A stretch of 64,000 nt of DNA from Celerinatantimonas diazotrophica (GTDB taxonomy: Bacteria > Pseudomonadota > Gammaproteobacteria > Enterobacterales > Celerinatantimonadaceae): assembly GCF_004339545.1 (NCBI RefSeq), contig NZ_SMGD01000012.1, positions 558,001 to 622,000 on the forward strand, written 5' to 3'. The notes under the pieces are model-generated. The model saw only the letters and a program-made list of their open reading frames with translations, ran no database searches and was not told the DNA's origin. This document shows positions 1 to 64,000 of this stretch, in pieces. Each line of letters begins with the position of its first letter. Within the stretch, counting starts at the first letter, position 1. The position numbers and the translations under genes are program-made.

Positions 1-254
1 AAGCCGCCGCTCGTTTCTCTTTTTTATTGTCGATTCCGATTATTATTGGCGCGGGGACACTGCTAGGGGTTGAAGTGTCTCATTCGTCCGTGACTATGCC
101 GTGGCATCAGTTAGGACTCGGTTTTATCTTATCGTTTGCCAGTGCGTTGGCGTGCATCTATTTCTTCTTAAAATGGATCACGCAAATCGGCATGCTGCCA
201 TTTGTGATCTATCGGTTACTATTAGGCGTGATGTTGGTTTGGTTTGTTGTCTAA
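1..254 (+). CDS. uppP: Undecaprenyl-diphosphatase, C-terminal part
   Basis: This is the last 84 or so codons of a gene that begins before the window; frame 3 is open from base 3. UppP (BacA) is an integral membrane enzyme that dephosphorylates undecaprenyl diphosphate to recycle the lipid carrier of peptidoglycan synthesis. The visible part has the family's C-terminal signature: an AARFSFLLSIPIIIGAG helix, then SFASALACIYFFLKWI and a final GMLPFVIYRLLLG segment. The protein ends naturally with a TAA stop. Only the 3' part is seen, so start, regulation and upstream neighbours are unknown. The family call is secure because this C-terminus is highly characteristic. Confidence 0.9.
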   Translation, partial: AAARFSFLLSIPIIIGAGTLLGVEVSHSSVTMPWHQLGLGFILSFASALACIYFFLKWITQIGMLPFVIYRLLLGVMLVWFVV

Positions 255-420
255 TAAGTGAACTTGTCAGCGGCTGATATAATATTGAGATAATTTTATT
301 CTCAGTGAATCCATTCAATAGAGTATATAAAGCGATGATTGAATCGTTATTTGTATACTCTTTTTTAATTGTTTTTTGAAGAAAATACGTTAAATTAAAC
401 GCTGATTTTTATTCCTTTTA

Positions 421-768
421 TTGATTTTAACGGGTTGTGCTTCATCTGGAAACCAATCACTCAAGAATGAAACCCCAGCGACTATTCAATCGAAGATCAC
501 TAAAGGTGTAACGACTAAAAATCAAGTTCGTGCGATGTTTGGTGATCCAGCTAAAACTTCTTTCACTGACAAAGGGAATATGATTTGGGAATATGATTTA
601 GCTGATGTATCAGGAGATGCGGTCAATTATATTCCTATTGTTAATCTATTTGGGTCTTCTTCTTCTGGAACTAAGAAACAATTAATAGTTATGTTCAAAA
701 AAGATGTCGTCTTCCAATATTCTATGTCTAATTCTCCTGTGGCTATCAAAACCGGGTTATTTAAATAA
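421..768 (+). CDS. Small BamE/SmpA-like lipoprotein with a disrupted signal peptide
   Basis: The open frame encodes about 115 residues. A lipobox, LTGCASS, sits at its very start and is followed by a domain like SmpA/OmlA (BamE fold): a GVTTKNQVRAMFGDP motif, then a WEYDL strand and a short hydrophobic C-terminal half. Proteins of this type are outer-membrane lipoproteins. The only usable start in the open frame is TTG at 421, which leaves no positively charged n-region. Reading further upstream in the same frame gives TTG at 376 encoding MKKIR, then TAA at 391, IKR, TGA at 403, then FLFLLLILTGC. This looks like a normal lipoprotein signal peptide carrying two stops. The rest of the frame is intact, so the damage may be recent, or the start may be unusual. 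A good terminator follows. Exact function is not known. Confidence 0.55.
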   Translation: MILTGCASSGNQSLKNETPATIQSKITKGVTTKNQVRAMFGDPAKTSFTDKGNMIWEYDLADVSGDAVNYIPIVNLFGSSSSGTKKQLIVMFKKDVVFQYSMSNSPVAIKTGLFK

Positions 769-799
769 CTCTAGTTTTATCATCTAAAGTGAATTTAAT

Positions 800-824
800 G
801 CCATATCTCATGATATGGCTTTTT
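800..824 (+). terminator. Intrinsic terminator after the lipoprotein gene
   Basis: A perfect 8-bp stem, GCCATATC at 800-807 and GATATGGC at 812-819, encloses a 4-base loop and is followed directly by five T residues. It lies 31 bp after the lipoprotein stop codon. Confidence 0.85.
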
Positions 825-1472
825 ACTCTAAATCATTAAAAGTAACTAGATAGTATTATTATTTTTTAATTCTTTCGTATTATATTTTCATAGTTAATGG
901 TGGGTGTGAGAGCGTTTATCGGTTCTGACATCATCAATCAGTTGTTGTGCAATGGCCTGTTCTGTTGCTCATCGGTATCTCAATCTTCCTCTTGCACGCT
1001 TTCCTGACAACTTCTAACAGTATTATCTTGATGATAGTGCGAGCCTAGTCTGATTAGCGAATCAAAAAGTCTGATTTTTTATCCAGTTATCAATATATCT
1101 AGAGGGAAGCGAAGGCTGTGATGAGCTAAGTGATAGCTTCCTTGCTAATTTTAATGCGGATGCAGTTTTAAGCCGAGATAAATGCGATGGGTATGATTTA
1201 TTCTAATTTCACTACCCATTCAGATAAGTAAAACTAATCCTAAAGAAGCATAAGTCTGTGAATAGATTATCTGTTTTAAGTTTACTTTTTGGTGAAATAT
1301 GTTTAATTTTAAAAAATTGTATGATTTTTTTAGATTTATAGGGCTATATTTATGTTTTTTCTCTATTCCCTTGATTAGGTTGTCAGTAGGTTGAATTTAG
1401 TGAATGATTATTTAAATTTGGGGTTTAGTGCTTTTCTGTAGCTTAGCTCCATGTTTATAATCAGTTCATTCA
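825..1472. other. Gap before gcvT with no recognisable gene
   Basis: About 650 bp with stops in all frames. The part around 900-1020 is less AT-rich than its surroundings and could be a decayed coding relic, but I could not match it to a family. A weak inverted repeat (GGAAGC near 1105 and GCTTCC near 1135) is present. I looked for the conserved core of a glycine riboswitch, which often precedes gcvT, and did not find it. The gcvT promoter presumably lies in the right half of this stretch. Confidence 0.4.
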
Positions 1473-1507
1473 TTCACCGTCTCTGCCCCCAATTTAGATA
1501 CGGTGAA
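1473..1507 (+). promoter_or_regulatory. Inverted repeat in the gcvT leader
   Basis: TTCACCGT at 1473-1480 and ACGGTGAA at 1500-1507 form a perfect 8-bp inverted repeat with a 19-base loop. It ends 23 bases before the gcvT start codon, just upstream of the weak AAGGG ribosome binding site. It could be an operator or an RNA hairpin that controls translation; the sequence cannot separate the two. Confidence 0.4.
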
Positions 1508-1530
1508 CATATCAAGCAAGGGAAAACAAC

Positions 1531-2619
1531 ATGGTAAAACAGACTGTGCTGTATGAGCAGCATCTTCGCTCTGGTGCCAAAATGGTCGATTTTCATGGTT
1601 GGCTCATGCCTATCCATTACGGCTCTCAGATTGAAGAACACCATAGTGTTAGACGCGATGTGGGAATGTTTGACGTCTCGCATATGACGATTGTGGATAT
1701 TGAAGGGCCACAGGCTCAGGCGTTTTTACAGAAACTACTCGCTAATAATGTTGGGCGACTTAAAACACCAGGTAAAGCACTTTATAGCGCAATGTTAACT
1801 CCCGAGGCGGGAGTCATTGATGATCTCATTACCTACTTTTTTAGCGAAACTCACTACCGCATGGTCGTCAATTCGGCCACTCATGATAAAGATCTTGCAT
1901 GGTTGAACCAGCAAAGTGCAGCATTCGATGTCAATGTGACGGAGCGTCCCGAGCTGGCGATGATAGCAGTGCAGGGCCCTAATGCCATAGCGATCACCCA
2001 GCAACTATTATCTGCTGAACAGAGTGCCCAGTTAGAGGGCATGAAGCCATTTTTTGGGCAACAAGTGGGTGAACTGTTCATTGCTACTACCGGATATACC
2101 GGTGAAGCTGGCTATGAAATTGTCGTGCATGAAGATCAGGCGCCACAACTTTGGCAGCAGTTACTCGATGTCGGTGTTGCCCCATGCGGTTTAGGTGCGC
2201 GAGATACATTGCGTCTTGAAGCGGGCATGAATTTATATGGTCAGGATATGGACGAGAACGTTTCACCTCTGGCAGCCAATATGGGCTGGACCATTGCCTG
2301 GGAACCGCAAGATCGCGATTTTATTGGCCGTCAGGCGTTAGCCGCGCAGAAAGAGCAGGGCACCGACAAGCTCGTTGGCTTAGTCATGGAACAAAAAGGG
2401 GTGATGCGCCAAGGGCAAGAAGTGCTGCTTGAGGAAGGTTCAGAAAGTGTCGGTGTGATTACCTCTGGTAGTTTTTCGCCAACATTAGGCGTAAGTATTG
2501 CATTGGCTCGTGTGAGCACAGAAGTTCAAGACAGTTGTGTTGTGCAAATGCGTAAAAAAGCCATTAAAGTTAAGGTGGTTCCACCTGTGTTTGTGCGTAA
2601 TGGCAAACAGGTTTGCTGA
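1531..2619 (+). CDS. gcvT: Glycine cleavage system T protein (aminomethyltransferase)
   Basis: The 362-residue product is the normal length for GcvT. It takes the aminomethyl group held on lipoyl-GcvH and transfers the methylene to tetrahydrofolate, releasing ammonia. Visible family motifs are [15 protein letters not shown] near residue 20, the VSHM segment near residue 50, [11 protein letters not shown] near residue 190 and [16 protein letters not shown] near residue 225, followed by the C-terminal GCV_T domain. The ATG at 1531 is preceded by a modest AAGGG site. It is the first gene of gcvT-gcvH-gcvP, 21 bp upstream of gcvH. Regulation may involve the inverted repeat in its leader. Confidence 0.97.
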
Positions 2620-2640
2620 CAATTTTTAAAGGAATATCTA

Positions 2641-3036
2641 ATGAGTGACATCCCGAGTGATTTAAAATTTACTACTTCGCATGAGTGGGTTCGTAAAGAA
2701 GGTGACGGTGTTTACACCATTGGTATTAGCGACCATGCTCAGGAATTATTGGGAGATATGGTTTTCGTTGACTTACCTGATGTGGATGATGAAGTGGCCG
2801 GTGGCGATGACTGTGCAGTAGCTGAGTCAGTCAAAGCGGCATCGGACATTTATTCACCGTTAAGCGGCACGGTTGTGGCGATTAACGAAGAGCTTGAAGA
2901 TAGCCCAGAGCTATTAAACTCAGACCCATACGGTGATGGCTGGTTATTCCAGGTTAAAGCATCTGATGGCGAAGAATACGAACAGTTGCTAAGTGCTGAT
3001 GAGTATCAGGATACTCTTGAAGAAGAAGAGGAATAA
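2641..3036 (+). CDS. gcvH: Glycine cleavage system H protein (lipoyl carrier)
   Basis: This 131-residue acidic protein is the lipoylated shuttle of the glycine cleavage complex. It carries the aminomethyl intermediate from GcvP to GcvT and then to the L protein. The family features are complete: the SHEWV motif near residue 13, [12 protein letters not shown] near residue 28, and the lipoyl attachment site AESVKAASD with the modified lysine at residue 65. The C-terminus ends in a run of five glutamates. The start is supported by AAGGAA 9 bases upstream. It lies between gcvT and gcvP, and the gap of about 100 bp to gcvP holds no clear terminator. Confidence 0.97.
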
Positions 3037-3133
3037 GCAACCAGATTTACGCGCCCTGGCACTAGTGTCGGGGCGTGTCTCATTATCGAAATGATAATCC
3101 CCCCCAAATTAAGCAAACTTGCAGGAATTTGTC

Positions 3134-6001
3134 ATGTTGGCGTTACACGAACTGACCCAAACAGAGGATTTTATCCGTCGTCACGTGGGCCCCGGTGAGC
3201 AGGAGCAAAATGAAATGCTTAAGGCATTATCACTCGACTCGCTGGAGCAGTTGATTCACGAAACGGTGCCAGAAGATATTCGTCTTACCAAGCCACTAAC
3301 TATTGGTGCCAGTAAAACAGAAGAGCAGGCTTTAAGTGAGCTCAAAGCACTTGCCCAAGAGAATAAAGTTTATCGCTCTTATATCGGTATGGGCTATTAC
3401 GGTACACATACTCCTAACGTAATATTGCGTAACGTGCTAGAAAACCCGGGTTGGTATACGGCTTATACGCCTTATCAGCCAGAAATTGCTCAGGGTCGTC
3501 TGGAAGCGCTGTTAAATTTTCAGCAGATGACCATGGATTTGACGGGTATGGAGCTGGCCAATGCGTCGTTGCTGGATGAAGCGACCGCAGCTGCTGAAGC
3601 GATGGCAATGGCTAAACGCGTCAGTAAAAATAAAAAATCCAATCTATTTTTTATTGCCAACGATACTCATCCGCAAACCATCGATGTGGTTTGTCAGCGT
3701 GCTGAGTTCTTTGGTTTTGAAACCATCATTGGCGAGCCTGAACAGCTCGGTGAGTTAGATGTGTTCGGCGCGTTGTTACAATATCCGGGAACAACCGGGC
3801 AAGTTCGTGACTTAACACCGCTGATTGAGATGATTCATGCGCGTAAAGGGATTGCCTGTGTTGCTGCGGATCTCATGTCGCTGGTGTTGTTAAAAGCACC
3901 GGGAGAAATGGGCGCCGATGTAGTGTTGGGGTCTACACAGCGGTTTGGTGTGCCGATGGGTTATGGTGGCCCGCATGCTGCTTTTTTTGCTACTCGTGAT
4001 GCTTATAAACGCTCAACGCCGGGACGGATCATCGGTATCTCTAAAGATCGCCGTGGTAAACCGGCGCTGCGGATGGCGCTGCAGACCCGTGAGCAACATA
4101 TTCGCCGGGAGAAAGCCAACTCCAACATTTGTACTGCTCAGGTGCTATTGGCCAATATTGCATCGTTTTATGCGGTATTTCATGGCCCTCATGGGCTGAA
4201 AACGATGGCTCAGCGGATCCACCGGATGGCGGTTATTGTCGCAGCTGCGGCGAAAGCTCATGGCGTGAATGTTCGTTATGATCAGTTTTTTGATACCGTG
4301 ACGCTTGATGGGATTGATAAAGCACAGGTATTGTTGCGTGCCCAAGACGCTCAGATTAATGTCCGTAGTGATTTAGATAATGCGGTCGCAGTGAGCCTTG
4401 ATGAAACGACAACACCAGCTGATTTAGCCATTTTGCTAGCCGTTTTATTTGGTCCCAGTGAGACGATTACGGTGGATACCCTTGATGAGCAAGTGCGCAG
4501 CCAGCCGAACATCGCCGAGCCGTTACTGCGGGCTTCAGCGATTTTAACGCACCCAGTCTTTCATCAGTATCGTAGTGAAACCGAAGTGTTACGTTATATC
4601 CGTCGTTTAGAAGGACGCGATTTGGCGCTGAATCACTCGATGATCGCGCTAGGTTCTTGCACGATGAAACTCAATGCAACGGCAGAGATGATCCCCATTA
4701 CTTGGCCTGAATTTGCTAACCTGCATCCATTTTGTCCTAAGGAACAAGCAGCGGGCTATCAGCAGTTGCTAACCCAGTTAGAACAATGGCTGGTGGATAT
4801 TACTGGTTACGATGCCGTTTGTATGCAGCCCAATTCGGGCGCTCAGGGTGAATATGCGGGACTCTTGGCCATTCGCCATTATCAGGCAAGTATCAACCAA
4901 GCCCAGCGAAATATTTGCTTAATCCCAAGCTCAGCTCATGGCACCAACCCTGCGTCTGCGCATATGGCGGGTTTAAAAGTGGTCGTGGTGGAGTGCGACA
5001 AGGCTGGAAACATCGATATTGATGATCTTCGGCACAAAGCACAAGAACATGCCGAACAGCTTTCGTGCATTATGGTGACTTATCCTTCGACCCATGGTGT
5101 TTACGAACAGAGTATTCGTGAGATCTGTGAGATTATCCATCAGTTTGGTGGGCAGGTTTATTTAGATGGTGCCAACATGAACGCTCAGGTTGGGCTCACT
5201 TCGCCAGGCTTTATTGGGGCGGATGTATCACATCTGAACCTACATAAAACCTTTGCCATTCCTCATGGTGGCGGCGGCCCGGGAATGGGACCGATCGGCG
5301 TTAAAGCGCATTTGGCGCCTTTTGTTCCTGGCCATAATGTGGTCAAAGGAGAGTCAACCCAGCGCGCTGTTGCAGCGGCACCATTTGGGAGTGCTTCTAT
5401 TTTACCCATTTCATGGATGTACATTGCGATGCTCGGCTCTAAAGGACTGCGCCGTGCCAGTGAAGTTGCGATTTTAAATGCGAACTACATTGCTAAATCG
5501 CTTAGCGAGCATTATCCAATTTTATATACGGGTAATAATGGTCGCGTGGCACATGAATGTATAATCGACTTGCGGCCATTGAAAGAGCAAAGTGGTATTA
5601 GCGAGCTAGATATTGCTAAACGTTTAAATGACTATGGATTTCATGCGCCAACGATGAGTTTCCCCGTGGCAGGAACATTGATGGTTGAACCGACTGAAAG
5701 TGAGTCTAAAGCGGAACTGGATCGTTTCATTGAAGCGATGATCGCCATCCGTCAGGAAGCTGAACAGGTCAGCACAGGCATTTGGCCAAGTGAAGATAAT
5801 CCACTGATCAATGCGCCACATACATTAGATGATTTAATCGAAGATGATTGGACGCATCCATATTCGCGCGATATAGCGGCTTATCCATCACTGGCGGTTC
5901 GCGCTAATAAATTCTGGCCAGCTGTGAATCGTATCGATGATGTCTATGGTGATCGGAATCTATTTTGCTCCTGTTTGCCAATGGATGCATACAAGGATTA
6001 A
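3134..6001 (+). CDS. gcvP: Glycine dehydrogenase (decarboxylating), P protein
   Basis: The enzyme decarboxylates glycine with pyridoxal phosphate and hands the aminomethyl group to GcvH. The protein is the fused, long-form P protein of about 955 residues: an N-terminal half from [11 protein letters not shown], and a C-terminal half with the PLP-binding lysine in [18 protein letters not shown]. The frame stays open from a TTG at 3119, but I prefer ATG 3134: it has AGGA seven bases upstream and gives the usual short N-terminus. A strong terminator follows at 6067. No gene for the L protein or glyA is in the window. Confidence 0.97.
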
Positions 6002-6066
6002 GATGGGTGTTATGTCACAATTTAATTTGTGAATATATTTATACGATCTGTGAGAACACATTATGG

Positions 6067-6095
6067 AAAAGCGAACCGTATGGTTCGCTTTTTTT
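6067..6095 (+). terminator. Intrinsic terminator of the gcv operon
   Basis: GCGAACC at 6071-6077 pairs with GGTTCGC at 6082-6088 over a 4-base loop. Four A residues precede the stem and seven T residues follow it, so it may work in both directions. It lies 66 bp after the gcvP stop. Confidence 0.92.
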
Positions 6096-6214
6096 ATGCA
6101 TAATAGATTTGTGAATGAAATCGCTCTATAACTGCCATGTGGCGTCAGATACAACCTGTTTATACACAGATGGCCTAAGGTTATTTTGAACCTATATTTG
6201 CCACTGCCAGAGTA

Positions 6215-7915
6215 TTACATATTGTTCTCTGGGGCATCCCCAAATCTTGATTCACTCGCTTTGAACCCATACGTATTATCTGCGAGTAGATGATCGCCTA
6301 GTTCTTCATACTTGAATTGGCTAAATTCGGCTTCAAGCTCATAGCCTGAGTAGTCAACTGCAGCAAGTCCAACGAAAGCCCCAGTGAAGAAGCCACCGTA
6401 ACTTTGTAAGATATAGTCATCTGAAAGAATAGCCGCATCCAGCGTGACAGGAATTTCAACAAAATTTTTACCATCAAAGCTATATTCATAGGTGTAACTT
6501 TCTTTACGTACTTTGGTGCGTAGCCACACATATTCCGTTCCCTCAGGAATTTTAATAGCGTCATTTTTTAAATATGAGGTGTAGTTCCCTCGATTGTTTT
6601 CGCTAACTTCTATCACATGGCCATTGATTTCATTCCAAGTTACAAAAGCAAAGCTCCAATGACTATCGTTGTAATAGTTGGTTAAGCCCGCCATTTGTTG
6701 ATAGCTGAATGGATTGAATTTGACTCGGACTGTTGCATCAAAATAGAACGCTTGCCAACGGCGAGCAACGAGTGAAAGGTCGTGTGTATTAGCTAGAGAA
6801 CCCTGACCGACTAGCGTGAGTTTACTGTTTCCGGTGCGGCCCATTGCTTCGGTAAATGGAACTCGTAACGTATTCCAGTTGAGATCCAGCGTTGGTGTTG
6901 TAAAGTCATCTGCTTGGCTATGATCTGCCGGGGCCTCTGTGGGGATCGCATCTTTAGGCGCATCAACAAAGGTTTTCCCTCCATGGCCACCTTCAACTCG
7001 AGGCCAACCTGATTCGTCCCAGTAGACTTTTTGGATCGATGTTTCACGGCCTAAAGTACACCAACCTCGGGGATCTCGGCTGGACTCATTATGATGATTC
7101 CAAGGCCGAGCGACTAAGGATGCATAATACCATTCGCCTGACGGTGTCGAGACTAGACTACCATGTCCTTGTTTTTGTAAATAATGATCGGGGGTATCAA
7201 AATTGGTAATGAATGGTTCTCCAGGAGCGGTCTCAAATGATAATGCATCCAGCGTTTTGGAGCGAGCCACCACTTCTTGGTGCGCAAAAACGGTTCCGCC
7301 TTGAGCGATAAATAGATAGTAGTAACCGTTTTCTTTATAGATATGTGGGCCTTCTGGTAATTTAACTGGGGTACCATTATAAATGGTGCGTGCTGTTTGC
7401 GGACGTAATTTCATCGTCTGAGTATCAAATTCTGTCAGAGTGATACCATCAAAGGGATGATTATATTCACGATGATCCCATGTCTGTTGAGCTAAGTATT
7501 TACGGCCATCGTCGTCATGGAACAGTGATGCATCAAATCCAACTCCATTGAGTTTAATGGGGTCACTCCAAGGACCGTTAATATCAGTGGCGGTAGTCAA
7601 ATAGTTGGTCATATCTTTAAATGCACCTTCAGTCACTTTGACATCGGTATATACGAGCCAAAATTTTCCATCTGCATATGATAAGTCTGGCGCCCAAATC
7701 CCCCCTGATGAAACGTTGCCTCTCATATCCAGTAATGTTGAGGTTGATAGTGGGCTGGGTAATAAATTCCAGTGTTCTAAATCCTTAGAAGCGTGTAGGC
7801 GGACACCTGGAAACCATTCGAAGGTGGAGTTGGCGATATAATAGGTATCATCTACTCGAATGATACTTGGGTCGGCATTAAAGCCAGGAAGAATTGGGTT
7901 TTGAATTTTTGACAT
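6215..7915 (-). CDS. xynB: Beta-xylosidase, glycoside hydrolase family 43
   Basis: This 566-residue protein matches the two-domain GH43 beta-xylosidases that release xylose from xylo-oligosaccharides. The N-terminal five-bladed beta-propeller shows the expected acids: Asp15 in PGFNADPS (general base), the GFDASLFHDDDG segment near residue 125 (pKa-modulating Asp), and Glu in LPEGPHIYKENG near residue 190 (general acid). The C-terminal beta-sandwich (about residues 340-550) contains FYFDATVRVKFNP and the YGGFFTGAFVGLAA segment. No signal peptide is visible, so it is probably cytoplasmic and acts on imported xylosides. It lies 95 bp downstream of a GPH-family symporter gene, with a strong hairpin between them. 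The ATG at 7915 has AAAGG upstream. Confidence 0.93.
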   Translation of the reverse strand: MSKIQNPILPGFNADPSIIRVDDTYYIANSTFEWFPGVRLHASKDLEHWNLLPSPLSTSTLLDMRGNVSSGGIWAPDLSYADGKFWLVYTDVKVTEGAFKDMTNYLTTATDINGPWSDPIKLNGVGFDASLFHDDDGRKYLAQQTWDHREYNHPFDGITLTEFDTQTMKLRPQTARTIYNGTPVKLPEGPHIYKENGYYYLFIAQGGTVFAHQEVVARSKTLDALSFETAPGEPFITNFDTPDHYLQKQGHGSLVSTPSGEWYYASLVARPWNHHNESSRDPRGWCTLGRETSIQKVYWDESGWPRVEGGHGGKTFVDAPKDAIPTEAPADHSQADDFTTPTLDLNWNTLRVPFTEAMGRTGNSKLTLVGQGSLANTHDLSLVARRWQAFYFDATVRVKFNPFSYQQMAGLTNYYNDSHWSFAFVTWNEINGHVIEVSENNRGNYTSYLKNDAIKIPEGTEYVWLRTKVRKESYTYEYSFDGKNFVEIPVTLDAAILSDDYILQSYGGFFTGAFVGLAAVDYSGYELEAEFSQFKYEELGDHLLADNTYGFKASESRFGDAPENNM

Positions 7916-7966
7916 ATTATAACGACCTTTCTAAAAATGAGTTAAATCTTGAGTAGATATTGTCGA

Positions 7967-8003
7967 ATCACTCGATTTACGTTAAAGACGTAAATCGAGT
8001 GAT
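7967..8003 (-). terminator. Perfect 16-bp stem-loop between symporter and xylosidase genes
   Basis: Bases 7967-7982 and 7988-8003 are exact reverse complements, with a 5-base loop. The hairpin lies 8 bases past the symporter stop codon. No T-run follows it on the minus strand, so it may act as a leaky terminator or an mRNA-stabilising structure rather than a full stop to transcription. It would let symporter and xylosidase be made at different levels. Confidence 0.6.
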
Positions 8004-8010
8004 ATAGAAG

Positions 8011-9501
8011 CTACAATGTCGCTTCTTCGGCTTTTATGTGTGCTCGTTTAGCATCTAATTTCTTATTAATATCTTTGATGTCTGCATCAGAAATGGGGTA
8101 TATATGCATAATAATCATCGATATAAATGCAAGGATGATAGGAATCCAAATTGCGGTGACGTTAATACCAAAAATAGCGTCTGCGTGTTGTGTGGTCGAA
8201 TGTTCATTGAAACCATATGCAGCGAGGAACCAAAGGGGAATAGCGCCTCCTAATGTGAAGCCAATTTTAAAGAATATTCCCATCAGGGCATTGATAATAC
8301 CGGCATTACGTTTACCTGATTGAAGTTCACCATATGAGACAACTTCAGGCACGAGCGCCCACATAAACCCAGTTGCAGAGGTTAATCCCCATTGTTTAAG
8401 GAAGGTTGATAGATAGGCTAGCCACAGTGCATCGTGCATACCATCAAGTGACCATGCCCATGTCAGTAGTTCACCCACAATAAACATTCCGAGGAAGAAG
8501 TGGAAGAAGCCTTTTTTACCAAAAAATCTTTTCAGCATAGGCCAGAAAACAGGAAAGACAATGCCTGGAATTGAAGCAATGAGCCCTATCGCGCCCATCC
8601 AGTTTGATTTACCGACAACATATTGATTGAAATAGCCATTCACGGTATTCATAAAGAACATAAAGGTGAATGACAGCATGAAAAATAGGCCTAAAATCAG
8701 TAGTGGACGGTTATGTCTTAGTTCGCTAAACAAATCCATCGTTCTGACTTGAGCGGATTGCTCTTTCGTTGCCACAACCCGTTCTTTGGTAAAATAGTAG
8801 CAAAGGAAGAATGCAATCCCACCTAAAATGGCATAGATCAGATAAACTGAAAACCAAGCGTGCTGAGCGGATGGGTCAGTATATGTCCCTAAATTGAGTT
8901 TTAAACCAAAAAAACCAGTATCTTGCAGGTGCTTATCTTTAGGTGATGCCATCTGCACAAACATAGGGAATAGCGTATAAACGAGGAGGTTCGCCATATT
9001 TGCTAGCATCATACGAGTGGTCGTCAGTTTATCGACCGATTCTGGGTCACGCGTTAGGGATGCATTGAGTGATCCATAAGGAATGTTGACCACTGAATAG
9101 ATTAAATCCATTAATAGATAAGTGATAAATGCAAAAGGAACATTCGCTTTGGTAAATGGTAGGGGGGCGAACATCAATAGAGAGAAAATCATCAGAGGAA
9201 CCCCGGCACGTAAAATCCAAGGGCGATACTTCCCAGCTTTGGACGTTCGTTTATCGACGAAGGTTCCGACTGCTGGATCCCAAAATACATTGACGATTCG
9301 CACAAATAGGAAAATGAAACCAGCCGTTAGGGTTCCGACGGCATTTACGGTTGTCATATAAAGTGCTAGAAACCCGCCTACAGTCCCAAAGGTTAAGTTG
9401 TTAGCAAAATCACCAAAACCATAGGACATTCTCTCCCATAGGCTAAGTTGGTGATACTCATCTATCTCAATTTCTTGCTGGATTTCTACTGATGTACTCA
9501 T
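8011..9501 (-). CDS. GPH-family (MFS) cation:xyloside symporter
   Basis: A 496-residue membrane protein with about twelve hydrophobic segments, of the glycoside-pentoside-hexuronide cation symporter family (XynT/XylP/MelB type). Family signs are the N-terminal LSLWERMSYGFGDFANNL, the WDPAVGTFVDKRTSKAGKYRPW loop between TM2 and TM3, and GSLNASLTRDPES in the central loop. It should import xylosides with Na+ or H+. The ATG at 9501 has GGGAG about 10 bases upstream. It is the first gene of a two-gene unit with the GH43 enzyme, which points to beta-xylosides as substrate. No XylR-type regulator is adjacent. Confidence 0.9.
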   Translation of the reverse strand: MSTSVEIQQEIEIDEYHQLSLWERMSYGFGDFANNLTFGTVGGFLALYMTTVNAVGTLTAGFIFLFVRIVNVFWDPAVGTFVDKRTSKAGKYRPWILRAGVPLMIFSLLMFAPLPFTKANVPFAFITYLLMDLIYSVVNIPYGSLNASLTRDPESVDKLTTTRMMLANMANLLVYTLFPMFVQMASPKDKHLQDTGFFGLKLNLGTYTDPSAQHAWFSVYLIYAILGGIAFFLCYYFTKERVVATKEQSAQVRTMDLFSELRHNRPLLILGLFFMLSFTFMFFMNTVNGYFNQYVVGKSNWMGAIGLIASIPGIVFPVFWPMLKRFFGKKGFFHFFLGMFIVGELLTWAWSLDGMHDALWLAYLSTFLKQWGLTSATGFMWALVPEVVSYGELQSGKRNAGIINALMGIFFKIGFTLGGAIPLWFLAAYGFNEHSTTQHADAIFGINVTAIWIPIILAFISMIIMHIYPISDADIKDINKKLDAKRAHIKAEEATL

Positions 9502-10476
9502 TAGATGAGCTCCCTCGTATAAGTAGTATAGGTATTTACTTGATGATATTTATCATGCCGCCATTAACGGCCAATATAATGCAACATGAAAATCAAGACG
9601 TAGTCATAGGGATATCCTATTCGATAAAATACTTGGGTCTTCCTCCCCACATACGACTGGTAAATTTTTTAACATTACAGGAACGCTATCTCTGCTTTTT
9701 GCTGAGAGGATAGAGTAGGGAATAAAACCCAATCACAGTTTGAGTTTAGTAACTATTCGTAAGATTCAAATTACATAATATGATTTACGATTTATGATAT
9801 TTTGTTTATGTGACTCATGAGTCATTTCAATTATGAAGTGTTAATCCTAAATTTAATAATTACGATTTTTGGTGATCTATTTATTATTTTTCGTTTTTTA
9901 GAGGTAGATCAAAAAATTTAATTTATATGGTTATCTAGCGCAAAATTTTATAAATCATAGGTGTTAATTTTTTTGATTATGAACTGGTTTGCCGTTTTTT
10001 TCTAAAAAATTAGAATATATGTTTATATAAAGTGAAAGACCTATTTATTATATAAATAATTATTGATGATGGTTAGTTTTAAATGACTCTCATTTTTTAG
10101 CTTATAGACCCGAACTACTATACTTAAATTGGGTGATTATTATTTAAATCCGATTTGTCAGGTTGATAGTTATGCTAATTAAAAACAATCAATTATATTA
10201 ATTGATGATCGTTTCGGATATATATAAAAGTTCAGTGGACTATATGGGGTGATTAATCTATTCGGATGTTAGATATATGCTTTTATCATCAATTTATTTT
10301 AGATGTTGAAGATATCTTTATCTTTTAAATAGGACGCTGATCCCGTAATCAATAATAGGTCGATGTCTGCCCAAGCTTGGGATTGTGTTGCGCAAAACGC
10401 CGACACTCCATATCAAAGACCGAGACAAAGATGTCATGGCTTACTGAAAGTGGGGCATAATTAGGATCCGTTATTA
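9502..10476. other. Long AT-rich gap upstream of the xyloside operon
   Basis: About 975 bp without a convincing gene. The part near 9502-9720 must hold the promoter of the symporter gene. A perfect 14-bp palindrome, TGACTCATGAGTCA, lies at 9811-9824, about 310 bp upstream of the symporter start, and is a candidate regulator site. At 10299-10412 the minus strand is open for 37 codons and reads like protein (…SQAWADIDLLLITGSASYL…), with a TAA at the end and a TGA just before it. This may be the relic 3' end of a gene formerly downstream of the dehydratase-like gene. I could not assign it. Confidence 0.45.
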
Positions 10477-10739
10477 GGGACTGTTGACCTTTGGTGGTTG
10501 AATTTTGTTCAAATTAAACGCATTTTGAACGCGGCGCCCCCTGTGTCGCTTAATGAGTTAAGCAAGCAGGGGGCAACAAAGTTCAGGATGCGTTTAAATG
10601 AACCCCAAGGGCAGTATCTGAGAGGAATTGATCCAGCGTTAAACGTTCTTTGTGGAGAATAACTACACGGCACAACGTTTGCCTTGCCTAAATCCCTCTC
10701 AGATTTCTGCAAAACTAATCACAAAAGATCAACAGTCCC
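10477..10739 (+). mobile_element. 263-bp MITE-like element, copy 1
   Basis: The element starts GGGACTGTTGACCTTT and ends with the imperfect reverse complement, AAAGATCAACAGTCCC; similarity of the ends extends for about 30 bp. It is flanked on both sides by TA (10475-10476 and 10740-10741), consistent with a 2-bp target duplication. Inside is a strong hairpin with arms GCCCCCTG (10536-10543) and CAGGGGGC (10567-10574), and a second pair, CTGAGAGG and CCTCTCAG. There is no transposase, so it must be moved in trans. A nearly identical copy lies inverted at 39818-40079. Its last base is the third base of the stop codon of the neighbouring dehydratase-like gene. Confidence 0.85.
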
Positions 10740-11743
10740 TAGGTACTTTCGCTAAATTCACCCGTTTCTAGAGCCGATAAATGGTAAGCCTTTTGGATTT
10801 CAGTATAAGAAGCGTTCGCACCACTAAATTGCAACACAACATTTTTCCCCGCTAAACGTTCTTTTAATTTCCAGGCTGCCATAAGAGTTGAACTCCCAGC
10901 ACCTTCGACCATGTTATGTGTGTAATGCGCCGCTAAAGCAATTCCCCGAAGTATTTCTTCTTCCTCAAGTAAAATGAAGTCGGTTAGGGTGTTTTTATAA
11001 ATATTAAATGTGGTTTCATATGCGGAACCGGTTGCAAATCCACCCGCAAATGTTTTATTAGCACGTGTACAAATCGCTTTGGTTTTCCATGAAAAATAGG
11101 CTGCATTGGATGCCTGAGCTTGAACGGCATAAATTTCAATTTCTGGCTTTAAGGCTTTCATCGTTGTGATAGCGGCGGCGACTTCACTGCCTCCACCTAA
11201 AGGAAGAATGATTGCGTCAATATCAGGTAACTTTTCAATTATCTCTAGAAATTCGGTGCCGACACCGTTGATAAGTAACGGTTCATTGGCTGGATGAACA
11301 TAGTAATATCCTCTTTCTTCATTGAGCCTTGCTACAACTTGAGCGGCTTCGTCAAAGTTATTTCCTGCTTCAATCACATCGGCCCCCGTATCTTTAATTA
11401 GTTGTATTTTGGCGGGATTGGTATTGTTAGGCACGACAATCACTGATGGAATATTAAATAATTTTGCTGATGTCCCCACAGAGAGTCCATGACTTCCAGT
11501 GGAAAAAGTAACCACGCCTTTGATTTGGCGGCGTTTTATATGAGACATGATATTGATTCCCCCACGAATTTTAAAACTGCCTGTCGGGTTATGATTTTCG
11601 TGTTTAATAGATATATTGCAGTTTAGATATCGACTTAGATTTTCATATCGAATTAATGGCGATGGTGAAAAATATTGAGATATTGTTGATCTTGCTTTTA
11701 ACGTTTCAAGCAGTGATATTGGGTAATGTTTTAAACTTTCCAT
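10739..11743 (-). CDS. Serine/threonine dehydratase-like PLP enzyme (fold type II)
   Basis: The 334-residue protein belongs to the tryptophan-synthase-beta PLP superfamily and most resembles threonine/serine dehydratases and diaminopropionate- or hydroxyaspartate-acting relatives. The PLP lysine is in NPTGSFKIRGG near residue 48, the substrate/PLP loop is STGSHG near residue 77, and the phosphate loop is LPLGGGSEVAAA near residue 180. There is no C-terminal ACT regulatory domain, so it is a catabolic type. ATG 11743 is preferred over the upstream TTG because AAAGG lies about 9 bases upstream. It is divergent from a MocR-type regulator that probably controls it. The MITE supplies the final base of its TAG stop; without the element the site would read TAA, so the protein is unchanged. 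The substrate is unknown. Confidence 0.85.
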   Translation of the reverse strand: MESLKHYPISLLETLKARSTISQYFSPSPLIRYENLSRYLNCNISIKHENHNPTGSFKIRGGINIMSHIKRRQIKGVVTFSTGSHGLSVGTSAKLFNIPSVIVVPNNTNPAKIQLIKDTGADVIEAGNNFDEAAQVVARLNEERGYYYVHPANEPLLINGVGTEFLEIIEKLPDIDAIILPLGGGSEVAAAITTMKALKPEIEIYAVQAQASNAAYFSWKTKAICTRANKTFAGGFATGSAYETTFNIYKNTLTDFILLEEEEILRGIALAAHYTHNMVEGAGSSTLMAAWKLKERLAGKNVVLQFSGANASYTEIQKAYHLSALETGEFSEST

Positions 11744-11860
11744 AGCAAGAACCTTTAAATTGTATCGGTACAATAATTGAAAATTAGTTGATAATTCTTT
11801 TAAAAATGTGTTTTGATGGTATCAGTAGATCGATATATGAACAAAAGGTTTATTGTCACC

Positions 11861-13252
11861 ATGACAATTTTAAAGATGGGAATATCAAAGAATGATTCAA
11901 GAGCAATTTACAAACAGGTTGCTGATCAATTATCGGTTCAGATTGAGGAGGGATTATTAAAACCAAATGAAAAATTACCAACACACCGGGCATTAGCCGA
12001 TAAGTTACAAGTAACCGTCGGGACAATTACTCGAGCTTATGCAGAGGCAGAACGACGAGGTTTAGTTGAAGCTAGAGTCGGATCTGGAACTTATGTTGTT
12101 GATAAAAAGAAAGTATATTGGGAATTTCAACATAGTACGGCTGAGCAAATTAAAATATGTAATTTTGGATATAATATGCCGCCCTCCGTTGGACAAAGTG
12201 ACAAAGTAAAAAAAGCGATGCAGGTTTTGTCGGAATCTTCGATTCCTCTTAATGAATTTTTAGCTTATCAAAAACCTGAAGGTATTGAATCTCATCGTAA
12301 AATTGTTGCTCAATGGTTGCAGGATCATGGCCGCAAGATAGACCCAGATAGACTCCTGTTTACCTCAGGAGTACAACACGGGATACAAATGGTTTTTGAT
12401 GCCTTCACGGATGTAGGGGATACCATTTTAACCGAAAAATTAACTTATCCTGGACTTTTTAGCTTGTCTCGACGCAAAAAGCTTAATTTAAGAGGGGTTG
12501 AAATGGATGAAGAAGGGATTATTCCCAAATCTCTGGATGCAGCATGTCAGCACTATCAACCTCGTTTTTTATATGTAATCCCTACGCTGCAAAACCCAAC
12601 GACATCCACTATGTCAGCACTTCGTCGACAAGAAATAATTTCTATATGCGAAAAATATAATGTTCTGATTATTGAAGATGATGTTAATGGGTTATTACCT
12701 GACAATTTACCAGAGCCTTTGGTGAACCTAGATCCAGAACGTGTATTACATTTAGGGTCTTTTTCGAAGTATTTTGCTCCCGGACTGAGAGTGGGTTATA
12801 TACAATCACCTCACGCATTACATTCTCGTTTAAAGATGACATTAAAAGACCATAGTTGGATGCTAAGTCCATTACTCTCAGGTCTTATATGTGAACTTAT
12901 TTGTTCAAAAAATTTAGATTGGATTTTGGATAAAATAAGGCATGAAGTGGCCCAAAGAGCGCAAATAGCGTTGAATATATTACAGAGATGTGTGCTTAAA
13001 TATCAACACGGTGGCTTCCATATATGGCTTTCTTTACCCGACACTTGGCGTTTAAGTGACTTTATTCATGCCGCAGAGCAAAGAGGTGTCGTTGTAAAAT
13101 CAGCGGAGAATTTCACATTACCAGCCGGGACAGTGACGCCAGCAATAAGAGTATCGATAGGGTGTCCTAGTAACAGAAAACAAATGATGCAAGGACTAAC
13201 AATTTTAAAAGAGTTATTAAAATTAAATACTCCGTGTGATTTTGCCTTGTAA
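11861..13252 (+). CDS. MocR-family regulator (GntR helix-turn-helix fused to aminotransferase-like domain)
   Basis: An N-terminal GntR winged helix (SRAIYKQVADQLSVQIEEG, then LPTHRALADKLQVTVGTI) is joined by a linker to a fold-type-I aminotransferase domain. The PLP-binding lysine is present in GSFSKYFAPGLRVGY, and IIEDDVNG supplies the pyridine-contacting Asp. MocR proteins sense PLP or its amino-acid adducts and control nearby PLP or amino-acid genes. This gene diverges from the dehydratase-like gene, with 117 bp between the preferred starts, so that gene is the likely target. The frame is open from 11813; ATGs at 11837, 11861 and 11876 are all possible. I chose 11861 without strong ribosome-binding evidence. 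The protein is about 463 residues. Confidence 0.9.
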   Translation: MTILKMGISKNDSRAIYKQVADQLSVQIEEGLLKPNEKLPTHRALADKLQVTVGTITRAYAEAERRGLVEARVGSGTYVVDKKKVYWEFQHSTAEQIKICNFGYNMPPSVGQSDKVKKAMQVLSESSIPLNEFLAYQKPEGIESHRKIVAQWLQDHGRKIDPDRLLFTSGVQHGIQMVFDAFTDVGDTILTEKLTYPGLFSLSRRKKLNLRGVEMDEEGIIPKSLDAACQHYQPRFLYVIPTLQNPTTSTMSALRRQEIISICEKYNVLIIEDDVNGLLPDNLPEPLVNLDPERVLHLGSFSKYFAPGLRVGYIQSPHALHSRLKMTLKDHSWMLSPLLSGLICELICSKNLDWILDKIRHEVAQRAQIALNILQRCVLKYQHGGFHIWLSLPDTWRLSDFIHAAEQRGVVVKSAENFTLPAGTVTPAIRVSIGCPSNRKQMMQGLTILKELLKLNTPCDFAL

Positions 13253-13388
13253 ATGGTGGTATTTGTGCTGACGAGTGTCGAATCTCTGCAGTAGGCTTAT
13301 TGTATACTGCGCCAATTATCGCCCCAATCGTGTAATGACTCCCGTAGTCATTATAATTATGAAGCGGTTACGAACGATTCATCCTCTA

Positions 13389-13418
13389 AACAAGTGAGCC
13401 ACTTGGCTCACTTGTTTG
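13389..13418. terminator. Bidirectional terminator between convergent genes
   Basis: A perfect 14-bp inverted repeat (13389-13402 and 13405-13418) runs from AAACAAGTGAGCCA to its reverse complement. It sits between the MocR gene and the convergent NCS1 permease gene. Terminal A and T residues give a short U-run on either strand. Confidence 0.85.
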
Positions 13419-13476
13419 ACTGAAGACATTTAGATGAACTCAGTGGTTTTATCGATTAGCTGAGAAACATTGGAAT

Positions 13477-15012
13477 TTACTTTGCTACCCATTGTTCTTG
13501 CCCGTCTGGTATCTCACTATTTGAATCGCTCGGATTACTGTAAGGATGAGCGATTTTCATAACATAGGTAAGAACGTAGTAAATACTTGCACCAACAAAC
13601 ATTGACACGATAACCCCAAGATTAGCGGTAGCGAATACACTATGTCTTGCATTTTCTGTCAGTAAAAAACCGACTAAGTGCGCAATGTATGGATCTCCTG
13701 AAGTGATCAGCCCGGCACCGATAATGGCCGCTAAACCAAGAGAAATAAGTGCGGTCCAGCGCCCATTACATCCACCCATACCTGCTTTATTTGCCAAGTT
13801 AATATTCCAGCCCAAATCACGCTGGCGTTTAAAATCGACGAGTTGAATCGCGCCCATAGGACCTATGACGACGGCAATGGAGGCGAGAAACGATTGAAAT
13901 GTGGCTAAGAACGAGTTCGATATAAACATCAGATAAAAAGCGCCAAAGCCAATAATTAACGCATTGATGGCCGTTGTGACCGCTCGGCTGGCAGGAATCC
14001 CTAATGCCAGTAAGGCAAGGCCTGAGCTATAGACGCCAGTTATCGCGGCAGAAAGTAATGAAATAATGATGACGATGGAGAATGGAATATAGAACCAAAA
14101 TGGCAGTAGATCTGTCAGCGCTTCGATCGGCGCACTAGCGGCCGCAGAACTTAATGCTGAGTTACTATCAGCGAGAAAAACGCCAAGAACTAACAAAATA
14201 CTAACGGGCAGGGAAATACCACCGGTTGTCCAGAAAATTACTTTTGATGCGGGTGTTTTACGTGGCAGATAACGCGCAAAATCACCGCCATAGTTAAGGA
14301 AACCTAGACCGACCATCGTCATCGCCATAACGATTCCACCAATGTAAGTCAGTAAATCTCCGGATTTAGCATGACCAAGCGCCTGCCAGTGGATGTGTGG
14401 CAAAATAAGAGCAATAAAAATAAGGCTCATAAATCCAGTGATCCATGCGATGTATTTTTCTACTTTCATGATCAACTGGTGTCCATAAATGGCCACAGCC
14501 ATCGTGAGCGCAAGGCTAATAATGAACCATCCGACAATGCAGAACAGCGTTGGTTTTCCATTAGTTAGGGCAAATGCTGCTGGCCAAAGCTTGGCAAACA
14601 AGTAAGCACCCGTCGTTGAGGCTAGGGTAATGATGGTAATTTTCCACCCCATATTGGATATATAGGCAAATAAAGTTGGAAACTTATTACCGTGGTAGCC
14701 AAAGCAAAAACGGGTTTGAGTGAGCGTGGGCAATCCAGTCCGTGGTCCTCCAACCGCTAAAATGCCAACGAGAAAACTAGAAATCAAATAACCGAGGATT
14801 CCGGCAGAAATTGATTGCCACACACTTAGCCCGAGCGAGTATACGTAGATCCCATAGGTCAGACCTAAAATTGAAACATTCCATGAAAACCAAATTGGAA
14901 AGAGTCCTGAAGGTTTTCCATAGCGATCCGCCTCGCTAACGGCATTGACACCGTTTGACTCGACCTTGATGGCACCTGATGTGGAATTAGGTGCAGATTG
15001 GGATTGTGTCAT
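13477..15012 (-). CDS. NCS1-family permease (nucleobase/nucleoside-like transporter)
   Basis: The product is about 511 residues with some twelve membrane segments and belongs to the nucleobase:cation symporter-1 family, whose members import cytosine, uracil, allantoin, hydantoins, thiamine or nucleosides. Visible features are the ADRYGKPSGLFPIWFSWN entry segment, GGPRTGLPTLTQTRFCFG in the TM2-TM3 region, and FLNYGGDFARYLPRKTPAS. ATG 15012 is preferred over ATG 15021 because GAGG directly precedes the latter and is 9 bases from the former. It lies 20 bp downstream of the DeoD-like gene and is probably co-transcribed, so its substrate is likely a nucleoside or base used by that enzyme. Exact specificity cannot be read from sequence. 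Confidence 0.88.
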   Translation of the reverse strand: MTQSQSAPNSTSGAIKVESNGVNAVSEADRYGKPSGLFPIWFSWNVSILGLTYGIYVYSLGLSVWQSISAGILGYLISSFLVGILAVGGPRTGLPTLTQTRFCFGYHGNKFPTLFAYISNMGWKITIITLASTTGAYLFAKLWPAAFALTNGKPTLFCIVGWFIISLALTMAVAIYGHQLIMKVEKYIAWITGFMSLIFIALILPHIHWQALGHAKSGDLLTYIGGIVMAMTMVGLGFLNYGGDFARYLPRKTPASKVIFWTTGGISLPVSILLVLGVFLADSNSALSSAAASAPIEALTDLLPFWFYIPFSIVIIISLLSAAITGVYSSGLALLALGIPASRAVTTAINALIIGFGAFYLMFISNSFLATFQSFLASIAVVIGPMGAIQLVDFKRQRDLGWNINLANKAGMGGCNGRWTALISLGLAAIIGAGLITSGDPYIAHLVGFLLTENARHSVFATANLGVIVSMFVGASIYYVLTYVMKIAHPYSNPSDSNSEIPDGQEQWVAK

Positions 15013-15032
15013 GAGAATCATCCTCTGATAAA

Positions 15033-15746
15033 TTAAGAATCAATTAGCGTTGCGGTGACCAAAGCCAGTTTAATCATTTGATTCATGGTCTTGTCATACT
15101 CTTCAGCGCTTACCGGCTCTGCGCTGATACTATGAACACTCGCGGTTAAAATGCTGAGAGCTTTGGCTCGATATTGTGCCGCAATGGTATAGAGTGCTGA
15201 GGTTTCCATTTCAACTGCAAGAATGTGCATCTTTCTGAGTGCAGGGAGCATCGCTTCTGGCTTGTCATACAACAGGTCATTGGTAAACGTATTGCCAAAA
15301 TGCGCGCCTATCTTCTCATTTTGCGCCGCTTGCCAGCAGTAGCGTAGTAAATCGAAATCAGCAACTGCCGCGTAGTCGTAACCTGAGAAACGCTCACGAT
15401 TGACAGATGATGAGGTCCCAGCTCCCGTAGCGACGATCACATTCCGGATATCGACTGAATCATCGACTGCGCCGCATGTGCCGACTCGAATCAGGTTTTT
15501 TACACCAAATTCGTTGATCAATTCATGAGCATAAATGGAGATAGATGGAATCCCCATGCCGTGCGACATCACAGAGACACGTTGTTCTTGGTACCAACCA
15601 GTAAAGCCAAACATATTGCGTGTATCGCAGACTCTGATGGAATCCGATAAGTAAGTTTGAGCAATATACTGCGCTCGTAGTGGATCTCCTGGCATAATCA
15701 CCGTGTCGGCAAAGTCACCAGGCTTGGCATTAATGTGTGGGGTCAT
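15033..15746 (-). CDS. DeoD-type nucleoside phosphorylase with altered catalytic pair
   Basis: The 237-residue protein aligns throughout with hexameric DeoD: the TPHINAKPGDFAD N-terminus (His4), MPGDPLRA (Gly20, Arg24), the arginine before FGFTG (Arg43), IRVGTCGA (Arg87) and AVEMETSALY (Glu179, Met180, Glu181). The phosphate and ribose sites are therefore intact. In E. coli DeoD the base is protonated by Asp204 in the SDH motif, helped by Arg217. Here the motif reads TASVHS, so Asp204 is Val, and Arg217 aligns with Tyr. Natural purine nucleosides are therefore doubtful substrates. It is the first gene of a unit with an NCS1 permease and diverges from a YeiL-like regulator. It is either a phosphorylase for an unusual nucleoside or a nonstandard paralogue. 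Confidence 0.85.
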   Translation of the reverse strand: MTPHINAKPGDFADTVIMPGDPLRAQYIAQTYLSDSIRVCDTRNMFGFTGWYQEQRVSVMSHGMGIPSISIYAHELINEFGVKNLIRVGTCGAVDDSVDIRNVIVATGAGTSSSVNRERFSGYDYAAVADFDLLRYCWQAAQNEKIGAHFGNTFTNDLLYDKPEAMLPALRKMHILAVEMETSALYTIAAQYRAKALSILTASVHSISAEPVSAEEYDKTMNQMIKLALVTATLIDS

Positions 15747-15933
15747 TTACAAATCTCTTGGTCAGTGATGCCACCTAAAATACAAACCATCACAGCACAA
15801 CAAAAAAGCAAATGTCCGACTATGCAAGAGGCAGTTCACAAAAATGTGTTTTACCCAATAAGGATAATGTTTCTGTTGGTGCTTAACTGTAAATAACTTT
15901 TTGATTTAATTTATATTATTTGATTTTTTTCGA

Positions 15934-15959
15934 ACCTATATAAAACAATACTTATAGGT
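15934..15959. promoter_or_regulatory. Inverted repeat between the deoD-like and YeiL-like genes
   Basis: ACCTATA at 15934-15940 and TATAGGT at 15953-15959 are exact reverse complements, 12 bp apart, in the roughly 300-bp divergent promoter region. Spacing of about two helical turns between arm centres suits a dimeric regulator. The divergent Crp/Fnr-type protein is the obvious candidate ligand, but the motif is not the CRP or FNR consensus. Confidence 0.4.
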
Positions 15960-16046
15960 GAACTTCTTGATAAAATGCGGTGTGGGTATTTTTCAAAGTT
16001 CTTTGTTGAAATTTACTTCCCACTTCTTTTTTAGGAAGAATTTTCC

Positions 16047-16733
16047 ATGGATAAAATCCAAGAAATTGCCAAAAATGGTTACCAAATACTGTGCGATGTT
16101 ATAGCTGAAATGCCATTGAAAAATAAGGTATTTTATGCTGATGAGTTTATCCTTCAACAAGGCGAGGCAATCTCTTCGCTGTATTGGATTACACTTGGCG
16201 AATATAGCATGCATTACTGTGCAGATAATGGTAAAGCTTTTAGCTTAGGACAACGGTTTGTAAGTAACTGCATTATTGGTGAATTAGAATATTTAACGGA
16301 TACGCCGAGTCAGTTCTCCGTCGTTGCGAATGAGCAAATAGACGTCAAGATAATTCCTATCTCAGTTATGAATGATATCTTGTGTAGCCATGCGCAAGTT
16401 GGTATCTGGCTGAGCCATTTATTGTCCAAAAGCTACCAAATAGGTATGGCCAGAACTATGGAGCGCTTTCTGCAGCCGCTTGTATTTAATGTGGCCATGG
16501 ATATTTATCAGCGCTATCAGCAACACAAGCCTCTAATTGAGTTTAATCAAGTCTTTCGCGAAGCAGAAAGATTCGGATGCTCAGAACGTACTTATCGTCG
16601 TGCAATGACTCAGTTGATTGAAGAAAATTATATTCAGAAAAATTCTGATGGGTATTTTATTAGCGACTTAAATAAATTTGAATTGTTATTAAAGCATTCA
16701 TCCGTTGGATGTGATTCTCTATTATCAACTTGA
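16047..16733 (+). CDS. Crp/Fnr-family transcriptional regulator, YeiL-like
   Basis: A 228-residue protein with an N-terminal cyclic-nucleotide-binding-type jelly roll (LQQGEAISSLYWITLGEYSMHY, then CIIGELEYL near residue 77) and a C-terminal helix-turn-helix (EAERFGCSERTYRRAMTQLIEENYIQ near residues 170-200). The organisation and motifs resemble E. coli YeiL, which lies beside nucleoside uptake and hydrolysis genes. Here too the neighbour is a nucleoside-type unit (DeoD-like and NCS1), transcribed divergently, which supports a role in controlling it. Key cAMP-contacting residues of CRP are not evident, so the signal is probably different. AGGAAGA lies 8 bases before the ATG. Confidence 0.82.
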   Translation: MDKIQEIAKNGYQILCDVIAEMPLKNKVFYADEFILQQGEAISSLYWITLGEYSMHYCADNGKAFSLGQRFVSNCIIGELEYLTDTPSQFSVVANEQIDVKIIPISVMNDILCSHAQVGIWLSHLLSKSYQIGMARTMERFLQPLVFNVAMDIYQRYQQHKPLIEFNQVFREAERFGCSERTYRRAMTQLIEENYIQKNSDGYFISDLNKFELLLKHSSVGCDSLLST

Positions 16734-16942
16734 TTAAATGATTTGATGTCACAGTCAGTGTGAGTCGCAGCGACAATATTTTCAGCAAAAGTTGTAGCGC
16801 TCATCTTTCGTGAAGTCCCTAATAGTTTAAACAGTCTCTTATCTTGATTTATTTGCAACATCTATTTTGTGTTTAAATCAGATGAAGATAATGATTTATG
16901 TCGTGCTCTGAAATAGTTCATGTTCATAGCGCTAAGGATGAA

Positions 16943-17449
16943 ATGGTTTCGATGATCAACACAGAAAGACTCATACTCACGCCTGTCAGAGAGGAAGATA
17001 TTGATATCTATACGCAGATGCTAACTCGAGCTGACATTACGCGATATCTACCTAGCGGCAAGCCGTATTCACTTGAATATATTGAAAATTACCTGTCAAA
17101 GAGAGTAGCCCATTGGGCGAGGGGATTTGGCACTTTCATTGTTTCGTTAAAAGCAAACCCCGCTGTTAAAATTGGCTATGCCGGTGTGGAAACCATCCCT
17201 GACGTTGGTTTAAGTGATATTCGCTATGGGATTTTAACGGAGTATCAAGGTTTCGGATATGCTTATGAAGCAGCCAAAGCAGTATTGGATTTCACCTGGC
17301 AAACGACGTGTCTCTCTAAGGTCTATGGGGTTGCAGTTATTGACAATACAGCCTCCGTTAACCTGCTGCAGAAACTAGGCTTATCGCCAGTCAATGAAAC
17401 GCTTTATGATGATGGTAATGATTTGGTCACGATGGCGATTGAGCGTTGA
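16943..17449 (+). CDS. GNAT-family N-acetyltransferase (RimJ-type)
   Basis: The protein (about 168 residues from the chosen start) has the RimJ/RimL-like N-terminus INTERLILTPVREEDID, a middle strand with KIGYAGVETI, the acetyl-CoA pyrophosphate loop as YQGFGYAYEAAKAVLDF, and the closing IDNTASVNLLQKLGL motif. Members acetylate protein N-termini, small amines or antibiotics, and the substrate is not evident here. The frame is open from ATG 16898, but homologues begin near the TERLIL segment. ATG 16943 has AAGGA a few bases upstream; ATG 16952 is also possible. It is a single gene, convergent with the permease to its right. Confidence 0.85.
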   Translation: MVSMINTERLILTPVREEDIDIYTQMLTRADITRYLPSGKPYSLEYIENYLSKRVAHWARGFGTFIVSLKANPAVKIGYAGVETIPDVGLSDIRYGILTEYQGFGYAYEAAKAVLDFTWQTTCLSKVYGVAVIDNTASVNLLQKLGLSPVNETLYDDGNDLVTMAIER

Positions 17450-17590
17450 CCATCACTATGCGCCGAACGACGTCTCTAAAGACGAGGTGCTGGCACTGCC
17501 ACTAAGCAGATCTTTTTAAGTTTGTTGGATAGGTCTGAGCTAACTTAGAGAGGTCTGTAAAGCGAAGGCTGTTAAATAGTGCGATGTTTA

Positions 17591-17629
17591 AAATGATCAT
17601 TCCCGCATGAAGGGTGAGAATGATCATTT
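17591..17629. terminator. Perfect 12-bp inverted repeat between convergent genes
   Basis: AAATGATCATTC at 17591-17602 and GAATGATCATTT at 17618-17629 form a hairpin with a 15-base loop. It sits between the GNAT gene and the convergent antiporter gene. Each arm contains a TGATCA palindrome. There is no long T-run on either side, so the terminator assignment rests mainly on position. A smaller hairpin, CGTCT-CTAA-AGACG, lies at 17471-17484. Confidence 0.55.
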
Positions 17630-17686
17630 GGGTTGCTCGATTCTTTTGTATTGAATTGCTAAGTTAAAAGCGATACAAATCAATCG

Positions 17687-19018
17687 TTAGGACATGAGCG
17701 CCAGCTTACGGTGTTGCCGTTGGCTATATATATACAGCGCAATACCTGGAATATATAAAATAGCGGACAATAGCAATGTGTTCACGCCAGCAGCATACAC
17801 CAGCCATAATCCGTAAATACTAGCCCCTAAGCCAATGAGCTTCAGTTTAAGCGATGCCCGGGTTTGTATCGTAATCTTTAATAGATAAGCACCGACTAAA
17901 AAGTATGGAATTAAAATCATCGAAGTTGAAACTAATACTAACGTGTTGTAACCCTTGCCTGTAAACATGACGAGTAGCAGACAGAACTGCACGGTTAAGT
18001 TGGTCAGTAGTAGTGAATTTTTCGGTGTTCCATTGGCATTCACTTTTGAGAATAACTTAGGGAAAGCCCCATACTGAGCCGCGGTAAAAGGGACTTCAGC
18101 AGAATACAAAATCCAACTGAGATACGATGCTAATACCGAAACAATAAGGCCTGCGCTGAGTAATACCTTACCCCAAGAGCCAGTGAGCATTGCCATTATC
18201 CCTGACATTGACGGGTTCGAGAGTGTCGCTAATTCGTTTCTGGGGACGATACCTAGTGAGAGTAATGAAATTAGAACATACAGGATCAGAGCGGTGATGA
18301 CGCCAAGATAGGTTGCTCGTCCAATGTCTTTTCGCTTTTTCGCCCGACTAGACAAAATGACTGCGCCTTCAATACCGGTGAACACCCAGAGTGTAATCAA
18401 CATCGTCCCTTTGACCTGAGTCATAAAGGATTGATCAAGGCTATGCCCTTGGGGATCAATATGAAATGTGTTGATATTAAACGAATAACCAACAACACCA
18501 ATAAAAATAAGCAGTGGGATACTCTTGGCCAGTGTCGCCAGTAAATTTATGAAGGCGGCTTGTGTGACACCTTTAAGAATAAGGCTGTACACTGACCATA
18601 ATATCAGTGATTCTCCCAGGAAGGCATATAGAGTCGTTCCTTTACCAAATATGATGGCACCCGGTGTATCGACAAAAGCCCCGAGAGCGGCAAAAGCAAC
18701 CACCAGATAACTCACGACTCCGATGGTGGCGCATAGCCAATATCCCCACGCAGAAAGAAACCCCGCTAAATCACCAAAACCTTCTTTGGCATAGATATAA
18801 ATGCCACCATCGAGCGTTGGTTTTAATCGAGATAGATGCAGAAAACACCCTGCGAGTAATAAGATCCCCAGGCCAGTGATCGTCCAGCCGACAATCATGG
18901 CATTCAAGCCGGCGACTTCAGCCATGTTCTGCGGGAGGCTAAAAACCCCACTACCGACCATCGAGCTGAAGACTAATGCCGTTAATGCGGTTAAACCAAT
19001 TCGATTCGCTTTGGACAT
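17687..19018 (-). CDS. APC-family amino acid/polyamine antiporter next to mmuM
   Basis: The 443-residue membrane protein begins with the APC signature ALTALVFSSMVGSGVFSLPQNMAEVAG and carries about twelve transmembrane segments, including LWVFTGIEGAVILSSRAKKRKDIG in the TM6 region. It resembles the basic amino acid/polyamine antiporter subfamily (ArcD, YcaM type) more than E. coli MmuP. Its start is 3 bp after the stop of the homocysteine methyltransferase gene, so the two are surely co-transcribed. By position it could import S-methylmethionine or another methyl donor, or exchange methionine; that role is inference. It ends with a basic tail. Confidence 0.85.
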   Translation of the reverse strand: MSKANRIGLTALTALVFSSMVGSGVFSLPQNMAEVAGLNAMIVGWTITGLGILLLAGCFLHLSRLKPTLDGGIYIYAKEGFGDLAGFLSAWGYWLCATIGVVSYLVVAFAALGAFVDTPGAIIFGKGTTLYAFLGESLILWSVYSLILKGVTQAAFINLLATLAKSIPLLIFIGVVGYSFNINTFHIDPQGHSLDQSFMTQVKGTMLITLWVFTGIEGAVILSSRAKKRKDIGRATYLGVITALILYVLISLLSLGIVPRNELATLSNPSMSGIMAMLTGSWGKVLLSAGLIVSVLASYLSWILYSAEVPFTAAQYGAFPKLFSKVNANGTPKNSLLLTNLTVQFCLLLVMFTGKGYNTLVLVSTSMILIPYFLVGAYLLKITIQTRASLKLKLIGLGASIYGLWLVYAAGVNTLLLSAILYIPGIALYIYSQRQHRKLALMS

Positions 19019-19021
19019 GAA

Positions 19022-19936
19022 TTAATCCCGAGCTTTAAAATGGTCACTTAACTTGGCAATGTGCTCGGGGCCGATGCCACAGCAACCGCCAATTACCGAT
19101 GCGCCGCAGGCGCGCCATTTGTCAGCCCAGGGTATATAGGACTCAGGGGTGAGGTCAGCGCGAAGCTCATCAAGCCCATCATTGGCCGTTGCATCTTTTG
19201 GCTGGGGAGGAAATGCATTGGCATACGCCCCTAGTCGGATCTCTGTTAAATTCAGTTTTTTTAAGGTATCCGCCGCCACGATTAATGCTTGTTCAATCAC
19301 TTCTGGTTGACAGCAGTTAAACAAGATTGCGCTGACACCCGCTTTAGCCATGGTGTTAACTGCTTCTTGAACGCTCTCCCCCGAGCGCAAGCATGGCTCT
19401 GAGGTTGGCTCTGAATCTTCAAGCGTAAAAGAGACCCAGAAAGGCTTTTCATCATCCGTTAGTTCTTTTACTAACCCCTTCAAGGCGAGAGATTCGGCAA
19501 TCAGGCTCTGTGTTTCTGCCAGCCAAAAATCAATCGGTGTTTTGAGACCTTCAATCAATGGTGTGGCAATATCGCGGACATGTTCTGCATCATAGAGGTC
19601 CGGGCGATACGAGCCAAATAGTGGGGGAAGTGAGCCTGCAACTTTAGCCTCGGTTCCTTGCGCAGCATCACGCGCGACTTGTCCAGATCGTTCAGCGAGC
19701 GCCAGAGCTTGCTCGGTAAAGCGCTTATCGCCGATGTGAAATGGGACTAACGAATAGCTATTGGTAGTAATGACCTGAGCACCACTTTGGATATAGTCTT
19801 GGTGAACGGTTTTGACAATCTCTGGTGTCTCAATCATTGCTAGGGCGGACCACTCTGGTTGACGAAAAGGAGCGCCTCGACGATTTAATTCTCGTCCCAT
19901 GCCACCGTCCAAGATGAGTACCGATTGTTCTGTCAT
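19022..19936 (-). CDS. mmuM: Homocysteine S-methyltransferase
   Basis: The 304-residue protein is a cobalamin-independent homocysteine methyltransferase of the MmuM/BHMT family, which makes methionine from homocysteine with S-methylmethionine or a related donor. It opens with LILDGGMGRELNRRGAPF. The zinc ligands are visible: a cysteine in LFNCCQPE near residue 210 and the cysteine pair in GGCCGIGPEHI near residue 288. It is first in a two-gene unit with an APC antiporter. A sequence resembling MetJ operator boxes lies about 20-40 bp upstream, which fits methionine control. The ATG at 19936 has only a weak ribosome binding site. Confidence 0.93.
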   Translation of the reverse strand: MTEQSVLILDGGMGRELNRRGAPFRQPEWSALAMIETPEIVKTVHQDYIQSGAQVITTNSYSLVPFHIGDKRFTEQALALAERSGQVARDAAQGTEAKVAGSLPPLFGSYRPDLYDAEHVRDIATPLIEGLKTPIDFWLAETQSLIAESLALKGLVKELTDDEKPFWVSFTLEDSEPTSEPCLRSGESVQEAVNTMAKAGVSAILFNCCQPEVIEQALIVAADTLKKLNLTEIRLGAYANAFPPQPKDATANDGLDELRADLTPESYIPWADKWRACGASVIGGCCGIGPEHIAKLSDHFKARD

Positions 19937-19955
19937 ATCTTATCTCTTATTTGAT

Positions 19956-19978
19956 TTTAGCCATTTAGACGGCTAAAT
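19956..19978 (-). promoter_or_regulatory. Possible MetJ operator upstream of mmuM
   Basis: On the minus strand the box AGCCGTCT matches the MetJ met-box consensus AGACGTCT at 7 of 8 positions, and the 8-mers on either side match at about 5 of 8 each. The region is also an inverted repeat, TTTAGCC (19956-19962) with GGCTAAA (19971-19977). It lies directly upstream of mmuM, a gene expected to belong to the methionine regulon. Confidence 0.45.
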
Positions 19979-20562
19979 GTATATGAGTATAAGTATGGCT
20001 GCAACCGCTAACTGGTAAAATTTATCTTTGAACCTTTATCGAGTCTGTTTTGAGTGGGGAAAGACTGCATTATTTTGCGTGAGCAGTACGGAAATGATTG
20101 GCTCGTTATCTTTGTATAGCGTTATCACAGTGACTACTGTTGGCAAGACTTCATACACAATGACAGATTTTATCCCCCGTTAGTCTTATCGTGTTTTTCA
20201 AAATTCTTCCTTGAGAGTTTACAGCTCGCGGCCAGATGACATAAATCCCTGACTTACTATTGCTGCCCACTTCAGCTGGCTCACTGTCGGAAATGCAAAG
20301 TCAGTATTGACCTAAATCCTAAAAACATCATCCACTAGAGATGATTCATTGTCCGTGTGGCGGTTTGAAATGTGACTTATGGCACCATCCTCTCGGGCAT
20401 AGATATTCACCAGCGGTTATAAAACTGAGAAAAATCATTAATCTACTAAAGTGTTATAACTCAATAAGTTACTTCATTATTTTTTTCATTTTTTGGCTGA
20501 ATTTTACTCAAGACCGGCCGATAAAGTTGGTGAACATGTACTCATGACACAAGGAAGTAAAA
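19979..20562. other. Gap between mmuM and the chemoreceptor gene
   Basis: About 580 bp. It must contain the mmuM promoter at its left side and the chemoreceptor promoter at its right. A 68-codon open frame at 20341-20547 has no ribosome binding site and no family resemblance, and I do not regard it as a gene. I see no repeat, hairpin with T-run or RNA gene here. Confidence 0.5.
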
Positions 20563-22479
20563 GTGAGATCATTCGGTTTAAAGTCGGTACTTATCATATC
20601 CATCCTTTCTTTAGTGGGCTTATCGGTCGCTATTTCTAATTATCTTTCTTATGCCAGACAAAAAAGTGATTTGCAGGAACAGATTATTAAGGCTCATCAG
20701 CAACTGGTCGCTGATCAGTCACATTTAGTCGAAAGCTTTATTAGTGAAAAAATTCAAGGGTTAAAAGGGTTAGGAGAAAAATATAAATCGGCACCTCTGC
20801 CCGCACACAATGCCCAAGAATATATCGAGCTGAGTCAGATTTTCGCAACAACTTTAAATACGGGCAGCTCTTTTATTGGTTTAGCAAAAACAGGGGATGC
20901 ATACTGGAACTTAACCAGTGCCAGCTGGCCCGATCATAAGTTTGAGGGTGATATTCGTAAGATGGGATATTACCAAGACGGGCGCAAAGCCATTACTCCT
21001 TTGATTACGGCACCATATCCGGATGAAGCCGATCCTAAAATATATTGGATCAGTATGGTGCAGCGTATTCAGCAAGGGATGATTGGGGCTGATATGAAGC
21101 TCGGATTTCTAAATAAATTGGTAGTGAATGTCGCGAAGAAACAAAAAGCGGTCGCATTGATTTTGAACCAGAACTCACTGGTACTTGCTTCCTCGGAGCC
21201 AAATAAGATAAAGCCGGGAAATAAAGCGCAAGACATTGCTTGGTTGCAACCCGCAATTGCGAGTGTGGTACAAAATACCCAGACCATTCGTGAGCTCAAA
21301 CGTCAGGACGGAGAGCTCCTTTTTGCTCACCGAATTAATGTTGCTAATCAGCATTGGTACTTTGCCATTATTGTGAATAAAGCGGATGTCTTTGCCAGTC
21401 TTGCGTCGGCACGTTATGCCGCCATTATTACAGCGGCGATTCTGATTTTTGCGAGTGTGGTCATTGCATTTTTAGTGATTCAATTGGTATATCGCCCCAT
21501 CGTATCGCTTAAGTCAATGGTGCACAGCTTATCCAGTGGGGATGCCGATTTAACGCAACGCTTAACGGTATCGACCAATGATGATCTGGGTCAGATTGCT
21601 CAGAGTGTGAACCTGTTCGTCGATAAGTTGCAGTCGATGATGAAAGAGATTCGCCGAGCCACGTTAACGCTGAACGATAATATTACGCAGATGGAACAAT
21701 TTTCGAAAGATAATTCGCAAATGCTCAATCATCATGTGACTGAGACTGAGCAGGTGGTTACAGCGATTGATGAGATGAATGCGACCGCGAGTGCCATGGC
21801 TCGTGACATCGCCCATGCTGCTGAGTTAACAGAGCGCACTAACCAAGAAAGTTTTGAATCTAGCAAGCTGGTGGCGAAGTCCCAGAATAATATTGTTACA
21901 TTGATAAGCGGTGTTGATAACGCCTCTGAGCGTGTCAATGGCATGAATGAGGAAACCAAAAATATCAATACGATATTGAATGTCATCGGGGGGATCTCAG
22001 AGCAGACTAATTTACTGGCGCTCAATGCTGCCATTGAAGCTGCTCGTGCTGGCGAGCAGGGGCGTGGGTTTGCTGTGGTTGCGGATGAAGTTCGACAGTT
22101 GGCCATGCGTACTCAGGATAGTACTAAACAGATTGAGGAGGTTCTCAAACGGTTGGTGATTGGCAGTCAAGATGTGGTCACGGCGATGGAACAGACTAAA
22201 TCTCAGTGTCAACAGACTTCCCAAGAGGCACAAAGTGTTGCGACAGGATTAGAAGTTGTCATCCATTCGATTTCCGAAATTAATGATCTGAGTCGCCAAA
22301 TTGCAACGGCTGCCGAAGAACAAACCAGTGTGACTGAGAATGTTAGTATGAACATGAATGCGCTCAATGAAATTGTCAGTAATTTGGCTAGTAATGGTGA
22401 AAAAACGCATTCAGGAATGAAGTCGGTTGCTTCGGTGAATCAACAGCTTACTGAGATTGTCTCACGCTTTAAAGTTTAA
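20563..22479 (+). CDS. Methyl-accepting chemotaxis protein with Cache-type periplasmic sensor
   Basis: A 638-residue transmembrane chemoreceptor. TM1 lies at about residues 7-27, the periplasmic region at about 30-285 contains Cache-like elements ([23 protein letters not shown] and a C-terminal [14 protein letters not shown]), and TM2 lies at about 288-310. A HAMP domain follows ([11 protein letters not shown] to [13 protein letters not shown]), then the methyl-accepting coiled coil with the conserved hairpin [19 protein letters not shown]. The GTG start is supported by AAGGAAG six bases upstream. It stands alone with its own terminator. The ligand is unknown. Confidence 0.93.
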
Positions 22480-22514
22480 CCTTAACAACACGAGATTATT
22501 GAAGTTTTAACGAT

Positions 22515-22549
22515 ACGAGGTTAGCAGGAATGCTAACCTCGTGCTTATT
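22515..22549 (+). terminator. Terminator of the chemoreceptor gene
   Basis: ACGAGGTTAGCA at 22515-22526 pairs perfectly with 22531-22542 across a GGAA loop; GCTTATTT follows. It lies 36 bp after the stop codon. Confidence 0.85.
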
Positions 22550-22927
22550 TGGGTATAAAAAGTCTGGTTGCTTCAATGCTCCGTTGCATGGCATGCCTGA
22601 GTATCAGAGCTTGCGCCACTGCAGCGCGTTTTTATTGAAAAAGCTCTAGCCTGGCAAGCCGTCAACGTTTTTCACTTCTGTTTAATTCACGATATCTCAA
22701 GGAAAATATCAAACTAACTATCAACATCATTGATATGCTGCTCGCAGGCTTATGCCCTATGCCCAAAGTGGCTGATATTATCTTCTGGATATAAAAGCGC
22801 CAATCGCCCAACGTGAATATTATGGCACTGTGGATTAAACCCAGTTGGCGATAGAAAAGGAGGGTTACCCCAAGCGGAAAATTTATCTACAATAACGGCG
22901 GTTATTCTCAGGGCATAGGACTGTGTC
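22550..22927. other. Gap upstream of mdcR
   Basis: About 380 bp containing no credible gene. The mdcR promoter should lie in the right part. I see no strong hairpin and no clear regulator site. Confidence 0.5.
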
Positions 22928-23851
22928 ATGATTGATGCGGAAATCACCTTCCGTAAGCTGGAAATTTTTCTCTGCTATATGCAAGAGGAAACAATTAGCC
23001 GCGCGGCTAATCAGTTAGGCATTAGCAGTGTCAGTGTGCACCGGGCGCTGCATTCGCTTGAAGAGGGGATGCGTTGTCCATTGTTTACCCATAAAGGGCG
23101 AAATTTGGTGCCGCTGCCTCAAGCTCATCGGTTAGCCGAACATGCCACTGAAGTCTTGAGTAAAATGCATCAAGGCATCGATGAAACTCGTCAGATAGCC
23201 GGCATCGGGCAGGGGCGAGTTCGGATTGGTACCTTGTATTCGCTCACGCTGGATACTGTGCCGAAGCTGTTAATGGGGCTTAAGTTGCGTCGCTCTGAGT
23301 TGGAAGTTGATCTCACCATGGGATCGAATAGCGATTTGCTGCACCAGTTGGAACATCAGAAATTACACGCCATTTTAATCTCGGTAACCGATTCGGACGT
23401 CGATCAACATCAGTATGAAGTGTTACCCCTGTTTGAAGATGACATTTTTCTCGCGGCCCCTAAACTTTCGACATTATCTGATCGGCATAGTGTTGATTTG
23501 CGCAGTTTGAAAAATGAGCACTTTGTGTCATTAAACGAAGGTTTCGCAACCTATCACGGGTTTCAAGAAGCATTTAAGATTGCCGGCTTTGCCCCCAAAA
23601 TTGTGACTCGGGTGAATGATATTTTTTCGATGGTTAACCTTGTGCAGGCCGGAGTTGGGTATACGCTCTTGCCGGGACGGTTGATTCATGCCTATCGCGA
23701 TTCAATTCGGATCCTTTCGCTGAGCTCTGATTACCAGATGCGCCAAACCATTGCACTGGTTTATGCGCATAATCAGCAACTTGATCCGAACCTACTGGCA
23801 CTGGTGGCCGAGGGGCGTATGTATGCCCGACGACGGAGTGAAAAACGTTAA
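22928..23851 (+). CDS. mdcR: LysR-family regulator of malonate decarboxylase genes
   Basis: The 307-residue protein has an N-terminal LysR helix-turn-helix (FRKLEIFLCYMQEETISRAA, then ISSVSVHRALHSLEEG) and a C-terminal effector domain with the QAGVGYTLLPGRL motif near residue 245. It resembles MdcR, the malonate-responsive activator of mdc operons. It converges exactly on mdcH, with its stop codon directly abutting the mdcH stop codon. This is the Klebsiella-like gene set but with mdcR at the distal end of the operon. Its probable target is the region upstream of mdcA, where a direct repeat is present. Confidence 0.88.
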   Translation: MIDAEITFRKLEIFLCYMQEETISRAANQLGISSVSVHRALHSLEEGMRCPLFTHKGRNLVPLPQAHRLAEHATEVLSKMHQGIDETRQIAGIGQGRVRIGTLYSLTLDTVPKLLMGLKLRRSELEVDLTMGSNSDLLHQLEHQKLHAILISVTDSDVDQHQYEVLPLFEDDIFLAAPKLSTLSDRHSVDLRSLKNEHFVSLNEGFATYHGFQEAFKIAGFAPKIVTRVNDIFSMVNLVQAGVGYTLLPGRLIHAYRDSIRILSLSSDYQMRQTIALVYAHNQQLDPNLLALVAEGRMYARRRSEKR

Positions 23852-24784
23852 TTAATAGCGTGCCTGATGAGTACGCTTGGCGAGCGTTTGAATCGTTTCA
23901 AATGGGGTTTGTGATACACTTAAGGCTTCGCCATCGACCATAACCGGTTTGGTCAGTCGAGTCAGTATCGAGCCTGGCGGACATTCAACTGCCAGTCGAA
24001 CATCACGCTGGTAAGCACTGAGCATGGCTTCATTCCACTTCACTTGGCGGGCCATATTCATGGCTAAATCATCTCTTATTTTATCGGCCTGCCATAGAAC
24101 TCGGCCGGTAGAACCGCTTAAATAAGCATATTGAGGGCGATGAAAGCTCACCTGTGCCATCGCTTGTGCGAGCTCTTGGGCTGGTTTATTGAGTAGCTCA
24201 CAGTGCGAAGGCACACTGACTTGGAGTCGGGTTCCACCGCCGCCATGGGCTTTGGCCAGTTCGATCACTTTTTGCATAGCGACTTCGTTACCCGCTACAA
24301 CTAGCTGCTGCTCAGCATTAATATTAGCCAGATAAAGCGGGGTTTCAGGTCGATTAATTTGCTGAACAATCGCTTCAACCTGATCAATAAATAATCCTTT
24401 GATTGCACTGAGACCATAGTCTTGAGGATAAGCGTCCTGCATAAGCTGGCCTCGCAGCGCAACGATTGTTAGTGCATCACTAAAATCAAGCGCCCCACAG
24501 ACGACTGCCGCGGCAAAGGCACCGATTGATAAACCACAGGTCATATCTGGGATGATCCCCTGAGAGAGCATGATGTCACTGTGGATCACGCCACTCATTA
24601 ACAGGCACAACTGCACGGCGCGAGTATTTTTGAGTGCTGCAGCGGTATCTAATTCAAGTACATCTTCGTTCAGTATTTCGCATGCTTGCTGAAGGCGTGC
24701 TTGGGTGATGTCATGGTGGGGAAGATCATCGAGCATGTCGATGTATTGGGGTCCCTGACCGGGAAAAGTAAAGATCACTTTCAT
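23852..24784 (-). CDS. mdcH: Malonyl-CoA:ACP malonyltransferase of the malonate decarboxylase system
   Basis: The 310-residue protein has the acyltransferase fold, with FTFPGQGPQYIDML at the start, the nucleophile elbow GLSIGAFAAAVV near residue 90 (serine in GLSIG) and a histidine in SVPSHCELL near residue 198. In this system it loads malonyl onto the MdcC thiol to start the cycle. ATG 24784 overlaps the mdcG stop as ATGA, the classic sign of translational coupling, so I chose it over the longer frame starting at 24811. It is the last gene of mdcABCDEFGH. Confidence 0.93.
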   Translation of the reverse strand: MKVIFTFPGQGPQYIDMLDDLPHHDITQARLQQACEILNEDVLELDTAAALKNTRAVQLCLLMSGVIHSDIMLSQGIIPDMTCGLSIGAFAAAVVCGALDFSDALTIVALRGQLMQDAYPQDYGLSAIKGLFIDQVEAIVQQINRPETPLYLANINAEQQLVVAGNEVAMQKVIELAKAHGGGGTRLQVSVPSHCELLNKPAQELAQAMAQVSFHRPQYAYLSGSTGRVLWQADKIRDDLAMNMARQVKWNEAMLSAYQRDVRLAVECPPGSILTRLTKPVMVDGEALSVSQTPFETIQTLAKRTHQARY

Positions 24785-25413
24785 AGTACCTCCGGTTGTG
24801 CGGCTGACCAAGGGTTTGAGCTTAAATAGGGGCCAGTGTTACTTTTGACTAAAACCTGCTCAGAATGTTGGAGCCAATCATTTAAAGCAACACCGCCTGC
24901 GGGTGTTTCAAGTTGAATATCCACACGTACGGGCAGATTTTTAGTTGCCTTAAGAATCAACTTAAAATCATCTGCATGAGGACGTGTAGGGGCTAGTACT
25001 TGCAAGTCCAGATCACTCTGGGCTCGCATCGCAATGGAGCCAGTGGCTAGGGAATAGCCGCAACTGCCAGTAACGCCCCAAGGGAGCGGCCAATTTAGCT
25101 TGGCGAGTTGCATGAGGCTGTGAACCACTGGCAAATGCTGCCAATTATAGCGTTGCCAGTATTGCTCGTGAATTAGATCTTGTGGGCGAACGCGTTTAAT
25201 TATGTGCTTTGTTTCAATCCAACAAGCTTGACGCTGTGAGCGTAATGTTCCGCGAATGCCGGCGGCAATAAGCCCCTCACGATTTTGGTCTCGACGGATC
25301 ACAACTGGTAAATTGTGTCGATAGGTCTGTTTGACCCATTCGGGCATTACCTCTGTGAGGTGCAATGCATCCAGCGTATCTATCCAAACTAAATCATGAG
25401 GGGTAAATTGCAT
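24781..25413 (-). CDS. mdcG: Phosphoribosyl-dephospho-CoA transferase
   Basis: The 210-residue enzyme attaches the 2'-(5''-phosphoribosyl)-3'-dephospho-CoA prosthetic group to apo-MdcC. It carries a nucleotidyltransferase-like motif, GSIAMRAQSDLDLQVL near residue 127, whose aspartate pair is expected to bind the metal and the diphosphate of the precursor. The C-terminal half includes PVRVDIQLETPAGGVAL. Its length matches MdcG. It lies 18 bp downstream of mdcF and overlaps mdcH by four bases. It needs the MdcB product as substrate, and mdcB is present upstream. Confidence 0.92.
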   Translation of the reverse strand: MQFTPHDLVWIDTLDALHLTEVMPEWVKQTYRHNLPVVIRRDQNREGLIAAGIRGTLRSQRQACWIETKHIIKRVRPQDLIHEQYWQRYNWQHLPVVHSLMQLAKLNWPLPWGVTGSCGYSLATGSIAMRAQSDLDLQVLAPTRPHADDFKLILKATKNLPVRVDIQLETPAGGVALNDWLQHSEQVLVKSNTGPYLSSNPWSAAQPEVL

Positions 25414-25431
25414 GGTTAAATCCTTAACTGA

Positions 25432-26397
25432 TTAATGCATCATGCCCGATGTCAGAGATAAGAACAGCGGGAGTGTCACGATACATAAAGCAGAACTTAA
25501 TAGCAGTGTTGCTTCGGCATCAGGAGATTGCACCCCAAACCGGTTACCAAATACGACCCCGAAGAAACCGGCAGACAGGGCAATCATTAAGATAGCAGTG
25601 ACCGCAATTTGGGGCTGAATGCCGAAGATAACAACCAATCCCCAGGCAATAAATGGTTGGATTAAGTTTTTGGTTAAGAATGACACCAGCACAGCTTTAT
25701 TAATGGTCAGTTTACGTGCAGATAGGATCACACCGGTTAAGAATAATGCAGAGCCTGTGGCGGCAATTCCCAGTGGTTTAATCGCATGTAGAACGATGTG
25801 TGGCATGTGCAAGCCAATCGCAGAGAGAATCACCCCTAAAAGTGGACCTAAGACAATTGGTTTTTTAAATGAACGCCACATAAGTACGGGTAACATCGAC
25901 AAAGTGGAACCTTGTGCGGTGCCAGCTGCACGTGATTTTTCTCGTTCGAGGATCAGTAAGCAGAAAGGTGTCATTAATACTGACCCACAGGCAATAGAGA
26001 CCGCAACAGCCAGTGATGTAGAAGAGCTGTTACCAAAGACACTTCCTAAGATTGGTAACCCTAAAGCAGCGTAGTTAGGCAGCGCCACGGTTAGCGTTAA
26101 TACTGCTGAGTCTTGTGGCGATTTTTTAAAGCCTTTGGTGGCAATAAAGTACATCGCTGCATACGCAATCCACATTGATAGCGTTAGGACTACAATCAGT
26201 GATCCCTGATGGACAATCCCAGACCATGGTGTTCTTACGGTTGCACTAAATAGTGCAGCTGGCAGCGCAAAGTCCATCACAAAGATATTTAAAAGAGATA
26301 CATTTTTGTTATCAACCATCTTTGCTTTGCCGGCCCAGAAGCCGAGGATCATGATGACAAAAATAGGTGTCAGTGCATTAATAATTACATAAGTCAT
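25432..26397 (-). CDS. mdcF: Malonate transporter, auxin efflux carrier (AEC) family
   Basis: A 321-residue membrane protein with about ten hydrophobic segments of the AEC family. It shows the ALTPIFVIMILGFWAGK N-terminus, LPNYAALGLPILGSVFG in the first half (the conserved broken helix) and the SAGFFGVVFGNRFG segment near the end. In Klebsiella-type mdc operons MdcF is the proposed malonate carrier; other bacteria use MdcLM instead. It lies downstream of mdcE, and a hairpin occupies the 88-bp gap. Location is the inner membrane. Confidence 0.9.
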   Translation of the reverse strand: MTYVIINALTPIFVIMILGFWAGKAKMVDNKNVSLLNIFVMDFALPAALFSATVRTPWSGIVHQGSLIVVLTLSMWIAYAAMYFIATKGFKKSPQDSAVLTLTVALPNYAALGLPILGSVFGNSSSTSLAVAVSIACGSVLMTPFCLLILEREKSRAAGTAQGSTLSMLPVLMWRSFKKPIVLGPLLGVILSAIGLHMPHIVLHAIKPLGIAATGSALFLTGVILSARKLTINKAVLVSFLTKNLIQPFIAWGLVVIFGIQPQIAVTAILMIALSAGFFGVVFGNRFGVQSPDAEATLLLSSALCIVTLPLFLSLTSGMMH

Positions 26398-26428
26398 TTT
26401 AGTTAACTCATAAAGGATTGAGTGATAA

Positions 26429-26451
26429 AAGGCCAGCCTAAAACTGGCCTT
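26429..26451 (-). terminator. Hairpin between mdcE and mdcF
   Basis: AAGGCCAG at 26429-26436 and CTGGCCTT at 26444-26451 are exact reverse complements with a 7-base loop. On the minus strand the stem is followed by TTAT after its own TT, a partial U-run. It lies inside the mdc operon, after the five core enzyme genes, so it is more likely a leaky terminator or a processing site than a full stop. Confidence 0.55.
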
Positions 26452-26485
26452 CTGCTATCAATCGGCTGTTATTGTTAGTTTCTAA

Positions 26486-27292
26486 TTAAGCCCATTGTTG
26501 ACGCATTAGTTCACGAACAGTACTGGAGTTTTTACGATTCTCAGCACCTAATCGATTCGCTAAAGATGAGCCGTTGGCTCGTGCTTGGCTGATTTGATGA
26601 ACAACACTGTTCAGCACAGTCGCAATGGCTGTTTCATCAGGTTGGTCCGCATTGGCAACATTCACCAGCTCATCTAAGATACCGAGGCTGGCGTAGTTTT
26701 TAATGTCGTAAGCCATTGGCGGAATCGTTGAAGCCAGTTTTTCCAATGATTCAATGCTGCGAAGTGTAATGCGAGCGGCCGAGGCTTTGCCCATGGCGTG
26801 AACTTCGACATAACTATCATCAATAGCAATCAGACGATTCGCCTGATACCCATGGGCCAAGAAAGCCCCCGACATGGCTTTACCGACAATTAAGCCAATG
26901 ACTGGGTGACCAGCTAAGCGTGCTTTGGCATAAGCACCTGCCGCTGCGGCTAGGGATTGGTGGATCCCTAAGCCCTCTTCACGGCGGCCATAGGCCTGAC
27001 TGGGAACATCGATGACCGCGATGATGGCGCGTTTTACATCTTTATCAGCGTCTGCTTTGACTGCTTCGGTGACAGCTTTGGCTAGATTCCAACCCTCTAA
27101 GATGCCAACTTGGCCACCTTTCGCGCGTGGGAATTTGTTGTCTTCATCTGCAACCACGGCAATAAAACGGGCAGTCTGCTCGCCAATTGCGGCATCACTG
27201 ACCTGAACTGATGGGCAAAAGCCTTCAATCAGAGGTGCGTTATGGGTCAGCTGTTTAAACCAAGTTGCTCCGCGAGTTAATTGTATAGACAT
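26486..27292 (-). CDS. mdcE: Malonate decarboxylase gamma subunit
   Basis: The 268-residue protein is the gamma subunit that, with MdcD, decarboxylates malonyl-S-ACP to acetyl-S-ACP. It has the crotonase/carboxyltransferase fold, with a GRREEGLGIHQSLAAAAGAYA segment near residue 100 and VIGLIVGKAMSGAFLAHG near residue 128 (oxyanion-hole region). AGGAGG precedes the ATG by the usual distance. It starts 11 bp after mdcD and is followed by an intergenic hairpin. Confidence 0.94.
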   Translation of the reverse strand: MSIQLTRGATWFKQLTHNAPLIEGFCPSVQVSDAAIGEQTARFIAVVADEDNKFPRAKGGQVGILEGWNLAKAVTEAVKADADKDVKRAIIAVIDVPSQAYGRREEGLGIHQSLAAAAGAYAKARLAGHPVIGLIVGKAMSGAFLAHGYQANRLIAIDDSYVEVHAMGKASAARITLRSIESLEKLASTIPPMAYDIKNYASLGILDELVNVANADQPDETAIATVLNSVVHQISQARANGSSLANRLGAENRKNSSTVRELMRQQWA

Positions 27293-27303
27293 AAGATTTC
27301 CTC

Positions 27304-28122
27304 CTATTTAAACAGCTGCTGAGCTGTTTCAGCGTCAATCTGTTGGCCATCGTACTGCGCAAATGTGTGCAGATACTCGTCGTAGCGATCAGAGCGGTTT
27401 AACGCTGGAACACCTTCGTTGATGAGGGTTTTCACCGCAGCTTGAACTTCCGCTTGTGAGTCGTTCACGAATTTGTCGGCAAAGCCGGTTGCTGCGCGAA
27501 CTTCGCCACCAGTCATGCTCCAGATAAACGGACGATTACGCGAGTCGTATTCATCGATCCCGGCTTCTTGTTCAATCACCTGTGGTCCGTTTAAGCCTAA
27601 CCGGGCTTCTCGGGTTACGATGAGTTTTGAACACAAACCTGCAGCAATCGACATTCCGCCGAAACACCCCACGATTCCGGTGATAATTCCAATAACTGGA
27701 ACATAACGGCGAGCATCGACGATCGCCGCATGGATATCGGCGATAGCGGCCAAACCTAAGTTTGCTTCTTGCAGACGAACACCACCGGTTTCAAGCGATA
27801 GCACTACTTGTGTTTCTTTACCTTGACGGTTATCTTCAGCGGCAAGTTCTATTGCACAGGCCATTTTGGCCCCTGAAACTTCGCCCATACTGCCGCCTTG
27901 AAAACTTCCTTCGATGGCAACCACGACACTGGGTTTCCCATCGATAGAGCCTTTGGCAACGACCATTCCGTCGTCTGACTGTGGGGTAATCCCTTGGGGT
28001 TCTAACCAAGGTGATTCGATATCGTCAAATGGCCCTAAAATTTCCCGAAAGGTCCCGTCATCGAGTAATAACTGGGCACGTTTGCGGGCACTCAATTCAA
28101 TAAAACTGGCACGATTAAGCAT
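27304..28122 (-). CDS. mdcD: Malonate decarboxylase beta subunit
   Basis: The 272-residue protein is a carboxyltransferase-fold subunit. Motifs include the oxyanion-forming GGMSIAAGL near residue 152, GSMGEVSGAKMACAIELA near residue 76, and LNGPQVIEQEAGIDEYDSRN near residue 172, as in acetyl-CoA carboxylase-type enzymes. It works as a complex with MdcE. Its ATG has a very good AGAGGAGG site and overlaps the end of mdcC by 8 bp, indicating coupled translation. Confidence 0.94.
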   Translation of the reverse strand: MLNRASFIELSARKRAQLLLDDGTFREILGPFDDIESPWLEPQGITPQSDDGMVVAKGSIDGKPSVVVAIEGSFQGGSMGEVSGAKMACAIELAAEDNRQGKETQVVLSLETGGVRLQEANLGLAAIADIHAAIVDARRYVPVIGIITGIVGCFGGMSIAAGLCSKLIVTREARLGLNGPQVIEQEAGIDEYDSRNRPFIWSMTGGEVRAATGFADKFVNDSQAEVQAAVKTLINEGVPALNRSDRYDEYLHTFAQYDGQQIDAETAQQLFK

Positions 28123-28414
28123 CTCGGGCCTCCTCTAGTGCTTGTTCAATTCTCAGCCGTGCAACACCAGGTGTTGCTCCTGAGTCATGCAAAGTAAGCT
28201 TGCCTGCAGGCAAATCAATTGCTGCGCAAATGCGTTCAAAGAGGTTATTCCACAAGTTCTGACTGTTTTCTTGTGAGGTGACAATGGCGACCTCTAGTTG
28301 GTCACCTTCGCCTGGTTTGTAAAGTGCTTCAAGATCACCTGAAGCAACGACACCGACCTGGGCGGGATTGGGCAACGACTGGGTTGCCGATAATGTAAAT
28401 TTGATATGCTCCAT
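28115..28414 (-). CDS. mdcC: Malonate decarboxylase acyl carrier protein (delta subunit)
   Basis: This 99-residue protein carries the phosphoribosyl-dephospho-CoA thiol on which malonate is held and decarboxylated. The attachment serine falls at residue 25 in VVASGDLEAL, the same position as the modified Ser25 known in Klebsiella MdcC. The rest matches the CitD/MdcC family, including a C-terminal helix IEQALEEA. It begins 7 bp after mdcB, and GAGG in the stop-codon region of mdcB serves as its ribosome binding site. Confidence 0.94.
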   Translation of the reverse strand: MEHIKFTLSATQSLPNPAQVGVVASGDLEALYKPGEGDQLEVAIVTSQENSQNLWNNLFERICAAIDLPAGKLTLHDSGATPGVARLRIEQALEEARDA

Positions 28415-28421
28415 AACACCC

Positions 28422-29294
28422 TCAGTTTGGGTTGGTTGTTGGCTCTGGGGCTAACCAGTCCAATAACAAAGTTGCTGATAACAGATCCGCAGCTCCACCT
28501 GGGGAGACAAACAGTTGCATGGCATCACGGTCGAGCTGGGTAAATCGCTGTTGACCCCGAGCACAGGCCATACCGCCAGCGGCTAACACCTCGCGAGCAC
28601 CATGATGAATCGTATCGAGAGCCGCTAATCCGCCTCGCGATAAGACACAGGTATCGGTGAGTGTTGCCATCACTGCCAGCAATGCATCCACGCGGGCGTG
28701 GGTTTCGCTGGCACCGTTCCGGCGACTTTGGCGTAGCTGCGGCAGACCCAGTTGCACCACATGTGGAAAACCTTGCTGGGCCTGTTCTCTCGCGCCAGGG
28801 ATGCGGTAGCGCATGCTGGCGTGTTTGCCTTTACTAAACTGTTGTTTCTGGCGTGGATCGTCGATACGTGCCAGAGCTGCGGCCGTATGTGTGAGTTGAT
28901 AAAGACTCTTAGATTGACCTTTATGCATAGCTGCTGCGCTAACAATGAGACCGAGAGCCCAAATCGCGCCGCGGTGGGTATTGATCCCACCGGTTGCTTC
29001 GAGCATGGCGGTTTCACCAATGCGTCCCAAATGGCCGATCTCAGCTCGTAGTGAGGCATCAGCCGGGTAGTCATAGCTGGCTTTGGCGATGGCATAAAAT
29101 GTGTCCGTCAAACTATGGGCTGAGTGTTCCATCAGTTCCAGAGTTAAATCGCTATGAGCACCACTATTACGCTGATCAACGAGCCCTGGTTTTGGTGTCA
29201 GGCGTACTTCTTCGATGAGTGCCTGGGTTGCCAGTTGGGCAAGTTGCTGCGCGAGTTGCTGAGCATTTTTTTGATCAACTAAGAGATTTAGCAT
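28422..29294 (-). CDS. mdcB: Triphosphoribosyl-dephospho-CoA synthase
   Basis: A 290-residue CitG/MdcB-family enzyme. It makes 2'-(5''-triphosphoribosyl)-3'-dephospho-CoA from ATP and dephospho-CoA for MdcG. Family motifs are VRLTPKPGLVDQRNSGAHSD in the N-terminal part (PKPGLVD is diagnostic) and GGINTHRGAIWALG near residue 100, then FVSPGGAADLLSATLLLDWL near the end. Its ATG shares a base with the mdcA stop (TAATG), so translation is coupled. Cytoplasmic. Confidence 0.94.
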   Translation of the reverse strand: MLNLLVDQKNAQQLAQQLAQLATQALIEEVRLTPKPGLVDQRNSGAHSDLTLELMEHSAHSLTDTFYAIAKASYDYPADASLRAEIGHLGRIGETAMLEATGGINTHRGAIWALGLIVSAAAMHKGQSKSLYQLTHTAAALARIDDPRQKQQFSKGKHASMRYRIPGAREQAQQGFPHVVQLGLPQLRQSRRNGASETHARVDALLAVMATLTDTCVLSRGGLAALDTIHHGAREVLAAGGMACARGQQRFTQLDRDAMQLFVSPGGAADLLSATLLLDWLAPEPTTNPN

Positions 29295-30955
29295 TACCAG
29301 CTCCGGAATTTACCTGGTGGTTGATACAGGCCGTCTGACCATTCAACTAGGTCTGCGACACTGCCAGCTGCCAGCATTGAACGAGTTGCATCAGCGCGGC
29401 GAATGCCTAAATCTTCAGGGAAGACCACTTTGCCCTCTTGACGCAGTTTGCTGACTTTTTCCCGGGTAATGCTCATACCGATATCGGTGATCCCCGCAAC
29501 GGCAGCGATCATGTCACGACGTTCCTGATCGGATTTAGCCATGTACAGATAAGCTATTCCTTCTTCGGTCAACAGGTGTGTCATGTCGTCACCGTAGATC
29601 ATGACCGGTGCGAGAGGCATGCCTGCTTGTTTCGCGACTTCAACCGCATCGAGTTCGTTGACAAACGTTGGTTTGTTACCGGCTTGGAAGGTTTCAACCG
29701 ATTGCACGACCAGCTTGCGTCCGCGGGCGACTGGGTTTGGTTCGGTAATCAAGTCCAGCCATGCTTTGGTGGCGTGACGACGACCATGTGGATCATGACC
29801 CATGTTCGGAGCCCCACCAAAGCCAGAGATGCGACCTCGGGTCACGGTAGATGAGTTACCGTTAGCATCGCTTTGCAGTGTAGAGCCGATGAACATATCT
29901 GCAGCATACTGACCGGCTAGCTGACACATAGTGCGGTTCGAGCGCATTGAACCATCACGACCGGTGAAGAATACATCAGGACGATGACGGATATATTCTT
30001 CCATCCCTAGTTCGCCACCGAAGCTATGTACAGTTTCAACCCAGCCGCTTTCGATTGCTGGAATCAGCGTTGGATGTGGGTTTAATGTCCAGTGTTTACA
30101 GATTTTGCCTTTGAGACCTAACTGTTCACCATAGGTTGGTAATAGCAGTTCAATGGCGGCTGTATTAAAGCCAATCCCATGGTTGAGCGATTGGATTTCG
30201 TGTTTCGCATAAATCCCTTTAATTGCCATCATCCCCATCAGAATATGCACGGGTTTAATCAGGCGAGGATCACGCGTGAACAGGGGTTCGATGAAAAATG
30301 GCTGGTCGGCTACTACTACAAAGTCGATCCATGAGCCAGGAATATCGACACGTGGCAGGTCGTCTTCGTCATCGACAAGCTCATTCACCTGAGCAATCAC
30401 GATCCCATCTTTAAATGCAGCGGCTTCAACCAGTGCTGGAGTATCCTCGGTGCTTGGGCCGGTATAAAGGTTCCCTTTACGGTCGGCTTTATAACCTGCA
30501 ACTAAAGCTACGTTAGGGATTAAATCGACATACAACCGAGAGTAGAGTTCGATATAGGTATGAATGGCACCGATATCAAGCTGACCATCTTCAACGAGTT
30601 GTGCAATCCGCAGACTTTGTGGTCCGGAGAATGCAAAATCGAGTTTTTGTGCAATCCCTTTTTCAAACAGATCTAAATGTTCAGAGCGACCCACACTCGG
30701 CATCAGCATATGTAAGTCATGTAAAACATCAGGGTTTACGGATGCTAAAGAGCGTGACAAAAAGTCCGCTTGTTTTTGGTTGTTCCCTTCTAAAATGACC
30801 CGATCATGAGGGGCAATTAGTTTTTCCAGGGCGGGGATAATATCGTCAGTGGCAAGGACTTTCCCATTGCTCATGGAAGCAACGGATTTAATTCGACGTT
30901 GTTTTTCTTCTCGCCGAGTATCCCACTTACGCTCCGACGTAGTACTTTGCGGCAT
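29294..30955 (-). CDS. mdcA: Malonate decarboxylase alpha subunit (acetyl-ACP:malonate ACP transferase)
   Basis: The 553-residue protein exchanges acetyl for malonyl on the MdcC thiol and so drives the catalytic cycle. It belongs to the CoA-transferase-like family of CitF/MdcA. Visible segments include VLATDDIIPALEKLIAPHDR, LEGNNQKQADFLSRSL, GRISGFGGAPNMGHDPHGRR and VFPEDLGIRRADATRSMLA. The ATG at 30955 has AGGAGG about 7 bases upstream. It is first in mdcABCDEFGH. The promoter should lie in the 445-bp gap to its right, where direct repeats resembling regulator sites occur. Confidence 0.95.
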   Translation of the reverse strand: MPQSTTSERKWDTRREEKQRRIKSVASMSNGKVLATDDIIPALEKLIAPHDRVILEGNNQKQADFLSRSLASVNPDVLHDLHMLMPSVGRSEHLDLFEKGIAQKLDFAFSGPQSLRIAQLVEDGQLDIGAIHTYIELYSRLYVDLIPNVALVAGYKADRKGNLYTGPSTEDTPALVEAAAFKDGIVIAQVNELVDDEDDLPRVDIPGSWIDFVVVADQPFFIEPLFTRDPRLIKPVHILMGMMAIKGIYAKHEIQSLNHGIGFNTAAIELLLPTYGEQLGLKGKICKHWTLNPHPTLIPAIESGWVETVHSFGGELGMEEYIRHRPDVFFTGRDGSMRSNRTMCQLAGQYAADMFIGSTLQSDANGNSSTVTRGRISGFGGAPNMGHDPHGRRHATKAWLDLITEPNPVARGRKLVVQSVETFQAGNKPTFVNELDAVEVAKQAGMPLAPVMIYGDDMTHLLTEEGIAYLYMAKSDQERRDMIAAVAGITDIGMSITREKVSKLRQEGKVVFPEDLGIRRADATRSMLAAGSVADLVEWSDGLYQPPGKFRSW

Positions 30956-31259
30956 TTGAAGCCTCCTCTTTAAATGAACTACCGCGTTCTAGCGGATTTA
31001 GAAAAGCCATCTAGAACGTGCATAAGATGGTACAAAGTTTAATCTTCTCTGGAGGTTCATCAATAAACACCTTGCTAATTTAGTTACTCTATAAGTAACA
31101 ATTAACTGAGTGGTTATTTTTAAAACAACTGGATTTTAAATAAATAATTCCATATAAATCAAAAAATTATATTTAATTTTTAAAAAATTTTATCTGGATT
31201 AGAGAGGTTTGATAGTATTTTGATTTAACATTACATTAATTAAATGGTTGATCTGGATC

Positions 31260-31298
31260 ATCTAATCAAGATTTATATATTGGTGTTTATCTAATCAA
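31260..31298 (-). promoter_or_regulatory. Direct repeat ATCTAATCAA upstream of mdcA
   Basis: ATCTAATCAA occurs at 31260-31269 and again at 31289-31298, 29 bp apart or almost three helical turns, in the AT-rich gap upstream of mdcA. The gap has no other structured site apart from the hairpin near acnA. Regular spacing on one face of the helix suits a LysR-type tetramer, so MdcR is a candidate ligand. The sites are some 300 bp from the mdcA start. Confidence 0.35.
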
Positions 31299-31364
31299 TT
31301 TGAAATTTGTGATAGTTCTCACAGATGAACTTCGTGGGAATGAGTAGGGGAAATATTAATGCGG

Positions 31365-31393
31365 TCAGGTTGAGCCAAAATAGCTCAACCTGA
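31365..31393. terminator. Hairpin between acnA and the mdc promoter region
   Basis: TCAGGTTGAGC at 31365-31375 and its exact reverse complement at 31383-31393 flank a 7-base loop, 7 bp beyond the acnA stop. The T-run (31397-31402) is on the plus-strand side, so it is best as a terminator for plus-strand transcription; for acnA it provides a 3' stem without a U-run. Confidence 0.6.
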
Positions 31394-31400
31394 TCATTTT

Positions 31401-34094
31401 TTAGTGAGTTAAATTACGCAAAACGTAGTGCAAAATACCGCCGTGGCGATAATAATGCCACTCGGCCGGGGTATCGATACGAACTTGAACATCAAATTGC
31501 GTGGTTTGTCCCGAATCTTGCGATTTTGCGGTGACCGTTAGCGTTTTTGGAGATCCTTCGATCGCTTCGAAAGTAAACAATTCATCGCCATTAAGGCCCA
31601 GTGTATCGGCACTTTCACCCTCTTTAAATTGTAAGGGGAGAATGCCAAAGCCGACCAGATTAGAACGATGAATGCGTTCGTAGCTTTGTGCGATAACTAC
31701 TTCAACGCCGAGCAATTTAGGGCCTTTAGCTGCCCAGTCACGACTTGAGCCCGTGCCATATTCTTTCCCTGCTAGCACGATAAGTGGCGTTTTGTCCTGC
31801 TTATACTTCATTGCTGCACTGTAGATATCGGTAATCTCAGCAGTTGGAAAATAGCAAGTAAAACTTCCTTCAGTGCCGGGAGCTAACTGGTTTTTTAAAC
31901 GAACATTGGCAAATGTGCCGCGCATCATTACTTCGTGATTCCCGCGGCGACTCCCTAAACTATTAAAGTCTTTGGGGTCAACATTCTGGCTGATGAGATA
32001 TTTTCCGGCTGGGCTATCTGCCTTGATACTGCCCGCTGGTGAGATATGGTCAGTTGTAATAGAATCTCCCACTTTGACCAGACAACGGGCATCGACTATC
32101 TCTTTAAGCGATGGTAATTCTTGGGTCATACCTTCAAAGTAGGGCGGATTTTTAACGTAGGTAGAGTCCGGCCAAGTATAAGTTTGAGAGGTTGGAGTGG
32201 GTAAATTCTGCCATTGCTGACTCCCTTTAAACACATCTTCATAATAGTTTCGGTAAAGGTCAGCATCAATGCATTGACTGATCAGTTCCGCGACCTCTTG
32301 CTGAGTTGGCCAAATATCTTTGAGATAAACGGCTTGACCTTGTTCGGTCATCGCTAATGGTTCATTGTACAGATCAATACTCATTGAACCGGCTAGTGCA
32401 TAGGCAACTACAAGTGGTGGTGATGCCAGATAATTCATTTTGACATCGCTGTGGATGCGCCCTTCAAAGTTACGGTTCCCACTTAACACCGATGCCACAA
32501 CCAACTCATCTTTTGCAATGGCTTGGCTAATCGACTCAGGCAACGGACCCGAATTGCCAATACAAGTCGTGCAACCAAATCCAACAACCTCATATCCCAA
32601 TTGGTTGAGCGGTTCGGTCAATCCGGCTTTGTCTAAGTATGCGGGCACAACTTGAGAGCCAGGTGCTAACGAAGTTTTTACCCATGGTTTGGTCTTAAGG
32701 CCTAATGCGGCGGCTTTTTTCGCGACGAGCCCTGCTGCAATCATGACGGCTGGATTGGAGGTGTTCGTGCATGAGGTGATGGCCGCGATAACGACATCAC
32801 CGTGTTGCAAGGGTCGATTGGGATCGTGCAGATTAGTACTGCCAACTTGTTCATCACCACTGGTACCGCCTTCGCTATTAAAGCGCGCTTGGGACTGGCC
32901 ATAGAGCGACAATTGTTCTTCAAAGGCAGTATGTGCTTGTGACAGAGGGACTCGATCTTGAGGACGCTTAGGACCCGCTAGGCTTGGTTCAACGGTGCTT
33001 AAATCAAGATGGAGTGGATTGGCACTATATTGCGCGGGTGCATCGCCTTGTTCTCGCCATAAACCTTGGGCTTTTGCATAGGTTTCAATGAGCTGGATCT
33101 GTTTTTCTTCGCGGCCACTGAGATGCAAATACTCGATAGTTTGGGCATCAATTGGAAAAATCCCACATGTCGCACCATACTCAGGGGCCATGTTGGCAAT
33201 GGTCGCTCGGTCGGCTAGTGGTAAGTGGGCTAGGCCATCCCCAAAAAATTCGACAAATTTGCCGACGACACCACGCTCACGCAGCATTTGCGTAACGGTT
33301 AACACCAAATCGGTGGCCGTAGCACCTTCTTTCAGCTCGCCGGTTAATTCAAAACCAACAACCTGTGGTAGTAACATGCTCACCGGTTGGCCGAGCATGG
33401 CCGCTTCGGCTTCAATACCACCCACTCCCCATCCTAAAACACCGAGACCATTGACCATGGTCGTATGTGAGTCGGTTCCGACTAGCGTGTCTGGATAGAT
33501 GAAGGTTTGTCCGTTTTCGGTTTTGCTGATCACGCATTGAGCTAAATACTCTAAGTTGACTTGGTGGACAATTCCTGTTCCAGGTGGCACAACCCGGAAG
33601 TTACTAAATGCTTGTTGACCCCAACGCAGGAATTGGTAGCGTTCCTGATTTCGTTTAAATTCCAACTCAATGTTTTTACTTAAAGCACTAGTTGATGCGA
33701 AATAATCTACCATCACTGAATGATCGATGACTAAATCGACCATTTCTAGCGGATTAATCTGTTCGGGATCTCCGCCTAGTTTGACAATAGCATCACGCAT
33801 TGCTGCTAAGTCAACGACTGCTGGAACACCGGTGAAATCTTGCAAAATCACTCGGCCAGGCGTAAAAGAAATTTGAGCGGTTGATTTTTCATCAGGTTGC
33901 CAGTCAATAATGGCTTGGATGTCCTGTGGATGAACTAGATGTCCATCTTCTTTGCGCAGTAAATTTTCAAGTAGAACTTTTAGACAATAGGGTAGTTTAC
34001 GAACTTGCTCCCATTGGGGAAGTCGATCAAGACGGTAGATGGTGTAGCTTTGCCCTCCTACGTCAAGTGTCGTTTGTGTATTGAAACTATTCAT
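31401..34094 (-). CDS. acnA: Aconitate hydratase A
   Basis: The 897-residue enzyme interconverts citrate and isocitrate in the TCA cycle. It is the AcnA/IRP type by length and motifs: [15 protein letters not shown] near residue 435 supplies one Fe-S cysteine and [17 protein letters not shown] near residue 500 supplies two more, binding the 4Fe-4S cluster. The C-terminal swivelling domain has [19 protein letters not shown] with the catalytic serine and arginine. ATG 34094 is preferred to the TTG just before it, since AGGGGA lies upstream at good distance. It is a single gene, divergent from an MFS transporter. Some AcnA proteins also bind RNA as apoproteins. Confidence 0.97.
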
Positions 34095-34237
34095 CAATGT
34101 ATCCCCTTTATTGGAAATGAATGATTCACTTATGATTGTAGTTAGTAATTGAGTCTTAGTTTTGCCAAAATTGTAACTTAAATGTTATCGCATCCCACTA
34201 GCCGATGTGGAAGATAATGTCACATTATTAGGAATTT

Positions 34238-35461
34238 ATGAGCAAAAACATGGAGCTGACATCTTCGCTCATCTATCATAAAGGGTTCATTTGGTTTTGG
34301 TTAACCCGCTTGGCTTCTGGATTTGGTTTTCAGATGCTATCGGTGGCTGTGGGGTGGCAGGTATACACCTTAACGGGGAATGCTCTGGATCTCGGATTAA
34401 TTGGACTCGCACAGTTTTTCCCCTCATTGGTATTAGCGCTGCCAGCGGGACAAGCCGCGGATATCTTTACGCGCCGCCAGATCATCGTGGTGACCCGGAT
34501 CAGTGAATTAATTGCGATTATTATTCTGGCATTGATGAGCTTTTATCAGGTCGTCGATAAATGGATCATTTTTACATTGTTGGTCTGGATCGGTTCTTTT
34601 AAAGCTTTTGAATATCCGGCGATGCAATCTATCGTCCCCAGTTTGGTGCCAGAAAAGTTATTGCCCAAAGCACTTGCTCTTAATAGTTCGGCAAGCGAGA
34701 TGGCGGCCATTGTAGGGCCAGCTCTCGGGGGATTTATTTATATTGCGGGTGCTGACATCGTTTATATGATCACTGCACTATTATATTTTGTGGCCGTGGT
34801 TTGTATGTTTCAGGTGCCGTTGCCCGCGATTAAGCCCCAACGAGGTGCGGCTAGTTTTGCGACCTTGTTTGCCGGCGTGCGCTTTATTCGTCAAAGACCC
34901 GTGATCTTAGGCGTTATTTCACTCGATTTGTTTGCAGTTTTGTTAGGTGGTGCGACGGCCTTGTTACCTATCTTTGCTCGCGACATTTTGCACACCGGTC
35001 CTTGGGGATTGGGACTTTTGCGAGGGGCGCCAGCAGTCGGCGCATTACTAATGTCATTTTGGCTTGCCAGGCATATGATGAATCGCCACATTGGGATGAT
35101 TATGTTTGCTTCGGTAGCGGCATTTGGTGCAGCAACTTTGGTTTTTTCATTTTCGCAGTGGCTCTGGTTATCACTCCTTGCCTTAGTATTATTAGGGGCG
35201 TTTGATATGGTTAGCATGGTGATTCGGGGGGCATTAGTGCAGTTAGACACACCAGATGAAATGCGTGGTCGGGTGAGTGCGGTGAATGCTATTTTTATTA
35301 ACACCTCAAATCAACTTGGTGAGTTTGAATCTGGAGTTCTGGCGAGTTTGGTTGGAGCGGTTAGTTCGGCAGCCATTGGTGGCGTTGGGACATTGGTCGT
35401 GGTCGGTTTATGGATGTGGTGGTTTCCACAGCTACGGAAGCGGCAAAAGCTTACCGATTAA
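34238..35461 (+). CDS. MFS transporter, EntS-like
   Basis: A 407-residue membrane protein with about twelve transmembrane segments in the MFS_3 subfamily, which includes the enterobactin exporter EntS. Signs are FWLTRLASGFGFQMLSVAVGWQVY in TM1, ALPAGQAADIFTRRQI in the TM2-TM3 loop (motif A), and DTPDEMRGRVSAVNAIFINTSNQLGEFESG in the second half. AGGA lies just before the ATG. No siderophore genes are near, so the substrate is unknown. It is divergent from acnA and monocistronic. Confidence 0.85.
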   Translation: MSKNMELTSSLIYHKGFIWFWLTRLASGFGFQMLSVAVGWQVYTLTGNALDLGLIGLAQFFPSLVLALPAGQAADIFTRRQIIVVTRISELIAIIILALMSFYQVVDKWIIFTLLVWIGSFKAFEYPAMQSIVPSLVPEKLLPKALALNSSASEMAAIVGPALGGFIYIAGADIVYMITALLYFVAVVCMFQVPLPAIKPQRGAASFATLFAGVRFIRQRPVILGVISLDLFAVLLGGATALLPIFARDILHTGPWGLGLLRGAPAVGALLMSFWLARHMMNRHIGMIMFASVAAFGAATLVFSFSQWLWLSLLALVLLGAFDMVSMVIRGALVQLDTPDEMRGRVSAVNAIFINTSNQLGEFESGVLASLVGAVSSAAIGGVGTLVVVGLWMWWFPQLRKRQKLTD

Positions 35462-35485
35462 TGTTACCGATGATGTCAGGATATA

Positions 35486-35515
35486 ACGCTGGTGGAGCCG
35501 CAACCACCAGTGCGT
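35486..35515 (+). terminator. Weak hairpin after the MFS gene
   Basis: CTGGTGG (35489-35495) pairs with CCACCAG (35504-35510), and the stem extends through ACGC/GCGT with a bulge. It lies 24 bp after the MFS stop. The following sequence has only a loose T-rich stretch, so termination is probable but not certain. The rest of the gap up to 35723 shows no gene. Confidence 0.45.
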
Positions 35516-35723
35516 TAGTGAGGTTTATCATAAGATGCCTGTCCCTGTTTTTCCAAGCCTTCCTATAGCTTTATGTTCTTGGCGAATGAATCTCTGGCGT
35601 AAATTTTAAGTTTATTGATCCGCATCGTCTGGCTGTTGTGCAGCAAAAGCTGTGGAAGACGCTCTAATCACGTAGTCGTTGAGGTTGGGAAAAGTGTCGA
35701 TGAATTTGGCAGTTCAATAAAGA

Positions 35724-35750
35724 ATGCCAGTTAGCGTAGCTAACTGGCAT
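35724..35750 (-). terminator. Terminator of the APC permease gene
   Basis: ATGCCAGTTAGC (35724-35735) and its exact reverse complement (35739-35750) form a 12-bp stem with a 3-base loop, 25 bp past the stop codon of the minus-strand permease gene. TTCTTTATT follows on the minus strand. Confidence 0.8.
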
Positions 35751-35775
35751 GACGGCAAAGATGAGGGCGCTATCG

Positions 35776-37374
35776 TTATGAATTGACAGAAGCCATGTTA
35801 CTTTCAAAATCCAGCTGGTACTCGTCGCTTTCATCTGGAATGATCGGTTCTTTATATGCGCAGCTTATGCCCCAGTAATATACGACTATCGACAATATAA
35901 CCAAGAGCACAACAGCACTCACTGAACCTAATTCTCCGCTACCGCCAAATGTGCCTAATGCTGAGATGATATAAAGACCTACGTAGTAAACCAGTAACCA
36001 CAGGCTTCGTTTTATTTCATCTAGCATCCCGGCTTCTTTTTTACCGAGTAGGGCATAGCCAATCCAAGCGATAGCAAAAACTGGCAATAACAGCTCGTTA
36101 ACCGCCCAACCACTCCAGTATACCAGTAAGGTACTAGCGATGAAGGCGAGCGGGCTGATGATGATAAATGCCGGCAGTTTAAATGGACGTTTAATATCAG
36201 GACGACGTAACCGAAATACTGCTGCACTAACGGGACCTGGCATGTAGGTAAATACGGTTGCAGAAGTGACAGCCGCAATTAAGCCACCCCAAACTTGGAA
36301 CTGTGATGGTAAAGTCCAACCGATTGCTAAGATCAGCGATAACCACAATGCGCCTCTTGGAACCCCTGATTTTTCATCAACTTGGCCAAACACTTTAAAC
36401 AGGTGACCACTTTTAGCCCAAGCAAATAATACACGACTGGCACCAGCTAAATAGATGTTTCCGGTTCCGGCTGGTGAAATGACAGCATCAATTAAGATTA
36501 AATTAATTAACCAAGCAATCCCTAGTGAACGAGCCAAATCTGCATAAGGTGATTGGAACAAAGCAGTTAAACCATGCCAACCATTTTTGTCCAACAACTG
36601 CGAAGGGACCGCGCCCATAAATGCAAACTGCAGTAATATATAGATAATGAAGCTTGCTACCATCGCCAGGATAATGGCTAATGGAACATTACGCTGCGGA
36701 TTTTTTGCCTCACTTGCGAAGTCAACCGCCTGTCGGAAACCTAAGTACGCAAATACAATCCCGGCGCCAGTTAATGACTCGAAAACCCCATGCACACCAC
36801 CGGGATGAGTGGACGGAACAGCCATGTTTGAGCTTTTGAAATAACCGAAGAAAGTGACAATTGCGATAATCGGTACAATAAATTTAATGGAGGTGACGAT
36901 AGTGTTGATCCGACCAAAAAAGTTGACACTCCAATAGTTCAGTAAGAAGAAAAAAATCAACAGTCCAATTTGCATCATAAAGCCAATATGGGTGGGGCTG
37001 CCGTCTTTATGCCCCAGCGCTGGCCACCAATACATGGCGTATTGACGAACGGCTTCGACTTCAACCCCTGCGGTACTGGTATAAGCAAGTAATGCACTGA
37101 TACCGATGACAAATCCCACCAGATTACCATGGCTATAGTTTGGATAGCGAACAAATCCACCCGCACGCGGGATACTTGCCGAAAGCTCAGCAAACACCAG
37201 TCCAATCATCAGTACAATTACAGCGCCTAGCGCCCAAGAATAACCACTTAAAGGGCCTGAGTAACCGGCACTATTTAAAGCGGCATAAAGCCACCCTGAA
37301 CCGATCATCGAGCCAATACCTAATAAGGTTAGGTCGAGTAGGCCTAATTTTTGTTTTAATGCGCCACCTGCCAT
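35776..37374 (-). CDS. APC-family amino acid permease, aspartate:proton symporter-like
   Basis: The 532-residue protein opens with LGLLDLTLLGIGSMIGSGWL, the APC TM1 motif, and has about twelve to fourteen membrane segments; FRQAVDFASEAKNPQRNVPLA marks the TM6 region. Its length and long C-terminal tail fit the YveA-like aspartate:proton symporters, although substrate assignment by resemblance is uncertain. It is monocistronic with its own terminator. Upstream is a good sigma-54 promoter (37450-37465) and a pair of NtrC-type enhancer sites (37639-37697), so it is probably switched on by nitrogen limitation. ATG 37374 is preceded by AGGAG. Confidence 0.87.
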   Translation of the reverse strand: MAGGALKQKLGLLDLTLLGIGSMIGSGWLYAALNSAGYSGPLSGYSWALGAVIVLMIGLVFAELSASIPRAGGFVRYPNYSHGNLVGFVIGISALLAYTSTAGVEVEAVRQYAMYWWPALGHKDGSPTHIGFMMQIGLLIFFFLLNYWSVNFFGRINTIVTSIKFIVPIIAIVTFFGYFKSSNMAVPSTHPGGVHGVFESLTGAGIVFAYLGFRQAVDFASEAKNPQRNVPLAIILAMVASFIIYILLQFAFMGAVPSQLLDKNGWHGLTALFQSPYADLARSLGIAWLINLILIDAVISPAGTGNIYLAGASRVLFAWAKSGHLFKVFGQVDEKSGVPRGALWLSLILAIGWTLPSQFQVWGGLIAAVTSATVFTYMPGPVSAAVFRLRRPDIKRPFKLPAFIIISPLAFIASTLLVYWSGWAVNELLLPVFAIAWIGYALLGKKEAGMLDEIKRSLWLLVYYVGLYIISALGTFGGSGELGSVSAVVLLVILSIVVYYWGISCAYKEPIIPDESDEYQLDFESNMASVNS

Positions 37375-37449
37375 GCTTAACTCCTGTATATCAATATCTA
37401 AGCGAATGCGTGATATTTTGTTTTTCTAATATTGGGTTCTAATTTAAAA

Positions 37450-37465
37450 GCAAAAAATGTTCCAA
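37450..37465 (-). promoter_or_regulatory. Sigma-54 promoter for the APC permease
   Basis: On the minus strand the sequence reads TTGGAACATTTTTTGCT. Against the sigma-54 consensus TTGGCACG-N4-TTGCW it keeps the -24 GG, the -12 GC and the T-run, with the correct spacing and two differences (C to A, G to A). Transcription would start about 60-65 bases upstream of the permease ATG. NtrC-like sites lie about 190-250 bp further upstream, the usual enhancer distance. Confidence 0.7.
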
Positions 37466-37638
37466 CCAGTCAGAAGGAGGATTTATTAGGCTAATATTTA
37501 TTGTTAATTTGGTTTTTTATTCTAAAAAATGTCTTATATAAGCGTATTTCAGGAGGAGTTTGGTCTTCATGATGGATTTTTAGGTGACAGATTGAAGAGG
37601 ACTCAATGGTGGTGATGATTTGCACTTATTTGGAGCGA

Positions 37639-37697
37639 TATCACCATATTGGTGCGCTTAAATGATTTGTACTCGAACATTATCACTATTTTGGTGC
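37639..37697. promoter_or_regulatory. Two tandem NtrC-like enhancer sites
   Basis: TATCACCATATTGGTGC at 37639-37655 and TATCACTATTTTGGTGC at 37681-37697 differ at two bases and start 42 bp apart, four helical turns. Both match the NtrC consensus (GCACYA-N3-TGGTGC) closely, like the paired glnA enhancers of enteric bacteria. They lie upstream of the sigma-54 promoter of the permease gene; the second site ends just beyond the stop codon of the EAL gene. Confidence 0.7.
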
Positions 37698-37699
37698 AA

Positions 37700-39766
37700 C
37701 TACATGGCTTGGGATTCATAGGGGGTAGGGGCGATGTGGTTTAAATGGATAAACTTAATTAGCTCTTCCGGTTTCAATGGCTTGGCGAATAGAAATCCTT
37801 GGCCCTGTTCACATCCTAGTGTTTGCAGCAACTCCATTTGTTCAGTGGTTTCGATGCCTTCTGCGATAATGACTTTATTTAGTGAGTGCCCCATATCGAT
37901 AATAGCGGCCACCAACTGTGCATCTTTATGATCATGCGGAGCATTACAGACAAAGCTACGGTCTATTTTCAAGTACTTAACCGGAAGATTTCGTAGCCGT
38001 GCCAGGCTCGAATGACCGGTTCCGAAGTCATCAATGGCCAGTTCAAAGCCAAATCTTTCCAGCATTGTTAACTCGTTAATAATCTGAGTTAAATTCTCCA
38101 TCATATGGTCTTCGGTGATCTCAATTTGGACCATGGATGGGTTGATTCTGGCTCGATTGGCTATGGCGATAATCGACTGGCTAATATTCTCTTTAAGCAG
38201 TTGTTTAACCGAGACATTGACCGCCACTTTGATTGATAGATTCTGCTTTTGCCATTGGGCTATTTGCTTAAATGCCTGAATGAGAACCCATTCGCCAAGC
38301 TCTAAAATAACTCCTGAGCTTTCGGCCACTGGGATGAACTCAGCAGGTGATATTGGTCCTTCTTGGGGATGATTCCACCTGAGTAAGGCTTCAACTCCCA
38401 TCAGTTGATAGGTTTGTAGGTTAACTTTGGGTTGATAGACCAATTGTAGTTGTTCTTTACCTCGCTCATGCAGTGACTGGCGCAAGTGCTGTTCAATCCA
38501 GTTTCGCCGTGATATCTGTGAGGTCATTGTGGGAGAGAAGATCCTGAAGTTTTCTCCTCCTTCAGTTTTTGCAATCCCCATCGCTTGGTTCGCATGCAGG
38601 ATCAGTTCGTAAGGATTTTGGCCATCATCAGGGTAAAATGCCAGACCAAATGATGCCGAAAGCTGGACGTCCTGTGGCTGAGGGCTCTGTAGTGAGATAG
38701 GGGTATGAATCAATGCTGATAATTGGCGTAATAACAGCGGTGTTTCGGTTGAGTCTTTGGATAAGTCAATGACCATCGCAAATTCATCGGCAACAATACG
38801 TCCGACAAAGCCATAATATTTTTGGCCGATGAATTGGTTTAAACGCCCGGCTAGTTCAATGAGTAAAAGATCGCCATTTTCATGACCCAGACTTTCATTA
38901 ATGCTGCTAAAGCGATTGAGACTAATTGCAATCACCACTAAGTGAGAGCGATTGTGGTTAACCAACTGGATGCAGGTTTGAATCCTTTCTAACATGGCCA
39001 GTCGATTGGGGAGTTTGGTCAGATAATCATTAAACACTTGAAAGCGGACGTGATCGGCGATTTCCTGCTCTTTTTGTTGTAGCAAGGTGACATATTGTCT
39101 TTCTCGACGATAAAGATTAAGCAGCAAGGGCCTGAAGATAAATATCGCTTCTAAAAGCAATGTTAAGAGCATTCCGCCAAGCGAAATCCGATTGTAGAAT
39201 TGTAATTGTTGAATCGCACTTTCACTCTCTTGCTGATAACGCAAAACCAAAGTATCAAGAGACTGTAACATCTCATGATAGGCACTGAATTTAAGTTGAT
39301 TGAACAAGTCACGTTGGTGTTTGCTGTTGATATTATCGCTGGTTAAGGTACTGGCAAGATGTAAAAAATTATTCACTTTTTGATCAAGGTTGACCGGCGG
39401 TTTAAAAAATATAGCTCGAACTGCCTGGGAAGTTAGTAAAGGGATTTCTAATTGTTTTGAACCGTTAATCAGCCCCTCATGAACTCTCGTCATTTGTTCA
39501 ATCGATTGCTGGTATTCTTTGGCTAATTTATAACTGCTTTCTTTGTTATTAACAATGTCCCCAGCAAATAAAGTGATTCTTTGAGAAAGCATCCGTTGGC
39601 GGCCGGCTAAATTAACGATTCGAGCCGTTGCTTCTTGTTCGGTGATAATGCCTTGCACCAAATAATGCGAACAAATGGCTAATATAGCAATCAACGCTAA
39701 AGCCGCTAGATATGTGTAAGTGCCATGTCGCCAGTGATAATGGATATTGTTTGATGTCTTAGCCAT
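37700..39766 (-). CDS. Membrane-bound EAL phosphodiesterase with degenerate GGDEF domain
   Basis: A 688-residue protein in the order TM1 (about 18-38), a periplasmic PilJ/NarX-like four-helix region beginning GRQRMLSQRI, TM2 (about 195-215), a GGDEF domain and an EAL domain. The diguanylate cyclase signature reads VADEF instead of GGDEF, so cyclase activity is unlikely, though it may bind GTP. The EAL domain has its key motifs: EALLRW, NVSVKQL, the ITED metal ligands, DDFGTGHSSL and IAEGIET. It should hydrolyse cyclic-di-GMP. ATG 39766 has AGG upstream and is better than TTG 39772. A MITE lies 51 bp upstream of the start and may affect its expression. Confidence 0.92.
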   Translation of the reverse strand: MAKTSNNIHYHWRHGTYTYLAALALIAILAICSHYLVQGIITEQEATARIVNLAGRQRMLSQRITLFAGDIVNNKESSYKLAKEYQQSIEQMTRVHEGLINGSKQLEIPLLTSQAVRAIFFKPPVNLDQKVNNFLHLASTLTSDNINSKHQRDLFNQLKFSAYHEMLQSLDTLVLRYQQESESAIQQLQFYNRISLGGMLLTLLLEAIFIFRPLLLNLYRRERQYVTLLQQKEQEIADHVRFQVFNDYLTKLPNRLAMLERIQTCIQLVNHNRSHLVVIAISLNRFSSINESLGHENGDLLLIELAGRLNQFIGQKYYGFVGRIVADEFAMVIDLSKDSTETPLLLRQLSALIHTPISLQSPQPQDVQLSASFGLAFYPDDGQNPYELILHANQAMGIAKTEGGENFRIFSPTMTSQISRRNWIEQHLRQSLHERGKEQLQLVYQPKVNLQTYQLMGVEALLRWNHPQEGPISPAEFIPVAESSGVILELGEWVLIQAFKQIAQWQKQNLSIKVAVNVSVKQLLKENISQSIIAIANRARINPSMVQIEITEDHMMENLTQIINELTMLERFGFELAIDDFGTGHSSLARLRNLPVKYLKIDRSFVCNAPHDHKDAQLVAAIIDMGHSLNKVIIAEGIETTEQMELLQTLGCEQGQGFLFAKPLKPEELIKFIHLNHIAPTPYESQAM

Positions 39767-39817
39767 TCTCAACCTATGCTGGTTTTTTCCATAAGGTCAC
39801 CAATAGTAATGTGACTA

Positions 39818-40079
39818 GGGACTGTTGACCTTTTGTGATTAGTTTTGCAGAAATCTGAGAGGGATTTAGGCAAGGCAAACGTTGTGCCGTGTAGTTATTC
39901 TCCACAAAGAACGTTTAACGCTGGATAAATTCCTCTCAGATACTGCCCTTGGGGTTCATTTAAACGCATCCTGAACTTTGTTGCCCCTGCTTGCTTAACT
40001 CATTAAGCGACGCAGGGGGCGCCGCGTTCAAAATGCGTTTAATTTGAACAAAATTCAACCACCAAAGGTCAACAGCCCC
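39818..40079 (-). mobile_element. 262-bp MITE-like element, copy 2 (inverted)
   Basis: This is the same element as at 10477-10739 but in the opposite orientation. It begins GGGACTGTTGACC and ends GGTCAACAGCCCC, and both sides have TA (39816-39817 and 40080-40081). Differences from copy 1 are a few substitutions and one length difference, including one within the terminal repeat (CCCC for TCCC). The internal GC hairpin is kept. It has no coding capacity and lies in the promoter region of the EAL gene. Confidence 0.85.
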
Positions 40080-40182
40080 TAGTGTTGTCCTTTTTAGGCA
40101 ACTGTTTTTAGTTTAGTCATTAATTGTATCGGAGGAAATTTTTTTGCTGAGGCTGCATGTGAAGATGAGCAAAAGGAAGGTA

Positions 40183-40214
40183 ACACCATAAATAATAAAA
40201 CTTATTTATGGTGT
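40183..40214 (-). terminator. 13-bp inverted repeat after the mannonate-dehydratase-like gene
   Basis: ACACCATAAATAA at 40183-40195 and its exact reverse complement at 40202-40214 enclose a 6-base loop. It lies about 58 bp past the stop of the minus-strand enolase-family gene. Following bases on the minus strand are pyrimidine-rich but not a pure T-run. Confidence 0.65.
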
Positions 40215-40271
40215 CGTTGAAAAATCATAGAGTATTTATGCAAAGGTGCATGAAAACCACTCTTGGGCGCG

Positions 40272-41489
40272 TTACCAATTCCAAACCGTCCCATCTTCGA
40301 GGCGAGCGATGGGTAATAGCGCACTTTGATAAGGATATTTGGCGGCTAATTTTTCATCAAATTCAACGCCTAAGCCAGGTTGTTCTCCGGGATGCATATA
40401 CCCATTGTGATAGCTCCAAGAATGGGGGAAAACTTCGAGCATCTGCTCGCTATACCCCATATATTCCTGGACTCCAAAATTAGGGACCCATAAGTCAAAA
40501 TGCAGTGCAGCTCCCATACAAATAGGCGAGAGATCGCTCGGTCCATGTGAACCGGTCCGGATCTGATACATCGCTGCAAAATCAGCGATGCGGCGCATGT
40601 GGGTGATGCCACCAGCATGAGTCATCGTGGTGCGAATATAGTCAATTAGTTGCTCTTCTATGAGGGTTTTACAATCCCAGATACTATTCAGGACTTCGCC
40701 TGTAGCAATCGGTGTAACGGTATGTTGGCGAATTAGTCGAAATGCTTCTTGGTTTTCTGCTGGTGTTGGATCTTCCATCCAGAATAATCGGTAATCTTCG
40801 ATTGACTGGCCCAAACGCGCGGCTTCAATGGGGCTAAGACGGTGGTGAACATCATGCAAAAGATGTTCGTTAAAACCAAATTTGTTACGAATAGCATCAA
40901 ATATTTTAGGTGCAAAATCCAGATACTTTTCATTCGACCAAAGTTGCTCGTCGGGGCGCTGGCCTTTAATCGCTGGTTCATAGGCTTCCCCTGGTTGGTG
41001 GGCAATCCCATAGCTACCTTCCATGCCTGGTACTTGGGCTTGCACTCGAATTGCTTTAAATCCCTGTTCTTGGTGTTTGGCATAATCATCGATTAATTCA
41101 TCAATGCTATGGCCTGTGGCGTGACAATAGACCATGACACCTTGTCGCGAGGCACCTCCTAACAGTTGGTAAAGTGGTAAACCTGCCACTTTGCCTTTGA
41201 TATCCCATAATGCCATATCGATCGCACCGATCGCTGTCATCGTCACGGGGCCGCGCCGCCAGTACGCACCTTTATAAAAACTTTGCCAGATATCTTCAAT
41301 CTGTGCTGGATCGCGCCCGATTAGTTGTGGACAAAGGTGATCTTTTAAATAAGAGGCAACTGCTAGTTCGCGACCATTTAAGGTTGCATCACCGACACCT
41401 GTTACGCCATCACCGGTGGTGATTTTGACCGTCACGAAGTTTCTGCCTGGGCAGGTAACAAATACTTCTGCTTTTGCGATTTGTGTCAT
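40272..41489 (-). CDS. ManD/RspA-type dehydratase of the enolase superfamily
   Basis: A 405-residue member of the mandelate-racemase/enolase superfamily. It matches the ManD/RspA group, which dehydrates D-mannonate or D-gluconate with widely varying efficiency. It has the N-terminal capping domain through [25 protein letters not shown] and a barrel with metal-ligand regions HDVHHRLSP near residue 210, [10 protein letters not shown] near residue 235 and IATGEVLNS near residue 262, and a GSHGPSD motif near residue 312. ATG 41489 has AAAGG 10 bases upstream and is preferred to the TTG at 41498. It follows padC on the same strand, with a terminator between, so it is a separate unit. The true substrate is uncertain. 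Confidence 0.87.
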
Positions 41490-41587
41490 ATGAGGCAACC
41501 TTTAATGGTATAGATCTTAATGATTAGATCTACCATACTAGTTTGGTTGTGGTTTGGCTGTTAATTAGATCACATCTTTTGGGGAAT

Positions 41588-41618
41588 AAAAAAGCTCGTT
41601 CTTTAAACGGGAACGAGC
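41588..41618 (-). terminator. Terminator of padC
   Basis: On the minus strand GCTCGTTC (41611-41618 as complement) pairs with GAACGAGC (41594-41601) over a 9-base loop and is followed by six T residues (41588-41593). It lies about 25 bp beyond the padC stop. Confidence 0.9.
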
Positions 41619-41643
41619 TCAAAGGATTATGCTTTAAAAAATC

Positions 41644-42144
41644 TTATTTCAGATTTTCAGGGAAATTGGCAGGCAGTTCGCTAGGTGGGCAATTAATGAC
41701 TGCTTCATTATTTTCACCGCAATCCTGCACGACTGTAATGGTGGCAAATTCATCAATGACTTCGGTTGGATAGGCCGGACCTTCAGCACGATAAGCTTCC
41801 ATTTTGGGAATAAAGTCGTTCTGAAAACAAACTGTTTTTTCAGGATGATTCATAATCCAGCGAGGGAAGAAAATAGTCCCGTGGAATACTTTATCAGCCA
41901 AGTTTGCCATCAAGCTAACATCGGTTCCTGTGGGCTCAGTCCAAGAGATTTTATAAACATCAGCAGCAACGCGGACCAGATAAACTTTTTGTTCTTTGAC
42001 CCAACGTCCCCCAACGATCCCGCTATGAATACGATAGTCTATCGTTGTGGCGTTTTTTACATATAACTCATAGTTCCAGCCATTGTCATAGGTATAGATT
42101 AAACGTTTGCCTACGATGCCGCTTAAATCTGCTTGATCAAACAT
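41644..42144 (-). CDS. padC: Phenolic acid decarboxylase
   Basis: The 166-residue protein is a clear phenolic acid decarboxylase, which converts p-coumaric, ferulic or caffeic acid to vinyl phenols without a cofactor and so detoxifies plant phenolics. Its signature segments are IYTYDNGWNYELYVKNATTIDYRIHSG (residues about 16-42, with the substrate-binding Tyr and Arg), SWTEPTGTDVSL near residue 68 with the catalytic Glu, and HGTIFFPRWI near residue 88. GAGGAAA precedes the ATG. It diverges from a LysR-type gene; classic padC genes are controlled by PadR instead, which makes this arrangement slightly unusual. Confidence 0.95.
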   Translation of the reverse strand: MFDQADLSGIVGKRLIYTYDNGWNYELYVKNATTIDYRIHSGIVGGRWVKEQKVYLVRVAADVYKISWTEPTGTDVSLMANLADKVFHGTIFFPRWIMNHPEKTVCFQNDFIPKMEAYRAEGPAYPTEVIDEFATITVVQDCGENNEAVINCPPSELPANFPENLK

Positions 42145-42258
42145 AAATACGTTTCCTCTAATTTGTGATGTCTGCGGTGCGATACGTTAGCCGTTATTTT
42201 CTGCGGGATAATGTTTTATCGAGGCTTCGAAAACCAGCCAATGAAGCACCATAAATCT

Positions 42259-42274
42259 TATAGCAGTCACTATA
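42259..42274. promoter_or_regulatory. LysR-type T-N11-A site between padC and its regulator
   Basis: TATAG at 42259-42263 and CTATA at 42270-42274 are separated by 6 bp, giving the T-N11-A inverted repeat typical of LysR-family recognition sites. It lies in the 190-bp divergent promoter region, about 60 bp from the start of the LysR gene. Confidence 0.5.
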
Positions 42275-42334
42275 TACCTTCCTTTTTTTTATAAAAAACG
42301 CTATTTTTGAATTAAATACCTCAGAAAATTTTAT

Positions 42335-43225
42335 ATGTTTTCAAGTACTCTCGAACAATGGCAGTTACTGCGCTCAGTGATACAGCTGGGTAGTATTGCA
42401 AAAGCGGCGGATGCGTATCACCGCAGTCAGCCTTCGGTGAGCTATCAGCTCAATCAACTTCAAGAACGTCTAGGGCTGAAATTGCTGACTTTGCAGGGAC
42501 GACATTTAGTCTTAACCAGTGAGGGACGTTCTTTATTAGAGCAAGCTTCGTTACTGCTGGATGATTGGAATGATTTGGAGCGTCGTGCACAGGCGTATCA
42601 ATCTGGCGAGCGCTCAGTTCTGAGTTTGGTGATCGATAGTTCGCTGCCTAAAGAGGAGTTATTTGAAGCACTTAAATTGTTTAATCAGCTTTATCCTGAT
42701 ACCCAAGTGCATGTTAAAGAGGTGGTCCGTGATGAAGGTGCCTTGGAAGTACAAAACGCCAGTGGTGACTTATATATAGTTGCCATGACTGAACAATCTA
42801 ACCTCGACCTGCAATTTGTGCTCAAGCTGCGGTTAACATTAGTGATGGCTAGCTCGCATCCGTTGTTTGACGTCCCAGAGCGTTTCCGGATGCAGCAACT
42901 GAGCCGTTATCCACTGATTCAGATTGTCGATAAGAGCAGTCAGCAAACACATCAATCGAAATTTCGAGAGTCATGGTATTTTACCTCAGTCGATTCAGCT
43001 GCAAAGGCAGTGCTCAATCAACTGGGATATGGTTGGCTACCCTATCGATATGTTAAAGAGATGCTCAACAGTGGTCAAATGCGTCAAGTTGATCCAATCC
43101 ACTATCCTGATCACTTCACGTCGCTATATATGGTGACTAATCCAGATGCCCGCCATGACCCTTGTGTGGAGACTCTCAAATCTATTTTTTTAGATTTAGC
43201 GGCAAAACGTGAGCAACTATTATAG
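42335..43225 (+). CDS. LysR-family regulator, probable regulator of padC
   Basis: A 296-residue protein with the LysR N-terminal helix-turn-helix (LRSVIQLGSIAKAADAYHRSQPSVS) and an effector-binding domain from about residue 90, including LNQLGYGWLPYRYV near residue 228. It diverges from padC with 190 bp between, which holds a T-N11-A motif, so control of padC by a phenolic acid is a reasonable inference. The ribosome binding site is weak. The 3' end points to the convergent amylo-glucosidase gene. Confidence 0.87.
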   Translation: MFSSTLEQWQLLRSVIQLGSIAKAADAYHRSQPSVSYQLNQLQERLGLKLLTLQGRHLVLTSEGRSLLEQASLLLDDWNDLERRAQAYQSGERSVLSLVIDSSLPKEELFEALKLFNQLYPDTQVHVKEVVRDEGALEVQNASGDLYIVAMTEQSNLDLQFVLKLRLTLVMASSHPLFDVPERFRMQQLSRYPLIQIVDKSSQQTHQSKFRESWYFTSVDSAAKAVLNQLGYGWLPYRYVKEMLNSGQMRQVDPIHYPDHFTSLYMVTNPDARHDPCVETLKSIFLDLAAKREQLL

Positions 43226-43272
43226 CCGCATCGTTTCAACCCAGACTGGTCGAGTCGGTCAGTCTGGTGCAC

Positions 43273-45408
43273 CTAATTATAATTGACCTGCAATGATATA
43301 GCACGGTCACTGCCGGTCGTTAGGTGGACAAGTGTTTGTGAATTTTGCCGTGTGAAGCGCAGCCCTATCGACTTGTTTTGCACTATTAGCTGATTGATTT
43401 GCAGTGTATTGATACTTTCAGGAAGGGTTGGCTGGTTGACCCGAATCAGTCGATGTGGCGCGTCTATTTCTAGTCCAAGGCAGGCTTGGAGTAACATAAA
43501 GGCAGCCCCCGAAGCCCATGATTGTGGCTGGCAAGCCACTGGATAGGCAACGGGGGATTCACCGGTGGTTCGTGAAAAGCCACAAAATAGTTCGGGCAGA
43601 CGCATCTGAAAGTACAAAGCAGCTTCAAACATCTCCTGCCATAGGATATTAGTCGCTTGCTGTTCGCCAAAACGAGCCATGCCGGCACTACATAATGCGA
43701 CATCATGTGGCCAGACCGAGCCATTGTGATAAGACATAGGATTAAAGCGGGCAGCACTTTTTGACAAAGTCCGAATCCCCCAGCCAGAGTGCATATCAGC
43801 CTGCATCAACTGTTGAATGACCGATTTTGCGCGTTCTTGGTTGGGCAATCCACAGTAGAGCAGATGGCCCATGTTTGAGGCTACAACCTGACAGGGACGG
43901 TGTTGGCCATCTAATGCTAATGCATAGCTTTTTAGCTGGGGAAGCCAGAAGTAGCTTTCGACTGCATGGCGAATATGTTCGGCTTTTTGTTGGCAGTGAT
44001 GATTTAAGCTTTGATCGCCTAAAACCTCTGCTAGTTTCGCCAGTTCTTTATAAGCTTTGAATACATAACCTTGGACTTCCACCAGCGCGATAGGCCCTTC
44101 GGCAAGGCTGGCATCAGCATGAGAAATAGAATCAAAGCTATCTTTCCATCCTTGATTGGCAAGGCCAGTTTGTTCACCACGCTGGTAGTCTAATAGCCCT
44201 AACGAATTATGGCTGATCCGCTGATCTATCCAGTGGGTCGCTGCTTTCAGTTGTGGCCAAATGTGTGTGATAAACGCTTGATCTGCTGTGCGTGTGTAAT
44301 ATTCCCCTGCCAATACGATAAATAATGGGGTGGTATCAACACCACCATAGTAGCGGATAAATGGAATTTCCCGGGTTTGAGCCATTTCTCCACGGCGCGT
44401 TTCGTGCAAAATTTTGCCGGGTTGAGAATCGTGAAAATCACTGGTTTCCAGTGCTTGATGCTGTGCCAGATAGTTTAGCACTCCGCGGGCCAAGTTTGGA
44501 TTGAGCCACATGGTTTGTAAGGCGGTAATAATTGCATCACGGCCAAAAGGCGTTGAAAACCACGGGATCCCTGCATAAGGATAAGGACCTGTGTCGAGAT
44601 CACTGGTTAATAGTGCAAGATCGGCTCGGGCTTTATCCAGCCAACTTTGAACTAATCGTCCGTCACATACAATTTGGGCGCCTCTTGAGAGTTTACCTTG
44701 CATTTCGTTACGAGCGAGTCGACTCATGTGTTCAAAACGCTCTTTCGTCGGATACTCACATTGTGCCCCTATTTCACAGAACATTTCCCAGTCGCTTTTT
44801 CCGGCGAGTTCAATAGAAAATTGGGCGTGATCAGGGGTTAATTCATGTGGATTTTCAGAAAAACTAATCACGGTAGTTCGCTGAATTTCATCCAGTCCAA
44901 GATAATGCAGGTGTACCGCATTGGGGCCTGTTTGTGTCGGGAGTGCTTGACCTCGTACTTTACGTGTTTGCCCGCGAATTTCGAACATGTCTTTAAAATC
45001 GGCAGCGAAATCAAATGAAATAGCAAGGCGTAGGGTATGTGTGCAAAAATTGTTGATTTGCAAACGCACATATAAGCGGCTATTGAGTAACAAATAACGA
45101 CGTTCCAGATAAACAGCCCCTTGATCGACATGCCTTCCGGTTAAATCGACCCACTGGGACGGGTTGGTCAGATGGCTCGTTAGATAGATGTTTTCCTGAT
45201 CGACCCCGGCGGATAATAGTTTCGGATAAGTATCGCTGAGCCGCATTCGAAAACACGATAACATTCGAGTATCGTCAATGAATAGTCCGTCAGCAGCGCC
45301 GGTAATGTCGCCCAAGCGATTGGTGACTAAAAAGGCATCTTGTGCCTTTAAGACGTACTGGGCACTGGTGGTTGGTGCGGCATTGGCGGATAAACTATCT
45401 TCATTCAT
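43273..45408 (-). CDS. Amylo-alpha-1,6-glucosidase-like protein
   Basis: The 711-residue protein joins a glycogen-debranching N-terminal beta domain (about residues 15-220, starting YVLKAQDAFLVTNRLGDI) to an (alpha/alpha)6-barrel glycosidase domain (about 250-690). Barrel motifs include IPWFSTPFGRDA, IRYYGGVDTTPLF, EGPIALVEVQGYV and SYHNGSVWPHDVAL; acids in these segments are likely catalytic. There is no signal peptide. It starts 8 bp after a family-4 glycosyltransferase gene and is surely co-transcribed with it. Such pairs are annotated in several bacteria, but their product is not established; turnover of a small glucoside or a glycogen-like polymer is possible. Confidence 0.85.
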   Translation of the reverse strand: MNEDSLSANAAPTTSAQYVLKAQDAFLVTNRLGDITGAADGLFIDDTRMLSCFRMRLSDTYPKLLSAGVDQENIYLTSHLTNPSQWVDLTGRHVDQGAVYLERRYLLLNSRLYVRLQINNFCTHTLRLAISFDFAADFKDMFEIRGQTRKVRGQALPTQTGPNAVHLHYLGLDEIQRTTVISFSENPHELTPDHAQFSIELAGKSDWEMFCEIGAQCEYPTKERFEHMSRLARNEMQGKLSRGAQIVCDGRLVQSWLDKARADLALLTSDLDTGPYPYAGIPWFSTPFGRDAIITALQTMWLNPNLARGVLNYLAQHQALETSDFHDSQPGKILHETRRGEMAQTREIPFIRYYGGVDTTPLFIVLAGEYYTRTADQAFITHIWPQLKAATHWIDQRISHNSLGLLDYQRGEQTGLANQGWKDSFDSISHADASLAEGPIALVEVQGYVFKAYKELAKLAEVLGDQSLNHHCQQKAEHIRHAVESYFWLPQLKSYALALDGQHRPCQVVASNMGHLLYCGLPNQERAKSVIQQLMQADMHSGWGIRTLSKSAARFNPMSYHNGSVWPHDVALCSAGMARFGEQQATNILWQEMFEAALYFQMRLPELFCGFSRTTGESPVAYPVACQPQSWASGAAFMLLQACLGLEIDAPHRLIRVNQPTLPESINTLQINQLIVQNKSIGLRFTRQNSQTLVHLTTGSDRAISLQVNYN

Positions 45409-45416
45409 GGTTAAAT

Positions 45417-46487
45417 TTACCCCGCAATTTTTATCGTATCGAGGGGGTTCGGGGCAGCATCGAGCTGTTTCTTATACAGGTTTACGTAGCTGCGTGCCAT
45501 GGCATCCGCTGAAAATCGGCATAGAAACTGATCATGCACGGTCGTGCGGTTCAGTTGCGGTAATTTTTCACAGGCGAGAATCGCATCACTCATGTTATCT
45601 ACGATATAGCCGCTAATCCCATTATCGACCACTTCTGGAACTGAGCCGCAGTGCCAAGCTACAACGGGGGTACCGCAGGCCATGGCTTCGATCATCACCA
45701 GACCAAATGGTTCAGGCCAGTCAATCGGAAAAAGTAACCCCAACGCATTCCCTAACATGACTGATTTTTGTTGATCATTAATTTCACCGACAAATTCAAT
45801 CAGTGGGTCATTAAGCAGCGGTTCAATTTCTTGGTGAAAATACTGTGTATCCTGGGCATCAATTTTGGCCGCTATTTTTAGTGGAATTCCCACTTTTTTA
45901 GCGATTTCGATCGCGCGATCGGGACGTTTTTCGGGAGAGATTCGGCCCAGAAATACTAAATAGTTGCCATCATTATGTGCATAAAACCGATAACTCTGCT
46001 CACTTAGACCATGGTAAACCGTGCCAGCCCAATGGGCGAAAGGCAGTGGTCGGCGTTGAGCATTCGAAATAGATACTAACGGATATTGTCGCCAGCGATG
46101 ATAGACGCGCCGCAGATCAGCTAAGTCTAATCGCCCATGTATCGTGGTCAGCGTTTTATCAGCAACGTCGTTAAATAGAGGAAAATGCAATAAATCTGTA
46201 TGAAAGTGAATGATGTCGAACTCATGGCGGCGATCATATAATTGCTCAAATTCATTCAAGTGCGCGGCAATATCCGATTTTAAAGGATTGCTATCTAAGC
46301 GCAGCGCATGTTCCCGAACTGGGACTACTTCACAGTTTGCCATTTGGCTGTCAGCGGAGGCAAAGACAGTGACTTGATGGCCTTGCTCAGCCAATGCTTG
46401 ACTTAATTGGGCCACAACGCGTTCGGTGCCGCCATACATTAGTGGTGGAACCGCTTCATATACCGGGGCAACCTGAGCAATTTTCAT
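45417..46487 (-). CDS. Glycosyltransferase family 4 protein
   Basis: A GT-B fold glycosyltransferase of about 356 residues. It begins KIAQVAPVYEAVPPLMYGGTERVV, the usual N-terminal glycine-rich loop, and has the GT4 nucleotide-sugar site with the E-X7-E motif in EPFGLVMIEAMACGTPVV near residue 265. LGRISPEKRPDRAIEIAKK near residue 190 marks the second Rossmann domain. The frame is open from 46580, but ATG 46487 (or the adjacent ATG 46490) has AAGGAG a few bases upstream. It is the first gene of a pair with the amylo-glucosidase-like gene. Donor and acceptor are unknown. Confidence 0.85.
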   Translation of the reverse strand: MKIAQVAPVYEAVPPLMYGGTERVVAQLSQALAEQGHQVTVFASADSQMANCEVVPVREHALRLDSNPLKSDIAAHLNEFEQLYDRRHEFDIIHFHTDLLHFPLFNDVADKTLTTIHGRLDLADLRRVYHRWRQYPLVSISNAQRRPLPFAHWAGTVYHGLSEQSYRFYAHNDGNYLVFLGRISPEKRPDRAIEIAKKVGIPLKIAAKIDAQDTQYFHQEIEPLLNDPLIEFVGEINDQQKSVMLGNALGLLFPIDWPEPFGLVMIEAMACGTPVVAWHCGSVPEVVDNGISGYIVDNMSDAILACEKLPQLNRTTVHDQFLCRFSADAMARSYVNLYKKQLDAAPNPLDTIKIAG

Positions 46488-47005
46488 CATAATCTCCTTA
46501 TCTGATAAGCAAAAAGTTAAATAGCACATGGCACGATTGCGAGCCCTTGGCTCGAACGTGGTGATATAGCCAGTCCTCACTTAGTTGGCAAAGTGCTGAG
46601 TGCTATAGCGACTGAGGCAATACATCGGAGTAAAAAATGGAGGTATGTTGCTTTATTTGAACGAGAGACTTGGCTCGAGGTCTGTGTGCAAATCAAGGAA
46701 ATTGCGCTTTGGTGCCAGTACTTTCAAATGAAAATACACAACAAAAATCAACCACCTTAAATTATTTCACTCCGGTAAATAAAGATAGGCTTTCAGGAGG
46801 CTTTTTGCAATATTCTGGGAATTATTTTTATGTTAAATAATCGCCATTTTCTTATAAATGATAATAAATCTATAAGAAAATCGTTCATCGTGTTGTCTCT
46901 CTATCCCGGTAATTTTTTCTATTGACTCATTAAATAACATCATCAGCATTTTTTTAAATGCCTGCTAGTCTTAAATAAGTCCGATAATTTTTTGAGGAAA
47001 TACTA
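46488..47005. other. Gap between the glycosyltransferase and the chemosensory operon
   Basis: About 520 bp containing divergent promoters. A small hairpin, CGAGCC-CTT-GGCTCG, lies at 46540-46554, in the leader of the glycosyltransferase message. The sequence CCGATAA at 46981-46987 resembles a flagellar sigma-28 -10 box, but no -35 box lies at the right distance. The ribosome binding site of the first receptor gene (GAGGAAA) is at the right end. No gene is seen. Confidence 0.5.
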
Positions 47006-48190
47006 GTGAGCGATGGGATGGGCATGTTGCAAACAGCAGTTTCTCGAGTTCTTCGCTATCAATTTGTTGCTTGGGTGTTGATGAGCCTACTTTGGCTTGC
47101 CATCAGTGCAATGAAATTGAATCTTGGGTTTGTCTTGTTACCAGTTTTAATTGCTGGGGCAAGCTATTGGAGAGCTCATCAATTACTCCATAAAAGTATT
47201 GAGAATCATACCATCGAAACAACGCAAAACGCACATCACACCATCGATGAGTTAGTGCTACTGACGAAGAATTTGCAACACGTTCTTCCCCAACTCAAGA
47301 GTGTGCTAGAGAGTTCTCGAGGCGATATGGAAAATTCGGTAAACACAGTTACTGCGCAATTTGAGCAGATCGTCAATGATCTAGACGCTGTGGTTGCAAC
47401 GAATGAAGAAGAGGAACTGGATCAACGCTCGCTGTTAGCTCATAAAGTCACTGAAATGGCTCGTGAAGCATTCGAAGGGCAGAAACAGACCCTGATCGAA
47501 TCTGACCAGCGAGACCAGCAGACGGTTAAGGCCATTTCATCACTCCATGAGCAAATGGATGGGATTGAAAAGGCCTCTCACGAAGTTCAAAAGATTGCCG
47601 ATCAGATCAACTTATTGGCACTGAATGCCGCAATTGAAGCCGCTCGAGCTGGAGAACATGGTCGTGGATTTGCAGTGGTTGCTGATGAAGTCCGCACACT
47701 CGCTTCGCGCTCAGCACAGACGGGGGATAAAATTAGTCAGACCATCGATTCATTCAGTCGCGATATGAACCAGCTGGCTCATCGCGTTGAGAATTCCTTT
47801 AGCGATGTTCATCGCCAGCGTGAAGAACATGAAGTAACGATCAGTGAAACGCTTGGTCAACTCGATGAACATATGCAAACGATTACCGACGATGCCAAAG
47901 ATTTGATTCGCCAACGCACGGATATTAGTGCGCGGATTTCAGAAGTCATTGTTCGCCTGCAGTTTCAGGATCGATTATGTCAAATTCTCGATCACGCAGA
48001 ACAAAACATTGAAGAATTGTTAACCATCGTCAGCAAACCTGTTGAGGATACTAATATTTTTGTCAATGATCTTGAACAATTACTTGAGAACATGAAAAAA
48101 CGATCTACAACTGATATTGAGCGAACTATTTATGGCACAGCGAAACATCATAAACCTACCACTGATGATGAAGATCTGGTTTTTTTCTAG
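47006..48190 (+). CDS. Chemoreceptor-like protein without a periplasmic sensor
   Basis: The 394-residue protein has two hydrophobic segments (about residues 18-35 and 38-52) separated by only a few residues, so almost nothing faces the periplasm. After a coiled coil comes the receptor hairpin [22 protein letters not shown] near residue 205 and then a long helical tail with [17 protein letters not shown]. Sensing must be internal or membrane-based. The GTG start has GAGGAAA six bases upstream. It is the first gene of the che operon, 11 bp before cheY. It may help assemble or bias the array rather than detect an external ligand. Confidence 0.85.
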
Positions 48191-48201
48191 AGGGGGAGAG
48201 T

Positions 48202-48564
48202 ATGTCGAAAAATATTTTGATCATTGATGATTCAGCATCTGTACGTCAGGTTGTCGGTATGGCATTGCGCGGTGCAGGCCATCAGGTTGTGGAAGCGGTT
48301 GATGGCAAGGATGGATTAGCCAAACTCAATGGGCAAAAATTTCATCTGATCGTTTGCGATGTAAATATGCCAGTGATGGATGGAATTAGTTTTTTAAAGG
48401 CTGCTAAGCAACAACCCGCTTATAAATTTACCCCGATATTGATGCTAACGACTGAATCGGGGGCAGATAAAAAACAAGAAGGTAAAGCCGCAGGAGCCAA
48501 AGCATGGTTGGTGAAACCTTTTAAGCCAGAAGTATTGCTCAGTGCTGTGACAAAGCTAACTTAA
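48202..48564 (+). CDS. cheY: CheY-like single-domain response regulator
   Basis: A 120-residue receiver domain with no output domain. The acidic pocket Asp9/Asp10 is in IIDDSASVRQ, the phospho-acceptor Asp53 is in VCDVNMPVMDG, a Thr lies in MLTTES and the conserved Lys in WLVKPFKPE. In a chemosensory operon this is the CheY that CheA phosphorylates. Whether it controls a flagellar motor, pili or another output cannot be told, as no flagellar gene is close. AGGGGGAGAG precedes the ATG. Confidence 0.9.
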   Translation: MSKNILIIDDSASVRQVVGMALRGAGHQVVEAVDGKDGLAKLNGQKFHLIVCDVNMPVMDGISFLKAAKQQPAYKFTPILMLTTESGADKKQEGKAAGAKAWLVKPFKPEVLLSAVTKLT

Positions 48565-48577
48565 TGTAAGGTGGAAT

Positions 48578-48874
48578 ATGAGTGAGTCTGTTGTGATTAG
48601 TCAATTACCGGAGTCATTGACCATCTATGAAGTTCAGGAGCTTGCGAGCCAATGGCTTGACCCCGAACAATGGCACACAAACTGGCAGTTAGATGCCAGT
48701 CAAACCTGTGAAATCGATAGTTGCGGCATTCAGTTATTGCTGTTTTTGCAACGAGGACTATCGCAGCAGGGCCATACTCTTCAGGTGACGGGCGCTGATG
48801 AATCGTTAACTCAGGCGATCGCTTTGATCGATGCGGATTTTTTCGCCAAGAGCAAAGGAGATGTGAATGAGTGA
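48578..48874 (+). CDS. STAS-domain protein
   Basis: A 98-residue single STAS domain of the anti-sigma-factor-antagonist type. The segment CEIDSCGIQLLLFLQRG near residue 47 holds the conserved serine of the DSxG motif. Proteins of this size accompany several alternative chemosensory clusters, where they are thought to modulate CheA or a partner. It overlaps the start of cheA by 8 bp, so translation is coupled. Confidence 0.85.
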   Translation: MSESVVISQLPESLTIYEVQELASQWLDPEQWHTNWQLDASQTCEIDSCGIQLLLFLQRGLSQQGHTLQVTGADESLTQAIALIDADFFAKSKGDVNE

Positions 48875-50933
48875 AGCGGTAGATATTTTTCGCCAGGAAG
48901 CTCTGGAGCATCTGGATACACTCGAGGCAGCATTGCTTGAGCTGGAGGAGCATCCAGATGATGAACAGATCAATTTAGCATTTCGGGCAATGCACACGAT
49001 TAAAGGGGCGGCCGGCATGGTGGGGTTTGATCACCTGTCGCACTTTACTCACCATTTAGAATCGTTCTTTGACCGAGCTCGTAATGGTGAGTTCGAACTG
49101 TCTGGGCCAATGATTAGCCTCATTCTTAAATGTCGAGATCATATTCAGCAACTTTTAGAGCAAAGTGAGCCGACTGCCCAGATGGTTGAGTTAAGCGAGG
49201 TGCTTACCCAACAGATCCAGGAATTTGCTCCGCAGTCACCGGGTGAATCTCAAGCGTCGATGACCTCCCCCCAAGTATCGCCATCGCTGACGGAGTCATC
49301 TGAAGAGACTATGTTATGGCGTATTGAAATCAAACCCAATGAACTCGCTTTTCAAGAGGGATTTGATCTCTTGCCATTGTTAAGAGAGCTGGATGGGTTA
49401 GGTCAGATGGCCTCTTTTTACCAATTGGCCCCCATCGCTTTTGATCAGCTAGATCCACAAAATTGTTACCTGAGTCTATTAGTTCTACTAGAAGCGACGG
49501 ATAACAAAGATGCCATTGAAGATGTCTTTATTTTTGTTTGCGATGATTGGCAAATTCAAATTGATGCTATTGGAGGGGGGGATTTCGAAGCCTGTTCAGC
49601 TCAGTTAGCTGCCCACGGATGGCTCGATTGCGATGCACTCAAAGCGGTTGGCTCTCAATCCAATCAACCTGATCCGAGTCAAAAACCGACAGACAACGTT
49701 AAAAAGAAAGCGCCTGTTGCTAAGAAAGCTGCTAGCTCTAAGGCCGCTGTTGAGGGACAAATCGTCAAAGTGCCATCGATTAAACTCGACATACTGATGA
49801 ACCTTATTGGTGAGCTAGTGATTGTTCAGGCTCGATTAAATGAGGTGGCGCGGGTTGAACACAATGAACAATTAGATGCACTAGCTGAAGAGCTTTCTTT
49901 ATTGGGGACTGAACTTCGTGATACCGCATTTGATATTCGTATGTTGCCTATTGGTTCAACCTTCGCGCGATTTCGGCGGTTAGTACGTGATCTAGGCAAT
50001 GAACTTGATAAAGATGTGCAGTTGAAAACGGAAGGGGCTGAAACGGAGCTTGATAAGATGGTGCTGGATCACTTAGGTGATCCATTAGTTCATCTATTGC
50101 GTAACAGCATGGATCATGGCATCGAGCATCCCCAGCAGCGTATTGCTGCCGGTAAAGATCCCAAAGGGACTATTTTACTCAGTGCTTATCATCATGATGG
50201 CCAGATCTTGATCAAGATTGAAGATGATGGTGCGGGTCTAGATGATACGAAAATTCTGGCCAAAGCACGGCAACGTGGGTTGGTGGGCGCTCACCAAGAA
50301 CTAGAACCGAGTCAAATCTATCAACTGATTTTTGAACCTGGATTTTCCACAGCAGACCAAGTTTCAGATGTCTCTGGTCGTGGGGTCGGGATGGATGTCG
50401 TTCGCACGTCGATTGAATCATTGCAAGGACGAGTGGAGATCGATAGTCACCCCGGTAAAGGGACATCCATCACCATTTATTTGCCGATGACGCTGGCCAT
50501 TATTGAAGGGTTAATGGTTCGGGTTGGCGATGAACATTTCATTATTCCACTTTCGGTGGTCGAAGAGTGTATTGAAACTTTGGCCAAAGAACAGTCAAGT
50601 TCTGATTGTGCAAGGCTTGTAGAAAACCGCGGTGAGTTGATTTCGTGTGTTCGTCTTCGTGAGCTCTTTGCTATCGATGGCATACAACCCGCCATCGAAC
50701 AGACAGTCATTGCTCATGTTGGCAAAGAGCGTTTAGGAATTACGGTCGATGAAGTCATCGGCCAATATCAAACGGTTATTAAGAGTTTGAGTCGCCTTTA
50801 TCAGCACGTGCCCGGTTTAATGGGCGCTACCATCCTTGGGAATGGCGATGTTGCCATGATCTTGGATATTAACAAGTTGGTTGATGAAGTGAAATCGCCA
50901 ATGGAATCAATGCCAATTATAGATAGGGACTGA
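48867..50933 (+). CDS. cheA: Chemotaxis histidine kinase CheA
   Basis: A 688-residue CheA. The N-terminal Hpt domain has the phosphorylated His43 in [14 protein letters not shown] variable region (about residues 130-300) ends in a lysine- and alanine-rich linker. The dimerisation domain follows, then the ATPase with [18 protein letters not shown] (N box), [10 protein letters not shown] (G1) and [12 protein letters not shown] (G2), and finally a CheW-like receptor-coupling domain (about 550-685). It phosphorylates CheY and CheB from this operon. It begins inside the STAS gene end and is followed after one base by a receptor gene. It carries only one Hpt domain and no fused receiver. Confidence 0.96.
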
Positions 50934-50934
50934 T

Positions 50935-53007
50935 ATGTTAAAAAAAATCACCTTAAAAATATTGATTATCTGGGGCTTTGTTTTACTCATCATTTTGTTA
51001 GCTGTAACGAGTTTTCAAGGTATCCGTAAACTGCAAAGTGCCAATAAAGATATGAATTTCGTTGTCGAAGGTCCTGCTGAGGTTATTCGGTTGACCGCGA
51101 GGATGCGTCAGGATTTACTTGAGTTAGGGATGGAGTCTGCCGAGTATATCTTGGCCAGAGATGATGCGACGCAAAAACAACTAGAAACGAATATTGGTGT
51201 AGTTTATCAGCGTTTAACTGAGCGAAAAAGCAGGTTGAAAAGTTTGCTGCCAGCAAAATATGCTGAGCATTTGACTCAGTTTGATACCAATCTTAAACAT
51301 TACCGTGGCGTGCTTGATAAAGTCTTTAAATTGGCCTCCCAAAATACTAATTTAAAAGCTACGCAGATGAGTAAAACTGTGGCACTAGAGGCCTATAACA
51401 AACTCATGGCGCAGATTAATACGCTGCATGAAAAAATCAGCTATAAGGTGGCCAATGAGCCGGATGTTGAAAATTTGCGGTTTTTGGCGAGAGAAAATGA
51501 ACAGCTGGCATCACTTAGTTATTCCTTAGGCGAAATCCAACGCCTGGAAAAAGTCATGTTATTAACCACCTCTCAGCAGGGGATGGACAAAATTCAGGCC
51601 CAGCTTAATTCGATGATCGAGAAAGCGACTACGATCGAAAAAAATCTTCAGCAGAGTGAATCGCCTGAACAAAGTCACGATATCGATGTCGTCATCCGTC
51701 TCTTTAATCAATACCTTAGTGTGCAAAAACAGGTGATTGAACTAAGCCGAGAAAATACCAACACTCGTGCTTATGAATTACTTGAATCGGAAGGTGGTCA
51801 GGCCATGCAGGAAACCAGCAAATATTTGACAATGATGTTAAATAGCGCTGATGGTGCCATGAATGAAACGGTTCAAGAAACGAACTCGAACTATGAGTTC
51901 ACTGCCAAGACTCTGGTTATTTTATTTGCGGTTTCATTTGTTATTTCGGTATTCATTGCCTTTATTGTAGTGACTCGAATTAATGAAATTGCTCGAATTG
52001 CGACAACCATTGGTGATGGGGATCTCAATCAGCGCTTTAATCCAAAATACAGTGACAATGATATTTATGGGGTATTACGTGCGATGAATGAGCGGTTACG
52101 CGATATTGTCGGACGCATTAAAGAAGCTTCAGGCAATGTAGCCTCGGGGAGTGTGCAGCTTTCCGGTACGGGCCAGCAGATCGCTCAAGGTGCAACCGAG
52201 CAAGCCTCTTCGCTGGAAGAAATTTCATCGGCAGTGGAACAGATGTCGGCTAATATTTCCCATAGCTCAGATAATGCTAAGCAAACTGAACTGATAGCCA
52301 GTCAAGCGGCGGATGATGCTGATTCATCTGGTAAAGCTGTGAAAGACTCGGTTCTGGCCATGAAAGACATTACCGAACGTATTAATATCATCGAAGAAAT
52401 TGCCCGACAGACGAATTTGTTGGCGCTCAATGCTGCCATTGAAGCGGCACGGGCTGGCGAACATGGCAAAGGTTTTACCGTGGTGGCGGCGGAAGTAAGA
52501 AAACTGGCTGAACGCAGTCAACGAGCGGCCGGTGAAATTGTCGAATTATCGCGCAATAGTCTCAATATATCGGAACAAGCGGGAGAAATGCTCGAAAAAC
52601 TGGTGCCTAATATCCAGAAAACAGCCGACCTCGTGCAGGAGATTAGCGCCTCAGCAATTGAACAAAATAAAGGAGCATCGGAGATTAATACTGCGATTCA
52701 GCAGTTAGATCAGGTGGTGCAACAATCTGCTGCTGCCGCTGAAGAGATGGCTTCGACTTCAGAAGAGCTCTCGGCACAGGCTGAGCAGATGAATACGACG
52801 ATGGAGTTTTTTAAAGTTGATTCACACTATCGACCTCATCCTCAAAAATCTGCGAACCATCCAAACAGTTCATCTACTGGTAGCAAGGGCGGTGGCAGTT
52901 ACCAAGCAGGTTATAAAGAAACCAATCGTTCATCAGAGGAGGGGAGTCATAGTAAAGGTAGGATCGATCTAGACTTGGACAGTGATGATGACTTTGTACG
53001 CTATTGA
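50935..53007 (+). CDS. Methyl-accepting chemotaxis protein with large helical periplasmic sensor
   Basis: A 690-residue receptor. TM1 is at about residues 9-28, followed by about 280 periplasmic residues of mostly helical sequence ([37 protein letters not shown]), which resembles a helical bimodular sensor. TM2 is at about 320-343, then HAMP, and the methyl-accepting domain with [18 protein letters not shown]. The tail is flexible, low-complexity and acidic, ending DDDFVRY rather than the xWxxF CheR-docking pentapeptide. It sits between cheA and cheW, one base after cheA, so it is probably the principal receptor of this pathway. The ligand is unknown. Confidence 0.93.
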
Positions 53008-53015
53008 GGTGAATT

Positions 53016-53555
53016 ATGAGCGATGAGAATCAAGTCAATGACCAACAAAACAGATTGCAGATCCTTTCTTTTGTGTTAGGTCAGGATAGTTTTGGGACCG
53101 AGATTAGCTGTATTCAAGAGGTGCTGGAGTACCGTAAAGTCACCGCAGTGCCTCGCACACCTGATTATATGCTGGGGGTGATTAACCTGCGTGGTCAAGT
53201 CGTGCCCGTGGTCGATTTGCGCCAAGTTTTTGCCATGCCTGTGAGTCAGCCTACAATTGATAGTTGTATTATTATTGTCAAGATCCCTATTGAAGGAGAA
53301 GAAACAGCCTTAGGGATCTTGGCCGACAAGGTGAAAGAAGTCGTTGAGTTTAATAGCAGCGAGCTTAAGGTCCCACCACGAATTGGTAATAAAGTGGATA
53401 GTCAGTTTATCTCTGGCATGCTGCAACATGAAGACGAGTTTATTATTTTGTTGCGGCTGACTCGTGTGTTTTCCAGTGAGCAGCTGCACGATGTACTTGA
53501 TCCTGTTGGTGACCTTCCAATTGAAAAAGTCGCTGATAGTGCTCAATCATCATAG
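53016..53555 (+). CDS. cheW: Chemotaxis adaptor protein CheW
   Basis: The 179-residue adaptor couples receptors to CheA. It shows the family segments ILSFVLGQDSFGTEISCIQEVLE, TPDYMLGVINLRGQVVPVVDLR (the receptor-binding face) and ILADKVKEVVEF. About 25 residues after the core domain are extra and polar. AGGTG precedes the ATG. It lies 8 bp after the receptor gene and 11 bp before cheR. Confidence 0.95.
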   Translation: MSDENQVNDQQNRLQILSFVLGQDSFGTEISCIQEVLEYRKVTAVPRTPDYMLGVINLRGQVVPVVDLRQVFAMPVSQPTIDSCIIIVKIPIEGEETALGILADKVKEVVEFNSSELKVPPRIGNKVDSQFISGMLQHEDEFIILLRLTRVFSSEQLHDVLDPVGDLPIEKVADSAQSS

Positions 53556-53566
53556 GAGAATTCATT

Positions 53567-54403
53567 ATGATTGGGCATATGGAACCACTTAAAAAGAGTG
53601 ATCACCGCCGTTTGGCGGTGTTTATTGACGAAGCCGCTGGAATTCAGTTGCCTGAACATAAACGTTCGTTAATTGAATCTCGACTGCGTAAACGGTTAGT
53701 GGTGACGGGTAAAGATAATTTTCGGGAATACTTGGATTGGGCATTAACCGATCGTTCTGAGCAGGTGATGCTCATTGATGTGCTTACGACTAATAAAACG
53801 GATTTTTTCCGTGAATCGAACCATTTTGATTTCTTGCAAGGGTATCTATCCGAACAGATACAAAATAATAGTTCACGGCGCAGCCATTATCGGTTTTGGA
53901 GCGCGGGTTGTTCTACGGGTGAAGAGCCTTATACGTTGGCCATTGTCCTGGAAAATTTAAAACATGATTATCCAGGATTTCAATATTCTATTGAAGCAAC
54001 AGATATTGCCCCCAGCGTCTTGGATACCGCCAGGCGGGGGGTTTATAGCCATGATTTAGTGCATCCGATCCCGATGGCCGATCGTAAGCGGTATTTATTA
54101 CGTAAAAAGACCCGGCAGATGGATTTAGTCAGAATTGTCCCAGAGCTGCGTAAAAATATCCGGTTTACGTCGTTTAACTTAATTACTGGAGATTTTAATT
54201 TGATGGGTAAATTTGACGGTATCTTTTGTCGAAATGTGATGATCTATTTTAGTCCGGTGCAAAGAGAACAGATTATCGAAAACTTTGCCGCTGCTATAGA
54301 GATGGGAGGGTTATTCTTTATTGGCCACTCCGAGGGCTTATCGGCGCGCCAATTTGGGTTCGATTCGCCAATACCAACCGTTTATCGAAAAATCAGTTTA
54401 TAA
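53567..54403 (+). CDS. cheR: Chemotaxis protein methyltransferase CheR
   Basis: The 278-residue enzyme methylates glutamates on chemoreceptors with S-adenosylmethionine. The N-terminal helical domain includes HKRSLIESRLRKRL; the catalytic domain has FWSAGCSTGEEPYTLAI (SAM-binding loop) near residue 112, EATDIAPSVLDTARRG near residue 143 and FDGIFCRNVMIYF near residue 220. The beta-subdomain that docks on receptor pentapeptides is present in outline. It lies between cheW and cheB. Confidence 0.96.
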   Translation: MIGHMEPLKKSDHRRLAVFIDEAAGIQLPEHKRSLIESRLRKRLVVTGKDNFREYLDWALTDRSEQVMLIDVLTTNKTDFFRESNHFDFLQGYLSEQIQNNSSRRSHYRFWSAGCSTGEEPYTLAIVLENLKHDYPGFQYSIEATDIAPSVLDTARRGVYSHDLVHPIPMADRKRYLLRKKTRQMDLVRIVPELRKNIRFTSFNLITGDFNLMGKFDGIFCRNVMIYFSPVQREQIIENFAAAIEMGGLFFIGHSEGLSARQFGFDSPIPTVYRKISL

Positions 54404-54412
54404 GGACCGTCT

Positions 54413-55468
54413 ATGATTGATGTCATCATTGTTGATGATTCTGCAGTTGTTCGCCAGACCCTCAGTGAAATCATCAATTCGCAAACTGATATGCAGGTCA
54501 CGGCAACCGCAGGGGATCCTTATATTGCTGCTGACAAATTGCGTCATGGATTGCCTGATGTGATGATTTTAGATGTTGAAATGCCGCGTATGGATGGGTT
54601 GACGTTTTTGCGAAAATTAATGAGTCAGCATCCCATGCCAGTTGTGGTGTGTTCATCCTTAGTGGGTGAACGTAGCGATACCCATGTGAAAGCATTAGAA
54701 CTCGGTGCTGTTGAAATCATTCAAAAGCCAGCACTAGGGACCCGTGATTTTTTACGTGAAGCTAAGGTGATGATCACCGATGCTGTACGAGCCGCGGCCA
54801 GAGCTAAGGTCTCTAAAATATTAAAATCGCAAGGACCGGTTAAAAAGCTCACCGCTGATGCCATGTTATCTAAAGGTTCCCCGACTGCGATGAGCGAGAC
54901 AACCGATAAAATCATTGTTATTGGTGCATCCACAGGGGGAACCGAAGCCATTCGTCAAGTTCTTGAAGCCATGCCGGGCAACTGCCCACCGATTGCAGTG
55001 GTGCAACATATGCCTGAGGGGTTCACCCATTCTTTTTCCCAGCGGCTCGATAAGTTGTGCCGTATTAATGTCAAAGAAGCCAAAGATGGTGATAGTTTGC
55101 TACGAGGGCATGCGCTGATAGCACCGGGAAATCATCATTTGTTAGTCAAACGAAGTGGGGCGCGTTATTACGTTGAGGTCAAAGACGGTCCGCTGGTTTC
55201 ACGGCATCGACCATCAGTGGATGTATTATTTCGTAGTGCCGCGAAATATGTAGGGTCAAATGCAGTGGCCGCCATTTTAACTGGCATGGGTGATGATGGA
55301 GCGGCGGGTATGAAGGAGTTATATGATGCCGGAGCTTGGACCTGTGGACAAGATGAAGCCAGTTGCATTGTGTATGGAATGCCCAAAGAAGCATTTTTAT
55401 TAGGGGGTGTGCGACAGCAACTACCATTGGCTCATATTGCCGCTAACTTATTGAAAGCCTCTCACTAG
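54413..55468 (+). CDS. cheB: Chemotaxis response regulator methylesterase CheB
   Basis: A 351-residue CheB. The N-terminal receiver has VDDSAVVR and the phospho-acceptor Asp54 in [12 protein letters not shown] linker leads to the methylesterase domain with the catalytic serine in [14 protein letters not shown] near residue 170, the histidine in [10 protein letters not shown] near residue 197 and the aspartate in [13 protein letters not shown] near residue 290. It removes receptor methyl groups and opposes CheR. It lies 9 bp after cheR and 2 bp before cheD. Confidence 0.96.
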
Positions 55469-55470
55469 TT

Positions 55471-56004
55471 ATGACAAATCGCAGTACTGTGCGGGGGTTT
55501 CCGCAAGATCATCTGATTTATCTCTATGCTGGGGATATTCTGTTTGGTCGAGGCTATCGAGAGGTTCGCACGTTGCTCGGATCGTGTGTTTCGATAGTGC
55601 TTTGGCATCCTAAAGCAAAATTTTGTGGGGTCTGCCATTTTGCGGTTCCTGAATCGCCCAATGGGCTTCATGGTACCTTGAACGCACGCTATGGTAATCA
55701 CTGCATCGAATTATTCTCTCGCTTTGCCAAAGAGCGGGGAACTGAGCTCCGACACTATCAGGCTCGAATTTATGGCGGTGGTAATATGCTGGCGCATCAT
55801 CAACCGCTGCGTACACTAGCTAAACCGCCTGCCCGAATTGAGAGAGGTTCGGTAGGCGAGCAAAATGCTGGCGCTGCTTTTGCAATGTTAATGCAGCATA
55901 AGGTCAATATTATTGAAGCAGATGTCGGAGAACAGTGTTATCGCAAAGTGTACATTGATACTCGTAGTGGTAAGGTAAAATCTGTTTGTTGTTATGTCGG
56001 TTAG
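55471..56004 (+). CDS. cheD: Chemoreceptor glutamine deamidase CheD
   Basis: The 177-residue protein deamidates receptor glutamines and may interact with other Che proteins. The catalytic cysteine is in LLGSCVSIVLWHP near residue 36 and the histidine in GVCHFAVPE near residue 53, followed by the conserved KIYGGGNML-like segment (RIYGGGNML). It is the last gene of the operon. No clear terminator with a T-run is seen in the 60 bp before the next gene, so read-through is possible. Confidence 0.94.
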   Translation: MTNRSTVRGFPQDHLIYLYAGDILFGRGYREVRTLLGSCVSIVLWHPKAKFCGVCHFAVPESPNGLHGTLNARYGNHCIELFSRFAKERGTELRHYQARIYGGGNMLAHHQPLRTLAKPPARIERGSVGEQNAGAAFAMLMQHKVNIIEADVGEQCYRKVYIDTRSGKVKSVCCYVG

Positions 56005-56063
56005 CCACCAAAATAATGATCGGTTACGTTTAAAATGGACATTTACTTTTTTTAAGGAGCATC

Positions 56064-56891
56064 ATGCAACTGGATGAACAGCAGTTAGTGCAACTTAAAA
56101 GTGATATTACCGAGCTTGCCAGGGCTTCGGTTCATCCGCATTATCGCCATTTGCAAGATGCTGATGTTCATACCAAAACATCAGCCACTGATCTTGTCAC
56201 CGTAGTCGATCAGGACATTGAGCAGCAGTTAACTGACCGGCTTCGTGCTCAATATCCGCACGCGACAGTGATTGGTGAAGAAGCTGTGAGTCAAAACCCT
56301 CAACTTATCGAATACCTTGATGAAAGCGAACTCACTTTTGTGATTGATCCCATTGATGGCACCTGGAATTTTGCCCATGGAGTCAGTGTGTTTGGGGTGA
56401 TGGTCGCGGTGCTCAGTGAAGGACGTTGCCAGCATGCATTGTTATATGATCCAATTATGGATGATTGGCAGCAGGCCACGTTAGGTCAAGGTGCGTTTTA
56501 TGAGGATAGCCGTGCTCAACAACGGCCAATTCATGTCAGTGATCGCGGCGGAATTGCTCAGTTGCGTGGCTTTGTACCCTTGTATAATTTTAATCAGGCG
56601 ATGCAATTGCACTTAGCGCCACAATTAGCAGGCTTTGCCCGAATCATGGAGTTTGGTTGTTCGTGTTTTGAGTACCGCTTGTTAAACGAAGGGGCTGTAG
56701 ATTTTATTATCGCGCCCGATCCGAAAATTTGGGATCATGCGCCTGGGCAGTTGATCTTAAGTGAAGCTGGCGGATACAGTTGCTTTAGCGATGGTGAGGC
56801 ATATCATCCAGGGCGTCATCGCGGCATTTTATTAGCAGCCAATAACCTAGAAACTTGGCAAGTCTTGATGGACCATTTTCGGCTCGTTTAG
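56064..56891 (+). CDS. Inositol-monophosphatase-family phosphatase
   Basis: A 275-residue Mg-dependent phosphatase of the IMPase/FBPase superfamily. Metal-binding motifs are complete: IGEEA near residue 71, DPIDGTWNFAHG near residue 95 and KIWDHAPGQLIL near residue 223. Members act on inositol phosphate, histidinol phosphate, PAP or other sugar phosphates, and the substrate here is open. It is not the usual gammaproteobacterial SuhB by length and context. AAGGAG precedes the ATG. It lies 60 bp after cheD and ends at a hairpin terminator. Confidence 0.87.
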   Translation: MQLDEQQLVQLKSDITELARASVHPHYRHLQDADVHTKTSATDLVTVVDQDIEQQLTDRLRAQYPHATVIGEEAVSQNPQLIEYLDESELTFVIDPIDGTWNFAHGVSVFGVMVAVLSEGRCQHALLYDPIMDDWQQATLGQGAFYEDSRAQQRPIHVSDRGGIAQLRGFVPLYNFNQAMQLHLAPQLAGFARIMEFGCSCFEYRLLNEGAVDFIIAPDPKIWDHAPGQLILSEAGGYSCFSDGEAYHPGRHRGILLAANNLETWQVLMDHFRLV

Positions 56892-56895
56892 TTAG

Positions 56896-56922
56896 ATTTC
56901 GGCCCGCAAAGCGAGCCGAAAT
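56896..56922. terminator. Bidirectional terminator between convergent genes
   Basis: ATTTCGGC (56896-56903) pairs with GCCGAAAT (56915-56922), and the inner CGC-AAA-GCG closes the loop. It lies between the phosphatase gene and the convergent flavoenzyme gene, with TCTTTT beyond it on the plus strand. Confidence 0.8.
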
Positions 56923-56927
56923 ATCTT

Positions 56928-58928
56928 TTAAAGCGTTCTAGCGACTTCAAATCCATCCCAGATTGCATACATAATATTTTGAACCTGGCGAGCGTCACCA
57001 ATCATATGTAAATTAGCAATTTCGGTGCGCAGCTGTTGATACAGGGTATCATCACTGTGATAGCCAATGGCAGCAACCAGACTTTGACAGGCAATTTCTC
57101 GCTCCCCTTGTGGGGTTTGAACCACGACAGCCTGTTCAGAGGCACGTAACAACTGGCTTTGGGAGAGGACTTCAATATTGTCCTGATATTTGATTAATGC
57201 CAGAAGCATATCCTGATTCGCATCGCACAATGGGCCACTGACTGCTAACGGCGCCGCTGCGGATTCAATCAAATAGACTTGGTGCTGATGCTGTGCAAGC
57301 CACAGTGCAAGTTCACACCCGACTAATCCAGCGCCGACAATTGCCACGCTTTGTTGCGGTTTGACGTTGCCTAATAGGACATCGGTGGCGAGTAGAATGG
57401 GTTGATCTGAAGGGACTGGCAATGTTTTTGCTATTGAGCCCGTAGCGAGTATGACTTCATCGGCGTTACGCGCGATGATCTGCTCTGCGGTTAATCGGGT
57501 ATTCAGTTCTATAGTAACGTGTAGTTGTTTTAATTGGCCGCGATACCAGTGCAAAAGCTTATGATCGTCTGCTTTAAATTCTGGCATCCCACCCGCAATG
57601 ACTACGCCCCCCAGCTGGTCAGAGGCCTCACAGAGCGTAACGTGATGACCGCGTAATGCACTGACTCGGGCACATTCGAGCCCTGCAACGCCACCACCAA
57701 CAATTAAGATCTGTTTGGCTTGTAAGCTTGGATGCAAAATATAATCACTTTCGCGAGCAGCCTGTGGATTGACTGCACATCCTAACTGCGAAAAGTGTTC
57801 AAGGCGGCCCATGCATCCTTCTTGACAAGATAAACAAGGGCGAATCGCCGTTTTGTTGCCTTGCATGACTTTGTTGGGCAGTTCACTATCGGCTAATAAG
57901 GGGCGCCCTAATCCGACCATATCCGTTTTGCCCTGCACAATGGCTTGCCGAGCTAATTCTGGATTATCCATCCGCCCTGCGGTGATAATGGGGACATCGA
58001 CTTCTTTTTTCAGTATTTCGCTATAAGGTAGATATAGCCCTTCTTGCTGATACATTGGTGGATGGTTCCAGTACCAGGCATCGTAGCACCCGACATCGAC
58101 ATTCAAGGCATCATAACCTGCGTTGACAAGGAGCTTAGCGGCTTCAATCCCTTCCTCGATATCTCTGCCTTTTTCGACAAATTTTTCTCCCGGGAGAGCG
58201 CCTTCACACCAGTCTTTGATAAAACTTTTCAGGCTATAACGCAGTGAGACTGGATAATCTGCACCGCAACGTGCCTTAATCGCTGCCACAATTTCACAAG
58301 CAAAGCGCAGGCGGTTGACTAATGAGCCGCCATATTGATCTTCACGTTGGTTAAACATCGCAATGGCAAATTGATCAAGTAGGTAGCCTTCGTGAACCGC
58401 GTGAATTTCCACGCCATCGAATCCGGATTTCATGGCAATTTCGGCGCTCTGAGCAAATTTCTCAATATAAATCTGGATTTCTTCAATACTCAGAGCCCGG
58501 CAAGTTACTCCTTTGACCCAACGATGCGGAATAGCGGAAGGGGCAATAGGCGGTGTTTTGATAAATCCGGGCATTCCGACTCGGCCAAATCCGGCAGAAA
58601 GTTGCAAAAAACTTTTGGCTTGATAGGCATGAATTCGTTCATTCATGGGCCGAGCGGTTTGAATAAAATGACTCGGATGAACTGTTGGGCAAGGCATAGC
58701 GGGTAATTGGCAGCGTTCAATTTCATTTTCAACTTTAGTCACGCCAGGCATGATCATCCCCGCGCCACCTCGGGCTCGTTCAACATAAAATTCGACGCCA
58801 CGTTGATTAAATCCGCCGAGTTCATCACATAAACCAGCAGGTCCCATCGGCGCCAACATATAGCGGTTTTTAATAGTGACTTGACCAATCTGAATTGGCT
58901 CAAATAGTTCTGGATATTCTATAGACAT
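56928..58928 (-). CDS. Fe-S flavoenzyme of the 2,4-dienoyl-CoA/2-enoate reductase family
   Basis: The 666-residue protein has an N-terminal old-yellow-enzyme barrel (LFEPIQIGQVTIKNRYMLAPMG; GFDGVEIHAVHEGYLLDQF near residue 170), a 4Fe-4S cluster motif near residue 343 (CLSCQEGCMG with a fourth Cys in LGCAVNP), then an FAD-binding part (ILIVGGGVAGLECARVSALRG) and an NAD(P)-binding part (VAIVGAGLVGCELALWLA). This layout is that of FadH, 2-enoate reductase and bile-acid BaiCD enzymes. Its length suits an enoate or cinnamate reductase as well as FadH, so the substrate is not certain. Monocistronic, with a 10-bp inverted repeat about 92-133 bp upstream. Confidence 0.87.
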   Translation of the reverse strand: MSIEYPELFEPIQIGQVTIKNRYMLAPMGPAGLCDELGGFNQRGVEFYVERARGGAGMIMPGVTKVENEIERCQLPAMPCPTVHPSHFIQTARPMNERIHAYQAKSFLQLSAGFGRVGMPGFIKTPPIAPSAIPHRWVKGVTCRALSIEEIQIYIEKFAQSAEIAMKSGFDGVEIHAVHEGYLLDQFAIAMFNQREDQYGGSLVNRLRFACEIVAAIKARCGADYPVSLRYSLKSFIKDWCEGALPGEKFVEKGRDIEEGIEAAKLLVNAGYDALNVDVGCYDAWYWNHPPMYQQEGLYLPYSEILKKEVDVPIITAGRMDNPELARQAIVQGKTDMVGLGRPLLADSELPNKVMQGNKTAIRPCLSCQEGCMGRLEHFSQLGCAVNPQAARESDYILHPSLQAKQILIVGGGVAGLECARVSALRGHHVTLCEASDQLGGVVIAGGMPEFKADDHKLLHWYRGQLKQLHVTIELNTRLTAEQIIARNADEVILATGSIAKTLPVPSDQPILLATDVLLGNVKPQQSVAIVGAGLVGCELALWLAQHQHQVYLIESAAAPLAVSGPLCDANQDMLLALIKYQDNIEVLSQSQLLRASEQAVVVQTPQGEREIACQSLVAAIGYHSDDTLYQQLRTEIANLHMIGDARQVQNIMYAIWDGFEVARTL

Positions 58929-59019
58929 AGCTGTGCTCCCAAAGGTGAAAGGTTAGGTTGCTCTGGTATGACAGGTATTCAACTGAATGAATCTTAGCGA
59001 TTGGTTATGATTGCAGCGT

Positions 59020-59061
59020 TTATTGGCACAGAACGATATTTTGAGAATCGCGTGCCAATAA
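59020..59061. promoter_or_regulatory. 10-bp inverted repeat upstream of the flavoenzyme gene
   Basis: TTATTGGCAC at 59020-59029 and GTGCCAATAA at 59052-59061 are exact reverse complements, 22 bp apart, or about three helical turns between arm centres. They lie 92-133 bp upstream of the flavoenzyme start in a 244-bp gap. TTGGCAC resembles a sigma-54 -24 element, but no TTGC follows at the right distance on either strand, so an operator is likelier. Confidence 0.45.
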
Positions 59062-59172
59062 TATGGGGTGCTGCAGATAAGTATCGAGAGTCATGACACA
59101 TCCCAGAGCATACTTTTGAAGCTAGCCTAATGGTTGTGCCACTTAGGGGAGCTGATTGGGATCAACTCCAGA

Positions 59173-60192
59173 TTAGTTATAGCAGTGATAAATCCTGAAT
59201 TTGCGGTTGTCGGTCACAATTTCACAATGACTAAACTCACTTTCTAATAACTCTTTATAGCCAAGAAAGCTGTTGGCTACTAGATATAATGGCTTGCCGG
59301 GCTTAAGTTTTTTGGCGGCCAGAGCAATGAAACGTCGGCTCGTCTCATATTCGGTTTTGACCCCCAGATGGAACGGTGGATTAGAGACAATAAAATCAAA
59401 GGGCTGATTAAATTCATCAATGCCATCGCGACAGAATACCTGAGCGGTTAACTGATTTTGGCGAAAGGTTTTCTCTGTACTTAATGTGGCCAGCATACTG
59501 ACATCAGTGGCGTTGATTGATGCCCCGGTTTGTTTCGCGATGGCGGCACCAATAATGCCAGCACCGCAGCCAAAATCTAATCCATAGCCATCTAAAGGGG
59601 GTAAATTGTCTAATAACAGCGCAGTCCCATGATCTAACTTACCATGGTTGAATACGCCCGGCAGAGAGCAAACTTGTATGGCCCCCTGGTTTAAATTTAA
59701 AGTGAATGATTGCCACCAGTCATCCATGGAAAAGGCAATCTCAGCGCTGCCGCGCTCAGCATAAATGAGGCTGCACCGGCGAGCTGCGTCAACTTTGCGC
59801 CCATTGAGCTGATATTTCTCCAGCAGTTTAATTGCGGCATTAATACCGCCGCGATTTTCCCCTACAATAAATATGTCTGCGTTTGGTTCAAGTTGGCTAA
59901 GACATAGATTCAACCAGTAGTCCGCTTCTTGTTTGGCTTTTGGAATATACAATAAAAGCGTGTTATATGATTTTTCAAGCTTCGGCTGGGCGCTTAAGAG
60001 GACTTGGGTATTATCGCCTGCAAGGTGCTGATAACGCGCTGCTTGACCGGCATGAGCGACTCCAATAGCGGCATATTCGGCGACTTTGGCAAGCTCAATG
60101 GGATAATCATCGAGTAATTGCCCCGCGATTAATAAGCGGGTATCAGTAAAAATGTCGGCATGACGGGTTAATAGTTCGCTTGGCGCAATCAT
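59173..60192 (-). CDS. rsmC: 16S rRNA (guanine1207-N2)-methyltransferase
   Basis: The enzyme methylates G1207 of 16S rRNA in the small subunit. It has a duplicated methyltransferase fold: a degenerate N-terminal half (SELLTRHADIF onward) and an active C-terminal half with the SAM motif LDFGCGAGIIGAAIA near residue 200 and the catalytic NPPF in FIVSNPPFHLG near residue 268. I chose ATG 60192 (340 residues), because RsmC normally starts just before the SELLTRH segment; the open frame extends upstream to 60237. No strong ribosome binding site is seen. Monocistronic. Confidence 0.92.
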   Translation of the reverse strand: MIAPSELLTRHADIFTDTRLLIAGQLLDDYPIELAKVAEYAAIGVAHAGQAARYQHLAGDNTQVLLSAQPKLEKSYNTLLLYIPKAKQEADYWLNLCLSQLEPNADIFIVGENRGGINAAIKLLEKYQLNGRKVDAARRCSLIYAERGSAEIAFSMDDWWQSFTLNLNQGAIQVCSLPGVFNHGKLDHGTALLLDNLPPLDGYGLDFGCGAGIIGAAIAKQTGASINATDVSMLATLSTEKTFRQNQLTAQVFCRDGIDEFNQPFDFIVSNPPFHLGVKTEYETSRRFIALAAKKLKPGKPLYLVANSFLGYKELLESEFSHCEIVTDNRKFRIYHCYN

Positions 60193-60469
60193 TTCAGGCT
60201 CACTCAAAAATAACATAATAGTATAAAGAACCGGCAACGATGAATACTAGCTCTTATAGTTGGCGGCTAGTGTAGAGAAAAAGCGCTGAATTAGCGAATT
60301 TTATGAGAAATTTGACCACTCCTATTGACATTTATTTGGCTTACGAGAAACTAACCAAAATAAAATTAATTTATGAGTGAACTCTTGGTTATTGGTCACG
60401 TGGGATTTCCCTCGATAAGCACAGAGAAGAAAACGCTGCCTAAGAAGGCTCTTAAGCTTTTGTAGATGG

Positions 60470-60530
60470 CGTTAACCAGGCGTTCGGATTCAACCCGGTT
60501 AGCGATCGAATATTGCAACCGGGTTTTTTT
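60470..60530 (+). promoter_or_regulatory. Attenuator-like leader of dapA
   Basis: A terminator hairpin, AACCCGGTT (60492-60500) with AACCGGGTT (60517-60525) and then TTTTT, lies only 23 bp before the dapA start and faces dapA. Upstream, CGTTAACC (60470-60477) can pair with GGTTAGCG (60497-60504) and would disrupt the terminator's left arm. Such mutually exclusive pairings suggest transcription attenuation. Alternatively, it may be the 3' end of a small RNA from the 60238-60490 region. It does not match the lysine riboswitch core as far as I can see. Confidence 0.55.
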
Positions 60531-60553
60531 ATGATTCAGATGACGGAGTAGGC

Positions 60554-61429
60554 ATGTTCAAAGGGTCAATTGTTGCGTTGATCACCCCATTTTATGAAGG
60601 GGAGATCGATTATACCGCCTTAAAAAATATTGTAGACTGGCATGTAGAACAGGGAACCAATGCGATTGTTCCAGTTGGTACGACTGGGGAATCGCCCACT
60701 TTAACTCACGATGAACATGTCGGGATTATTAAAGCGGTGGTTGAACAGGTCAATGGTCGTATTCCGGTGATCGCTGGAGCCGGTTCTAATAATGTCGTTG
60801 AAGCGATTGAATATACGCAGCATGCTGAAGCTGTGGGTGCTGATGCAACATTGCATGTGGCAGGGTATTACAATCGGCCTAATCAGCGTGGTTTATTAGC
60901 CCATTTTAAAGCGGTACACGATGCGGCAACTAAGCCTGTGATTTTATATAATATTCCACCACGTGCGGTTGTTAATATCGAGCCTCAAACACTGGCAGAA
61001 CTGGCGCAATTGCCTCGCATTAGCGGAGTAAAAGATGCAACGGGCGATCTGGCACGTCCTTGGATTGAACGTCAACTGATTAAAAAAGCAGATTTTTGTT
61101 GGCTTAGCGGTGAAGATGCCACAGCAGTTGCCTATAATATTAGTGGCGGCCAGGGGTGTATTTCAGTTACTGCGAATATTGCGCCGAAATTATGCAGTGA
61201 AATGCAGCAGGCTTGTTTGGATGGGCAGTGGCAAAAAGCCGTTGAATTGCAGGATCGACTACTGCCATTGCATCAGGCGATGTTTGCCGAACCAAGTCCG
61301 GCGCCTGTGAAATATGCGGCATCGTTGCTAAACCTGTGCAGTGCTAAGTGCCGTTTGCCCATTGTTGAATTAAGCGAAGAAACAAAACGGCGCATTGAAC
61401 AAGCAATGCAACAGCTCGAATTGATTTAG
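60554..61429 (+). CDS. dapA: 4-Hydroxy-tetrahydrodipicolinate synthase
   Basis: A 291-residue DapA, the first committed enzyme of diaminopimelate and lysine synthesis, condensing pyruvate with aspartate semialdehyde. It has the Schiff-base lysine in GVKDATGD near residue 160, GTTGESPTL near residue 43, the tyrosines in AGYYNRP near residue 106 and YNIPPRA near residue 132. Several segments (GVKDATGDLAR, LSGEDATA, LLPLHQAMFAEPSPAPVKYA) look more like alphaproteobacterial DapA than E. coli DapA, which suggests horizontal transfer; that is from memory and not a search. GGAG lies eight bases before the ATG. Its leader resembles an attenuator. Confidence 0.94.
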   Translation: MFKGSIVALITPFYEGEIDYTALKNIVDWHVEQGTNAIVPVGTTGESPTLTHDEHVGIIKAVVEQVNGRIPVIAGAGSNNVVEAIEYTQHAEAVGADATLHVAGYYNRPNQRGLLAHFKAVHDAATKPVILYNIPPRAVVNIEPQTLAELAQLPRISGVKDATGDLARPWIERQLIKKADFCWLSGEDATAVAYNISGGQGCISVTANIAPKLCSEMQQACLDGQWQKAVELQDRLLPLHQAMFAEPSPAPVKYAASLLNLCSAKCRLPIVELSEETKRRIEQAMQQLELI

Positions 61430-61486
61430 TAAACTTGCCTGGTTTGGGCATTGGATTAGACCGTCAGAACAAAGCAGAGTGTATTG

Positions 61487-62272
61487 ATGTCAACTTCGAT
61501 CGGTGAATGGGCTTGTCAGCAGATGATGACACCCACAACAGATGACTTGCGCTGGTATTATGACCCTGTGAGCCAGCGGGTGTGGTTTAATTATCGTGAT
61601 GGCGATGGCTGTCGCTGTTTGAATTATTCCGCGTGGCTTAACTCGTTGGATATGAGCTGTCGCTTAGCTGTTAATCAGACTGTGGAACAGGTACTCGCTG
61701 ATAAAATGACTCGCAACTGTCATTTGAGCCACGATGATGATTGTTGGTATCGAATGCAGGTTTCAGAACAAACCGTTGAGCCATTTGATCAAGCGCTCAT
61801 TAGTGGCGTTTTGACGTGTCTTTCTCGCCAATCAGGCGTAGGGGATCAACTCTATTTGCAAAGTGATTCTGGCGTTCTAAGTTGCCCTATGTTTCGGAGT
61901 TTCCTCATTCAGGCGTTGCAAAGTAATACTCATCACGGTGAGCCACTGGTGCTGATGGCGGTTTATATTCGGGATATTAAAGGTGCTGATCGTCGTGATG
62001 AGGTGGCTCGTAAGTTACGCAAGGATATGCGCCGCACTGATTTGGTGGGGTTCTTTCGTCAGCAAGAACTGCTGGTGTTACTTAATGGGGTTAGTGCGCA
62101 GGGCGCAAGCTGTATCGCCGAGAAACTGTCGGCAAGTTTAACTGATGGCATTTTGCCTGCAACAACAATTGGGTGGGCGGTTTTTCCACAAGATGGTGAA
62201 AATGTGGATACGTTGATTGAACGGCGTTATCTGCGACAGTTACCCAATGCTGATCTAAGCTCTGGCCAGTAA
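61487..62272 (+). CDS. Protein with degenerate GGDEF-like C-terminal domain
   Basis: A 261-residue soluble protein. Its C-terminal part (about 150-255) follows the GGDEF fold: LVLMAVYIRDIKG, then RKLRKDMRRTDLVGFF, QQELLVLLNGVSA and GWAVFPQDGENVDTLI. The signature is RQQEL instead of GGDEF, and nucleotide-binding residues are lost, so it is surely not a cyclase. The N-terminal 150 residues match nothing I recognise and are rich in Cys, Trp and Asp. It follows dapA by 57 bp. ATG 61487 was chosen over the TTG just before it. Its 3' end overlaps the convergent gene by 18 bp. Confidence 0.65.
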   Translation: MSTSIGEWACQQMMTPTTDDLRWYYDPVSQRVWFNYRDGDGCRCLNYSAWLNSLDMSCRLAVNQTVEQVLADKMTRNCHLSHDDDCWYRMQVSEQTVEPFDQALISGVLTCLSRQSGVGDQLYLQSDSGVLSCPMFRSFLIQALQSNTHHGEPLVLMAVYIRDIKGADRRDEVARKLRKDMRRTDLVGFFRQQELLVLLNGVSAQGASCIAEKLSASLTDGILPATTIGWAVFPQDGENVDTLIERRYLRQLPNADLSSGQ

Positions 62273-62599
62273 GATCTGGCCACGATCCCCGAATTCCTGC
62301 ATCACATCGAAGTACTCACGGACATGTGTTGCGCTGTTATGTACCGTTTCACGCATGGCTTCTCTGATATGTTTGCTATTGGCAATTTTGGCATTGCGCT
62401 CATCTCGAAGTTGTGTGGGGGTTTGTCCAGGCGGAATATCATCAGAGGTAAAGACTTTGGTGCCAGGCTTGACTTGTTGGCGATCAACCGTATATTCGGT
62501 TAGATCCCGAACTGGCGCTTGTGCTTTAATGCGTTGATACGCGTGATAGATTGACTCAAAACTGGCAGCTCCTAAATTGTATCCATAATCATTTTGCAT
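62255..62599 (-). CDS. Hypothetical 114-residue protein
   Basis: I do not recognise this protein. It is soluble and polar, with no signal peptide or membrane segment. It has an N-terminal part with ASFESIYHAYQRIKAQ that looks helical, a middle part rich in Pro and Asp, and a helical C-terminus. It is convergent with the degenerate-GGDEF gene and overlaps it by 18 bp. The upstream gap to the ThiK-like gene is 75 bp. A weak AAGG-like sequence lies before its ATG. Support comes mainly from frame length and its tidy fit with neighbours. Confidence 0.6.
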   Translation of the reverse strand: MQNDYGYNLGAASFESIYHAYQRIKAQAPVRDLTEYTVDRQQVKPGTKVFTSDDIPPGQTPTQLRDERNAKIANSKHIREAMRETVHNSATHVREYFDVMQEFGDRGQILLARA

Positions 62600-62674
62600 G
62601 TTCTTACAGCCTGTTTTGTTCCTTATTTTATCTATAGCGACCTTATGAGCTGAAAGTTTAGCATTTGTCTTATT

Positions 62675-63511
62675 TTACTGTTGTAATCGGATTTGCCATT
62701 GCTGCCAAGCGGTTACATGAGCCTGCGATAACGGTCTTTGACTATACCAGCACAGGTCTAATAGTTCGCAGGCGGTTTGGTATAAAGACAGTTGTTGTTG
62801 ACTGATAGAACTGAGTTCGCTTAGCTTGGCATGTTGGGCATCTGTTAGCTCAAAGCTATGAAGCAAGGTGGCTTCATCCCAACCTTTGGCGCTAAAGGCT
62901 GCATATTCCCAATCAAGTATTGCCAGATGTCCTGAGTCGGTTTGGAGCAGGTTAGCTGGGGTTAAATCATGATGATTGAGGCATAAACAGTGCACCTTTG
63001 GAAAGCGAGTTAGCCATTGCTGGGCTTGTGTTTTTGCTTCACTGGGGGCAAATGTCGCGCGCTCGAGGTAACGCTTGAGATAATCTTGCATGTCTCGATT
63101 GGCATTTTTCCCAAGAGAGATTGTTTGGCAATGAGTCCAGACTAAAATGTCGCATAGTTCATCAAACAATTGGGGTGTTGTTAAAAAACTTTGGGCTGTT
63201 AACATTTTGCCAGGAATGTATCGATACAGCAGCCATGGTTCATTTGGAGAATAAAACTGCCCTTGAATTGCCCAATCCCGGCCTCTGAGTGCTTGTAATA
63301 AAAGCTGTTCGCGTTGATAATCGGTACCATAATAGGGACGTTGATTGGGCGATCTTAGAATAAATTCACCCTGTATTGAGTGACAGTGCCAGATCGCATG
63401 GTGTCCTTTTTCTATTGGATGAGCACTGAGTAGGGGGCCTATTTGTTGGTTAATCCAGGCTATAGCACCCGGGCTCATCTGTGTCAGTAAATCAGTGGAT
63501 GTTGTCGACAT
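62675..63511 (-). CDS. ThiK/choline-kinase-like phosphotransferase
   Basis: The 278-residue protein belongs to the aminoglycoside phosphotransferase/choline kinase fold family. The catalytic loop is NHHDLTPANLL near residue 177 (HxDxxxxN), and the Mg-binding segment is LAILDWEYAA near residue 195. Its start is 39 bp from the divergent thiB start, so thiamine kinase, ThiK-like, salvaging thiamine to thiamine phosphate, is the most likely role, although LicA-type choline kinases look similar. The upstream gap is too short for a riboswitch. Confidence 0.78.
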   Translation of the reverse strand: MSTTSTDLLTQMSPGAIAWINQQIGPLLSAHPIEKGHHAIWHCHSIQGEFILRSPNQRPYYGTDYQREQLLLQALRGRDWAIQGQFYSPNEPWLLYRYIPGKMLTAQSFLTTPQLFDELCDILVWTHCQTISLGKNANRDMQDYLKRYLERATFAPSEAKTQAQQWLTRFPKVHCLCLNHHDLTPANLLQTDSGHLAILDWEYAAFSAKGWDEATLLHSFELTDAQHAKLSELSSISQQQLSLYQTACELLDLCWYSQRPLSQAHVTAWQQWQIRLQQ

Positions 63512-63550
63512 CTAGTATCATCATCTTGTCATTAATCACGGAAGTGTAAA

Positions 63551-64000
63551 ATGAAACGACTGCTCTGGCTATGCCAAGTCATCTTGCTTTGTTTATTTAG
63601 TGCTAAAGCATTAGCTGTTAACACAAATTCAACCTTAACCGTCTACACCTATTCCTCATTTACTTCGAAATGGGGTCCCGGACCACAGTTGACCAAGCTA
63701 TTTGAAAAACAATGTCATTGCCATATCAACTGGGTCGGGCTCGATGATGGTGTTTCTGTGCTAAATCGACTGCGTTTAGAACGATCGCATACCAAAGCCG
63801 ATGCGATCGTTGGCTTGGATACTAATTTGATGTATAGCGCCGAAAAGCTCAAGCTTGTCGCGCCACATCAGTTGGACACCGCAACCGATAACCTGACGAT
63901 TCAATGGCATAATAAATATTTTATCCCTTATGACCGCGGCCAGTTTGCTTTTGTTTATAATCGCAAAAAACTAGCCAATCCACCGCATTCACTTAAAGAT
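63551..64000 (+). CDS. thiB: Thiamine ABC transporter, periplasmic binding protein (partial)
   Basis: The first 150 codons of a gene that runs past the window. A signal peptide (MKRLLWLCQVILLCLF, cleavage near ALA at residue 24) precedes the ThiB/TbpA signature LTVYTYSSFTSKWGPGP, then CHCHINWVGLDDGVSVLNRL, ADAIVGLDTNLM and PYDRGQFAFVYN. ThiB delivers thiamine to the ThiPQ transporter; thiP and thiQ are presumably just outside. No THI-box riboswitch can fit in the 39-bp gap to the divergent gene, so thiamine control must be absent or use another mechanism. GGAAG is about 8 bases before the ATG. Confidence 0.92.
   Translation, partial: MKRLLWLCQVILLCLFSAKALAVNTNSTLTVYTYSSFTSKWGPGPQLTKLFEKQCHCHINWVGLDDGVSVLNRLRLERSHTKADAIVGLDTNLMYSAEKLKLVAPHQLDTATDNLTIQWHNKYFIPYDRGQFAFVYNRKKLANPPHSLKD

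Follow-up and report, generated by a model that had tools for sequence, protein, structure and literature searches.

Results

Within the 64,000 nucleotides of Celerinatantimonas diazotrophica DNA that we analysed (the window), a gene for a DeoD-fold nucleoside phosphorylase is accompanied by genes for an NCS1 permease and a YeiL-like regulator (Table 1). The earlier note on this DNA had placed the phosphorylase gene correctly at 15033-15746, and its strand is minus.

Table 1. Features of the phosphorylase locus. L033 is a second contig that carries the same three genes.
Feature	Position	Strand	Basis
DeoD-fold nucleoside phosphorylase (P0001), 237 aa; V204/Y217, also L159, S206, N156, T90	15033..15746	minus	intact frame, alignment, model
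NCS1 permease, 514 aa; separated by 11 bp from the phosphorylase gene upstream, probable operon	13477..15021	minus	PF02133; orthologue in L033
YeiL-like CRP/FNR-superfamily regulator, 228 aa; transcribed away from the phosphorylase gene	16047..16733	plus	PF00027; orthologue in L033
Divergent intergenic region, 300 bp; presumed promoters and operators	15747..16046	.	aligned with L033
GCAAATGTCCGACT, 14-mer; candidate operator/promoter element of the phosphorylase-permease operon	15808..15821	plus	identical in the L033 intergenic region

The phosphorylase P0001 resembles E. coli DeoD (the hexameric PNP, PNP-I) in fold, length, and phosphate and ribose site, with about 52% identity. Three alignments of P0001 with DeoD structures were free of gaps. 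An AlphaFold2 model of the monomer (pLDDT 92.5, pTM 0.92) superposed over residues 1-237 on residues 1-237 of E. coli PNP (3opv_A: Z 38.7, 1.3 A; 1ecp_A: Z 37.9, 1.4 A). In this overlay, which the earlier note had proposed as a check, the modelled V204 occupies the position of Asp204 and Y217 that of Arg217. Sequence alignment and superposition thus agree with the note that the S-D-H motif reads S-V-H and that Tyr replaces Arg217, and together they rule out a misaligned motif. The superposition matches also included 4tta, a 'double mutant' structure, presumably that of Asp204Ala/Arg217Ala. Besides V204 and Y217, the protein differs from E. coli DeoD by L159 for Phe159, S206 for Ile206, N156 for Ala156 and T90 for Ser90.

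Of the active-site residues checked, H4, G20, R24, R43, M64, R87, E179, M180, E181 and S203 are present, in line with the note, which had described phosphate and ribose binding as preserved. P0001 carries the set R24, R43, R87, S/T90, H4, M180 and E181 that characterizes DeoD, with Thr rather than Ser at position 90, as in 11 of 113 other homologues; it lacks the catalytic pair Asp204 and Arg217, of which the sister protein of L033 retains R217 next to V204. Among family models, P0001 passed the cut-offs of TIGR00107 deoD (289 bits versus 232) and PRK05819 (317 versus 230) and missed that of PRK13374 (323 versus 338). Another acid filling the position of Asp204, which the note had named as grounds for giving up its claim, was not seen in alignment or superposition. 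Eight positions are private to P0001 and its L033 sister, and the sole acid among them, D95, lies outside the base-site list given in PMC11275124.

The host genome encodes a separate DeoD (L002) with a normal Asp204. By eye its neighbourhood resembles what we take to be a deoA-deoB-deoD arrangement. Chance or decay as the origin of the altered site is ruled out by the intact frame, the conservation of the three genes and the constrained protein change detailed below. P0001 is a DeoD variant that is both rare and maintained.

We then compared the catalytic positions among 162 distinct homologues, a set that omits rows of the window's own genome and of L033/L145 and counts identical aligned sequences once. 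Position 204 was Asp in 160 of them, and the other two (one from L066, one from L112) aligned a gap with Asp in the next column; Asp204 was replaced in 0 of these 162. Arg occupied position 217 in 160 of the 162, the two exceptions being Lys in proteins of L066, and position 159 was Phe in 161 and Tyr in one. The only further V204 protein found was that of L033 (L145 is the same DNA), which keeps R217. Hence the V/Y pair, which the earlier note had proposed to seek in other proteins, is not a shared signature: the sister has V/R, R217Y occurred in the window protein alone, and what the two have in common is D204V.

These counts rest on searches with P0001 of differing depth. Of 151 relatives in the genome contigs, the best 80 were read. 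In the order, 5 of 394 genomes matched at E <= 1e-82, own genome included, a threshold that a more diverged member would escape. The family of G031 gave 157 of 329 genomes at E <= 1e-79, with residues read in 30 loci, and the phylum 56 of 398 at E <= 1e-60, with residues read in the retrieved loci only. The plasmid collection yielded 67 records, of which one, from E. coli, was read for residues; 27 phage records matched and lie outside the reading of residue 204, and the viral contigs searched held no relative. In the literature, as far as titles and abstract openings go and with few subscription journals covered, we found no report of a natural DeoD without Asp204. As a separate observation, L066 (Neobittarella) carries four consecutive DeoD-like genes, two of which encode Lys217 together with altered motifs around positions 203-206.

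The earlier note had cited, together with the phosphorylase, a private NCS1 permease and a YeiL-like regulator, and the same trio is indeed kept on L033, a 3,605-bp contig filed as Vibrio xiamenensis, while the host of the window has a normal DeoD besides. L033 carries the phosphorylase, the NCS1 permease and the divergent YeiL-like regulator with identities to the window proteins of about 80%, 85-86% and 72.5-73%, respectively, and its phosphorylase has V204, L159 and S206 in common with P0001. The owner of this contig is uncertain. L145, from genome G1051, is contained in the L033 DNA, and G1051 is listed with a contamination of 6. GC content is 47.1% in L033, whereas another stretch of its assembly, 18.3 kb long, has 43.4%. 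Tetranucleotide correlation does not discriminate, with 0.803 between L033 and that stretch and 0.795 between L033 and the window.

Between the two trios, pN and pS were 0.135 and 0.772 for the phosphorylase, 0.103 and 0.787 for the permease, and 0.176 and 0.795 for the regulator. Since synonymous sites are saturated (pS 0.77-0.80) against pN values of 0.10-0.18, the trio proteins have evolved under strong constraint. Because the V204 sister on L033 keeps R217, Asp was lost before Arg or independently of it. Three of the eight positions private to the pair (159, 204 and 206; absent from 113 homologues, a set that omits the uridine phosphorylase L003, the window duplicate L113, P0001 and L033) fall within the 11-residue purine-base site of PMC11275124 (hypergeometric P=0.0037). 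The enrichment weakened at looser cut-offs (P=0.0054 at 1%, 0.041 at 3% and 0.062 at 5%).

A tree of 33 de-duplicated rows (L036, the same DNA as L135, is absent from the set) placed the window protein and its L033 sister together with support of 100/100, within a clade of Asp204 enzymes supported at 99/97. The members of this clade come from Ferrimonas, Parashewanella, Vibrio sinaloensis and other genomes of the same order. The fork that puts the pair inside rather than beside the Asp204 members is weaker (91/84). The nearest relatives after L033 are Asp204 enzymes with 53-63% identity (Ferrimonas L034, Vibrio sinaloensis L035, L133, L134, L136, L146-L149 and L153), which, unlike the window protein, keep S-D-H, F159 and R217. 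Among the 12 clade rows outside the pair, of which L035 and L148 are identical, a YeiL-like gene was divergent from the phosphorylase gene in eight and convergent, with weak similarity, in two (L134, L153); none was found beside the remaining two (L045, L151). Beside the Asp204 clade members we found no window-type NCS1 gene, the flank covered being about 1.5 kb for loci of the G031 family. In the simplest history suggested by these sequences, a YeiL-like gene would already have accompanied a phosphorylase of normal type, with permease gain and acid loss afterwards. In Vibrio sinaloensis, a DUF3360 membrane protein (L035:5273-6727) is encoded near the Asp204 phosphorylase and the YeiL-like gene and is possibly an alternative permease of the cassette.

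The NCS1 assignment of the permease is clear at family level (PF02133, 94.8 bits versus a gathering threshold of 23.5), while its score with the TIGR00800 subfamily model stayed far below the cut-off (77.2 versus 353 bits). NCS1 permeases are best known as carriers of bases, hydantoins and vitamins, not of nucleosides. Close relatives of the window permease are rare: they occurred in 6 of 394 genomes of the order, own genome included, and only in the own genome among 369 genomes of the class and among 12 of the family (E <= 1e-40). The other five genomes of the order hold eight such genes. Five of the eight (L128-L132; 56-61% identity to the window permease) lie in operons with genes for a GntR regulator, an ADP-ribosylglycohydrolase (PF03747, an assignment run on L130) and a PfkB kinase. 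These five loci resemble YegUVW-type operons with an NCS1 permease and have a glycohydrolase-family gene where the window trio has the phosphorylase. Genes for an ADP-ribosylglycohydrolase and a PfkB kinase also accompany more distant permeases (26-32%) of Plesiomonas, Paraburkholderia, Photobacterium and Lactiplantibacillus. The plasmid collection contributed 11 permease records, and among five neighbourhoods examined there, those of Nonomuraea and Streptomyces showed no recognisable partner.

Because an enzyme acting on a glycosidic bond adjoins the carrier genes of its relatives, these neighbourhoods suggest that the window permease imports a riboside or other glycoside. Counting against riboside import, its closest relatives in sequence (65-67%), the remaining three of the eight genes (a single gene in L126 and two in tandem in L127), have no glycohydrolase neighbour and adjoin a gene for a protein of about 890 aa.

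The operons themselves deserve a brief description. The set of ADP-ribosylglycohydrolase, NCS1 permease, PfkB kinase and, usually, GntR recurs in L128-L132, L138, L139, L142 and L144, and its glycohydrolase is 40% identical to E. coli YegU. By analogy it is the putative counterpart of yegTUVW, with an NCS1 carrier replacing YegT; yegTUV of E. coli is described in PMC10819704 as having no established function. The proteins of about 890 aa (L126:5965-8661 and L127:1398-4064) are 51% identical to each other, and their genes share 13 and 1 bases, respectively, with the adjoining NCS1 genes of the window type. Neither had a Pfam match, and the L126 copy had no PDB match either. Since their sole NCBIfam match, to alpha-L-rhamnosidase, was partial and weak (34 and 17.5 versus 1,300 bits), we did not adopt a designation as glycosidases.

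As for the regulator, the description 'YeiL-like' in the earlier note stood as regards a relative in the CRP/FNR superfamily; with the model PRK10402, in turn, the protein scored 49.8 bits, below the cut-off of 180. The intergenic regions of the window and L033 match poorly overall (153 of 298 ungapped columns identical) apart from GCAAATGTCCGACT, which is found 62-75 bases upstream of the start of the phosphorylase gene. Its 11-base core AAATGTCCGAC was present in 4 of 174 loci (L001, L033, L113 and L145), all of them copies of the trio. Consensus scans of 13300-16900 gave no excess over shuffled sequence, with six promoter-like sites versus 9.3 in shuffles and three terminator-like sites versus 3.5.

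Discussion

Asp204 is regarded as the key residue for catalysis in hexameric PNPs. That Asp204 and Arg217 of the E. coli enzyme protonate N7, as the earlier note had said, is stated in PMC6193948 and PMC13057136. The laboratory mutant Asp204Ala/Arg217Ala of E. coli PNP (PMC6193948) has lost the same two catalytic positions as the window protein and serves as its chemical model, whereas the window protein is natural, has more changes in the base site and comes with its own permease and regulator. On adenosine the double mutant is about 400-fold less active (PMC6193948), and its activity on natural substrates is given as at the 0.1% level of the wild type (PMC13057136). With 7-methylguanosine, by contrast, it reached 44.2 versus 8.2 U/mg for the wild type when phosphate was varied and 29.2 versus 22.7 U/mg when the nucleoside was varied, that is, a 5-fold and an about 1.3-fold gain (PMC6193948).

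Against this background we favour, at a probability of roughly 45%, a salvage phosphorylase for a riboside that needs no N7 protonation, equipped with its own importer and regulator. P0001 would then be a working nucleoside phosphorylase of the hexameric type that has abandoned general-acid catalysis. It would bind ribose and phosphate in the DeoD manner and act on a leaving base that is already activated, normally through a positive ring charge, so that the C1'-N bond could break without N7 protonation to give ribose-1-phosphate and the base. The NCS1 permease would import the riboside, and the YeiL-like regulator would control the divergent promoter. For the proposal of the earlier note, salvage of a non-standard nucleoside or one with a good leaving group, the behaviour of the double mutant on cationic 7-methylguanosine offers a laboratory parallel (PMC6193948), and we consider that proposal supported in part.

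As substrate, 7-methylguanosine would fit best and nicotinamide riboside second. In the former case V204 may face the N7-methyl group, with O6 close to S206 and the 2-amino group close to N156; the placement of S206 and N156 follows from B. subtilis PNP, in which the 6-substituent contacts the residues equivalent to 204 and 206 and the 2-substituent contacts Ala156 (PMC3434127). Nicotinamide riboside is a non-typical substrate of E. coli DeoD, with a Km of 0.62 mM (quoted in PMC3923242). Several findings count against the favoured reading or its preferred substrate. F159L takes away an aromatic contact that would be expected to favour a cationic purine. N156 occurs in five of six Asp204 relatives as well, so it is older than the pair and no peculiarity of it. 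V204 is carried by two sequences only, one of them from the 3.6-kb contig whose owner is uncertain, and the sister on that contig keeps R217. Bolder still, and in our view doubtful, is the proposal that a DeoD enzyme gave up its general acid to become a natural phosphorylase devoted to ribosides that already carry a charge, either nicotinamide riboside or 7-methylguanosine derived from tRNA, rRNA or RNA caps. An importer and a regulator of its own would serve this enzyme, and nature would have repeated the laboratory D204A/R217A experiment.

Protonation of N7 would also be dispensable if the substrate were a non-purine or small-ring nucleoside, handled by a route like that of uridine phosphorylase that never used the acid here, with a convergent motif at 203-205. 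The host uridine phosphorylase-like protein L003 belongs to the same superfamily and, like the window protein, has Val at the Asp204 position; at the S-D-H position it reads I-V-N, the L033 sister S-V-N and the window protein S-V-H. Moreover, K162, which is absent at that position in 113 homologues, sits where the Q-E-R segment of L003 begins. This segment has a base-reading role in uridine phosphorylase, yet its 14 columns are missing from the window protein, which also scored far below the family cut-offs (TIGR01718: 112 versus 280 bits; PRK11178: 93.5 versus 262 bits). The low scores and the missing Q-x-R segment rule out membership in the uridine phosphorylases, and we consider the broader non-purine reading unlikely. 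A purine nucleoside phosphorylase of the ordinary kind, with lower speed or relaxed specificity, that takes its proton from water, Ser203 or His205 or prefers an easily protonated purine would explain why P0001 passes TIGR00107 and PRK05819 and keeps Ser203 with most purine-site residues. E. coli D204N, too, ribosylates N2,3-etheno-2-aminopurine about as well as the wild type (relative Vmax 30 versus 20), at an atypical nitrogen (PMC11477426). But the absence of any Asp204 replacement among the 162 homologues and the about 400-fold loss of the E. coli double mutant on adenosine (PMC6193948) speak against it, and a slow copy would be of little gain to a host with a normal DeoD; we regard this explanation as improbable.

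The enzyme could instead work in the synthetic direction, with the permease importing a free base such as nicotinamide or a methylated purine that is then ribosylated from ribose-1-phosphate. This would suit NCS1 carriers, which usually move bases, and synthesis of a pyridinium riboside would need no removal of an N7 proton. Weak synthesis of nicotinamide riboside from nicotinamide is described for E. coli XapA (PMC3923242). Five of the eight close permease relatives, however, belong to gene sets of catabolic appearance (GntR, ADP-ribosylglycohydrolase, PfkB kinase). Such sets suggest import and breakdown of a riboside and make the synthetic route distinctly improbable. Least probable is that P0001 binds nucleosides without any catalysis, perhaps as a sensor that works with the regulator. 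The window copy has lost both protonating residues, which would fit such a role, but it retains those phosphate and ribose residues that we checked, protein change is constrained, and phosphate-binding arginines would be superfluous for a mere base sensor.

If the favoured reading, a salvage phosphorylase without need for N7 protonation, is true, a maintained natural enzyme without Asp204 would mean that leaving-group activation has been separated in evolution from the rest of phosphorolysis. It would also supply a catalyst for nucleosides that are charged or hard to protonate, and would hint at a route to the use of methylated RNA nucleosides or pyridine ribosides. Automatic 'DeoD' labels may mask an altered catalytic site.

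Other genes in the window

Two further gene pairs lie close to the trio. At 10739-13252, a gene for a PLP-dependent dehydratase (threonine/hydroxyectoine dehydratase-like) is divergent from one for a MocR-type regulator, which is closest to EhuR (402 bits, below the cut-off of 480). On the minus strand at 17687-19936, a homocysteine S-methyltransferase gene is followed 3 bp on by a gene for a permease of the arginine-ornithine-antiporter type; by analogy, this pair could serve the use of S-methylmethionine.
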